DNA of 39,162 nucleotides from Planctomycetota bacterium (GTDB lineage: Bacteria > Planctomycetota > Planctomycetia > Gemmatales > Gemmataceae): the NCBI GenBank assembly GCA_021413735.1, contig JAIOPV010000157.1, positions 1 to 39,162 on the forward strand. The letters run 5' to 3'. How positions within the stretch are numbered: position 1 is the first letter of the stretch; every line of letters starts with the position of its first letter. The position numbers were made by a program, and so were the translations under genes. The notes below the pieces were generated by a model that was given only the letters and a program-made list of their open reading frames with translations, was not told the origin of the DNA and did not search any database. Of the stretch, positions 1 to 39,162 are shown piece after piece.

Positions 1-8
1 ATACAAGA

Positions 9-40
9 CCCCCGGCGGAGTAATCCGCCGGGGGTTTTTT
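9..40 (+). terminator. Rho-independent terminator of a gene left of the window
   Basis: An 11-bp perfect GC-rich stem (9-19 with 24-34) closes a GTAA loop and is followed directly by six T residues on the plus strand (35-40). The T tract places it as a plus-strand terminator, so it should end a gene lying before position 1. The minus-strand flank has only a weak T run. Confidence 0.85.
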
Positions 41-89
41 AGTTGATTCATATTGTCCGTCGTCATCTGCTGCGTTCCTACCTCCCTTG

Positions 90-119
90 CGGCTTCGCAG
101 GGTTTCACCTGCGAAGCCG
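90..119. repeat. Short palindromic repeat (TTCGCAG hairpin)
   Basis: An 11-bp perfect inverted repeat (90-100 with 109-119, arm CGGCTTCGCAG) encloses an 8-base loop. It lies between the terminator at 9-40 and the end of the minus-strand HAD gene. It shares GCGGCTTCGCA with the larger palindrome at 3213-3253 and is probably a relative of that dispersed family. It has no T tract, so it is not a classical terminator. Confidence 0.6.
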
Positions 120-133
120 TCAGCGACGGAAAT

Positions 134-1036
134 TCACTCCTTCGAGGACATCGCCGCGACGGGAAGATCATCGAATGAAGTGGGTCCGAGAACGAACGAC
201 GCGGGGCACACCTTCGCCGAAGCGGTTCGCCACGGCGGACACCAAGCGTACACATCCATCATGTCGGCGAGTTCGGCAATCGACGGAACCACCACATCCG
301 GACGATACGCATACCGCGGCAAGTCTTCTGCCTTCGTTCCACCGCTCAGAACCAGCACCGTGTGGAAGCCGAGCTGGGCGCCGCCGAGAATGTCCGTCTC
401 CATCGTGTCGCCGATCATGCAGGTTTCGTCGGTGGTCAGCCCGAGTTCCTTCCGGGCCGCACGCATCATCACGGGGCTTGGCTTCCCCACGCTGAACGCC
501 TTCACTCCTGTCGCTGTTTCGAGCATCGCCACCATCGCACCGCACCCAGGCCGCAGGCCGTTCTGCGTCGGGCAATTCGGGTCCATGTTCGTCGCAATCA
601 GCTTCGCACCACCAAGAATCATCCGCACAGCCGCTTCCACGAGTTCAAGGTTGAAGGTGCGGCCTTCGCCAACAACGACGTAATCCGGTGCGTGATCCAC
701 GACCGCGTAACCGTGCTGGTGGAGCGCCGTGAGCAAGCCGCCTTCGCCGATGACGTAAGCCGTGCCGCCTGGTTTTTGTTGCGCGAGAAACCGAGCGGTC
801 GCCATCGCGCTCGTGAACACATGCCGATCTTCCACTTCTAACCCAAGGCGAACGAGTCGAGCGACCACGTCACGCCGCGTGCGCTGACTGTTGTTCGTCA
901 AGAAACGGAACGGGATATCGCGCTTGCACAGTTCGCGAATGAAGCGATCCGCTCCGGGAATCAATTCGGTGCCGCGGTAAAGGACGCCATCCATGTCGAT
1001 CAAGAAGCCAAACTTCGGTGAAGCAGTCAATTGCAC
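134..1036 (-). CDS. HAD-IIA family hydrolase (NagD-like phosphatase)
   Basis: Predicted cytoplasmic sugar-phosphate or nucleotide phosphatase of the haloacid dehalogenase superfamily, subfamily IIA. All four HAD motifs are visible: FLIDMDGVLYRG near residue 12 (nucleophile Asp and acid/base Asp), LTNNS (motif II), the Lys of SVGKPSP (motif III) and MIGDTMETDI (motif IV, Mg2+ ligands). A C2-type cap lies between motifs II and III. The start is GTG at 1034-1036, preceded by GAGGAT about 7 bases upstream; no ATG fits better. The protein is 300 residues against about 260 for NagD, and the excess is a C-terminal tail after the catalytic core with no recognisable domain. The substrate cannot be told from sequence. 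It appears monocistronic. Confidence 0.88.
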   Translation of the reverse strand: MQLTASPKFGFLIDMDGVLYRGTELIPGADRFIRELCKRDIPFRFLTNNSQRTRRDVVARLVRLGLEVEDRHVFTSAMATARFLAQQKPGGTAYVIGEGGLLTALHQHGYAVVDHAPDYVVVGEGRTFNLELVEAAVRMILGGAKLIATNMDPNCPTQNGLRPGCGAMVAMLETATGVKAFSVGKPSPVMMRAARKELGLTTDETCMIGDTMETDILGGAQLGFHTVLVLSGGTKAEDLPRYAYRPDVVVPSIAELADMMDVYAWCPPWRTASAKVCPASFVLGPTSFDDLPVAAMSSKE

Positions 1037-1261
1037 AGCAGATCCTCACAGGCAATACAGGTCCGACGGGCATGTGCCCGCATGAATTCGAGAGGTAAGG
1101 GTGGGAGGGAGGAGATAGGCGAACCGGATATAGCAGTCCGCGTGCCACGGTTGGAACGACGTGAGCTATCAGCGGTAACGTGTTTCAGTACAGTCGGTTC
1201 TGGTTAGCGTGAAGAACAAATGTTGAATGTGGGAATGCCTGCGAACTAAGCACTCAGAATG

Positions 1262-1292
1262 AAAAAAGCCCACGGACATGATCCGTGGGCTT
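1262..1292 (-). terminator. Rho-independent terminator of the thioredoxin-like gene
   Basis: A 9-bp stem (1268-1276 with 1282-1290, extendable by two A-T pairs) with a CATGA loop is followed on the minus strand by a run of six T (plus-strand A 1262-1267). It starts 17 bases after the stop codon of the minus-strand gene ending at 1309 and is clearly its terminator. Confidence 0.9.
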
Positions 1293-1308
1293 CGTGCGAA
1301 CGATCTGG

Positions 1309-1857
1309 TCATTTCACGATCTTGGCAACGTCGGCGACGACTTTCTCAACGTCCTTCTCGGTCAGTTTGCCCTTGGCGAACGTGTGGTTTGCCACAACTC
1401 GGCGGTCCTTGTAAATGAGGACCGTCACGTCGGCGTCCTTGCTGATGTCGTACTTTTCTGGGCCTTCGGCAGCTTCAATGGCCAACACCAGTTGCTTGAG
1501 CTTGGCCTTCTCGGCGAGTTCCTTCAGCTTCGCTTCCAGTTTTTCATCGGCGGAGCAGAACACCGCGAAGCTGTGCATGTCGGCCTTCGCGTTCTTCACC
1601 GTGACTTCATCGAGCGCGGCAAGTAGCTTGTGAAGTGCGGGATCATCGCTGGTGCGAGCAAAGATCGCGACCGTGGGATCGTCGCCGGCTTCGCAGTACA
1701 GGCAGTTTTTCTTGCCCGCGTATTCGCCGTTGATGTTCAGCGGGTGGAATGGGCCAGGAATCTTGTCGCCAGTTTGCGGACCGGATTTCAGATCAGCAGC
1801 GAACACCACAGTACCCAGACTCGCCACAATCGCGGCAGCCAGCAGATTGCGAACCAT
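1309..1857 (-). CDS. Small secreted thioredoxin-like protein
   Basis: A 182-residue protein that starts with a clear signal peptide (MVRNLLAAAIVASLGTVVFA, cleavage expected after AFA/AA). The mature part resembles secreted planctomycete proteins with a thioredoxin-type fold. A CLYC pair near residue 52 sits where a redox-active CxxC would be, followed by alternating predicted strand and helix segments and VTVLIYKDRRVVA near the C-terminus. An oxidoreductase or thiol-binding role in the periplasm is plausible but unproven. The ATG at 1857 was chosen because GGAGACAAG lies 4-12 bases upstream and because the signal peptide begins there; an in-frame extension to 1899 lacks these. A strong terminator follows, so it is monocistronic. 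Confidence 0.75.
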   Translation of the reverse strand: MVRNLLAAAIVASLGTVVFAADLKSGPQTGDKIPGPFHPLNINGEYAGKKNCLYCEAGDDPTVAIFARTSDDPALHKLLAALDEVTVKNAKADMHSFAVFCSADEKLEAKLKELAEKAKLKQLVLAIEAAEGPEKYDISKDADVTVLIYKDRRVVANHTFAKGKLTEKDVEKVVADVAKIVK

Positions 1858-1936
1858 CGACTTGTCTCCGTTGGTTTCGTGAGTCACATTCCAACACAAT
1901 TCTAGACGCTCGAGCAGTCTCGCATATTCGGGAGCG

Positions 1937-3193
1937 TCACTCCACTCGGCTCAGCAATTCGTTCAGCACGTCGGCGTCGCTGGGGTAATCCGTCGGCAGC
2001 AACATCCGCAAGGGAATCGGCACTTCGTCCATTCGGTACGCGGTTCCCAGACGGTGAACGCCATACACCGCCGTCGTGAACTTCACCGTTGCTGGCACCA
2101 GTTGTGGTATACCCGGCGAATCGAGCGTGATTACAGGGATTCGCCGGAGATGATCGAACGCCGCGGGGGGGAAGTCAACGGCGGTTTCACCACCCACAAT
2201 CAGACACGCATCGGGTTCGCCGCGTGCTAGCATCTCGGGGCCAGTAAATTCGCCGGGGTTGTATCGCGGATATCCCCGACTGAGGTTCACGCCGAACGGG
2301 TAACCAGTCTGCCATGCCAGCACAGAATCGGCCCCGGCGACGTCGCCGTATCGCCGCATTCGGCGGACGTAGAACCGTGTGAATTCGTTCAAATCCGTTG
2401 CGAGTTGCAGCAGTGCTTCGATGGTTCGGTGCGCGAGTTTCGTGGTGGTCAACCCTGACCCGAAGAAGATCACACCGCAGCGGCAGGACTTCATGCGCTC
2501 GGCTAATGCGACGAGGTCATCCCGTCGCTCTGGGGTCGCCACGCCGGCGACCAACATCCGCAGTTCCCACAGCGTTTCCCAGTGCTTTCCGGGGGGCACC
2601 GGAATGAACAGATCGGCCTGCTTCGCCGTTTCGGTTTCGTTCTCATCGACGACGACCAGGAACCGATCGGCTCGACCGTTGGGCACCCAGCGGCCTTTCG
2701 CTTCAAGCGAATAACGTTCGAGATGTCGCGGATGCGTGCGTACCGGATCGCTTCCCCAGAAGACGACGAGGTCGGCACGGTTCTTGATTTCGCCCAGGGT
2801 GGACGTCGATTCGCCCACTTGCTGCAACGCCATCAGCGACGGAGCATGTCCGGTGCTCGCGGTGGTATCGATGGTCGCGCCGATTCGATCCGCGAGAGCC
2901 GTCGCAGCACGTTGGCCCTCGGTCGTGCTGCGAGACAGGCCGAAGATCAGTGGATACTTGGCGGCCTTGAGAATCTCGGCCGCACGAGCGAACGCCACCG
3001 GGGGTTCGACTTGAACGCTATCGACTTCGGCTGCGGGTGGATGCGAGGCGTTCTGCGACAGGAACCACGGTTCCGCAAGCGAACACGCACCTTCGGCTTT
3101 GGTGACCCGTTGCCCCTCGACCGTAACACGCAGATCATCGCAGACGCACCCACAGACAGTGCAGGCCACGTTCGAGGTTGTTGTTGACGCCAC
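1937..3193 (-). CDS. fhcB: Formylmethanofuran dehydrogenase subunit B homologue (FhcB-like)
   Basis: A 418-residue homologue of the molybdopterin-oxidoreductase-like B subunit of formylmethanofuran dehydrogenase. In planctomycetes and aerobic methylotrophs the Fhc (formyltransferase/hydrolase) complex handles formyl units in tetrahydromethanopterin-linked C1 metabolism. The N-terminus has the 4Fe-4S-like pattern C11-x2-C14-x3-C18 with a fourth Cys at 37. At residue 115, where archaeal FwdB carries the metal-binding Cys or Sec, the protein reads TASTGHAPS, so this residue is Gly. That fits a non-redox, hydrolytic Fhc complex. GTG at 3191-3193 was chosen as start because GGAAGG lies about 5 bases upstream; the longer ATG version at 3265 would run through the palindromic repeat at 3213-3253. 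Other fhc genes are not in the window. Confidence 0.85.
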   Translation of the reverse strand: MASTTTSNVACTVCGCVCDDLRVTVEGQRVTKAEGACSLAEPWFLSQNASHPPAAEVDSVQVEPPVAFARAAEILKAAKYPLIFGLSRSTTEGQRAATALADRIGATIDTTASTGHAPSLMALQQVGESTSTLGEIKNRADLVVFWGSDPVRTHPRHLERYSLEAKGRWVPNGRADRFLVVVDENETETAKQADLFIPVPPGKHWETLWELRMLVAGVATPERRDDLVALAERMKSCRCGVIFFGSGLTTTKLAHRTIEALLQLATDLNEFTRFYVRRMRRYGDVAGADSVLAWQTGYPFGVNLSRGYPRYNPGEFTGPEMLARGEPDACLIVGGETAVDFPPAAFDHLRRIPVITLDSPGIPQLVPATVKFTTAVYGVHRLGTAYRMDEVPIPLRMLLPTDYPSDADVLNELLSRVE

Positions 3194-3212
3194 GGTTGCC
3201 TTCCAGGAAGTA

Positions 3213-3253
3213 TGCGAAGCCGCAAGCGGCATAAAGCCGCTTGCGGCTTCGCA
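3213..3253. repeat. 18-bp perfect palindrome, GCCGCTTGCGGC family
   Basis: Arms 3213-3230 and 3236-3253 are perfectly complementary over 18 bp with an ATAAA loop. It lies in the divergent gap between fhcB and the plus-strand sugar-dehydrogenase-like gene. The core CCGCAAGCGGC recurs at 5391-5433, 17635-17681 and (one arm) 32827-32842, so this is a dispersed repeat rather than a unique hairpin. It is not a terminator: there is no T tract and both genes point away from it. Confidence 0.85.
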
Positions 3254-3344
3254 CCAGTTTATCATTCACGCAGCCTCTTGCCCCGCGTGGTGCGTGCGGT
3301 CACACTATCCTCGCACCCTTTCCCGTCAGCGAGGATACACCGCA

Positions 3345-5384
3345 ATGAAGCGTTCCTGCTCTCTCGTCATGCTCCTGCTCCTGGCCGCACCAGCGAGCGC
3401 CAAGGAGCTGCCCAAGCCGTTGGTCTCCGGGATGCTTAACCCGGAATCGGTCTGCGTCGGACCGGGCGGCCGGCTGTTCGTCACCGTCATCGGCGAGTTC
3501 GGCAAAGACGGCGATGGCTCCGTCGTCGTCATCGAGAACGGCAAAGCTGTTCCGTTCGTCACCGGCCTCGACGATCCCAAGGGCATCGTCGCGTATGAGA
3601 AGTTTCTGTACGTCGCGGACGTCAACAAGGTTATCCGCATCGACGCCACCGCGAAGGATCCGAAGGCCGAGATTCTCGCGCCGCCGAACGCCTTCCCGGT
3701 TCCGCCGCTGTTCCTGAACGATATCGCGGTCGATCCCGAAAGTGGAGCGTTGTTCGTCAGCGACTCCGGCAACCGCGACAAGGACAACCCCGCTCAAGGT
3801 GCTGTCTATCGCATCACTCCGAAAGGTCTCGTGTCCACGCTGATCGACGACAAGAAACTCCCCGGTTTGAAGATCCCCAACGGCGTGCAGATGGACGGCG
3901 CTTCGCACTTGCTGCTCGCTGACTTCGGGGCCGGCATTCTGTATCGCGTGAAGCTCGCCGACAGCAGCTACGAGAAGCTCGCCGAGGGCATGCTCGGTGC
4001 CGACGGCGTGACGTTCGACCAATTCGGTCGGCTGTACATTTCGAGCTGGCTCACGGGTAAGGTTTATGGCATCAACCGCCCCGGCGATAAGCCCGTCGAG
4101 ATCGTCAGCGAAGGGTTCAAGTCCGCCGCCGATACGTGCCTCGACCCGACCGGAAAGTTCATTCTCGTACCGGATATGAAGGCTGGCACGCTCACCGCAA
4201 TTCCCGCGAAGATCCCCGGATTCGATGTCGATGACAGCCCGCTGGCGCTCAAGACCGAGGTTGCTTTCCCAGATCTGAAGTGGACCGGTTGGAGCGCTGA
4301 AACCACAGCCGGCAAGGTGAACGCACTGCGGCCAATCGTGCTGACGCACGCCAACGACGGCAGCAATCGCATCTTCGTGGCGACACAACATGGCGTTGTT
4401 CACACCTTCGCGAACAATCAGAAGGCGACCGAAACGAAGATTCTGCTCGATATTCAGGATCGCGTGCAGTACGACGACAAGACCAACGAGGAAGGGTTGC
4501 TCGGCATGGCTCTGCACCCAGACTACAAGAAGAACGGCGAAGTCTTCATCTTCTACACGCCGAAGAAAGAGAAGACTGCGAATGTTGTCGCGCGTTTCCG
4601 ACCGTCGAAGGACGACCCCTCGAAGCTCGACCCGGCATCGGAAGAAGTGTTGGTGAAGTACACCAAGCGTCCGTTCTGGAACCACGACGGCGGCACCATT
4701 TGCTTCGGGCCAGACGGGTTCCTGTACATCGTTCACGGCGACGGCGGCTCGGGCAACGATCCGTTCGACAACGGTCAGCAGTTGAGCAATTTCTTCGGCA
4801 AGATTCTCCGCATCGACGTGAACGCGAAGTCTGACGGCAAGCCATACGCGGTTCCGAAAGACAATCCGTTTGTCGGCACCAAAGATGCGTTGCCAGAAAT
4901 CTGGGCGTATGGGCTTCGCAATCCGTGGCGAATGTCGTTCGACCGCAAGGGTGGGCAACTCTGGCTCGCGGATGTCGGCCAGAATCTCTACGAGGAAATC
5001 AACCTCATCGAGAAGGGCGGCAACTACGGCTGGAACCGTCGCGAAGGGTTGCATCCGTTCGGCGCGAAGGGCACCGGGCCGAAGAAGGAGTTCATCGACC
5101 CGATCTGGGAATATAGCCACGATGTCGGCAAGTCGATCACCGGCGGCACGGTGTATCGCGGGAAGGCGCTGCCGGAACTCGACGGGCATTATGTCTATGC
5201 CGACTACGTGACGTCGAAGATTTGGGCGTTGAAGTACGACGACAAGGCGAAGCGAGTGACCGCGAATCACCCGATTCCAGATCCGGCGAAGCCTGTGATT
5301 TCGTTCGGCGAGGATGAACAGGGCGAACTGTACTTCCTGGTCGTCGCGCCGAACGGGAAGGGCATCTATCGGTTTGTGAAGTAA
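3345..5384 (+). CDS. Secreted two-propeller protein: SMP-30-like plus PQQ-dependent sugar dehydrogenase-like
   Basis: A 679-residue exported protein with two beta-propeller parts. Residues 1-19 form a signal peptide (MKRSCSLVMLLLLAAPASA). About 25-300 resemble SMP-30/gluconolactonase propellers, with NHL-like repeats such as PNGVQMDG, LLLADFGAGILYR and GRLYISSWLTGKVYGI. About 310-679 match the soluble glucose/sorbosone dehydrogenase family: TNEEGLLGMALHPDY, WNHDGGTICFGPDGFLYI, GDGGSGNDP, EIWAYGLRNPWRMSFD, LADVGQNLYEEI and NYGWNRREG. The second half would bind PQQ and Ca2+ if active; the physiological substrate is unknown. The start ATG follows a GAGGA box about 10 bases upstream; the upstream open frame runs through the repeat and is not coding. 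It converges on the MCE gene with a palindrome between them. Confidence 0.85.
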   Translation: MKRSCSLVMLLLLAAPASAKELPKPLVSGMLNPESVCVGPGGRLFVTVIGEFGKDGDGSVVVIENGKAVPFVTGLDDPKGIVAYEKFLYVADVNKVIRIDATAKDPKAEILAPPNAFPVPPLFLNDIAVDPESGALFVSDSGNRDKDNPAQGAVYRITPKGLVSTLIDDKKLPGLKIPNGVQMDGASHLLLADFGAGILYRVKLADSSYEKLAEGMLGADGVTFDQFGRLYISSWLTGKVYGINRPGDKPVEIVSEGFKSAADTCLDPTGKFILVPDMKAGTLTAIPAKIPGFDVDDSPLALKTEVAFPDLKWTGWSAETTAGKVNALRPIVLTHANDGSNRIFVATQHGVVHTFANNQKATETKILLDIQDRVQYDDKTNEEGLLGMALHPDYKKNGEVFIFYTPKKEKTANVVARFRPSKDDPSKLDPASEEVLVKYTKRPFWNHDGGTICFGPDGFLYIVHGDGGSGNDPFDNGQQLSNFFGKILRIDVNAKSDGKPYAVPKDNPFVGTKDALPEIWAYGLRNPWRMSFDRKGGQLWLADVGQNLYEEINLIEKGGNYGWNRREGLHPFGAKGTGPKKEFIDPIWEYSHDVGKSITGGTVYRGKALPELDGHYVYADYVTSKIWALKYDDKAKRVTANHPIPDPAKPVISFGEDEQGELYFLVVAPNGKGIYRFVK

Positions 5385-5390
5385 GAACCG

Positions 5391-5433
5391 CTACGCCGCA
5401 AGCGGCGGCACATTATTGCTGCTTGCGGCGAAG
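5391..5433. repeat. Palindrome of the GCCGCTTGCGGC family between convergent genes
   Basis: Arms 5394-5403 (CGCCGCAAGC) and 5421-5430 (GCTTGCGGCG) are complementary over 10 bp, with two further outer pairs (5391-5392 with 5432-5433) and a 17-base loop. It occupies the short gap between the stop codons of the plus-strand sugar-dehydrogenase-like gene and the minus-strand MCE gene. It could serve both as a transcription end, although neither side has a T run. Confidence 0.75.
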
Positions 5434-5440
5434 CACCACG

Positions 5441-6991
5441 TTACCGGGGCGGGTAGCCCTGCACCGGTGGCGGGTTCGGATTCGGATTCGGGTTCGCCGG
5501 TGGCTGCAACCAGTTCGGCGAGTTCGACTGTCGCGCACCCGCAGCGGGTGGCCAATCCGGGCGATACGCTGGCATCATCGCACCGGGTGCATCTTTCAGC
5601 CCGGAGCTGGGTCGAACTGCTCCGCCAACTCCGATCAACTCCGGCCGACGAGCAATCTTGTCCGCGAACACTTCAAGATCGCGAGTAATCTTCTCGGCCT
5701 TCGCCATCACGCGAGCCAGCGAACCTGCCGCATCGTCGATGTTCTGATACACGCCCGGATCGGTCAGCAGCTTTTGCACGGAACCGTTGCCCTTTCCGAA
5801 CGTCGCCAGCAAACCACGAACCTCCACCAGTGCCTTGTTCAGTTGGTCGGCCGAGTCGGTAACGCCAGTCACGAGCGCCTCCGATTTCGCCGCGAGCGGC
5901 TTCGTGAACTCGCGAACATCCGTGATGACCCCACCCGCCGAGGTCACAACCGTGTCGATGTTCTTCAACGACTTCTCGGCTCCCTCCAGAATCGAGGTGA
6001 GTGCCGCACTGATTCGCACGATCGACAGCGCGACCGCATTCGCGTTCTTCAGCAACTCCGAAACCTGCTTCTTGTTCTCGGGCGAAAGCACTTCGTTCAC
6101 GTTGTCGAATGTCAGGCGCGCCGACTTCACGGCGCTGGTGACATCGGGTTCGAGTCGCTTAATCATCGCACGCATTTCATCGACGGCAGGCTTCGCGGTG
6201 CGGGCGACTTCTTGAATGTCCCTGATGAGATCCTTGATATTCGGATCAGTCACTGGCTTGATGGGCTGCGGTTGGCCCAACGCGAGCCCGGGGTTGTCGA
6301 TGAAACTGGCAGGAACCACGCCACCCGGGTTGTTCGGTGGCGTGTCTGCGCCCAGTAAATTGTTGAGGCGATCGAGCGTCTTCTTGGCTTCGGGAACGAG
6401 CGTGCGAACCGACTTGAACGTCTCGGTGGCTTCGTCGAGTGCCTTCTCCAACTTCGGTTGGACGGTCGAGAACTTCTCCAGTCGCTCGAATGCCCTCGCG
6501 ACCTTGTCGAGCGATTGCTGTGCGTTCGCCAGGATGCCCGACGCGGGCGTGAGCAGGCTTCGCGGCGTGATCGGCGGAAGCCCTGGAATGTCCGAGTCCG
6601 GCGGCCACTCTTCGCCGTTGGGAATCGGGTGCCCTTCTTCGTTCAGTCGCGGCACGAGATCAATGGCCGTGTCGCCACTGAGGATGCCCTTCGTGATGAT
6701 GACGTCTTCGGACTTTCGCGGAAGGTACTTCTTTTCGAGGCGAACCTGCACGCGAACCTGTCCCGTGTTGACGTCGAGATCGACGCCGGAAACTTCACCG
6801 ATACGAACGCCAGACTTGCGGATCGGAATGCCAGGACCGATTCCGGGAGCTTCGGGAAACAGCAGTGTGTAGCGAACTTTGGTGGAAAAGAGTTCTGGGG
6901 CGCGACCGAAGAATACGATGAGGCCCGCGAGGATGGCCAGTGCCCCCGCCACGAACAGCCCCAGTTTCAGTTGCATCCTCCGCTCGGCCAT
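5441..6991 (-). CDS. MCE (MlaD-type) domain envelope protein
   Basis: A 516-residue lipid-transport-type protein. One N-terminal membrane helix (about residues 9-28, LGLFVAGALAILAGLIVFFG) is followed by a single MCE domain (about 37-120: VRYTLLFPEAPGIGPGIPIRKSGVRIGEV, then VQVRLEKKY). A long, mostly helical region of about 300 residues then matches the extended MCE proteins in which helices build a tunnel across the periplasm. The tail is rich in Asn-Pro and Pro (NPNPNPNPPP). Usual partners are an MlaE-type permease and MlaF-type ATPase; neither is present here. A lipoprotein gene ends 35 bases upstream on the same strand, so the two are probably co-transcribed. The ribosome binding site is weak (GGGATGG). 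Confidence 0.85.
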   Translation of the reverse strand: MAERRMQLKLGLFVAGALAILAGLIVFFGRAPELFSTKVRYTLLFPEAPGIGPGIPIRKSGVRIGEVSGVDLDVNTGQVRVQVRLEKKYLPRKSEDVIITKGILSGDTAIDLVPRLNEEGHPIPNGEEWPPDSDIPGLPPITPRSLLTPASGILANAQQSLDKVARAFERLEKFSTVQPKLEKALDEATETFKSVRTLVPEAKKTLDRLNNLLGADTPPNNPGGVVPASFIDNPGLALGQPQPIKPVTDPNIKDLIRDIQEVARTAKPAVDEMRAMIKRLEPDVTSAVKSARLTFDNVNEVLSPENKKQVSELLKNANAVALSIVRISAALTSILEGAEKSLKNIDTVVTSAGGVITDVREFTKPLAAKSEALVTGVTDSADQLNKALVEVRGLLATFGKGNGSVQKLLTDPGVYQNIDDAAGSLARVMAKAEKITRDLEVFADKIARRPELIGVGGAVRPSSGLKDAPGAMMPAYRPDWPPAAGARQSNSPNWLQPPANPNPNPNPPPVQGYPPR

Positions 6992-7026
6992 TGCACCATC
7001 CCGTCGAGTCGCCTCTCCCCATCATT

Positions 7027-7623
7027 TTACTTGCAGTCCCGGATGCGGCGTAAGATCTGTTGTTCCAGCGCATAATCCCGACCAATTCTATACCAGCCCT
7101 GAGCCGTCGGTGCCTCCGGGCTGACCACATCAAGCTGACGATCCACCGACGGCGTATCCTGGAACACCGCCACGCCGCCACGAATCTGCGTCGGTCGCGC
7201 GAGGTCTTCCAACTCTCTCTCCACAACAACGTAGACGAGATATCCGCCGCGTTCGCCAGCACGAATCTCAGCGGTCGCGGTCTGGCGTGTGCTCTGGAAC
7301 GTCGCCAGCAATCGCCCGCGAGGTTCCGGGTTGCCGCGTTTCCAGAACTGTTCGTAGCCCGGCGTGATTCGCGGCTTCGACACAATCCGCCCGTCGTATG
7401 GGTTCGGCGGCAACAGATCGAAATAGTCGTCGAGAATGGCGACCGTCTTCTCGAAGACCTCGTGATATGCCGCAGCTGTCGGCGCTCCGGGAGAAACGAG
7501 AACGGGGTTCTCGACTCCGTCGCTGGTGCCGCGGACGTTCGCCGGGTTATCGAGCGGTGGGGCGGTCGCGCACCCTGTGGTCAGGACGCACAAGAGCCAC
7601 CCGTACCGGAGCCCTATCCCCAT
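7027..7623 (-). CDS. Lipoprotein of unknown function, upstream of the MCE gene
   Basis: A 198-residue protein with a lipoprotein signal: MGIGLRYGWLLCVLTTGC, lipobox LTTGC with Cys18 as lipidation site. The mature part contains a compact region (about 55-190) with GRLLATFQSTRQTATAEI and GGYLVYVVVERELEDL, suggesting beta strands of an envelope domain. I do not recognise the family. The start at 7623 is supported by GGAG about 12 bases upstream and by the signal peptide; longer in-frame versions would hide the signal. The short gap to the MCE gene suggests an operon in which this protein is an outer-membrane or periplasmic partner of the MCE protein. That role is inferred from context only. Confidence 0.7.
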   Translation of the reverse strand: MGIGLRYGWLLCVLTTGCATAPPLDNPANVRGTSDGVENPVLVSPGAPTAAAYHEVFEKTVAILDDYFDLLPPNPYDGRIVSKPRITPGYEQFWKRGNPEPRGRLLATFQSTRQTATAEIRAGERGGYLVYVVVERELEDLARPTQIRGGVAVFQDTPSVDRQLDVVSPEAPTAQGWYRIGRDYALEQQILRRIRDCK

Positions 7624-7844
7624 TCGGGTGCTCCAAAAATCGTCGTGGGTAGTTGCAACCGAGGCTATGCCAACGAAGTGCCACGCCGTCAAGCCGGGCT
7701 GCTCCACAAATTCCAGATGTCAAGCAATCCGCAGGGCAAACGCACGAAAAACCACTTGAAATCGAAGATTTCCGCCTCATTCATCTCCTGGCAGAATGAG
7801 GGGGCCGACACTATCCCCAGCAAATCACTGATGATTACACTGCA

Positions 7845-8048
7845 TCAAGTCGAGGCAGGTGATGGTTCAGGTCCGTCCGGAAGAAAGATTGTTCGAGCAA
7901 TCCGTGGCGATTTCTTCTCGCGTATCATCTTTCCCAGATATCCCTTGCGGTGATAGGTCACGGCGTTCTTACGGATCAGACGAAAATGCCACTCCGGAAA
8001 CGAACGGAACAGCCAATCCACATCCGGAACTAACGAATAACTCTTCAT
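7845..8048 (-). CDS. Possible small ORF or gene remnant, unrecognised
   Basis: The 524-base gap between the lipoprotein and the VWA gene holds no convincing full gene. The best candidate is this 67-residue minus-strand frame starting MKSYSLVPDVDWLFRSFPEW and running through a basic stretch (HFRLIRKNAVTYHRKGYLGK). It is richer in aromatic and basic residues than shadow frames nearby, and the DNA is less GC-rich than its surroundings. No Shine-Dalgarno sequence precedes it. It may be a degraded fragment of a larger gene. The rest of the gap (7624-7844 and 8049-8147) shows no structure I can name. Confidence 0.25.
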   Translation of the reverse strand: MKSYSLVPDVDWLFRSFPEWHFRLIRKNAVTYHRKGYLGKMIREKKSPRIARTIFLPDGPEPSPAST

Positions 8049-8147
8049 GATGTTCGAGCAAACCGAACCCCCAGACCACATAATGTCTCCGTCCTGATGG
8101 ACGGGCTTGGCGGGCTTCACATCACGCTTTGAACCAAGGAGCAACTC

Positions 8148-9077
8148 ATGGGCGGCACACGCTGGTCGGACGATGAATACCAGGAACGCGCAGTCAGCCG
8201 GAAGAAATCTGGCAAAGATGCGTTCGAACACGATCACGAAGTCCGGGCAGGCAAGGCACAATCGGCTGTTCACCAGAAGATGAACCCCAAGGGAGTCATC
8301 GCCCGCGAATCCCGAGACAGCGAAGCACATCCCGAAAGCCATGCCGTCGCGGTACTGTTCGACGTAACCGGGAGCATGCAGTCGGTGCCGCGAATCTTGC
8401 AGCAAAACCTGCCGAAGCTGATGAACCTGCTCATCCGCAAGGGCTACCTCGAACACCCGCAGATCATGGTCGGAGCCATCGGCGATGCGACCTGCGACAC
8501 CGCTCCACTTCAGATCGGTCAGTTCGAGTCGGGCATCGAGATCGAAGACGACCTCGGCAAGCTGTTCCTCGAAGGCGGTGGTGGCGGTCACATCACCGAG
8601 TCGTACGAGCTCGCGATGTACTTCATGGCCTGGCACACCGCGATCGACTGTTTCGAGAAGCGCGGCAAGAAGGGCTATCTGTTCGTGATCGGCGACGAAG
8701 CTCCATATCCGAATGTGAAGCGGAAGGAGATTCAAGCGGTCATCGGCGACGGCATTCAGGCCGACATCCCATTCCCGGAAGTGATCGAAAAACTTCAGCA
8801 GCGGTACGAGGTGTACTACATCATTCCGAAGATGACGAGTCACTGGGGTAACGAAGAGATTCGTAAGCGATGGGTTGATCTGCTGGGTCAGCACGTTCTC
8901 AGGCTCGAAGACCCGGCTGGCATCTGCGAACTGATCGCGTCGGTGATCGGGATCACCGAGGAGAAGGTCGATCTGGAGGAAGTTGAGTCGGACCTGGAGG
9001 AAGCGGGCACTTCGGCGACCGTGGTTCGTGCGGTGAGTGCGTCGGTGGCTCCAGTGTCGGCGGGTCGCCGGAAGTGA
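8148..9077 (+). CDS. VWA-domain protein (unusual soluble type)
   Basis: A 309-residue cytoplasmic protein with a von Willebrand factor A-like domain from about residue 65. The metal-site motif appears as LFDVTGSMQS (DxTxS instead of the usual DxSxS), followed by a glycine-rich turn (LEGGGGGHITESYELAMYF) and LFVIGDEAPYP as the later strand. The first 60 residues are highly charged and the C-terminus is acidic, then Ala/Val rich. There is no signal peptide or membrane helix. AAGGAG sits about 8 bases before the ATG. The next gene, the adenylosuccinate synthetase paralogue, is on the same strand 85 bases downstream with only a hairpin between, so they may act together. No MoxR ATPase is in the window. 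Confidence 0.75.
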   Translation: MGGTRWSDDEYQERAVSRKKSGKDAFEHDHEVRAGKAQSAVHQKMNPKGVIARESRDSEAHPESHAVAVLFDVTGSMQSVPRILQQNLPKLMNLLIRKGYLEHPQIMVGAIGDATCDTAPLQIGQFESGIEIEDDLGKLFLEGGGGGHITESYELAMYFMAWHTAIDCFEKRGKKGYLFVIGDEAPYPNVKRKEIQAVIGDGIQADIPFPEVIEKLQQRYEVYYIIPKMTSHWGNEEIRKRWVDLLGQHVLRLEDPAGICELIASVIGITEEKVDLEEVESDLEEAGTSATVVRAVSASVAPVSAGRRK

Positions 9078-9080
9078 GTC

Positions 9081-9140
9081 TCTGAGCCCGAGCGCCAAGC
9101 GAGGGGCCAAGTGTGCCCTCGCTTGGCGCTCGGGCTCAGA
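9081..9140. repeat. 25-bp perfect inverted repeat (hairpin) between VWA and adenylosuccinate synthetase-like genes
   Basis: Arms 9081-9105 and 9116-9140 are perfectly complementary over 25 bp with a 10-base loop. The arm begins TCTGAGCCCGAGCGCCAAGC. It fills almost the whole intergenic space, starting 4 bases after one stop codon and ending 14 bases before the next ribosome binding site. There is no T tract, so it is unlikely to be a simple terminator; it looks like a mobile palindrome that could also modulate transcript processing or read-through. Confidence 0.9.
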
Positions 9141-9162
9141 CAAAGTCCGTCGTGGAGATCAT

Positions 9163-10521
9163 GTGAAACGTGCCGTTATCACCGTGGGTCTTGGCTTCGG
9201 CGACGAAGGTAAAGGTGCCACGGTCGATTACCTGACCCGCGAACTCGACGCTGATCTTGTCGTGCGGTATTGCGGGGGCAGTCAGGCCGGGCACAACGTC
9301 GAACTCCCCGACGGCAAACGGCACACGTTCGCTCAGTTTGGAGCTGGCACGCTCGCCCCGAATCGACCGAAAACCTATCTCGGGCCGGCGATGGTCGTTG
9401 ACCCGCCGGCCCTGCTTCGTGAAGCCCGACATCTCACGGAACTCGGCGTCGCCGATCCGCTGCAACTCATCACGATTCACCCTCGCTGTCTTGTCACGAC
9501 TCCCTGGCTCAAGTTGCTGAACCGCGTCCGTGAACTGGCTCGCGGCGGGAGTCGCCACGGTTCCTGCGGTCAGGGAATCGGCGAAGCCCGAAGCTACTGG
9601 CTGCGACACGGTGAGGATGCCATCTTCGCGGCCGATCTGCACAGCACGAACACCCTGCGGCACAAACTCGAACTGCAACGACAGCGAATTCTGCTGGAAA
9701 TTCAGCCGCAACTCGAACTCGAAAGCAACCTAACCCCCCAACCCCCTTCCCTGGAAAGGAAGGGGGAGCAAGATTGTAACCCCTCTCCTTTTGGGGGAGG
9801 GGTTGGGGAGGGGTTGCTTTCCGCCTGGGAACTCAGCGCCGTTGACGCGGTCGAAGAACTGGCCGGTCCGGCGTGGCAAGATATCGCAACCACCGCTGAA
9901 GTGCCTGCTCATCGAATGGCGATTCTGGAAGGAGCACAGGGGGTGCTGCTCGACGAATACCGTGGCTTCCACCCGCACACGACCTGGAGCACGGTCACGC
10001 CACATCACGCCTGGGAGATGGTCGCGGAAATGGGCTCGGAAGCGGTCACGCTCCTGGGCATCACGCGAGCATTCACCACCCGCCACGGCGACGGCCCGCA
10101 TCCGACTTACTCCGCGGAACTGACCGCCAGACTCACCGATCCTGGGAATCCGTGGAACGCCTGGCAGGGCACGATGCGTTGCGGCTGGCTCGATCTCGTG
10201 ATGCTGCGGTATGCCGTGGCGGTTTCCGGGCCGTTGGATGGCCTGGTCGTGAACCATCTCGATCAGGCAGAGGGCGGCGAGTTCCAGATTTGTGAGGCCT
10301 ACCGCAACGCGAGCCTTCACGCTGCGACGGTGCCAAATCTTGCGTGGCAGTCGAGGCTGACCGAGCAAGTTCAGCGAGCCGAACCACTGCTGACGGCGAT
10401 GACACCAACGGAGATGCTGCGCGTCCTTGAGACGATTACGCCCGTGGTCGTAACGGGTTTCGGTCCGACCCACCTCAAGCGAAAATGCTCAAATTTAACC
10501 TTTCGGAAGAAGCGAAATTGA
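9163..10521 (+). CDS. Divergent adenylosuccinate synthetase (PurA) paralogue with in-frame repeat insertion
   Basis: A 452-residue member of the adenylosuccinate synthetase family, which joins IMP and aspartate using GTP. Conserved parts: GFGDEGKG (P-loop with catalytic Asp), SQAGHN (catalytic His in the AGH motif), GQGIGE in place of GRGIGP, ILEGAQG, and GITRAFTTRHGDGPHPT. The arginine-rich aspartate-binding loop (GRRRR type in PurA) is degenerate here (QGTMRCGWLD) and the C-terminal GPDR-like segment reads GFGPTHLKRK, so the acceptor or nucleotide may differ from PurA's. Residues about 189-218 are encoded by a dispersed DNA repeat and are absent from the family. The start is GTG with GGAG 5 bases upstream. 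It probably shares a transcript with the preceding VWA gene. Confidence 0.8.
   Translation: MKRAVITVGLGFGDEGKGATVDYLTRELDADLVVRYCGGSQAGHNVELPDGKRHTFAQFGAGTLAPNRPKTYLGPAMVVDPPALLREARHLTELGVADPLQLITIHPRCLVTTPWLKLLNRVRELARGGSRHGSCGQGIGEARSYWLRHGEDAIFAADLHSTNTLRHKLELQRQRILLEIQPQLELESNLTPQPPSLERKGEQDCNPSPFGGGVGEGLLSAWELSAVDAVEELAGPAWQDIATTAEVPAHRMAILEGAQGVLLDEYRGFHPHTTWSTVTPHHAWEMVAEMGSEAVTLLGITRAFTTRHGDGPHPTYSAELTARLTDPGNPWNAWQGTMRCGWLDLVMLRYAVAVSGPLDGLVVNHLDQAEGGEFQICEAYRNASLHAATVPNLAWQSRLTEQVQRAEPLLTAMTPTEMLRVLETITPVVVTGFGPTHLKRKCSNLTFRKKRN
9731..9814. repeat. C-rich/G-rich palindromic repeat inserted in the adenylosuccinate synthetase-like gene
   Basis: A C-rich to G-rich segment with two internal hairpins: CCCCCTTCC pairs with GGAAGGGGG, and CCCCTCTCC pairs imperfectly with GGGGGAGGGG. 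It is flanked by related ends (GCAACC on the left, GGTTGC on the right). It interrupts a conserved reading frame but keeps it open, adding a Pro/Gly-rich loop (PPSLERKGE, SPFGGGVGEG). From general knowledge, similar sequences are scattered between and within genes of Gemmataceae; the family assignment is from memory. Limits are approximate. Confidence 0.8.
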
Positions 10522-10653
10522 TGCTGGGATTCACTTTTCGGCCGAAGTTATGAAACAAGTCAGCAAATGAGTTGGACGAGAAGTGAGAACTAGATTAAAC
10601 TCTCGATGAACCATTCGGTTCTGATCGTTTCACCATTATCCTTTGCCTCTCCC

Positions 10654-11262
10654 ATGCGACAGATTCCGGCCGCCCTGCTGGTCTGTAGTGTCTTCGCCGT
10701 CGCGGGTTGCGGCAGCGGCCCCGATATGTCGCCCATCGCGCCACGGTCATACGATCCGGAAGCGATGGCGAAGTCGGCAATCGTCCAACTCGACAAGAAC
10801 GCGAATGGCACCATCGAGGGTGCCGAACTCGACGCTTGCCCTGGTCTGAAAGCAGCACTTCCGGCCTTCGACACGAACAAAGATAACAAACTGTCGGCTG
10901 ACGAGTTGAAGGCTCGTTTCGATGGCTACAAGGCGGTTGCGGCGGTTGGTTTCACGATTCGGGTCACCCTCGACGGAACCCCGCTGCCCGATGCGACCGT
11001 GACGCTGACACCCGAACTGTTCATGAACGGGGCCATTGTCGAAGCGACCGGTCGCACAGGTCCCGACGGATCGGTCATGAACTACACCGTCGAGAATCGC
11101 GAGTTGCCGGGGCTTCCGCCCGGCGTGTACCGCGTGTCGGTCACCAAAGACGGCGCCAACATCCCTGCAAAATACAACACGCAGACAATTCTGGGCTGCG
11201 AAGTGACCGGGTCCGGGCGTGGCGGAATCTACGCTCTCGACGTGAAAATAATCAGTAAGTGA
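10654..11262 (+). CDS. EF-hand lipoprotein with carboxypeptidase-regulatory-like domain
   Basis: A 202-residue lipoprotein. The signal [19 protein letters not shown] has lipobox AVAGC with Cys19. Two canonical 12-residue EF-hand loops follow, at 47-58 ([12 protein letters not shown]) and 73-84 ([12 protein letters not shown]), so calcium binding is likely. The C-terminal part (about 97-202) has the beta-sandwich pattern of transthyretin-like/carboxypeptidase-regulatory domains seen in many small planctomycete lipoproteins ([39 protein letters not shown]). The ATG at 10654 was chosen because it gives a standard lipoprotein signal; an in-frame ATG at 10606 would add 16 residues, and neither has a clear Shine-Dalgarno. 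A DUF1559 gene follows 43 bases downstream, a pairing common in planctomycetes. Confidence 0.8.
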
Positions 11263-11305
11263 AGTCACGGTTTCCCGTTCATTCTCAGGCGAAGAGGTGT
11301 TTTCA

Positions 11306-12223
11306 ATGCCGAAGTTCCCTCTCCCCGGAAAGCGTGGATTTACGTTGATCGAGTTGTTGGTTGTGATCGCCATCATTGCCATCCTCATTGGCCTGCTGCT
11401 GCCGGCGGTTCAAAAGGTCCGCGAGTCGGCTTCGCGTCTGAAGTGCAGCAACAATCTCAAGCAGATTGGCATTGCAATGCACGCCTGCCACGATGTGAAC
11501 GGGTTCTTCCCGTCCGGTGGGTGGGGTTGGAGCTGGGTTGGCGAACCGGGTCGCGGCGTTGGTGCGTCACAACCCGGTGGCTGGGTCTACAGCATTCTTC
11601 CCTACTGCGAACAGACGAATCTCGCCAATCTGGGAGCCGGCGAGACGTTCGGTTCAGCTCTGCACCAGGCCGCGCATAAACAGCGGGCGAGCACTTCCCC
11701 CGCGATCTTCGGTTGCTCCAGTCGTCGAGCCTCGACCCCGTATCCGGGAGGGACGACGTACTACAACCTGACCTCGGCCCCACCGCAAGGTTACGGTCGA
11801 ACGGACTACGCCGGTTGCGCTGGCTCGGGTGGAGACGAGGTGAGTGGCGGCCCTGCGACTCTCGCAGCGGGCGATGCGCTGGCACCGACAATTACCGATG
11901 GCATCTTCGGGGTGAAAACTCAAACACGTATTGCCGACATCACAAAGGGCACGAGCAATCAGTTGCTGGTTGGCGAAAAGTATTTGAGCCGAGACAACTA
12001 CACCACCGGTTCCGATCCAGGCGATAACGAGTGCATGTACACGGGGTTCAATAACGACGTGTACCGGAGCACAGGTCAGGTGCCGCTCATGGATCGGACA
12101 GGCCCCGCTAACACGATGGCTTTCGGAGATGGTGCGGTGCGGGTCATCAGCTACCAGGTTGATGCAACCGTGTTCAAGGAATACGGCAGAATCGCCAGCG
12201 GCGCGGTGATTACCCTCCCGTGA
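11306..12223 (+). CDS. DUF1559 prepilin-like (H-X9-DG type) protein
   Basis: A 305-residue planctomycete protein with a type IV pilin/pseudopilin N-terminus: [25 protein letters not shown], where G-F is the prepilin peptidase site and E the +5 glutamate. It continues with the family-typical [30 protein letters not shown]. The C-terminal signature normally reads H-x9-DG; here it is [19 protein letters not shown], with the leading His replaced. Role: probably an exported, membrane-anchored envelope protein; the function of this hugely expanded family is unknown. GAAGAGG lies 8 bases upstream of the ATG. It ends only 7 bases from the convergent chorismate mutase gene. Confidence 0.9.
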
Positions 12224-12230
12224 CGTGAGA

Positions 12231-12800
12231 TCATCGGCGCAGTGGTTGCAGAGCAGCGCCGCGAACGGGAGCCTCGAAGTCGGCGAAGAGTTGCCTTGCC
12301 CGATCATCGAGTTGGTGTTGCCCCTCCGGACTATTGAGAATTGGACGTGCCTGGGCGAGCGCCGCGAGGAGTTCGCGGTTGAGGGCGTCGAGTTGCTTCC
12401 GCAGAGTCGGAAGGTCCGGCACGTCTGTGAACGGCGGCGACTTCTCCGCTCGCCATCGCTGGAAGTCGCTCTCCTGAATGAACTTTGCCGCTTCCATCTG
12501 AGCGACAAAGAATGAGCGTGTGACCTCGGCGTCCAAAGCGTGTGACTGGCCGCGTTCGACGACATCCTTGAGCAGAGCCTGTTCGCGTTCTGGATCGAAG
12601 ATTGGGGCTTGCGTGTTCCACTTGATGCGAGCCACCGTGTGCATCAACTCAAGCCGCTGATGCATTCGTTGCAGCAGCACGTCGATGGCCGCGTAATCGA
12701 CAGCAGGATGAGCAGCGGTTGAGGGTGCCGCGGCCCGACGATCGCAAGCCGGAGCCGTCAGTGAGAGCAAGCAGACCGCAGCCAGAAAAGCATGTCTCAC
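12231..12800 (-). CDS. Secreted chorismate mutase, AroQ-gamma class
   Basis: A 189-residue all-helical enzyme converting chorismate to prephenate. The N-terminus is an export signal (MRHAFLAAVCLLSLTAPAC), with the Cys possibly a lipidation site though the lipobox is weak. The mature part has the exported AroQ-gamma pattern: helix 1 with QRLELMHTVARIKWN (Arg and Lys active-site positions), DPEREQALLKDV, and AQMEAAKFIQESDFQRW. The C-terminal half continues as helices, as in monofunctional periplasmic chorismate mutases. The start is GTG at 12798-12800 with only a weak upstream GGGAAC. A tRNA-Leu gene and its terminator lie immediately upstream on the same strand. Why a chorismate mutase is exported is unknown in most bacteria. 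Confidence 0.85.
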   Translation of the reverse strand: MRHAFLAAVCLLSLTAPACDRRAAAPSTAAHPAVDYAAIDVLLQRMHQRLELMHTVARIKWNTQAPIFDPEREQALLKDVVERGQSHALDAEVTRSFFVAQMEAAKFIQESDFQRWRAEKSPPFTDVPDLPTLRKQLDALNRELLAALAQARPILNSPEGQHQLDDRARQLFADFEAPVRGAALQPLRR

Positions 12801-12821
12801 GTTGTTCCCGGAATGGTTGGG

Positions 12822-12862
12822 GAAAAGAACAAGGGCTTACGGGATTGCTCGCCGTAAGCCCT
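12822..12862 (-). terminator. Terminator of tRNA-Leu
   Basis: An 11-bp perfect stem (12832-12842 with 12852-12862) with a 9-base loop, followed on the minus strand by a T-rich run (TGTTCTTTTC). It lies 13 bases after the 3' end of the tRNA and about 20 bases before the chorismate mutase start, so it should insulate the two. Confidence 0.75.
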
Positions 12863-12874
12863 GTCGTTTCAAAG

Positions 12875-12957
12875 TGCCCAGGAGAGGACTTGAACCTCCA
12901 CGGGATTGCTCCCGCCAGCCCCTCAAGCTGGTGCGTCTGCCATTCCGCCACCTGGGC
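12875..12957 (-). tRNA. tRNA-Leu (anticodon GAG)
   Basis: Read on the minus strand, the sequence folds as a class II tRNA. The acceptor stem is GCCCAGG with CCTGGGC and discriminator A. The D arm contains TGGCGGAATGGCAGACGCA. The anticodon stem CCAGC/GCTGG holds loop TTGAGGG, giving anticodon GAG. A long variable arm (GGCGGGAGCAATCCCGT) and a T arm with GGTTCAAGTCC complete it. The long variable arm and A discriminator are both leucine features. CCA is not encoded. It decodes CUC/CUU. Confidence 0.95.
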
Positions 12958-13037
12958 GCACAGGGAATTATGGCGGACATCGCGAAGGATTCAAGAGGGG
13001 AAAATCATCAAGAGCCGCGATGCGGTTCGCGCCGTGG

Positions 13038-13466
13038 CTACTTCTCGATCGGGGTTTCCTGATAGTACGCTTCCAACCACTTGCCTCCTTTGCGAACCCA
13101 CACGGCAGAAGCAAAGTTCGTGGCGGGCAGTTCCTTCCCCTTGTAGGTGCCCTTCAATCCCAGGGGATAGGTCACGAGAGCCGCGTCGGGACCGAGTACC
13201 ATGATCTTCAATTTACCTGCCGCGTACTCCTTGATTTTCAGATCGGGAAGCGTCTTCAGGCTTTGCTCGCGTGTCTGGGTGCCGCCCCACGATGTGACCG
13301 ACAGATGATCCTCCGTCAGCAACACCTTGATTTTCTCAGGATCGGCGACTTTGAAAGCGTCGTTCAGGACAGTGATCGCCTTGCCAACGTCCTTTTCGGT
13401 GTCATCGGCGAATGCGGACGAACACGCGGCCGTGACGAACGCGGTGAGCAGCAATCGAGCGAGCAT
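13038..13466 (-). CDS. Secreted SnoaL/NTF2-like protein
   Basis: A 142-residue protein with a signal peptide (MLARLLLTAFVTAACSSAFA) and a mature domain of the NTF2-like/DUF4440 cone fold. AITVLNDAFKVADPEKIKVLLTEDHLSVT is the typical first helix and strand, and AALVTYPLGLKGTYKGKELP and ASAVWVRKGGKWLEAYYQETP are the late strands. Such domains bind small molecules or act as simple enzymes; here the ligand is unknown. The ATG at 13466 is supported by GGAGAA 5 bases upstream and by the signal peptide. It lies between the tRNA-Leu gene and a divergent BBP7 gene and appears monocistronic. Confidence 0.75.
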   Translation of the reverse strand: MLARLLLTAFVTAACSSAFADDTEKDVGKAITVLNDAFKVADPEKIKVLLTEDHLSVTSWGGTQTREQSLKTLPDLKIKEYAAGKLKIMVLGPDAALVTYPLGLKGTYKGKELPATNFASAVWVRKGGKWLEAYYQETPIEK

Positions 13467-13711
13467 CGGTCGGTTCTCCGAAATCGAAGGCATGATCGGC
13501 ACACCGGATGTGCCGTGGGCGCTGGTCAGTATCGCGAAGAACACGAGACGCGGGAACGAAAAACTTCGGAAACACTCACGCCGTCGGAGTCAATGCATCA
13601 TCCGCTTTGTGTCGAGGATGCCGAATAATCTGCGGGGCGGCGGGCAACTGGGGATTTGCGAACTGATTCCGCGCGAGACTACCCTGAACCGTTGCCGATC
13701 AGATTGATGAA

Positions 13712-13733
13712 CTCTCGACGTCCATGTCGAGAG
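13712..13733 (+). promoter_or_regulatory. Small hairpin in the leader of the BBP7 gene
   Basis: CTCTCGAC (13712-13719) pairs with GTCGAGAG (13726-13733) over 8 bp with a 6-base loop, ending 32 bases before the BBP7 start codon. It is a perfect palindrome in the 299-base divergent gap 13467-13765, which otherwise shows nothing I can name. It could be an operator or a leader-RNA hairpin; function is unknown. Confidence 0.35.
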
Positions 13734-13765
13734 CACTTCTCCTGGTCACCCACGGAAGGGGAACC

Positions 13766-15058
13766 ATGCGACCGAAACGCACACTACTTGCGACGCTCGG
13801 GTCATTCCTGTCCAGCGCCGGGTTGGCCTTCGCGCAGAGCGCACCAACTCCGGCCGAAGCAACACCGCCAGCCCCGATCGCCGATGTCGGCCCGGCGACA
13901 CCACTGATGGCACCCGCTGCCGCGCCCTTCACGCCGACAGTCCCCAAGCCATACTTCCCGACCGTGGACGCGTGCAAGTCGGTTCCTCGTATGTGGGGCA
14001 GCGCTGAGTACCTTCTCTGGTGGAGTAAAGACGCCCCGGTCCCGACTCCGCTCGTGACAGTCGGGCCAGTAACGCCCAACCTTGCGCCGGTTCTCGGTCA
14101 ACCCGGAACGACGGTTCTGCTTGGCGGCAACAGCATCGACTTCGGCATTCGTTCGGGTGGTCGATTCACGATCGGCGGCTGGCTCAACGACCAGCGGACG
14201 ATCGGGTTGGAAGGCAGTTATCTGTTCCTGGCGAACGACTCCGTGAGCAGAACTGTTGGGTCGTCCGGTGCTCCGGGTTCGCCGTTCCTGTCGTTGCCGT
14301 TCTTTAACGTGACGACGGGTGCCGAAAGCTCCACGCGGATTGCCTCCCCCGGTGAGTTCGCCGGAGCCGCGAAGCTGAACGTATCGAGCAACCTGCAAGG
14401 TGGTGAGTTAAACGGCGTTTACAACCTCGTCCGCAGCGAGGCCTGGACAGTCAACCTGTTGGGTGGCTTCCGCTACCTGGGACTGCGGGAAGGATTGTCG
14501 TTTGCGACGAGCAGCCCCAGCATCATCGGGCCGCCCGATGTGTTCGCGACCCTGGACCGCTTCACCACGAGCAACGATTTCTACGGCGGTCAACTCGGTG
14601 CTCGCGTCGAACGACGGTTCGGCAACTTCTTCGTGAACTCGACCGCAAAGGTCGCGCTGGGTGGCACGCATCAAACGGTGAACACGGCCGGCCAGCTTGT
14701 GTCGAATGATTTCAATGGATTTGGCACACCGCAGGTGTTCGCTGGCGGATACTTCACGCAACCGACGAACATCGGCAGGCAGTCGGACGACCGCTTCGCG
14801 GTTCTGACGGATGTGACCCTCAACATCGGGTATCAGTTGACGCGCTCGGCTCGTGTCTTCGCGGGGTACTCGTTGATTTACATCAGTGATGTGGTGCGGC
14901 CTGGCGAGCAGATCGACCGGCGAATCAACCCGACGCAGGCTCCGTCCATCGTCGGGATGCCCGTTGGGCTTGTTGGGCCGGCAGCTCCGTTGCCGCAGTT
15001 CCATCACACCGACTTCTGGGCGCAAGGCATGACCTTCGGGTTGCAACTCCGGTACTGA
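13766..15058 (+). CDS. BBP7-family outer-membrane beta-barrel protein
   Basis: A 430-residue outer-membrane protein of the planctomycete BBP7 family. The signal peptide is MRPKRTLLATLGSFLSSAGLAFAQ, followed by a Pro/Ala-rich linker to about residue 70. Then comes the family signature MWGSAEYLLWWSKDAP, and NSIDFGIRSGGRFTIGGWL with alternating beta strands (IGLEGSYLFLA, WTVNLLGGFRYLGLREGL, FYGGQLGARVERRFGNFFVNSTAKVALG, TLNIGYQLTRSARVFAGYSLIYISDVVRPG). It ends in the aromatic-terminal strand FGLQLRY typical of BAM substrates. GGAAGGGG lies just upstream of the ATG. Substrate or pore role is unknown. It ends 7 bases from the convergent VWA gene. Confidence 0.88.
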   Translation: MRPKRTLLATLGSFLSSAGLAFAQSAPTPAEATPPAPIADVGPATPLMAPAAAPFTPTVPKPYFPTVDACKSVPRMWGSAEYLLWWSKDAPVPTPLVTVGPVTPNLAPVLGQPGTTVLLGGNSIDFGIRSGGRFTIGGWLNDQRTIGLEGSYLFLANDSVSRTVGSSGAPGSPFLSLPFFNVTTGAESSTRIASPGEFAGAAKLNVSSNLQGGELNGVYNLVRSEAWTVNLLGGFRYLGLREGLSFATSSPSIIGPPDVFATLDRFTTSNDFYGGQLGARVERRFGNFFVNSTAKVALGGTHQTVNTAGQLVSNDFNGFGTPQVFAGGYFTQPTNIGRQSDDRFAVLTDVTLNIGYQLTRSARVFAGYSLIYISDVVRPGEQIDRRINPTQAPSIVGMPVGLVGPAAPLPQFHHTDFWAQGMTFGLQLRY

Positions 15059-15065
15059 GTGACCC

Positions 15066-15842
15066 CTATTTCAGTTCACGCGGAGGAGTGACGCCTTCCG
15101 CGGTGACGCGGACCACGCACACGGGAAGCGGTTTGCCATAGGCCGCGAGCGCCGACCTGAACGTAGCGACGCTCAGATCCTCGGCATCGGTGAGCAACAC
15201 GATCACATCCGGCCGCAGTGCGACAGCAGCGCGAACAGCTTCGACGTGGTTGCTTCGTCCCGTCGCTTTGAGCTTCGTCAGTCCGGTCTCCGCAGCAGCG
15301 ATATTCACGGCATTCGCAACAACGCAAATACCCGGTAACACGGCGTGGGCCGCCCCGTTGTACGCAAGCACCTGGAACCGCACTTCCGCAGACTGTCGCC
15401 GCAATGTGCTGACCAAAGCGGCACGCGCCAGAGTGAGTTTGCCGAACTCCCCCATGCTGCCCGAACAATCGAGAACGTACACGATGGTTTGCCCGGCTTT
15501 CAGCGCTCCGTGCATCGCGGGCGTCTGCGGAGCGGCTGATTTAACGGCACTCGCAGGCTTCACCGGTTGTTCGGGCGGAACGGGAACGGCTTCGCGTGGC
15601 TTGATCGCTTCCGGCGTTGGCACCGTGATCGTGATTTCTTCCGGCTGCAATCGCAGAGCGAGTTCGTCGGCTCGGGTATCGAAACCGGGCTGCGATGGTT
15701 GTCTAGAGTTTGTTTCCGTGCCCGCGTAGAACGCCACGGAAGCGACGCTTACCAACAGTAGGTGAACGACCACTGAGCCGGCGATGGCGCGACGGAACCG
15801 TGTCGGCTTTGAGCGCGGAAGTTGCCCCATGTCGGGGGGCAT
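15066..15842 (-). CDS. Membrane-anchored VWA-domain protein
   Basis: A 258-residue protein with one N-terminal membrane helix (about residues 18-38, IAGSVVVHLLLVSVASVAFYAG), a Pro-rich linker and a C-terminal VWA domain. The metal-ion site is intact: YVLDCSGSMG (DxSxS) and VIVLLTDAEDLS. VWA domains bind partner proteins through this Mg2+ site, probably in the periplasm here. The first Met at 15842, 13 bases after the selA stop, was taken as the start; Met at 15830 is an alternative and neither has a good Shine-Dalgarno. It is the last gene of the SMR-selA-vwa cluster, so translational coupling is likely. A link with selenium is not established. Confidence 0.75.
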   Translation of the reverse strand: MPPDMGQLPRSKPTRFRRAIAGSVVVHLLLVSVASVAFYAGTETNSRQPSQPGFDTRADELALRLQPEEITITVPTPEAIKPREAVPVPPEQPVKPASAVKSAAPQTPAMHGALKAGQTIVYVLDCSGSMGEFGKLTLARAALVSTLRRQSAEVRFQVLAYNGAAHAVLPGICVVANAVNIAAAETGLTKLKATGRSNHVEAVRAAVALRPDVIVLLTDAEDLSVATFRSALAAYGKPLPVCVVRVTAEGVTPPRELK

Positions 15843-15855
15843 ACCGAGGAGGATC

Positions 15856-17274
15856 TCACAGCGGAAGAGCAATTTCGGAAGCGGTGGGGTCCAGGCGCCT
15901 CGCCGCGCGCTGAATCGCCTCCAACAACTCGTCTTCCTGTCGCGGGAACACGGCACGCAAATCGAGCAACAGTTTCCCATCCTGCACGCGACCAACCACC
16001 GACGGCGTTCCGGTGCGTAGCTTCATCGCGAGATCAGCCTCGCTGAGCCCCGCGACCGTGATTGCAAGCACCACCGTCGGCACGGCCACATCCGGAAGCG
16101 AGCCGCCGCCAACGTATGCTACATCCGCCCGCAGTTCGACCATCACCTCGGGGAGCGTTCGCAGACGCTCGGCAAACGCCTCGCTACGGCGTTGCAACTC
16201 TTCGAGTGGCGTCGTCAGCATTCGCAGCGTGGGAAGTTCACGCAGAGCCTTCGCCGGATCGCGATACAGTCGCAGAGTCGCTTCGAGTGCGGCGAGCGTC
16301 ATCTTGTCGAGCCGAAACGCACGCATCAGCGGATCTCGCTCGATCTTCGCAATGTGTGCCGCCTTCCCCGCGATGATGCCAGCCTGCGGACCGCCAAGCA
16401 ACTTGTCGCCGCTGAACAGCACGAGATCGGCACCCGCGGCAACGCCAGTGGAAACGAGCGGTTCGCCCGGCAGTCCGAACGGCGCGAGATCAACAGCCTG
16501 CCCGCTGCCAGCGTCGTCGATCACTGCGAGATTGTGCTTGCGACCCAGTTCCACGAGTTCTGGCAGATCGACGGATTTCGTGAAGCCGCGAACCCGGTAG
16601 TTGCTCGTGTGAACCCGCATGATCGCGGCCGTGTTCGGGCCGATGGCGTTCTCGTAGTCGGCGAGCCGCGTGATGTTCGTGGTGCCGACTTCTCGCAGGA
16701 TCGCACCGCTCACCGCCATGATGTCCGGGATGCGGAAACTGCCGCCGATCTCGATGAGTTGGCCACGCGAGACGATCACTTCTCGCTGTGCTGCCAGCGA
16801 ACGCAGCACGATCACGGTTGCGGCGGCGCAGTTGTTCACGGCCGTCGCGCTTTCGGCTCCCGTAATTGCACGAATGCCCGCTCGCACCGCGTCCTGCCGG
16901 CTGGAACGCTTCCCCGTGGCGAGATCGAGTTCGAGATTGCAATAAGCTCGACCAGCCTCGAACGCCGCACGGGCGGCTTCTTCATGCAACGGCGAACGCC
17001 CGAGGTTCGTGTGAAGGACAATTCCCGTGGCGTTGATGACCGTGCGAAGTGTCGGAAGCGCATCGAGATCGAGGCGGGCAGCGATTCGTTCCGCGATTGC
17101 CGCGAGATCGAGATTCGGCGAACTGCCGGCCGCGAGGGCTGTTCGCAACGCTTCAACCTCGGCGCGTGCCGCTGCCGTGATTGCTTCGGGTGGGTGCCGA
17201 TCGCGCTTGCCAACGAGGGTTGGCTGCTCCAGAAGTTGCGTGATCGATGGCAGGGCACGGAACGGGTTACTCAT
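15856..17274 (-). CDS. selA: L-seryl-tRNA(Sec) selenium transferase (SelA)
   Basis: A 472-residue PLP enzyme that converts Ser-tRNA(Sec) to Sec-tRNA(Sec) with selenophosphate. Family features in order: N-terminal LPSITQLLEQP, VINATGIVLHTNLGRSPL, AVNNCAAATVIVLRSLA, ISRG-like VSRGQLIEIGGSFRIP, REVGTTN, HTSNYRVRGF, VIDDAGSGQ, and the PLP-lysine motif LFSGDKLLGGPQAGI with Lys291 (E. coli uses Lys295). Length matches the family. The start ATG at 17274 has GGAG upstream and lies 5 bases after the SMR stop. selB, selC and selD are not in the window. SelA indicates that this organism makes selenoproteins, or once did. Confidence 0.92.
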   Translation of the reverse strand: MSNPFRALPSITQLLEQPTLVGKRDRHPPEAITAAARAEVEALRTALAAGSSPNLDLAAIAERIAARLDLDALPTLRTVINATGIVLHTNLGRSPLHEEAARAAFEAGRAYCNLELDLATGKRSSRQDAVRAGIRAITGAESATAVNNCAAATVIVLRSLAAQREVIVSRGQLIEIGGSFRIPDIMAVSGAILREVGTTNITRLADYENAIGPNTAAIMRVHTSNYRVRGFTKSVDLPELVELGRKHNLAVIDDAGSGQAVDLAPFGLPGEPLVSTGVAAGADLVLFSGDKLLGGPQAGIIAGKAAHIAKIERDPLMRAFRLDKMTLAALEATLRLYRDPAKALRELPTLRMLTTPLEELQRRSEAFAERLRTLPEVMVELRADVAYVGGGSLPDVAVPTVVLAITVAGLSEADLAMKLRTGTPSVVGRVQDGKLLLDLRAVFPRQEDELLEAIQRAARRLDPTASEIALPL

Positions 17275-17279
17275 GCCGC

Positions 17280-17609
17280 TTACTCCGCCGCTTCGGGCGA
17301 TGCGAGTTTGAGGCCGATCATGCAGACGATCATTCCGCACAGAAAGAACACCCGCCAGAACGTGCGGGGGTCATCGAACCACACGATGCCGATGACCGCC
17401 GTGCCGAATGCCCCGATACCGGTCCACACGGCGTAGGCGGTGCCCAGGCTAATCCGCTGAGCTGCGATTGTGAGCAATCCAAAGCTCACCATCGACAGCA
17501 ACAGAAACGCGATTGCCCAGCCGATTCGCGTCAGCCCATCGGAGAGCTTCAGACAGGTCGTGAAGGCACATTCACACAACCCCGCCAAGATCAGGATAAG
17601 CCAGTACAT
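17280..17609 (-). CDS. sugE: SMR-family transporter, Gdx/SugE type
   Basis: A 109-residue inner-membrane protein with four predicted helices of the small multidrug resistance family. The essential proton/substrate glutamate is Glu13 in LAGLCECAF, and the Gdx/SugE signature GTAYAVWTGIGAFGTAVIGI is present, followed by a conserved final helix (CGMIVCMIGLKLAS). Gdx proteins export guanidinium; other SugE types export quaternary ammonium compounds. It functions as an antiparallel dimer. The ATG at 17609 fits the family length; there is no clear Shine-Dalgarno, so a leaderless or short-leader mRNA is possible. It is the first gene of the SMR-selA-vwa cluster, with a palindromic repeat immediately upstream. 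No guanidine riboswitch was recognised in the leader. Confidence 0.85.
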   Translation of the reverse strand: MYWLILILAGLCECAFTTCLKLSDGLTRIGWAIAFLLLSMVSFGLLTIAAQRISLGTAYAVWTGIGAFGTAVIGIVWFDDPRTFWRVFFLCGMIVCMIGLKLASPEAAE

Positions 17610-17634
17610 AGTTTCGCGTTTCGTGTTTGCCTTG

Positions 17635-17681
17635 GCCGCTTGCGGCGTAGCACTCACCTCAATTGCTACGCCGCAAGCGGC
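17635..17681. repeat. 18-bp palindrome of the GCCGCTTGCGGC family between divergent genes
   Basis: Arms 17635-17652 and 17664-17681 are complementary over 18 bp with an 11-base loop; the arm contains CCGCTTGCGGCGTAGC. It lies between the divergent SMR and ECF sigma genes. It is a third full copy of the family at 3213-3253 and 5391-5433. It has no T tract and lies between divergent starts, so it is not a terminator. Confidence 0.85.
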
Positions 17682-17761
17682 TGATACCAGATTCTCGCAC
17701 ATCGGCGGGAACTTTTCGCGTGCGCGGTTGCTCCCACTGTCGTCTCTATTGCGGAGGACGC

Positions 17762-18355
17762 ATGAGCGATACCGACACGGCCCTGGTCAAACGGGCACGC
17801 AACGGCGACCGACCGGCATTCGAGGAACTGGTCCGTCGAACCTCGCGGCTCGTGTTCGCGCGCCTGTATCTCGACACCGGCTGCGCCGATCGCTCGGAGG
17901 ATCTCCTTCAGGAGACGTTCCTCCATGCATTCCGGGCGTTGCCCAAACTCGCGGACCCCGCCGGCTTCCGTCCCTGGCTCCTCTCCATTGCCCACAATGC
18001 TCTGATCGACGACGCTCGCCGTGCAACCCGGCTCAAGCGACTCAAACCGCCGCCGTCAGATACGCCATTGTCGGAATTAGCGGCCGCGGGGCCAGCGCCT
18101 GACGAAATTGCTGAGCGCACGGAGTTGCGTCAGCGTGTGCTTGCCGTGCTGCGGTCGTTGCCGGAGGAATACCGACTGCCGCTGACCCTGAGATACATCA
18201 CCGGTGCCGATTTCGACACCATTAGCCAGCAGCTCGGCCTCTCGAACGGTTCGCTTCGTGGGTTGCTGCACCGCGGATTGAAGATGCTTCGCGCCCGCCT
18301 GCCGTCCGACCTTGCGCCCGAAAGCGTTGGCGAGCGAGCGACGACGCATTACTGA
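17762..18355 (+). CDS. ECF RNA polymerase sigma factor
   Basis: A 197-residue extracytoplasmic-function sigma factor. Region 2 is visible at about residues 10-85 (DRPAFEELVRRTSRLVFARLYLDTG, then DLLQETFLHAFRAL and FRPWLLSIAHNALIDDARR) and recognises the -10 element. A short linker (about 90-120) leads to region 4 (about 122-180: VLAVLRSLPEEYRLPLTLRYITGADFDTISQQLGLSNGSLRGLLHRGLKMLR), a helix-turn-helix for the -35. GGAGG lies 6 bases before the ATG. The stop is 8 bases before the next start, which encodes a zinc-finger anti-sigma factor, the expected regulator. The regulon cannot be read from the window. Confidence 0.93.
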   Translation: MSDTDTALVKRARNGDRPAFEELVRRTSRLVFARLYLDTGCADRSEDLLQETFLHAFRALPKLADPAGFRPWLLSIAHNALIDDARRATRLKRLKPPPSDTPLSELAAAGPAPDEIAERTELRQRVLAVLRSLPEEYRLPLTLRYITGADFDTISQQLGLSNGSLRGLLHRGLKMLRARLPSDLAPESVGERATTHY

Positions 18356-18362
18356 GGAAACC

Positions 18363-21300
18363 ATGTCCGACCACACCTGGACCGAAGAACACGTTGAGGC
18401 ATACCTCGCCGGCGGGCTGACCGCTCAGGAAGCGGAGCGGCTGGAAGCCCACGCCGAGGAGTGCGCCGTGTGTGCCGGTCTGCTGAACTCAAGCCGAGCC
18501 TTGGACCGCGAGTTGAATAGCCTCTTTCTCGACATTCGACCCGGCCCGGAACTGGAGGATCGCCTCGTGAACAATCTCCGCAATGTTTCGGAACCGCGAA
18601 AGCCTGTGTTCGCTCGCTGGTCGGGTCGCCTCGTCGCAGCCGCGGCCGCTGTGCTTTTCCTCGGTGCGTTCGGAGCGCTGGCGAGCAGCGTTGCCGAGAA
18701 CGGGTTGCCGATGCCCGGCAGTCCGAAGGCGATGCAAAGGTTTTCACGGGCATCCGGGCGAGTTCACAGAACCCCTGATGAGATTCCCACAGGTGGTGAC
18801 CCGAACAAAGACTTAACCAACGAAGACCCCGGTTTGCAGTCGAATCTCGAAGGGGCACTGCCCAATATCGAGCGATTGGACAAACAGAATGTCGATGGAT
18901 CCGTCACGACGGACGACCTCGGACAGCCGAAAGCCCCAGACGTCGACACCGCGAAAAAACTTTACTCGCTCGGTTATTCCCCTCCCATGTCGAGTTACAC
19001 AGGAGACAAGGGTAAGGGGAACGAGTGGTTCGCTCGACATCCCGACGGAAATTTCAAGCCAGCCGATCCGTACTCGAAGCCGGTCCCAACAAAGGGCGCG
19101 GAACAGTACGGCAACTTCAATTCGACCGGCAGAGTCGAGCTCGATAAGGCTATGGAGGAGAAGGGGGCAAAGGCACGGGAAAACAAGTTCGCACAAACCG
19201 AGGCCACGTCTCGCGAATATTACGATCCAAAAGCACCCCCGCTGCCAGTTGTGACCCCCGTTGTCCCGGGTGCAGGCCCTGTTGCCACCGTCGCTCCCCC
19301 GGTCACTCCGGTAAGCGGCCTGCCGGCTCCGTCCGCAACGGGTCCGGCGCCTGCTCCCGATATAACTCCGGCACCACGCGAACCGAAGAAAGATCCCATT
19401 GCTGATCCGAATCCGGAGCCGGCGAAGCGCGTCATTCTGCGCTCGGGCAACATGGAATTCGAGGTGCCGTCGTTCGATGCCGCTTCCGCGACGATCACCA
19501 AGAGCGTGCTCGGCATCAAGGGCGCGTTCATCGCCACGGTCAACAGCGACAAGCTGCCCAACGGCAAGGTGAAAGGTTCGATCACCGTTCGCACGCCGCC
19601 GGAAAATCTCGATTCGCTCGTCCTCGAACTCCGCAAGGAACTCGGCAAAGACGGCGAACTCAAAGGCGTTCGCATCTCCAGCCAGGATGTGACGAAGCAG
19701 TACACCGATTTGGAGAGCCATCTTCGCGCTTATCGCACGATGGAAACGCGGCTCATCCAGATCATCAAGGAGGGCAAGGGCGAGATCAAGCAGTTGCTCG
19801 AAGCGGAACGGGAACTCGGCAACTGGCGCACGAAGATCGAAGAAACCGAGGGCGAACTGCGGTATTACGCGAACCTCGCGGCGCTCAGCACGCTGGTCAT
19901 TACGCTGACCGAGAAGGAGATTCGCGCTGCCGCCACGCTGACCGAGAACGAACGAGTGCAGGCCGGCGTCGAAGTCGATGACGTGGACAAGACCTATCAG
20001 GAGATTCTCAAGGCCATCCTCGAAGCCAAGGGCCACATCATCAAGTCGGAAGTGAAACAGCTCACGGCAGGGCAGTTCAGCGCTACGTTGAACTTCGAGG
20101 TTCCCCCGGACGCTGCTGGCCCGATGCGTGATCGGCTCAAGCAACTCGGTCGCATCGCTCGGCTGGAAATCGACCGCGTCCAAAACCCCGAGGGCGGCAC
20201 GCTGCCAACCAACGCGAAGCTGACCCGTGGCGACACCATGTTCATGGTGCAGCTCTACAACCTCGCCAACATCGCGCCGCGTGAAACGACTATGCTTCAC
20301 ATTGCGGTTGCGGATGTCTCGGCGGCGTTACAGAGCTTGCGAGATGTCGTGGGCAAGGCCACGAGCCGCGTGTTCACGGCTCGGTTTGACGAGCAAGACA
20401 AGTCGAACCCGACGGCTCAACTCGATTTCGAGGTGCGCCGGACCGACGATGGTGCTGTTCGTGCTGCTCTCGAAGCAGCTGGCGAAACGTTCTCGCGTCA
20501 ACTCACCCGTGCCCCGGAGAGCGACAACGTCACCGACACGAAGGTTCTCTACCGGATCTCGGTGATCTCGATGGCGAAGTTGCGTCCGCGTGAAACGGCG
20601 ACCATGAGCGTTGCCGTGAATGATGTGCCTGCCGCGTATCAGGCACTCCGAGCAGCCGCGGGTAAGACGACGAGCCGCGTGCTGAACGCACAGATCAACG
20701 AGCAGGACCGCCAGAACATCTCGGCGAATCTGGATATCGACGTGAAGAAGGCCGATGAGCCAGCGATTCGCACGGCCTTCGATGCCTCGGGCGAAGTGCT
20801 TTCCCGGCAGACCACGCGGGCCCCAGATAACGAAACCGCGACCGACAGCAAGACGCTGTATCGCATCACGATCATCTCGATGGACCGGTTGCGTCCGCGT
20901 GAAACGGCCACGCTGAACGTGGCGGTCGTGGATGTGCCCGCAGCGTATCAGGCGTTGCGAGACGCGATCGGCAAGGCGAATGGTCGTGTGCTGAATGCGC
21001 AGATCAACGAGCAGGACCGCCAGAACATCACGGCACACCTTGATCTCGATGTGAAGCGCACCGACGAAGCGGCAGTTCGTGCGGCCTTCGATGCGGCTGG
21101 CGATGTACTCTCGCGGCAAGTGACGCGAGTTCCGGAAAGCGACAGCGTGACCGACTCGAAGGTGCGTTACACGGCGTCGTTGGTTCCTGCGAACCGGCTG
21201 AAGCCGCGAGAGACGACGACACTTGGCATCGAGGTCAGCAACGTGGAAGAAACCGCGACGCTGTTCGCGGCACAGGCTGCTGAGGTGAAGGGGCGTCAGG

Positions 21301-21740
21301 GGGATCCGAAGTTTACTCGCGACAGTTCGGGCAAGACGATCGCGAAACTGGTGTTTGATGTGCCGTTGACCGCTGCTGCGGGTTTAGTGGAACGCTTCAA
21401 GTCGGCGGGCACGGTGCGGTCGTTGCAGTCGGTTCGCGATTCGCAGGCGACCGACGGTAAGTTCGCGACGGCTCGCATCGAGGTGACGCTGGGTAATCGC
21501 GATAGCATCGTGGCAGACGAGGACGGGTTGACTTCGCAGGTACGTCGTGGGTTGTCGTACAGTGCGACGGTGCTGCTGACATCGGTGACGTGGGTGATCT
21601 TTGGGCTGTGTGTTCTTCTGCCGTGGGCGATCATTGGATATGTAGTATACCGCGTGATTCGTCGGGCGTTCTTCGCGACAGCGACCCCCGCAGCAGAGAT
21701 GACTCCGACGCCCACCGCACCACCGCCTGCAACCGCGTGA
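18363..21740 (+). CDS. Giant anti-sigma factor: zinc finger, DUF4349 and four 103-residue repeats
   Basis: A 1125-residue membrane protein co-transcribed with the ECF sigma factor. Residues 1-80 form a ZAS-type anti-sigma domain with H30-x3-C34-x2-C37. A membrane helix spans about 90-110. A low-complexity linker (to about 355) contains a block starting DLTNEDPGLQ that recurs in the ARPP-1 protein at 28314-29633. A DUF4349-like region follows (about 357-560: VRTPPENLDSLVLELRKEL, QYTDLESHLRAYRTMETRL, then a coiled coil). Four tandem repeats spaced 103 residues apart then run to about 1030, each marked by PRET followed by a conserved beta strand. A second membrane helix lies at about 1070-1095. 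It probably senses envelope state and releases the sigma factor. GAGGAAA precedes the ATG. Confidence 0.85.
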   Translation: MSDHTWTEEHVEAYLAGGLTAQEAERLEAHAEECAVCAGLLNSSRALDRELNSLFLDIRPGPELEDRLVNNLRNVSEPRKPVFARWSGRLVAAAAAVLFLGAFGALASSVAENGLPMPGSPKAMQRFSRASGRVHRTPDEIPTGGDPNKDLTNEDPGLQSNLEGALPNIERLDKQNVDGSVTTDDLGQPKAPDVDTAKKLYSLGYSPPMSSYTGDKGKGNEWFARHPDGNFKPADPYSKPVPTKGAEQYGNFNSTGRVELDKAMEEKGAKARENKFAQTEATSREYYDPKAPPLPVVTPVVPGAGPVATVAPPVTPVSGLPAPSATGPAPAPDITPAPREPKKDPIADPNPEPAKRVILRSGNMEFEVPSFDAASATITKSVLGIKGAFIATVNSDKLPNGKVKGSITVRTPPENLDSLVLELRKELGKDGELKGVRISSQDVTKQYTDLESHLRAYRTMETRLIQIIKEGKGEIKQLLEAERELGNWRTKIEETEGELRYYANLAALSTLVITLTEKEIRAAATLTENERVQAGVEVDDVDKTYQEILKAILEAKGHIIKSEVKQLTAGQFSATLNFEVPPDAAGPMRDRLKQLGRIARLEIDRVQNPEGGTLPTNAKLTRGDTMFMVQLYNLANIAPRETTMLHIAVADVSAALQSLRDVVGKATSRVFTARFDEQDKSNPTAQLDFEVRRTDDGAVRAALEAAGETFSRQLTRAPESDNVTDTKVLYRISVISMAKLRPRETATMSVAVNDVPAAYQALRAAAGKTTSRVLNAQINEQDRQNISANLDIDVKKADEPAIRTAFDASGEVLSRQTTRAPDNETATDSKTLYRITIISMDRLRPRETATLNVAVVDVPAAYQALRDAIGKANGRVLNAQINEQDRQNITAHLDLDVKRTDEAAVRAAFDAAGDVLSRQVTRVPESDSVTDSKVRYTASLVPANRLKPRETTTLGIEVSNVEETATLFAAQAAEVKGRQGDPKFTRDSSGKTIAKLVFDVPLTAAAGLVERFKSAGTVRSLQSVRDSQATDGKFATARIEVTLGNRDSIVADEDGLTSQVRRGLSYSATVLLTSVTWVIFGLCVLLPWAIIGYVVYRVIRRAFFATATPAAEMTPTPTAPPPATA
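20223..21460 (+). repeat. Four in-frame tandem repeats of about 309 bp in the anti-sigma gene
   Basis: The PRET codon blocks start at 20280, 20589, 20898 and 21207, giving an exact 309-base (103-codon) period. Repeats 2 and 3 are the most alike: QINEQDRQNIS and QINEQDRQNIT are encoded by DNA that differs at one base over more than 30 positions. The first and fourth copies are more diverged. Outer limits are approximate. Confidence 0.85.
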
Positions 21741-21771
21741 TGGCGAGTCGAGTTGAAAGGGTCGTGCATTT

Positions 21772-21933
21772 GCCCTGAAGGGGCGTGACAACTTAGCCCG
21801 GGGCAAGACCGCGAAGCAGTTGCCGCCCCGGGACCAACTTGTCCCACCCTTTCAGGGTGGATCATTGGGAGTCCCGGTCCTGGGGCGTCGCCTTCGGCTT
21901 GCCCCAGGCTATGTTGTCACGCCCCTTCAGGGC
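21772..21933. repeat. 162-bp palindromic element with 20-bp perfect terminal inverted repeats
   Basis: The left end GCCCTGAAGGGGCGTGACAA (21772-21791) is the exact reverse complement of 21914-21933. Inside are further inverted pairs rich in CCCCGGG and CCCCAGG, for example AGCCCGGGGCAAG with TTGCCGCCCCGGG, and CCTGGGGCG with TTGCCCCAGG. It occupies half of the 316-base gap between the anti-sigma gene and the antitoxin genes. No transposase is encoded. It resembles a MITE or a large REP-type element; the remaining gap sequence (21934-22056) shows nothing further. Confidence 0.88.
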
Positions 21934-22056
21934 GAAGACAAAAGTTCGTGCGATTGCGATGCTCGCCTTCCCATAACCGAACACAATTCGACGCGACACG
22001 CACGGTTGACCTTCCCCCTTCGTGCCGGGTAAGGTGAACGCACGGAGAACGCACGC

Positions 22057-22347
22057 ATGACGATCACGTTGCCGGAAGAATGGCGAGAACGGCTTGAGAA
22101 TCGCGCGAAACTCAACCGTTTCGCGTCGGTCGAAGAGTATCTCCTGAGTCTCGCCGAGGCCGAGGAACAAGAAAGCAATCACTCGGGACCGCCGGAGATC
22201 AGTCCTCAAAACCGGGCCGAATTGGATGCAATGCTTGGCGTGGGGATGGCAAGCGGTCCGCCGGTTCGCGTCACTTCGGAGTTCTGGGAAGAACGCCGTC
22301 GGGTTCTCGAAGAACGGATGGCGAAGCGAAAAGGCTCTGCGTCGTGA
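22057..22347 (+). CDS. Ribbon-helix-helix antitoxin-like protein (copy 1)
   Basis: A 96-residue protein whose N-terminus MTITLPEEWRERLENRAKLN matches the ribbon-helix-helix fold of ParD/CopG antitoxins (a beta strand followed by two helices, to about residue 45: RFASVEEYLLSLAEAEE). Such domains bind the operator as dimers while the C-terminal tail neutralises the toxin. The tail (about 50-96) contains SEFWEERRRVLEERMAKRK. GGAGAA lies upstream. It is a paralogue of the next gene, and the similarity extends into the leader (ACGCACGCATGACGATCAC in both). It may pair with the same toxin or be a decoy. Confidence 0.75.
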   Translation: MTITLPEEWRERLENRAKLNRFASVEEYLLSLAEAEEQESNHSGPPEISPQNRAELDAMLGVGMASGPPVRVTSEFWEERRRVLEERMAKRKGSAS

Positions 22348-22394
22348 GCATCGACTTCACACCTGTTCCAGATAAAAGCACGGAGGATGCACGC

Positions 22395-22688
22395 ATGACG
22401 ATCACACTACCCGAGGAACTCCGCGATGAACTCGAACGCAAAGCGAAAGCCAACGGCTTCGCCTCTGTGAGCGAGTATATCGCGGAGTTGGTTCAAGCGG
22501 ATGATTCGCCGATATCAGTGCCAGAAGCGCGAGTCGGTGCACGATACGCCGTCCGCACGCCGGAAGAGTTGACGGCGAAGCTCCTCGAAGGAATGGACAC
22601 GTCAGGTGATGTGCTGGCTGGTCCGGACTTTTGGGAACGCCGACGGCAAGCAGCGGAAGCGAGATTTGCGGGCGAGCAGCCCAAATGA
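22395..22688 (+). CDS. Ribbon-helix-helix antitoxin (copy 2), partner of ParE-like toxin
   Basis: A 97-residue ParD/CopG-like antitoxin: MTITLPEELRDELERKAKANGFASVSEYIAELVQ is the RHH domain, and the C-terminal toxin-binding tail includes GPDFWERRRQAAEARFAG. The ATG at 22395 was chosen because GGAGG lies 10 bases upstream and because copy 1 starts at the equivalent place. A GTG at 22344 overlapping the previous stop would give an extended form. Its stop overlaps the toxin start as ATGA, the classic coupling of antitoxin and toxin. RHH antitoxins normally autoregulate the operon. Confidence 0.82.
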   Translation: MTITLPEELRDELERKAKANGFASVSEYIAELVQADDSPISVPEARVGARYAVRTPEELTAKLLEGMDTSGDVLAGPDFWERRRQAAEARFAGEQPK

Positions 22689-22999
22689 GCATCGTTTACG
22701 CAGGCGCCGCGTTAGCGGACCTCGATCAGATCGAAGACGATCTTCGGCAAGTGGGTATTCACGTCCTCCAGTTATTCCACCGGCGGCTCTCGCGTGCATT
22801 GGCTTTGCGTGAGCGACTTCCGCTCTCGGCACCCGAGTATCAGCCGCCCGATCCGCGATTGCCCGGAATGCGATACTTTCCGATTCGTCGATTTGAGTCG
22901 TTCGCAGTTTTCTACCAACCGACGGACGACGGGATACGTGTTGTTCGGGTACTGCACACTTCCCGCAACATTGCCGTGATCTTCGCTCCTGATCCGTGA
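22685..22999 (+). CDS. RelE/ParE-family toxin
   Basis: A 104-residue protein of the RelE/ParE fold. It starts MSIVYAGAALADLDQIEDDL (first strand and helix), has the central RLPGMRYFPIRRFESFAVFYQP (the beta-hairpin with basic residues typical of ParE-like toxins) and ends in IRVVRVLHTSRNIAVIF, the conserved last strand and helix. ParE toxins poison gyrase; RelE toxins cut mRNA. ParE is the better guess because the partner is a ParD-like RHH antitoxin. The start overlaps the antitoxin stop by ATGA. It is followed by the TGGTTCCGG repeat region. Confidence 0.85.
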   Translation: MSIVYAGAALADLDQIEDDLRQVGIHVLQLFHRRLSRALALRERLPLSAPEYQPPDPRLPGMRYFPIRRFESFAVFYQPTDDGIRVVRVLHTSRNIAVIFAPDP

Positions 23000-23009
23000 C
23001 TTCACCGTT

Positions 23010-23245
23010 ATTGGTTCCGGACCCAATGCGATGGTTCCGGAGCTGTCGAAATACCCCTGTAACTTCATCAGAATTGTCGACGAGTGGCGCAACCTGCCTT
23101 TCCACATCGAGATACGATCCACAACTCGGTCAATCTAATCAACTTTCTTCCGGACGAGAGTGGATGGTTCCGGGGCTGAAACGCTGGTTCCGGGTCTGAA
23201 ATGGATGGTTCCGGGGGTGGGGTGGGGAAGTGGCCCGGAACCAAT
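23010..23245. repeat. TGGTTCCGG repeat cluster downstream of the toxin gene
   Basis: The 9-mer TGGTTCCGG occurs at 23012-23020, 23032-23040, 23165-23173, 23185-23193 and 23206-23214, spaced 20-21 bases within each group. The reverse complement is at 23235-23243. The outermost copies extend to ATTGGTTCCGG (23010-23020) and its exact inverse (23235-23245), so the region is bounded by inverted copies. There is no gene in this 262-base gap. The 20-21-base period is about two helical turns, as in protein-binding iterons or operators. Confidence 0.75.
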
Positions 23246-23261
23246 GAGAAGCGGTCAGCGA

Positions 23262-24260
23262 CTACGCTCCGAGGTTCTTGATGATCTGCTCCGTGATCGT
23301 CGCCGTATTGCCGTCGCCGCCAAGGTCGCGAGTCAGACCCACACCATTTTGCAACGTCGTCGCCACCGATTGCTCGATCTTCACCGCCGCCCCACGATGA
23401 CCGACGTACTCCAACATCAACGCCGCACTGCGAATCACCGCAATCGGATTCGCAAGCCCCTTGCCCGCGATGTCCGGAGCGCTGCCGTGAACTGCCTCGA
23501 ACACGGCATAACGGCTGCCGTAGTTCGCACCAGGTACCACACCTAAGCCACCCACTAAACCCGCTGCTAGATCCGAGATCACATCGCCGAAGAGGTTCTC
23601 CATCACCAGTACGTCGAACTCTGCCGGATCAGCCGCCAGTTCCAGGCACACGTTGTCGATCGGCTTCTCTTCAAACTGGATGAACGGGTAATCGTCCGCC
23701 ACGCTACGAGCGCACTCCAAGAACAATCCGTCCGAGAGCCGCATCACATCGGCCTTGTGGCAGAACGTCACCATTCGCCGCCCACCGTGCCGAGCGAGTT
23801 CAAACGCAAACTTCACGATCCGTTCCGCCGCCGGTCGCGTGATCAGTCGCACGCTCTCGACCACGCCCGGCACCACCTGATGTTCCAATCCTGCGTACAA
23901 CCCCTCGGTGTTTTCGCGGACGACGATGAGGTCCACTTTCTCGTATGGGGTCTTCACACCGGGGAGAGTCTTCACGGGCCGAACGCTCGCGAAGAGATCG
24001 AGTCCTTGTCGCAGTCGCACGTTGATCGAGCGATAGCCTTTGCCGACGGGCGTGGTACATGGCCCCTTGAGAGCCACCCGATAGCGGCGGATCATCTCCA
24101 GGGTTTCTTCGGGCAGCGGTTCGCCGTGTTGCTCCGCAGCGGGAATACCCGCAGCAGCTTTCACCCAGTCGATCTTGACCCCGGCGGCCGCGATCACACG
24201 GCACGCAGCCTGGGTGACTTCCGGACCAATCCCGTCGCCTTCGATCAAAACAATCTGCAT
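23262..24260 (-). CDS. NAD-type isocitrate/isopropylmalate dehydrogenase family protein (probably isocitrate dehydrogenase)
   Basis: A 332-residue metal-dependent decarboxylating dehydrogenase. Signatures: MQIVLIEGDGIGPEV, KGPCTTPVGKGYRSINVRLRQGLDLFASVRP (substrate-binding segment with SxNxxLR), VVRENTEGLYAG, TFCHKADVMRLSDGLF (catalytic Lys), NLFGDVISDLAAGLVGGLGVVPGANYG (metal-binding aspartates), and FEAVHGSAPDIAGKGLANPIA (cofactor loop). The SxNxxLR and RENTEGLY patterns fit NAD-dependent isocitrate dehydrogenase of the IDH3-like class better than LeuB, and the protein is shorter than LeuB. It would supply 2-oxoglutarate in the TCA cycle. AGAGGA lies upstream of the ATG. It is a stand-alone gene. 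Confidence 0.85.
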   Translation of the reverse strand: MQIVLIEGDGIGPEVTQAACRVIAAAGVKIDWVKAAAGIPAAEQHGEPLPEETLEMIRRYRVALKGPCTTPVGKGYRSINVRLRQGLDLFASVRPVKTLPGVKTPYEKVDLIVVRENTEGLYAGLEHQVVPGVVESVRLITRPAAERIVKFAFELARHGGRRMVTFCHKADVMRLSDGLFLECARSVADDYPFIQFEEKPIDNVCLELAADPAEFDVLVMENLFGDVISDLAAGLVGGLGVVPGANYGSRYAVFEAVHGSAPDIAGKGLANPIAVIRSAALMLEYVGHRGAAVKIEQSVATTLQNGVGLTRDLGGDGNTATITEQIIKNLGA

Positions 24261-24447
24261 CGCAAGTCCTCTCGGTTACCCGTCAGAATGCCGAAGTCGA
24301 TGCCAAGCGGCAAGCGGTAAGGTTGCGACTGATTCACGCGCAGGGGTGGGCAAAGGCTGTCCAGACGTGGCCCAGATTTGTGGGCGGCGTGTACAAATTC
24401 ATTGCGTATCAAAGCGATTATTCATGCGCGGAATAGACGCGACTTCT

Positions 24448-24477
24448 GGGAACGGAATCTGCTAGAATCGAGTCTAA
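24448..24477 (+). promoter_or_regulatory. Possible ECF-type promoter for the caspase-like gene
   Basis: GGGAAC (24448-24453), a typical ECF -35 core, is followed after 18 bases by GTCTAA (24472-24477), a typical ECF -10, ending 39 bases before the ATG. The match is by eye only, with no confirmation. The rest of the gap 24261-24447 shows nothing I can name. Confidence 0.35.
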
Positions 24478-24516
24478 GTAAGTAAAGTAGCTCCGTTCCG
24501 CCGCCGGAGGCGATTG

Positions 24517-27500
24517 ATGGAAACGACCGTTCGGGCGACCTGCCCCCAATGTCAAACCGTCCTGAAAATCCCAAGTCAGTGGCTTGGTCAGGCGATCAAG
24601 TGCAAGAAGTGCGGGACCGTGGTCCGGACAAAGGCCCGGGGTGACGGCGCAACCGAAACGGCGAGACTCGACCAAACCCAACCCCAGCAGAACGGGAACG
24701 GAGTCGATCACGGCGCGTTCGACTTCGCGGCAGGATCGCCAGACGACGGCGACGGTTCGCTTGAGTTCACCTCACCCGCCAGCGATTCAAGCCCGGACGG
24801 CGGCTTCGACCCAACGGGCGGCGCAGATATTTCCTCGCAGCAGCAACAGCAAGCAGCCCCGCAGCCAGCCCCGCCGAGTTACCCGTATCCTGTGCCGCCG
24901 GGCTACCCGCAACCGGGAGCCGTGCCGCCAGGCTATCCGCAACCGGGATCTGCCTACGGCGCTCCCCCTGGCTATCCTTACGCGCCGCCTCCGGGTTACC
25001 CTTACGCACCCCCACCCGGATATCCCCCTGGTGCGCCTCCCGGATATGGCCCGCCACCCGGAGCCTACGGCGCTCCGCCTGCCGGATACCCGTATACGCC
25101 ACCTCCCGGATATCCACCAGCTCCCGCTTCCGGAGTTTACGGCGCTGCTCCCGGATACCCGTATCCGATGCCTCCGGGCACAACTGGCCCCGGTGCGCCG
25201 CCCGCGCCCGGAATGCCAGGTGGAATGCCCGGAATGCCTCCTGCGTCGGGCGTCTACTATGGCGCTGGCGGTGGTGCGTATCCGCCCGCACCGGGCGCGC
25301 CAGCAACTCCGCCAGCACCAAGGTTCTCGGCACCGCCAAGCCCTGGTGCCCCGGCGGCTCCGCCCGCGCCGAAGTTCCCAGCACCACCAGCCCCGGGTGC
25401 TCCTCCCGCCCCCGCTTCGGGCGTGATGTCGGGTCGTAATGGGACTGGCCCAGCCAAGCCCGGAATGCCGCCTGCGAAGCCCGGGGCACCAGCGCCTGTG
25501 CAACCCGCGAATCGGCCCGCCGCTCAACCCGCACCGAACAGTGCGTTCAAGACTGATGTTCCCGCCACTTCCGCGAGGACTCGAAAGGGCAACGACAAAT
25601 CCAAGATGATTTGGGTTGCGGTGTGTCTCGTCTTGACGGGCGGATTGGTCACTGCGGCGATCATGGTTGCAAAATCCATCAACAGCGCCAACATCGCCAA
25701 GAAGCTGCCAGACGACCCGTACAAGCTGGTCGAGCACCACATGACCAGCCTCGATTCCGTTGAGCGTGACGCGGCGATCAAGGCGCTCCGCGACATGGGC
25801 GACAGGGCTGAGCCGGCTCTCAAGGAAGGCGCAAAATCGAGCAACCCCGACGTCGCCAAGAAATGCCAGGAGTTGCTTGCCTCGATCAAGACTGATCCGA
25901 AGAGCAACGCCGGCCACGCGAAGACCGGGCCGTTCCCACGGCGGCTGCTGTTCATCCACATCAGCAAGTACATGTACCTGAACCCACTGACGGCAGGCCA
26001 AGCCGGTGGCGAAGACCGCACCAAGGGCGCTGCCATTCGCCTTGCGAACGAATGGAGTGTTCCGTTCGACCCGAAGGACAACGAACGGAATCAGCTCTTC
26101 TTCATGTCTGACACCGCACGGCCGGACAACCTGAAGACAAACGACGTTCAGACACCCATGAAGAATGTCGTCGAAGGAACGTACACTCAGTTCTTCGCGA
26201 CGAGCCGGGGTCAAGATCGAATCGTCGTGTACTTCGGCGGGCACGCTCTGGAAAAAGACGGCAAGGCGTATCTCGCTCCGATCGAGGGCGACCTCGACGA
26301 TCCGGAACCTTCGCTGATTCCGCTCTCCGATTTTTACGACAAGATGAAGATGTGCAAGGCCACACAGCGAGTCGTGATTTGGGACGTTTGTCGGTACAAC
26401 CCGCAGCGAGGTCGGCAGCGGCCCGGCAGCGAGCCGATGAGCGAAAGTCTGTACAAATCCCTCGCGGCCGCACCGCCCGGGGTTGAAGTGATTATCACGT
26501 GTCAACCTGGCGAGAACGCACTGGAGTTCTTCAACGTCCAGATCGAGTCTGGTGCGACGGCGACTGCCCCGAAATACGCTGGCAGCGCGTTCCTGGAGTC
26601 GATGAAGTATGTTGCCAGCAAGAACTCGAAGCTGGTCACGAAGCAGGCGGTCCCAACCGATCCGATTCCCATTGTCGAGTGGTCAACCCAGGTCGGGAAG
26701 CGAGTCACCGACATGGCGACTTCACCTGTTGTGAATCTCAAACAGGGTCTCAAACTGGAAGGGAAGGCGCCGGCGAACTGGGTCGCGTTCAACCCCGAGG
26801 AGCCGATTGCCAAGCGATTTGAATTCCCGTTGCCGCCGAAGGGAACGAACCCCGCCGAGGTCGCGGCTATCGTGAACGAGTTCAACGTCCCGTCGATCAA
26901 GCTCGACCTCATCGATTCGGGCCTCGGCGCGTTGCCGTTCCGCGAGGAGGTGATGAAGGATTACAAGTCCGACGTGACGATTGATATGGTGCTGAAGAAC
27001 AAAGAAACCTACAAGTTCCAGGCCAAGACGTTCGACGCCATCGACAAGATTCGCAAGATGTGGACGGTCACGTCTGGGGCATCGGGCGGACCACAAATGC
27101 GAGACGACTTCAAGGCACCGGTCAACGACGCCCTGAAGAACGAAATCAAGAAGGAGCAGGATTTCTGGGCAATCGGCGTGGCTGAACTCGACCTCATCAA
27201 CGCGGAACTCGACGGGCTCGCAGCGGATCGCGAATCACAACCGAAACGTTGGCAGGCTCACTACGATTACGCTCGCGCTACGATCAAGGCTCGGCTCGCG
27301 TTCATGAACGAGTACAACAAGCTCATGGGCAACGTGCTGACGGAAACTCTGCCCGCGCTCGACGCCAAGCTCGGTCAAGACACTTACAAGTTGACCTCGA
27401 CCGAGAAGATGAAGAGCAGCAAGGAAGTGCAGGCGCTCGCCAAGGAGGCCAAGGAGGCGTACGAGAAGTTGGTGACCGACCACAAGGGCACCCCGTGGGC

Positions 27501-27582
27501 GATCCAGGCCAAACGGGACAAGTCGTTCGCGATTGGCCTTGCGTGGGTGCCGATCAGCTCCGGAGCTGGCACCGCCCCGTGA
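24517..27582 (+). CDS. Membrane protein with zinc ribbon, PPGYP-rich region and caspase-like domain
   Basis: A 1021-residue protein with an unusual layout. Residues 9-32 form a zinc ribbon of the MJ0042 type (C9-x2-C12, C29-x2-C32). About 107-340 are Pro/Gly/Tyr/Ala rich with many PPGYP units. A membrane helix spans about 365-386 (IWVAVCLVLTGGLVTAAIMVA). A HEAT-like pair follows (about 402-455). About 465-690 resembles a caspase/C14 domain: RIVVYFGGHALEKDGKAYLAP with His576, and RVVIWDVCRYNP with Cys625, the expected catalytic dyad. The C-terminal 300 residues are unassigned. The topology puts the zinc ribbon on one side of the membrane and the peptidase on the other. GGAGG precedes the ATG; a possible ECF promoter lies at 24448. 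Confidence 0.8.
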   Translation: METTVRATCPQCQTVLKIPSQWLGQAIKCKKCGTVVRTKARGDGATETARLDQTQPQQNGNGVDHGAFDFAAGSPDDGDGSLEFTSPASDSSPDGGFDPTGGADISSQQQQQAAPQPAPPSYPYPVPPGYPQPGAVPPGYPQPGSAYGAPPGYPYAPPPGYPYAPPPGYPPGAPPGYGPPPGAYGAPPAGYPYTPPPGYPPAPASGVYGAAPGYPYPMPPGTTGPGAPPAPGMPGGMPGMPPASGVYYGAGGGAYPPAPGAPATPPAPRFSAPPSPGAPAAPPAPKFPAPPAPGAPPAPASGVMSGRNGTGPAKPGMPPAKPGAPAPVQPANRPAAQPAPNSAFKTDVPATSARTRKGNDKSKMIWVAVCLVLTGGLVTAAIMVAKSINSANIAKKLPDDPYKLVEHHMTSLDSVERDAAIKALRDMGDRAEPALKEGAKSSNPDVAKKCQELLASIKTDPKSNAGHAKTGPFPRRLLFIHISKYMYLNPLTAGQAGGEDRTKGAAIRLANEWSVPFDPKDNERNQLFFMSDTARPDNLKTNDVQTPMKNVVEGTYTQFFATSRGQDRIVVYFGGHALEKDGKAYLAPIEGDLDDPEPSLIPLSDFYDKMKMCKATQRVVIWDVCRYNPQRGRQRPGSEPMSESLYKSLAAAPPGVEVIITCQPGENALEFFNVQIESGATATAPKYAGSAFLESMKYVASKNSKLVTKQAVPTDPIPIVEWSTQVGKRVTDMATSPVVNLKQGLKLEGKAPANWVAFNPEEPIAKRFEFPLPPKGTNPAEVAAIVNEFNVPSIKLDLIDSGLGALPFREEVMKDYKSDVTIDMVLKNKETYKFQAKTFDAIDKIRKMWTVTSGASGGPQMRDDFKAPVNDALKNEIKKEQDFWAIGVAELDLINAELDGLAADRESQPKRWQAHYDYARATIKARLAFMNEYNKLMGNVLTETLPALDAKLGQDTYKLTSTEKMKSSKEVQALAKEAKEAYEKLVTDHKGTPWAIQAKRDKSFAIGLAWVPISSGAGTAP

Positions 27583-27604
27583 TGTGTTGGCGAACTCAGA
27601 AACG

Positions 27605-27643
27605 GCGAGCGGCGACTATGAGGTCGCCGCTCGCTTTGTTTTC
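27605..27643 (+). terminator. Terminator of the caspase-like gene
   Basis: A 12-bp perfect stem (27605-27616 with 27623-27634) with a TATGAG loop is followed by TTTGTTTTC on the plus strand. It starts 22 bases after the stop codon at 27582 and ends 12 bases before the convergent nicotinamidase stop. Confidence 0.88.
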
Positions 27644-27654
27644 GGGTGTTCACT

Positions 27655-28263
27655 TCAACCGACCTGAAAGGCCGCCGTTACTTTCTTCAGCGACACATAC
27701 CGGATGCCAAGGACGCAGCCTTCTTCCTTGGCCTTCGCTTGAAACAAGCCGGCAGCGGGCACGTCGATTCCGGCGCTGGCGTCTTCGACCATAAGCACAT
27801 CGAAGCCGGCCAACTTCAGATCACGAGCCGCAAAGAAACAGCAGATGTTCGTCGCAAGCCCGCACACAACCACGGTCGCGATTCCGCTCGCTTTCAAGAA
27901 CGCCGCGAACGCCGGATGTTGAGCGGTCACTGCGTAGGCGTCGAAATCGCGGTCGTAACCTTTGCGCCAGATGGTCGAGAATCGGTTTGTGTGCAGCCCA
28001 GGCACGAACTCGGCGCCAGGGGTTCCGATCACGCAGTGCGGTGGGTAGAAATTGTCGCGCTGGCCGAAGAACGAGCAGTGATCGCTCGGGTGCCAGTCTT
28101 GGGTAGCGTCGATTCGTGCGAACGGGAGCGCGAGCAGCGCGTTGACTTGCGGGATGATGGCGAGGGCACCCGGCACGGGAAGTTCGGCCAGGCACAGTTC
28201 AGTGAATCCCTGCTGGACATCGACGACGAGCAGGGACGCGGAGCGTGGGGCGAGTGATGTCAT
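27655..28263 (-). CDS. pncA: Nicotinamidase / isochorismatase-family hydrolase
   Basis: A 202-residue enzyme predicted to hydrolyse nicotinamide to nicotinate in NAD+ salvage. The catalytic triad is in place: Asp15 (LLVVDVQ), Lys101 (IWRKGYD) and Cys141 (VCGLATNIC). The metal-binding site D56-W-H58-P-x2-H62 (DWHPSDHCSF) is specific for nicotinamidases within the isochorismatase superfamily. Length matches PncA. The start ATG at 28263 leaves the conserved core intact; a longer form to 28317 would overlap the neighbouring stop. It lies in the same direction as, and about 50 bases after, the ARPP-1 gene, so read-through transcription is possible. Confidence 0.88.
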   Translation of the reverse strand: MTSLAPRSASLLVVDVQQGFTELCLAELPVPGALAIIPQVNALLALPFARIDATQDWHPSDHCSFFGQRDNFYPPHCVIGTPGAEFVPGLHTNRFSTIWRKGYDRDFDAYAVTAQHPAFAAFLKASGIATVVVCGLATNICCFFAARDLKLAGFDVLMVEDASAGIDVPAAGLFQAKAKEEGCVLGIRYVSLKKVTAAFQVG

Positions 28264-28313
28264 GCGAAATGTTATAGCAGCCGCCCCAGCGGGGCGGCGC
28301 TCCGACACGGAGA

Positions 28314-29633
28314 TCACTTCTTGATGTAGCTCTTGTGAATGAGCGCGTTCTGGCGTGATGGATCACGGGATTCGGAACACAGCCCGGCCTTGTCCTCGAC
28401 TCGCTGCACGTTCAACCGGCCACCCGTCGCGGTCACGACGCTGATTGGAGCCTGGACATTATCCATCGATTGTTGGAGACCTCCGAGCTGTTGCACTTCC
28501 TCGTTCGGATTCGCCGTTTGCCCGGCCTGTGCGCCGCCCGCGTTCAGGAGTCGCGATCGCGTGCTCCCACTCCGGCCGTTCAAGTTGGCGCTGCGATCGA
28601 CAGTCTGCTGGGTCTGCTGGTCAACCCGTTGGATTTCCGGCAGCGCCGCCTCAAGGTTCGTCTGCAACCCAGGATCCTCGTTGGTCAGATCCATGTCATG
28701 CCCGTCGCGATTTCGAGTCGGCTTTACTGAATCGGACTTGCCGGCCATCGCGAGGAAGCGTTCCACTTCCTGCACGCTCGGATTCGGTGGCAACGTCTTG
28801 TCCGTCTTCTCCTGAATGGCGTCCGCAGCCTGCGACTTCAGCAACTTCGGCCATGCCTTTTGGAACAAGGCATTCGAGCCGTAAACCTCTGCTCCGGTCA
28901 CTTGCCCATTCACATAGAACACCACGCCGATCACGTTCTTGCGACTCGCTCCTGCTTCACGCAACGCTTCCTCGAAATCAGCTACCTTCGCGAGCAAGTC
29001 CTTGTTTTCCAGGGCAAGTTGGAAGCTCGATTCGGATTCTTGTGCATTCACTTTTGTCTTGAGGGTCGCCGACAACTTTTCCTGATTCTCCTTCACGTTC
29101 TTCCACACTTCGCCCTGCTGTTGGGTTGCGTTCGCGTACCGCAGTCCCTTGCCAACCGCGAAGTTGTCGGACTTGCTGAACTTGGCTGTGGATTCGCTGC
29201 CGCGTGCAGTCCAGCGACCCGATTCAACACAGTGAGCCGGGAACGGGATCACCCCGGACTTCGGCGGCACAAGCATATCGACCGCGAACACGCGATCTTG
29301 CTTGCCGCCCTTTATCATGTCGCCTTCTTGAATGAACAGCTCATAATCGTCGGAGTTGTTCTGAACGGTCAGCGTGTTGACGTTGCCGGTTTCATTCACC
29401 ACCGCCCAACCCGCTTCGAGGGCTTCTTGCAACGTGGCGACCTTGTGCGTGTCCACGACGGTGTCGGGTCCGTGGACGAAATACACCGTGAGGTTGTTGT
29501 GCGTCAGCGGAGCCGAGACGTGCGGTTGCTCGGCGGCCGCGGCAGTCTGAGCAGGCACAGCCGATCCACCGCCGACATACCAAAGACCCGCGAGGGCGAG
29601 CAACACTGCCCCAAAGGCTGCATAAGACTTCAT
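28314..29633 (-). CDS. Secreted ARPP-1 domain protein with a block shared with the anti-sigma factor
   Basis: A 439-residue exported protein. An N-terminal signal or anchor (about residues 1-30, MKSYAAFGAVLLALAGLWYVG) is followed by an ARPP-1 domain (ARG and rhodanese-phosphatase superfamily-associated protein, about 45-300). Family features are LTVYFVHGP, ALEAGWAVVNETGNVNTLTVQN, FIQEGDMIKGGKQDRVFAVDMLVPPKSG, HCVESGRWTARG, GEVWKNVKENQEKL and VIGVVFYVNGQVTGAEVYG. ARPP-1 proteins are usually cytosolic and linked by others to ADP-ribosylation loci; the export is notable. A low-complexity tail contains the 24-residue block (28620-28691) starting DLTNEDPGLQ, 19/24 identical to the anti-sigma linker. 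GGAGG lies upstream of the ATG at 29633. Confidence 0.82.
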   Translation of the reverse strand: MKSYAAFGAVLLALAGLWYVGGGSAVPAQTAAAAEQPHVSAPLTHNNLTVYFVHGPDTVVDTHKVATLQEALEAGWAVVNETGNVNTLTVQNNSDDYELFIQEGDMIKGGKQDRVFAVDMLVPPKSGVIPFPAHCVESGRWTARGSESTAKFSKSDNFAVGKGLRYANATQQQGEVWKNVKENQEKLSATLKTKVNAQESESSFQLALENKDLLAKVADFEEALREAGASRKNVIGVVFYVNGQVTGAEVYGSNALFQKAWPKLLKSQAADAIQEKTDKTLPPNPSVQEVERFLAMAGKSDSVKPTRNRDGHDMDLTNEDPGLQTNLEAALPEIQRVDQQTQQTVDRSANLNGRSGSTRSRLLNAGGAQAGQTANPNEEVQQLGGLQQSMDNVQAPISVVTATGGRLNVQRVEDKAGLCSESRDPSRQNALIHKSYIKK

Positions 29634-29772
29634 CGTGAGCCTCCGCCGAAGTGGTTGGTGTCCGAGAACCACGAGATGGGACAACCGGTCGCCTTTGATT
29701 CTAACTCAGGAACCGGATGCAACGCGAGGGTAAGCTGTAACGGATGGGTAACGTCTGCCGTCAACGCTCCTC

Positions 29773-30708
29773 TCAGTTCTTTTTCTTCTCACCGAGGCGA
29801 AACGAGTTCCAGAATCGCGACACGTTCGCAGCCTTCACTCCTTCTTCGGTGCCGATCACCATCAAGCCATAAAGACGATCGCCCGACGCGAACAGCCGCA
29901 CGCGAGCTGCGCCTTTATCCTTGGAATCCAACACTTCCAGGCCGATTAGCAGCTCTTTCACGGGCTGGCCGCCAATCTTGATATCCTTTTCGCTCTCGGT
30001 CGTCGCCTTTGCATCGCTGTCGACTTCGGCGAGTAACGAAGTCTTCACTGCCTCCAACGCTGCCGCAAGTTCCTTCTCGTCGAGTGGGCCAGGAAACGGC
30101 GTCACCGACGTGAGATACGACACCCGTTCCGCCTCGCTCCGCACGACCTGGATCGTCGTCGTGGCTTTGCCCGCTGGCGTGGTCACTTCCCGCTTCCGCT
30201 CCTCCGGCTTGCCGGGCATCTCGACGCTGAACCCGATGAGCTTGTCTGTGTGGCGTTCCCAGCGACTGCGTTTCAGCGTGAAGATTTCCGTGTCACCGCC
30301 TGGCTTGGTCGCGAACTCTGTGGGGCGGTTCGCCCCGATGCTCAGGCAAAGCACCAGTTCCTCGCCTTCAAATTTGTAGATGCCTCGGATAACAACAGCC
30401 TTGGCCATCAGGTCAATGGTCTTCGGTAACTTGCTCGGATCGAGGACGCTGCCAAACTCGATGGGAGCGTGCTTGCCTTCTTTCAGCGTCGCCTTGTCTT
30501 TGGTGAACGTGAGCGTGTTTCCCTTGTAGTTCTGCTCAGGCTCCGCCTTGCCGTTCGCTTCCAACCCGATGATGAGCCAGATGCCTTCGAACAGTTCTTG
30601 ATCGGACTTTGATTTCTGAGCGACCTTCCGATTCGGTTCGGCAGGTTGATCTGCCACAGAGTGCGAGACGAGAATGCTCAGCAACGCCGCGAAAGCAAGT
30701 GACCGCAT
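29773..30708 (-). CDS. TIGR03067-domain secreted protein
   Basis: A 311-residue exported planctomycete protein. Signal peptide MRSLAFAALLSILVSHSVADQ. The first domain (about 35-150) is TIGR03067-like: ELFEGIWLIIGLEANGKAEPE, NTLTFTKDKATLKEG, TIDLMAKAV, RGIYKFEGEELVLCLSIGANRPTEF and GGDTEIFTLKR. This family is lineage-expanded and of unknown function. The second half (about 160-305: FSVEMPGKPEERKREVTTP, VSYLTSVTPFPG, FWNSFRLGEKKK) resembles PsbP/DUF1795-like sandwich domains. GGAGCACCTC precedes the ATG. A perfect hairpin (30750-30774) separates it from the next upstream gene. Confidence 0.8.
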   Translation of the reverse strand: MRSLAFAALLSILVSHSVADQPAEPNRKVAQKSKSDQELFEGIWLIIGLEANGKAEPEQNYKGNTLTFTKDKATLKEGKHAPIEFGSVLDPSKLPKTIDLMAKAVVIRGIYKFEGEELVLCLSIGANRPTEFATKPGGDTEIFTLKRSRWERHTDKLIGFSVEMPGKPEERKREVTTPAGKATTTIQVVRSEAERVSYLTSVTPFPGPLDEKELAAALEAVKTSLLAEVDSDAKATTESEKDIKIGGQPVKELLIGLEVLDSKDKGAARVRLFASGDRLYGLMVIGTEEGVKAANVSRFWNSFRLGEKKKN

Positions 30709-30749
30709 GAGGTGCTCCGTGAGGTGGGCGAGCTGCGGACAAAGATGAC

Positions 30750-30774
30750 GCGACCCGGCAGATAGCCGGGTCGC
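30750..30774. terminator. 10-bp hairpin between two minus-strand genes
   Basis: GCGACCCGGC (30750-30759) pairs perfectly with 30765-30774 around an AGATA loop. On the minus strand it follows the EPKK-protein stop by 10 bases and is followed by a weak T-containing stretch (GTCATCTTTGTCC). It is probably a weak terminator or mRNA-stabilising hairpin between the two genes. Confidence 0.55.
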
Positions 30775-30783
30775 AATGGCTAC

Positions 30784-31449
30784 TTACTTCGCTCGCGGTG
30801 CTGGTGCGATCACCACAGAGTCTTCTTTCTTCTTCTCGTCCGATTTCTTCGGCTCGTCGTCGGTCTTCTTCGGTTCTTCCTTCTTTACTTCCTTCTTGGG
30901 CTCGTCGGTCTTCTTGGGTTCCTCCTTCTTCACTTCCTCTTTTTTCTTGGGTTCCTCTTTCTTGGGCTCTTCTTTCTTGATCTCTTTCTTGGGTTCTTCC
31001 TTCTTCACTTCTTTCTTCGGTTCCTCGGTCTTCACCGCGACGGGAACAATCGGGAAGGTCATCGCCCGAACCACGCCTGACGGATTGGCTGCGCCCAGCG
31101 TCCAGGGTGCTGTTGCGAACGCGCCCTTGGATGTCTTCCCGTCAGCAACAACCGTCACGCCGATTTGCTTGACTGTCACCACGCCGTTGCCCGTGCTGTG
31201 GACTCGCAGATCGAACGGCCCCGCAGCATCGGCTGCATCAATGTCGAGGGTCTTGCCGGGGAGAGCGGTTAGGCCCTTCTCCTCGGCAACCACCTTGCCA
31301 CCCTTCTTCAGAGTGTAGCCCAGTGTCGTATCCTTGTCGGCTGTGAATTCACCCGTCACCTGCACCGTTGCCTTGCCGGCTTTCTTTTCTTCGCCAGTGC
31401 TCGTGGCAGTCACAAGCCCGAACACCAGCATTGCACACAACAATCTCAT
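30784..31449 (-). CDS. Secreted protein with EPKK-repeat tail
   Basis: A 221-residue exported protein. Signal peptide MRLLCAMLVFGLVTATSTGE, then a beta-rich domain (about 25-140: ATVQVTGEFTADKDTTLGYTLKKGGK, LDIDAADAAGPFDLRVHSTGNGVVTVKQIGV, TFPIVPVAV), then a tail of about 70 residues of nearly pure EPKK, KKEE and KKEV units. The tail is extremely charged and probably unstructured; such tails can bind polyanions or the cell wall. I do not recognise the globular part, although it resembles a small sandwich fold. The ribosome binding site is strong (GAGGAGGG). The DNA of the tail is a C-T rich microsatellite-like stretch (30830-31035) liable to slippage. Confidence 0.7.
   Translation of the reverse strand: MRLLCAMLVFGLVTATSTGEEKKAGKATVQVTGEFTADKDTTLGYTLKKGGKVVAEEKGLTALPGKTLDIDAADAAGPFDLRVHSTGNGVVTVKQIGVTVVADGKTSKGAFATAPWTLGAANPSGVVRAMTFPIVPVAVKTEEPKKEVKKEEPKKEIKKEEPKKEEPKKKEEVKKEEPKKTDEPKKEVKKEEPKKTDDEPKKSDEKKKEDSVVIAPAPRAK
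30830..31035 (-). repeat. Degenerate trinucleotide/12-mer repeat encoding the EPKK tail
   Basis: Repeated TTCTTC, TTCTTGGGTTC and CTCTTC units (plus-strand reading) encode Glu-Pro-Lys-Lys on the minus strand. Units are imperfect, which suggests age or selection, but the length could vary between strains by slippage in multiples of three. Boundaries are approximate. Confidence 0.7.
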
Positions 31450-31539
31450 CGCTCAGCCCTCCTCGCTCAATGAAGCACGTCTCCCGATGCACACCTAGAA
31501 AAGCATAGTCGATTCGCTTCGCGCAGGCGACTCTTCGCG

Positions 31540-32808
31540 TTACGGCTGCTTGTGCAGAACGCCGCTCTTCATCACGAGTTTCACTTTCCGCAGCTTCTTG
31601 ATGTCCTTCGTGGGGTCGCCCTCCACAGCCACCAAATCCGCGACGAACCCGGGCTTCACCGCTCCGAGTTTCTCCTCGAAATGCAGTGCCTTCGCAGCGA
31701 CACTCGTTGCGGCTTTCAGAGCTTGAACCGGCGTCATGCCGTATTCGACCAGCATCTCGATTTCGCGTGCTCCGTCGCCGTGAGCGAACACGCCGATGTC
31801 ACTGCCGTTCACCACCGTAACGCCTGCTTCCAACGCCGCCTTGAAGCTCAGCCGCTTCGTCTTCAGGCCGGTTGGCTCGGGTTTGCCGGTTTGCCAGCCG
31901 TCGAAGTATCGTGCGTAACCTTCCGCGGCCGCGAGCGTCGGACAGTAGCCGACGTTGTGCTTCGCCATCAGCCGAAACACCTCGACGTCGCCCTCGTCGC
32001 CGTGTTCGATTGTCTCGACACCCGCGAGGGTCGCACGCCGCATTCCTTCCTTCGATTGTGCATGTGCGACGACCGGAACGCCAGCATCGCGGGCCGTGGT
32101 CACGACCAGTTTCAGTTCGTCGAGTGAGAACGCGGGCTTCGGCCCTGGACCCGGACCGTGCGGCGTGTCGGCGTAGATTTTGATCCAGTCAGCACCGGCG
32201 CGGATCTGCTCACGAACGACGGTCCGGAGCTTCTCGCCGTCGGCTTCGTCAGCACCCTGCGGAATGCGCCATTCCGGAGCGTGGTTCCGCGGCGCATAAC
32301 TTCCCGTGGCAACGATGGCCTTGGTTGTGACCAGCAACCGCGGCCCCGGAATGATGCCTTTCTCGATGGCCGACTTGATGCCGACATCTGCGTAGCCCGC
32401 GCCTTCCGTGCCGAGATCGCGGAGCGTCGTGAAGCCACTCAGAAGCCCAGCCTTCGCGTGGTTCGTGGCCCGGCAAATTCTTTCAGCGAGCGGTTCCTTC
32501 AGCACTTGATCGTCCCATTTCGTCTCGTCGTACGGATGAAGCAGCAAGTGCGAGTGTGCGTCAATCAGTCCCGGAAGCAGTGTCGTGCCGGGCAGTTCAA
32601 TCACCTTCGCGTTCTTGGGCACTTCCACCGTGTCGGCCGGTCCAGCTGCGGTAATCTTCTCACTCTTCACAACCACGACCCAGCCGGCATGAGCGCTCGC
32701 TGTGGTGCCGTCGAACACGCGATCTGGCTTCAGCAGGATCGACGTTTCGGACTGTGCGAATGAGGGTGAACCAATCGCGAGAGATGCGACCATCACAAGA
32801 AAACGCAT
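31540..32808 (-). CDS. Secreted amidohydrolase
   Basis: A 422-residue exported member of the amidohydrolase superfamily (imidazolonepropionase/Xaa-Pro dipeptidase-like group). Signal peptide MRFLVMVASLAIGSPSFAQ. The metal-binding HxH is in GLIDAHSHLLLHP; a carboxylated Lys is likely in ADWIKIYAD; VVAHAQSKEG and ETIEHGDEG give further His ligands; GSDIGVFAHGDG supplies the catalytic Asp. The C-terminal GAVKPGFVADLVAVEGDPTKDI is the usual last segment of the small domain. The substrate is probably a cyclic amide or dipeptide, uncertain. GGAGATA lies upstream of the ATG at 32808. It diverges from the Gfo/Idh/MocA gene with a partial palindrome between. Confidence 0.85.
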   Translation of the reverse strand: MRFLVMVASLAIGSPSFAQSETSILLKPDRVFDGTTASAHAGWVVVVKSEKITAAGPADTVEVPKNAKVIELPGTTLLPGLIDAHSHLLLHPYDETKWDDQVLKEPLAERICRATNHAKAGLLSGFTTLRDLGTEGAGYADVGIKSAIEKGIIPGPRLLVTTKAIVATGSYAPRNHAPEWRIPQGADEADGEKLRTVVREQIRAGADWIKIYADTPHGPGPGPKPAFSLDELKLVVTTARDAGVPVVAHAQSKEGMRRATLAGVETIEHGDEGDVEVFRLMAKHNVGYCPTLAAAEGYARYFDGWQTGKPEPTGLKTKRLSFKAALEAGVTVVNGSDIGVFAHGDGAREIEMLVEYGMTPVQALKAATSVAAKALHFEEKLGAVKPGFVADLVAVEGDPTKDIKKLRKVKLVMKSGVLHKQP

Positions 32809-32824
32809 GGGATATCTCCGAAAG

Positions 32825-32843
32825 TGCCGCTTGCGGCGTGGCA
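32825..32843. repeat. Single-arm copy of the GCCGCTTGCGGC family
   Basis: TGCCGCTTGCGGCGTGGCA carries one arm of the family seen at 3213, 5391 and 17635. The sequence CCGCTTGCGGCGT(A/G)GC is shared almost exactly with 17636-17651; no opposing arm is present. It lies 17 bases upstream of the amidohydrolase start in the divergent gap. Confidence 0.6.
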
Positions 32844-32929
32844 GTGCCAATGCAAAAACGAATCGTTGCTGTTGTGGGCCGTTTGGTTACAGTATGAGTG
32901 TCCAAGCCCTCCCACCCCAGGACTTCCGC

Positions 32930-34156
32930 ATGTCCAACAACTCCACAACACGCAGAGACTTTCTCGCCACAACAGCAGCGGCTTCCGCTGCCTCGCTGTT
33001 CCCAGGCGCAGCTTTCAGCCAGAACCGCCCCGCAGCCAACGAACGCATCACGATGGCCACCATCGGCACCGGCGGTCAAGGCAGCGGCGACATGGGCGGC
33101 TTCATGAGCTTCCCCGAAGTGCAGATGGTTGCCGTGTGCGACGTGGTGCCCGAACACCGCGAACGCGCCAAAAAGCAAGTGAACGACAAGTACAAGAACA
33201 ACGACTGCAAAGCGTACAACGATTTCCGCGATGTGCTGGCCCGCGAAGACATCGACGCTGTGCTGATCGGCACCCCCGACCACTGGCACGCGATCATTAC
33301 CATTGAGGCGTGCAAGGCCGGCAAAGACGTGTATTGCGAGAAGCCCGAGTGCCTCACGGTTCGCGAAGGCCGGGCGATGGTCGAAGCAGTTCGGCGCTAC
33401 GGCCGCGTGTTCTCGGGCGGCAGTCAGCGAGTGCTCGGCGACTATGGTGACTGGCCGCGAAGCATTTGGGGCGGGTCGATCGGCACCGTCAAGGAAGTGT
33501 ACGCCGATTGCTGGGGCCCGTCGGGCGACTGCAACTTGCCCGAGGAGAAACTGCCTGCCGGGATGACCGAAGCGGATTGGGATATGTGGCTCGGGCCAGC
33601 GCCGAAGCGGCCGTATCACTCGTCGCTGACGAAGGGCGGCTTCCGACCGTTCCGCGACTACAGCGGCGGCGGCATGACCGACTGGGGCGCTCACCGTTTC
33701 GGTGCCGCGATGTTTGCCACAGGTCACCACCTCACAGGACCAACCGACATCACGCCGCCCGATGGCAAGGACGTCAAACTGCTGACGTACACCTTCCCGG
33801 ACGGCATGAAGATGTATCACGGAGGCACGAACGACATCCGCTATGTCGGCACCGAGGGCGTAATCGACCGTGCGAATCCGAAGCCCGCGAAGCCGCCACA
33901 CGCTTCCGACATGCCGGGCTACAAGGGTCGCGGCGGCATCTTCGGCGACTTCCTCCATTGCGTGAAGACCCGCGAGAAGTGCTTCCGCGACATCGAGATC
34001 GCGCATCGCACCACGACGGTCTGCCATCTCGGGAACATCGCGTACTGGCTGAAACGGCCGTTGAAGTACGACCCCGTGAAAGAAGAGATCATCGGCGATG
34101 CCGAGGCCGCACGCTGGCTCGATCGCCCCAAACGCGAACCGTGGGCGTTGTCGTAA
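32930..34156 (+). CDS. Tat-exported Gfo/Idh/MocA family oxidoreductase
   Basis: A 408-residue NAD(P)-dependent oxidoreductase. The N-terminus has a twin-arginine signal (TRRDFLATTAAASAASLFPGAAF), so it is exported folded with its cofactor. The Rossmann fold begins at ATIGTGGQGSGDM, the nucleotide domain continues with VCDVVPEHRERA and AVLIGTPDHWHAI, and the conserved catalytic Lys is in YCEKPEC (usually EKP-L/M/I). The C-terminal domain has GGMTDWGAHRFGAAMFA with the catalytic His and the planctomycete-typical GGIFGDFLHCVKTREK and HLGNIAYWLKRPLKYDP. The substrate is probably a sugar or glycoside. The ATG at 32930 follows AGGA; an upstream in-frame ATG at 32894 is possible but would push the Tat signal inward. 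Confidence 0.88.
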   Translation: MSNNSTTRRDFLATTAAASAASLFPGAAFSQNRPAANERITMATIGTGGQGSGDMGGFMSFPEVQMVAVCDVVPEHRERAKKQVNDKYKNNDCKAYNDFRDVLAREDIDAVLIGTPDHWHAIITIEACKAGKDVYCEKPECLTVREGRAMVEAVRRYGRVFSGGSQRVLGDYGDWPRSIWGGSIGTVKEVYADCWGPSGDCNLPEEKLPAGMTEADWDMWLGPAPKRPYHSSLTKGGFRPFRDYSGGGMTDWGAHRFGAAMFATGHHLTGPTDITPPDGKDVKLLTYTFPDGMKMYHGGTNDIRYVGTEGVIDRANPKPAKPPHASDMPGYKGRGGIFGDFLHCVKTREKCFRDIEIAHRTTTVCHLGNIAYWLKRPLKYDPVKEEIIGDAEAARWLDRPKREPWALS

Positions 34157-34185
34157 AACCTACCGCTTCGCGGTTGTCAACTCGT

Positions 34186-34208
34186 CGGCGGTCCCGCTGG
34201 GACCGCCG
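34186..34208. repeat. 10-bp GC-rich hairpin between two plus-strand genes
   Basis: CGGCGGTCCC (34186-34195) pairs perfectly with 34199-34208 around a 3-base loop. It lies in the 92-base gap between the oxidoreductase and the HEAT-repeat gene. There is no T tract, so it is not a standard terminator; it may be another small palindromic repeat. Confidence 0.6.
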
Positions 34209-34248
34209 CTAAACCTCCCTGCACCAACCTCGCCAGACATTCACACAT

Positions 34249-36348
34249 ATGATGCGTTTCATTCTCCCCGCGCTGCTCCTGTGCGCCTCGACCGCGAATG
34301 CGGCACCGCCCGACCTCAAGAGCAAAACCCTCGCCGAAACCTTCACCGAGTTGTTGCCCGGCCTCGGCAAAGGCGATAACAACGCCAAAGACTCTCCTGG
34401 GCAGAAGTGGCAAGACATCTGCTTTGCGATCGGTGCCCCCGGCAACGAAAAGCTCCGCACTGAAGCCTGCACCCTGATGGCTGCAAAGCTCGACGACAAG
34501 ACGCCGAAGTCCGCTCGTCTCTGGCTGCTCGCACAACTTCAACGCATCGGCAACGAAGAATCGGTCGAAGGAGTCGCAGGCGTTCTTGTCGATCCAGACG
34601 CCGAACTTCGCGAGGCCGCCGTGCGCGTTCTGGCGAATAACCCCAGTCCCAAAGCAACCGAGAAACTCACGGAGCGACTCTCCAAAGTGACGGGACCGTC
34701 GCTCGATGCCAGCGGCATCAAAGCGAAGGTCGGTCTGCTGAACGCTCTCGGTCGTCGAGGTGATGCCACCACTGTGAGCCTCATCGCGAGGAGTCTCGAC
34801 GGCACCGGCGCTGCCGAGGTTGCGGCAGCCCAGGCACTCGGTCGCATTCCCGGACCGGAAGCCGCGAAAGCTCTGGAAGCAGCGAGAGCCGCAAGCAAGG
34901 GGGCCGTTCATAACGCCATCGCGGATTCGCTCCTCGCACACGCCGACCGCTTGCTCAAGGCCGGCAAGACAGCCGACGCGGCTGCAATCTACAAGGAGCT
35001 GAACACGAAGGATGAAGCCAAGCCGATTCGGCTCGCGGCCCTTCGTGGCACGATTCAGAGCAGTGGCGACAAAGCGGGCGAGTTGATCCTCGAAATTCTC
35101 ACGGGCACCGACGCTGGCGCGAGCGCCATCGCAGTTGGTCAGATCGACAGCCTCTCGGCTCCTTCTCTCAAGACGCTCGCCGCGAACATCGAGAAGCTCG
35201 CAGTGCCAAGTCGCGTGCTGGTCATCACCGCCATCGCGGCTCGTGGCGACAAGACGCAGCTTCCGATTGCCGTCGCTGCTTCGACATCACAAGACCCAGC
35301 CGTGAAGAAGGCTGGCGTGCTGGCTCTCGGTCGACTTGGTGATGCGACTTCGGTGGAACTGCTTCTCAACTTGATGGCTGGCAAAGACGCGACGGCGGGC
35401 ATCGCGGCTGAGAGCCTGGCGGCGCTTCCCGCTGACGGCGTGAACGAAAAGTTGCTCGCGGTTCTTGAAGCGGAGAAAGCTCCCGCCAAGACCGTGGCGC
35501 TGATTGGCATTCTCGAACGCCGCAAGGCCACGACCGCTGTTCCCGCACTGTTGAAGGCTGCGAGTGGTACCGATTCTGGCATTCGCACGGCGGCCTTCAA
35601 CGGGCTGAAAGCACTGGCAACTCCAGAACATCTTCCGGGCATGATCGCGGCGTTCCTCAAGACTGAAAAGGGCAAGGAACGCGAGCAAGCGGAACAGGCG
35701 ATCGTGGCGGTGGCGTTCCAGAGCATGAACACGGAGAAGCGAGCCGAGCCGGTGCTGGCTGCGATCAAGGACACGGCGAAGGACCGCGCTGCCGAACTGT
35801 TGCCACTGTTGGGTCGTCTTGGCGGAACGGACGCCCGGAAGGTCGTTCGCGAGGCGGTTGCCGGCACCGATCCTGCGCTGCACGACGCAGCAGTTGTCGC
35901 CATCTGTAACTGGCCCGACATCAGCATGAACGACGACCTGATCGCGCTGGTTGAGAAATCGAAGGTGGACAGCGAGAAGTTGCGTTCGCTGCAAGCGTTG
36001 ATTCGCGTGAACACGGTGTTGATCGACCGCACGCCCGAGGAGCGGCTCGCGGCTCTCGGCGTGATGAAGAAGGCGATGGAGCTGGCATCACGCGATGAGG
36101 AACGGCGAGCGATTCTGGAAGGTCTCGGCAACATTCGCCACCTCGACACGCTGCACTTTGTGGTGCCGTATCTGGATCAGCCGGCGCTGGCACAAGCAGC
36201 GTGCAAGGGCATCGTAGACCTGGCGCACTCGAAGATGCTTCGCGATCCGAACAAGGCGGAGTTCGTGAAGGTGCTCGATCGCGTGATCGCGACGACCAAG
36301 GATAAGGGATTGGCTGACCGAGCGAAGGGCTACAAGACCGCCCCGTGA
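34249..36348 (+). CDS. Secreted HEAT-repeat protein
   Basis: A 699-residue exported protein built of alpha-helical HEAT/PBS-lyase-like repeats. Signal peptide MMRFILPALLLCASTANAA. Repeats of about 30 residues run throughout: ARLWLLAQLQRIGNEESVEGVAGVLVDPDAELREAAVRVLANNPS, KAKVGLLNALGRRGDATTVSLIARSLDG, KKAGVLALGRLGDATSVELLLNLM, and others. The overall form is a solenoid, probably a periplasmic protein-binding scaffold. No enzyme motif is seen. The first of two adjacent ATG codons was taken as start; the second (34252) is equally possible. It converges on the DUF4139 gene, with a repeat element in the gap. Confidence 0.82.
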   Translation: MMRFILPALLLCASTANAAPPDLKSKTLAETFTELLPGLGKGDNNAKDSPGQKWQDICFAIGAPGNEKLRTEACTLMAAKLDDKTPKSARLWLLAQLQRIGNEESVEGVAGVLVDPDAELREAAVRVLANNPSPKATEKLTERLSKVTGPSLDASGIKAKVGLLNALGRRGDATTVSLIARSLDGTGAAEVAAAQALGRIPGPEAAKALEAARAASKGAVHNAIADSLLAHADRLLKAGKTADAAAIYKELNTKDEAKPIRLAALRGTIQSSGDKAGELILEILTGTDAGASAIAVGQIDSLSAPSLKTLAANIEKLAVPSRVLVITAIAARGDKTQLPIAVAASTSQDPAVKKAGVLALGRLGDATSVELLLNLMAGKDATAGIAAESLAALPADGVNEKLLAVLEAEKAPAKTVALIGILERRKATTAVPALLKAASGTDSGIRTAAFNGLKALATPEHLPGMIAAFLKTEKGKEREQAEQAIVAVAFQSMNTEKRAEPVLAAIKDTAKDRAAELLPLLGRLGGTDARKVVREAVAGTDPALHDAAVVAICNWPDISMNDDLIALVEKSKVDSEKLRSLQALIRVNTVLIDRTPEERLAALGVMKKAMELASRDEERRAILEGLGNIRHLDTLHFVVPYLDQPALAQAACKGIVDLAHSKMLRDPNKAEFVKVLDRVIATTKDKGLADRAKGYKTAP

Positions 36349-36357
36349 AACGTCTTT

Positions 36358-36489
36358 GCCCTCTCCCCTTGCGGGAGAGGGTGGCCGCGCTTCGCGGCCG
36401 GGTGAGGTGTACAAGCGTTACATCTCGATTCGGCTTATCCCTCATCCGCTCACTTCGTTCGCTGTCCTCTCCCGAAAGGGGAGAGGCCG
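36358..36489. repeat. Composite palindromic repeat between convergent genes
   Basis: Several nested hairpins: CCCTCTCC...GGAGAGGG at 36359-36381, GGCCGCG...CGCGGCC at about 36383-36399, and CCTCTCCC...GGGAGAGG at 36466-36486. Starts with CCCTCTCCCC and ends with GGGGAGAGG, so the outer ends are inversely related. It fills most of the 155-base gap between the HEAT gene and the DUF4139 gene. From memory, similar sequences are common between genes in Gemmataceae and other high-GC bacteria. Confidence 0.8.
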
Positions 36490-36503
36490 AAATCAAAATC
36501 GCA

Positions 36504-38627
36504 TCACTCCGGCACGGCCGTTTCAAACTCCAGTGCCGTTAGCGTCTGGTTCAATCTCGCCTTTGCGATGTCGCGATCCGTCTGGTGCTGTTTCACGTCC
36601 TTGGCAATCACTTCCAGCCGATCCTCTTGCTGCCCCAGCGTGCGCACGAAACGCTCCCGCAACTCCTTCTCACTGGCGCGTTCGCCGAGCGAACCCAGGT
36701 TGTCGCGGATACGCTTCTGCTCCGCGTGGATCTGTTCACGCTCAGTGGCGAGTTGACGCAACTTCTCTTCGAACGCCGCAATCTCATGACGAATCTTGAA
36801 CGAGTCTCGCAGCACCGTCTCCGTTTGTTTGTCGATGAAACGGCCCTCCACCCATGCCGTCACCTGCGTATCAGAGATATCGCCGAGGTAGAACATCTGG
36901 CTGTCGGGTTGCTGCATCTTCACCACAAACGTCATCGACTTGTTCGGCAGGATGAACTTGAATCGCCAGAAATGCTCGGTGATTTCGTGCGGGGCAGGGG
37001 TGTCGAACAGTTGCCAGTCGCCATTCTGGGAATTGCCTCGCGGGTGATCCAGATAGAGCTTCTGTTCCTTGTCCGACTTGCTCGTGAAGGTGTACGTCGT
37101 CTGGCTCACCTGGCCGTAGTGAGTGAACATCACGCCGTTCTTGATGACGACGCGGCTCACGTTCTGCCGGTAGCTCTTGATGTTGTCGAGGACACGCACG
37201 GCCAGCTCCACGGCATACCCGACGAGACGCTTTTCGGTCGGTTTCAGGGTGTCAAGCATTGCCTCGCCAACGTAACTGCCCTGTTCCAGAACCGTGACCG
37301 GGCCGCCTTCGAGAGTTAGCCCCGTGGTGTTCTCGAACTCGACGCAGCGCATCGGGTTCTCGGCTCGTGCCGCCTTCTGGTACAGCAGAACCGACCGGCC
37401 CGCGAACGGCTTCAGCACGATCGGCACAAGCGCCGACTGATTCCGCCGCACCGTGACGGGTTTCTCGATGCCGTATTCGAACAGATCGCCGACTTGCCGT
37501 TCGCGTGTCTGCGCCTGAACGGAGGAGACGGCCGATTGACGATCACCACCGCCACTGCCGCCACCCCCGTAACCACCGCGACCGCCGCCACCACCGCCGA
37601 GTGCGGCGTGCGCTGGCACGCTCATCATTGGCGCTGCAATGGGTGTGGCGCGGCCGGCGCAGGTTGTGTCGTCGACGACCAACTCGAACTCGCTGTTGTC
37701 GGAATCCGTCTCAAAGATATCCACGCCGCTTTCGGCCAGCGGAGGCAGTACGCCGGTCGTTTCTTTCACTTCAACAACGGGGCGGCGAATATAGCGTGGC
37801 GTGTACAAGTCGTGAACGAATGACACCGGCAACCCCGCGACGAGCGTCAGCGATACGTCGGTCCAGTCTTCGTCCGACGTGTTATCGACGACTGCCCATC
37901 CTTGAATGAGTGGTTGTAGTTCTGGCCCGCTCCCTGGCGGTCGCGGCTCGTTCGGAGTTGGCGAGCCGCGACCGCTAGAGAGCGGTGTTTCTTCGCCAAG
38001 CAGTATCCGATACGTCGCCTTCCAAACAGGCGCTTCCAGCACGTAGCTCACACGCACCGTGCGTTTGCCTTCACCCTGCGCGAACAACGTGAACGCCCGA
38101 GCGTCCTTCTTCTTCGAGGCAAGTTGCGTCTTCAGATAGAAGTCGAGATCACGCTTGATGCCGTCGTCGAGCAGCGTCAGTTCCAGATCGAACAGGTCGA
38201 ACGTGCGGACATCGGCCGAATCGGTCAGCAGCGAAAGCCGAACTTGCGTTGTGGTGCCTGTTTCGGTGTGTGTCTCGATGGTGTCGATGCCCAGAATCGC
38301 GCCCTGTACGGCAACGCTACCGGTGGGTTTCACGGCTGCCCTGGCGCCCTTGAGCTGCGGCAGTAAACCGACGAGACTTCCCGAATCGGGGATACTCAGG
38401 GCAATCTCGGCGAGAAGTTGCTCGATGGGTGTCGTTGAATCGTAAGAGACGGCGGAGACGGTGCCGCCGTGGAGATCGAGAACTGTGAGCGATTTCAGGA
38501 CGTCGCTGACTTCGCGTTGCTTGAAGGATAGCGACAGCGACGCATCGCCTTCGATTGCGGCTTCACGCTCAAAGTATCCGACGCCATGCTTGTACAGCAC
38601 GACGCGGCGAATGGGGAGGTTCGACAT
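36504..38627 (-). CDS. DUF4139-domain protein with in-frame palindrome insertion
   Basis: A 707-residue protein of the DUF4139 family (related to the mucoidy inhibitor A group). The N-terminus reads MSNLPIRRVVLYKHGVGYFEREA, the typical first strand with VLYKHGVGY. The middle (about 185-520) has VSYVLEAPVWKATYRI and QGWAVVDNTSDEDWTDVSLTLVAGLPVSF, the DUF4139 signature, and a poly-Gly loop (GGGGGGRGGYGGGG). The C-terminus is a coiled coil (about 610-700). There is no signal peptide, so it is cytosolic or of unknown location. Residues about 214-233 (GRGSPTPNEPRPPGSG) are encoded by a palindromic repeat inserted in frame. GGAGCGAGT precedes the ATG. Confidence 0.82.
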   Translation of the reverse strand: MSNLPIRRVVLYKHGVGYFEREAAIEGDASLSLSFKQREVSDVLKSLTVLDLHGGTVSAVSYDSTTPIEQLLAEIALSIPDSGSLVGLLPQLKGARAAVKPTGSVAVQGAILGIDTIETHTETGTTTQVRLSLLTDSADVRTFDLFDLELTLLDDGIKRDLDFYLKTQLASKKKDARAFTLFAQGEGKRTVRVSYVLEAPVWKATYRILLGEETPLSSGRGSPTPNEPRPPGSGPELQPLIQGWAVVDNTSDEDWTDVSLTLVAGLPVSFVHDLYTPRYIRRPVVEVKETTGVLPPLAESGVDIFETDSDNSEFELVVDDTTCAGRATPIAAPMMSVPAHAALGGGGGGRGGYGGGGSGGGDRQSAVSSVQAQTRERQVGDLFEYGIEKPVTVRRNQSALVPIVLKPFAGRSVLLYQKAARAENPMRCVEFENTTGLTLEGGPVTVLEQGSYVGEAMLDTLKPTEKRLVGYAVELAVRVLDNIKSYRQNVSRVVIKNGVMFTHYGQVSQTTYTFTSKSDKEQKLYLDHPRGNSQNGDWQLFDTPAPHEITEHFWRFKFILPNKSMTFVVKMQQPDSQMFYLGDISDTQVTAWVEGRFIDKQTETVLRDSFKIRHEIAAFEEKLRQLATEREQIHAEQKRIRDNLGSLGERASEKELRERFVRTLGQQEDRLEVIAKDVKQHQTDRDIAKARLNQTLTALEFETAVPE
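37930..37985. repeat. 14-bp-stem palindrome inserted in the DUF4139 gene
   Basis: GCGGTCGCGGCTCG (37937-37950) pairs perfectly with 37962-37975, with an 11-base loop. It interrupts the DUF4139 reading frame without closing it and adds a Pro/Gly/Arg/Ser-rich loop (SPTPNEPRPPGSG). Outer limits are approximate. Confidence 0.85.
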
Positions 38628-38896
38628 ACTCGCTCCGATTCCGACCGTGGGGCACGACTCGACCGTGCTGATGATTTACGACTACGACTTTCCCAGCATG
38701 ACGCGACGAATCGGTAGAAAGCCCGCAATCGGAATATACGACGCGGGCGAGACTTGAACGCGGTCCGACACTTTTCATCTCTCAGAACGCAACTTGCTCC
38801 GGTCGAAGCGATAGAATGGCCGGTGTCTTTTGTGGCCGACCGCTAGGCCGGGGTGAAAAGATTGGCGCTCCGCCCGACGTGTGGTGAAATAAGTTC

Positions 38897-39162
38897 ATGA
38901 AGCTGCTCACCTCGGTTCTGCCCCGCGGCCGAATCCTCACCGACGACGGCTGGTTCACACTCGCCGTGTGCGGGTTCTTCATCGGCCTCGAAGTCGTCGG
39001 CCGCTACGCCGCGATTTCCGACTTTCACGACGGTCTCGCGGGCTTCGCCCTCATGATGGGCATCGCCGCCATCGCCGCACGACATCGACGTGCGCCCCTC
39101 GCCTGGGTAACTGGCCTCGCGAACTGGTGCCAACGCCTCGGCGTCTCGCTCGCCACCCTTCG
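38897..39162 (+). CDS. Membrane protein, 3' end outside the window
   Basis: An open frame of at least 88 codons runs from ATG at 38897 off the right edge. The predicted protein starts MKLLTSVLPRGRILTDDGWF and has two hydrophobic segments (about residues 19-37, WFTLAVCGFFIGLEVVG, and 49-62, GFALMMGIAAIAA) separated by a short loop with DFHDG. It is not long enough to assign a family. The Shine-Dalgarno is weak. The 269-base gap upstream (38628-38896) shows only a short GGCC-rich repeat near 38833-38850 and nothing else I can name. Confidence 0.55.
   Translation, partial: MKLLTSVLPRGRILTDDGWFTLAVCGFFIGLEVVGRYAAISDFHDGLAGFALMMGIAAIAARHRRAPLAWVTGLANWCQRLGVSLATL

Follow-up and report, generated by a model that had tools for sequence, protein, structure and literature searches.

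A near-universal membrane protein of Gemmataceae with a paracaspase-like, probably exoplasmic domain and a variable catalytic cysteine

Caspase homologues of bacteria are often considered to be enzymes of cell death or defence. An earlier survey reported that the catalytic dyad is conserved in only 64% in Planctomycetes, and also counted 46 prokaryotic caspases that lie behind one N-terminal helix (PMC3501461). Pseudo-orthocaspases of cyanobacteria and alphaproteobacteria have been described as having a broken dyad and a retained acidic pocket; in cyanobacteria they most often have Tyr/Ser or Tyr/Asn, and 90% of pseudo-orthocaspases are reported to fall in the cyanobacterial and alphaproteobacterial groups (PMC6426788). 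Type I metacaspases, according to another account, can carry, N-terminal to p20, a zinc finger together with a proline-rich repeat (PMC5756287). In the MALT1 paracaspase (family C14), which is the best solved relative of the protein described here by profile, D462 and E500 are given as residues of the S1 pocket (PMC4626109).

The protein that we describe is encoded in a window of 39,162 nucleotides (the whole stretch of DNA analysed) from a bacterium of the family Gemmataceae, and is near-universal in that family and probably extracytoplasmic. Its parts are listed in Table 1. The original prediction, made from this sequence alone, had named a His576/Cys625 pair, two CxxC motifs, a proline-rich stretch, and a single membrane helix, and sequence and hydropathy place each of these where it had been put: CPQC begins at residue 9 and CKKC at residue 29 (CxxC pairs 9/12 and 29/32), H576 and C625 are separated by 49 residues, and the top hydrophobic windows all fall at about residues 363-388. 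A CxxC-CxxC pattern N-terminal to the membrane helix is present in 67 of 72 long members. The proline-rich arm, which the original prediction suggested may phase-separate or bind partners, contains only two short tandem arrays at the DNA level, and its proline content differs between members (9 to 40%, middle value 23%). Over residues 451-1021, the window protein is 85% and 76% identical to two named relatives, and 50-64% identical to the long copies in other genomes of the same genus. The protein also has a conserved stretch of about 220 residues at its C-terminus, which is absent from the original prediction.

Table 1. Coordinates of the gene and of the protein features in the window
Feature	Position	Strand	Basis or remark
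ORF/gene, 1021-aa membrane protein (Zn ribbon, Pro-rich, TM, caspase-like, C-terminal helical region)	24517..27582	+	ATG at 24517, stop ends 27582
GGAGG, likely ribosome-binding site, 6 nt 5' of ATG	24506..24510	+	Sequence
MJ0042-type zinc ribbon, residues 6-35	24532..24621	+	Zn_ribbon_4 E 0.0046, TIGR02098 E 0.0083; both below curated cut-offs
Pro/Ala/Gly/Tyr-rich arm, residues 111-345, 6 PPGYP	24847..25551	+	85 Pro in 235 residues
Single membrane helix, about residues 364-386	25606..25674	+	Hydropathy; K/R excess before helix in 65/71 members
Weak HEAT-like segment, residues 410-461	25744..25899	+	HEAT_2 E 0.017, below cut-off
Caspase-like domain, residues 472-744	25930..26748	+	NCBIfam/Pfam family matches, PDB profile match
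His576, putative catalytic His (in YFGGHAL), kept in 82/83	26242..26244	+	Sequence, family alignment, MALT1 register
Asp623, aligned with MALT1 D462, S1 pocket, kept in 82/83	26383..26385	+	Alignments
Cys625, putative catalytic Cys (in IWDVCRY), kept in 63/83	26389..26391	+	Family alignment, MALT1 register
Cys662, second conserved Cys, 80/83; 20/20 where Cys625 is absent	26500..26502	+	Family alignment
Glu670, aligned with MALT1 E500, S1 pocket, kept in 80/83	26524..26526	+	Alignments
C-terminal helical region, residues 800-1021, common to vWA and kinase proteins of the class	26914..27579	+	Sequence searches

Profile comparisons and the intact H576/C625 pair bear out the caspase-type domain of the original prediction, and support its assignment in the window protein. 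Searched alone, this protein matches the NCBIfam model caspase_w_EACC1 at E 1.1e-5 over residues 558-625, with 25.1 bits against a curated cut-off of 140, and has no match to Pfam Peptidase_C14. Among the 83 family members, the NCBIfam model is matched by 79 at E<=0.01 (best 7.5e-15) and Peptidase_C14 by 49 at the same threshold (best 1.3e-13), with 34 of the 83 unmatched by the latter. When 98 caspase domains, 83 of them from this protein family, were combined into a profile, its top match in PDB was the MALT1 paracaspase (1.4e-7), followed by Metacaspase-1 (7qp0, 1.7e-6), Metacaspase-4 (6w8s, 9.9e-6), and MCA2 (4afr, 1.9e-4); a profile of the 83 whole regions reached MALT1 at 0.015 only. No p10 domain was matched in Pfam or NCBIfam, and the metacaspase matches stop at position 98 of the 246-position profile. 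AF2 models of residues 462-1021 and 472-744, built from three sequences only (the window protein, L001 from Planctomycetaceae bacterium DS2.012, and L002 from Gemmataceae bacterium CJuql4), were poor (pLDDT 41.7 and 42.4 respectively), and the fold assignment therefore rests on profile similarity and on the order of strands and helices, which is caspase-like in these low-pLDDT models. A Foldseek search with the 472-744 model returned nothing at E<=0.001; its first match was MALT1 (E 4e-3, TM 0.25) and its second an aminoacyl-tRNA synthetase, with unrelated folds mixed in.

In the profile alignment, H576, D623, C625, and E670 pair with H415, D462, C464, and E500 of MALT1 respectively, H415 and C464 being what we take to be the MALT1 dyad. 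Because the two S1 acids are in register with those of MALT1, Arg or Lys would be expected at P1, and we predict this preference for the window protein. The two proteins thus have in common the His/Cys pair, the two S1 acids, and a DxCR motif. Unlike MALT1, the protein described here is bacterial, membrane-anchored, and probably exoplasmic, no death or Ig domains were found in it, and the cysteine is missing in many of its relatives. Its N-terminus resembles that of the type I metacaspases in being proline-rich and in having a zinc motif; here, however, the ribbon is of the MJ0042 type, a membrane helix stands between the arm and the p20-like part, and no p10 is recognised, so that the likeness is likely one of convergence. 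The EACC1-associated caspases (NF047832) provide the closest NCBIfam model, from which the window protein differs in its scores (25.1 and 26.6 bits, against the cut-off of 140) and in its setting, as Iso_dh and no EACC1 gene is found directly 5' of it.

For the active site, we aligned 91 distinct ORFs and set aside 8 that had no residue aligned to H576 or lacked the caspase part, which left 83 rows; the fetched copies represent part of the matching genomes, and for the second family of the same order 6 of 7. The His576 position holds His in all rows except one, which has Q, and the Cys625 position holds Cys in 63 rows and otherwise N (8), F (8), A (3), or G (1). The pair named in the original prediction is thus conserved in orthologues as to its histidine and in part as to its cysteine, which is absent in 20 of 83 rows. 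All six second-family proteins fetched have the His, and one has the Cys. The 20 rows without Cys625 still have His, D623, and C662 in every case, and E670 in 17. On the best tree of the 83 rows, which was built by a quick method without the Cys625 column, the state of this position changes at least 11 times, and at least 6 times on supported branches, counts that do not distinguish gain from loss. In the supported clade of the window protein, Cys is present in 22 of 22 rows, and in a wider set around it in 47 of 49; of the remaining 34 rows, 16 have it. Both His and Cys are present in all nine caspase-only outgroup proteins examined, for which reason the ancestral domain was probably catalytic. 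The nucleophile was probably lost repeatedly, with the loss tolerated and the pocket retained. For 19 of the 20 proteins without the cysteine, no second full-length copy is found in the same genome among the matches listed.

The nearest precedent is that of the pseudo-orthocaspases, in which the acidic pocket is likewise described as retained (PMC6426788). Unlike in those proteins, in the Gemmataceae family the histidine stays and the cysteine alone changes, and in the window protein the dyad is intact. With this family, a further group of pseudo-caspases joins those of cyanobacteria and alphaproteobacteria, and its matched natural forms with and without the cysteine make non-cutting roles of the caspase fold directly testable by comparison. 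D500, the putative counterpart of MALT1 D365, is a candidate third S1 acid; it occurs in 40 of 63 rows with Cys and in 3 of 20 without, yet independent pairs showed no link, and its co-loss with Cys625 was rejected as evidence.

The original prediction had also placed the ribbon and proline-rich arm on one side of the membrane and the caspase domain on the other, an arrangement that several features support. Lys and Arg number 349 before the helix and 177 after it, and 65 of 71 proteins are biased in that sense, with 2 in the opposite sense and 4 ties (in one further long row no stretch passed the helix threshold, and one of the rows counted, L106, is a short paralogue whose reading includes upstream frame). 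The short paralogues of about 550 aa start, in 10 of 11 cases, with a stretch that by eye resembles a cleavable signal peptide and replaces ribbon, arm, and helix; L104 is the short paralogue without such a start. In addition, L057, L058, and L060 have a CxxCH motif close to the C-terminus, with matches to PSCyt1, a cytochrome c domain, and cytochrome c domains mature outside the cytoplasm. Based on the charge bias, the paralogue starts, and the C-terminal cytochrome c, the caspase domain is probably exoplasmic, and the zinc ribbon and proline-rich arm cytosolic.

Homologs were found in 91 of 95 genomes of the window's family, including all 66 good genomes, 65 of which have a match at E<1e-30 (the exception, G020, has a weak one at 1.7e-5). 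We therefore regard this as a core gene of Gemmataceae, and not as an island gene or a sporadic defence gene. In a class-wide draw, 245 of 248 genomes have some match at 1e-10; we infer from the NCBI lineage that the groups sampled correspond to Gemmataceae, Gemmatales, and Planctomycetia. In the second family of the same order, all 7 genomes match over the full length of the profile, with one match cut at a contig start. In other orders the matches listed cover the C-terminal part only or, in a few, the caspase part only. These caspase-only relatives carry TPR (L143), Sel1 (two L144 proteins), or FGE-sulfatase (L146) domains. Three more relatives lie in the window's own genome, two at 63% and 57% and a third, at 35%, that has the C-terminal part only; the same genome also has a single weak caspase match and six Pfam C14 matches, none of which is the window gene. 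No relative was found in the viral collection searched, and among the papers listed from the open-licence PMC literature on planctomycete caspases, metacaspases, and vWA, no title or abstract start describes the protein family.

Upstream of the window gene, on the opposite strand and divergent from it, is a gene for an isocitrate/isopropylmalate dehydrogenase (Iso_dh, 5.4e-101). Other neighbours encode an isochorismatase-type hydrolase and then an ARPP-1 protein, and neighbours with Pfam matches are metabolic-looking or of uncertain role. Iso_dh is also the commonest neighbour of the long form, at 16 of 66 loci only (frames overlapping the gene itself set aside), and there is thus no family-wide partner gene.

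The C-terminal region is nearly restricted to Planctomycetia: of 199 genomes drawn across the phylum, 15 have a match at 1e-8, namely 11 of the 12 in-class genomes listed and 4 outside the class, the list covering all but 164 genomes without a match. Its alignment (A4) used 55 of 108 prepared stretches, and its best match in PDB was a design at E 0.25. In other orders, the region follows a membrane helix and mostly a vWA domain, which Pfam recognised in 11 of 13 proteins tested (E<=0.016) and not in the other 2. Genes of this TM-vWA type stand side by side, two or three together, in 8 of 9 loci. Their proteins (L147-L155) are similar to the window protein in having one membrane helix near the N-terminus and the same C-terminal region, and differ from it in having a vWA domain (in 11 of the 13 tested) instead of a caspase domain and in that no CxxC-CxxC pattern was found. 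When one vWA-type query was searched against the 95 family genomes, 60 had a match; the matches listed all lie in the C-terminal region, except for two weak hits to other stretches, and none of them reaches the vWA part. The caspase domain therefore occupies the place that a vWA domain takes elsewhere. Two kinase fusions were seen, and only two: in L051, a Ser/Thr kinase (Pkinase 4.3e-44) is fused to the membrane helix, caspase domain, and C-terminal region, and in L109 a kinase (Pkinase 2.2e-43) and a membrane helix (by eye) are fused to the C-terminal region alone.

The explanation that we put forward, and to which we would give about an even chance, is that this core membrane protein of Gemmataceae, present in related form in a second family of the order, is an exoplasmic, paracaspase-like receptor or processing module, in which recognition is kept and cleavage is optional, and not a death protease. 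A paracaspase-like recognition domain would be presented on the periplasmic face of the inner membrane, where it may bind a basic (Arg/Lys) end of a peptide or protein. The window protein is probably proteolytic via C625, and its lineage would then also cleave the bound end, while other lineages may bind only. The C-terminal region could serve as the common partner or output part, as it may also do behind vWA domains or a Ser/Thr kinase in other proteins, and the zinc ribbon and proline-rich arm on the cytosolic side could couple the event to the cytoplasm. As many relatives keep the protein without the cysteine, recognition outside the inner membrane may outweigh cutting. A second reading is that the protein is a fully proteolytic, exoplasmic, paracaspase-like peptidase specific for Arg/Lys, the relatives without Cys625 being secondary losses for which another peptidase has taken over. 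The dyad and S1 acids are intact in the window protein, Cys is constant in its near clade and nearly so in the wider set, and the caspase-only outgroup suggests ancestral activity; however, the many changes of the Cys state within a site otherwise largely retained, the scarcity of second full-length copies among the matches listed for genomes lacking the cysteine, and its absence from five of the six second-family proteins fetched speak against it, and we consider this reading possible and somewhat doubtful.

It is improbable, in our estimate, that even the window protein is purely a pseudo-caspase scaffold in which Cys625 is structural or redox-active, perhaps paired with Cys662. The near-constant Cys662 and the existence of the protein without Cys625 in other lineages are consistent with it, but Cys662 is kept equally well where Cys625 is absent and hence does not serve as its partner, a cysteine occupies the aligned position in MALT1, and Cys625 is strictly conserved in the near clade. 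The role in cell death or defence that the original prediction proposed fares worst. Bacterial caspases are reported from EACC1 and vWA-MoxR conflict systems (PMC7159879), and the weak match to the model of EACC1-associated caspases points in the same direction. However, the gene is core and near-universal in the family sample, its neighbours are metabolic-looking, no EACC1 gene precedes it, the window protein has no match in PADLOC-DB at E<=0.01, and the domain would lie across the membrane from where a cytosolic effector acts, all of which makes a defence or programmed-death effector very unlikely. Returning to the receptor or processing module, we tentatively suggest a more specific history, in which a caspase-fold domain in Gemmatales came to stand before the class-specific C-terminal module, where other orders of the class have vWA domains, and became an outward receptor for basic ends that signals across the membrane, in some proteins through a fused Ser/Thr kinase, with catalysis optional and often lost and the histidine and pocket retained. 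If this were true, the family would contain, as a series found in nature, forms of one core protein that only sense and forms that both sense and cleave.

Within the window's clade, one further paralogue, linked to a TPR gene, has the C-terminal region only (L056, L112-L114). These copies appear to be the short form minus its caspase part, given that the TPR neighbour is shared: a TPR gene adjoins 11 of 11 short paralogues and the four C-terminal-only copies, the TPR assignment being Pfam-confirmed in 2 of the 15.

In the window's clade, represented by a locus in the window's own genome (L056) and by loci L112, L113 and L114, the TPR-linked gene encodes the C-terminal region without the caspase part, and its place is taken in other species of the genus by the short caspase form of about 550 residues. 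The caspase part of this gene seems to have been lost in the window's clade. The same C-terminal region ends the TM-vWA proteins of other orders of the class (L147-L155), the genes of which adjoin one another in eight of the nine loci.

A kinase fusion (L051) and, in genome G276, two rows of caspase genes (L144 and L145) were found among the relatives (see table); Pfam detected Sel1 repeats in two of the three G276 caspase genes tested. Elsewhere in the window, the zf-HC2 gene resembles, by eye, a gene located upstream in two relatives (L001 and L002), and the PADLOC match of the 699-aa ORF (2.4e-8) probably reflects only generic repeats.

Coordinates of the additional genes and gene rows
Location	Feature
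L051:1057-4233	Single open frame: ribbon-like cysteines, Ser/Thr kinase, membrane helix, caspase-like domain, C-terminal region
L144:5209-13584	Three adjoining caspase genes
L145:6486-12187	Three adjoining caspase genes
L056:8315-9331	TPR-linked gene
window:18312-21740	1142-aa protein: zf-HC2, four DUF4349 stretches
window:34249-36348	699-aa ORF, PADLOC HEAT-ARM model match
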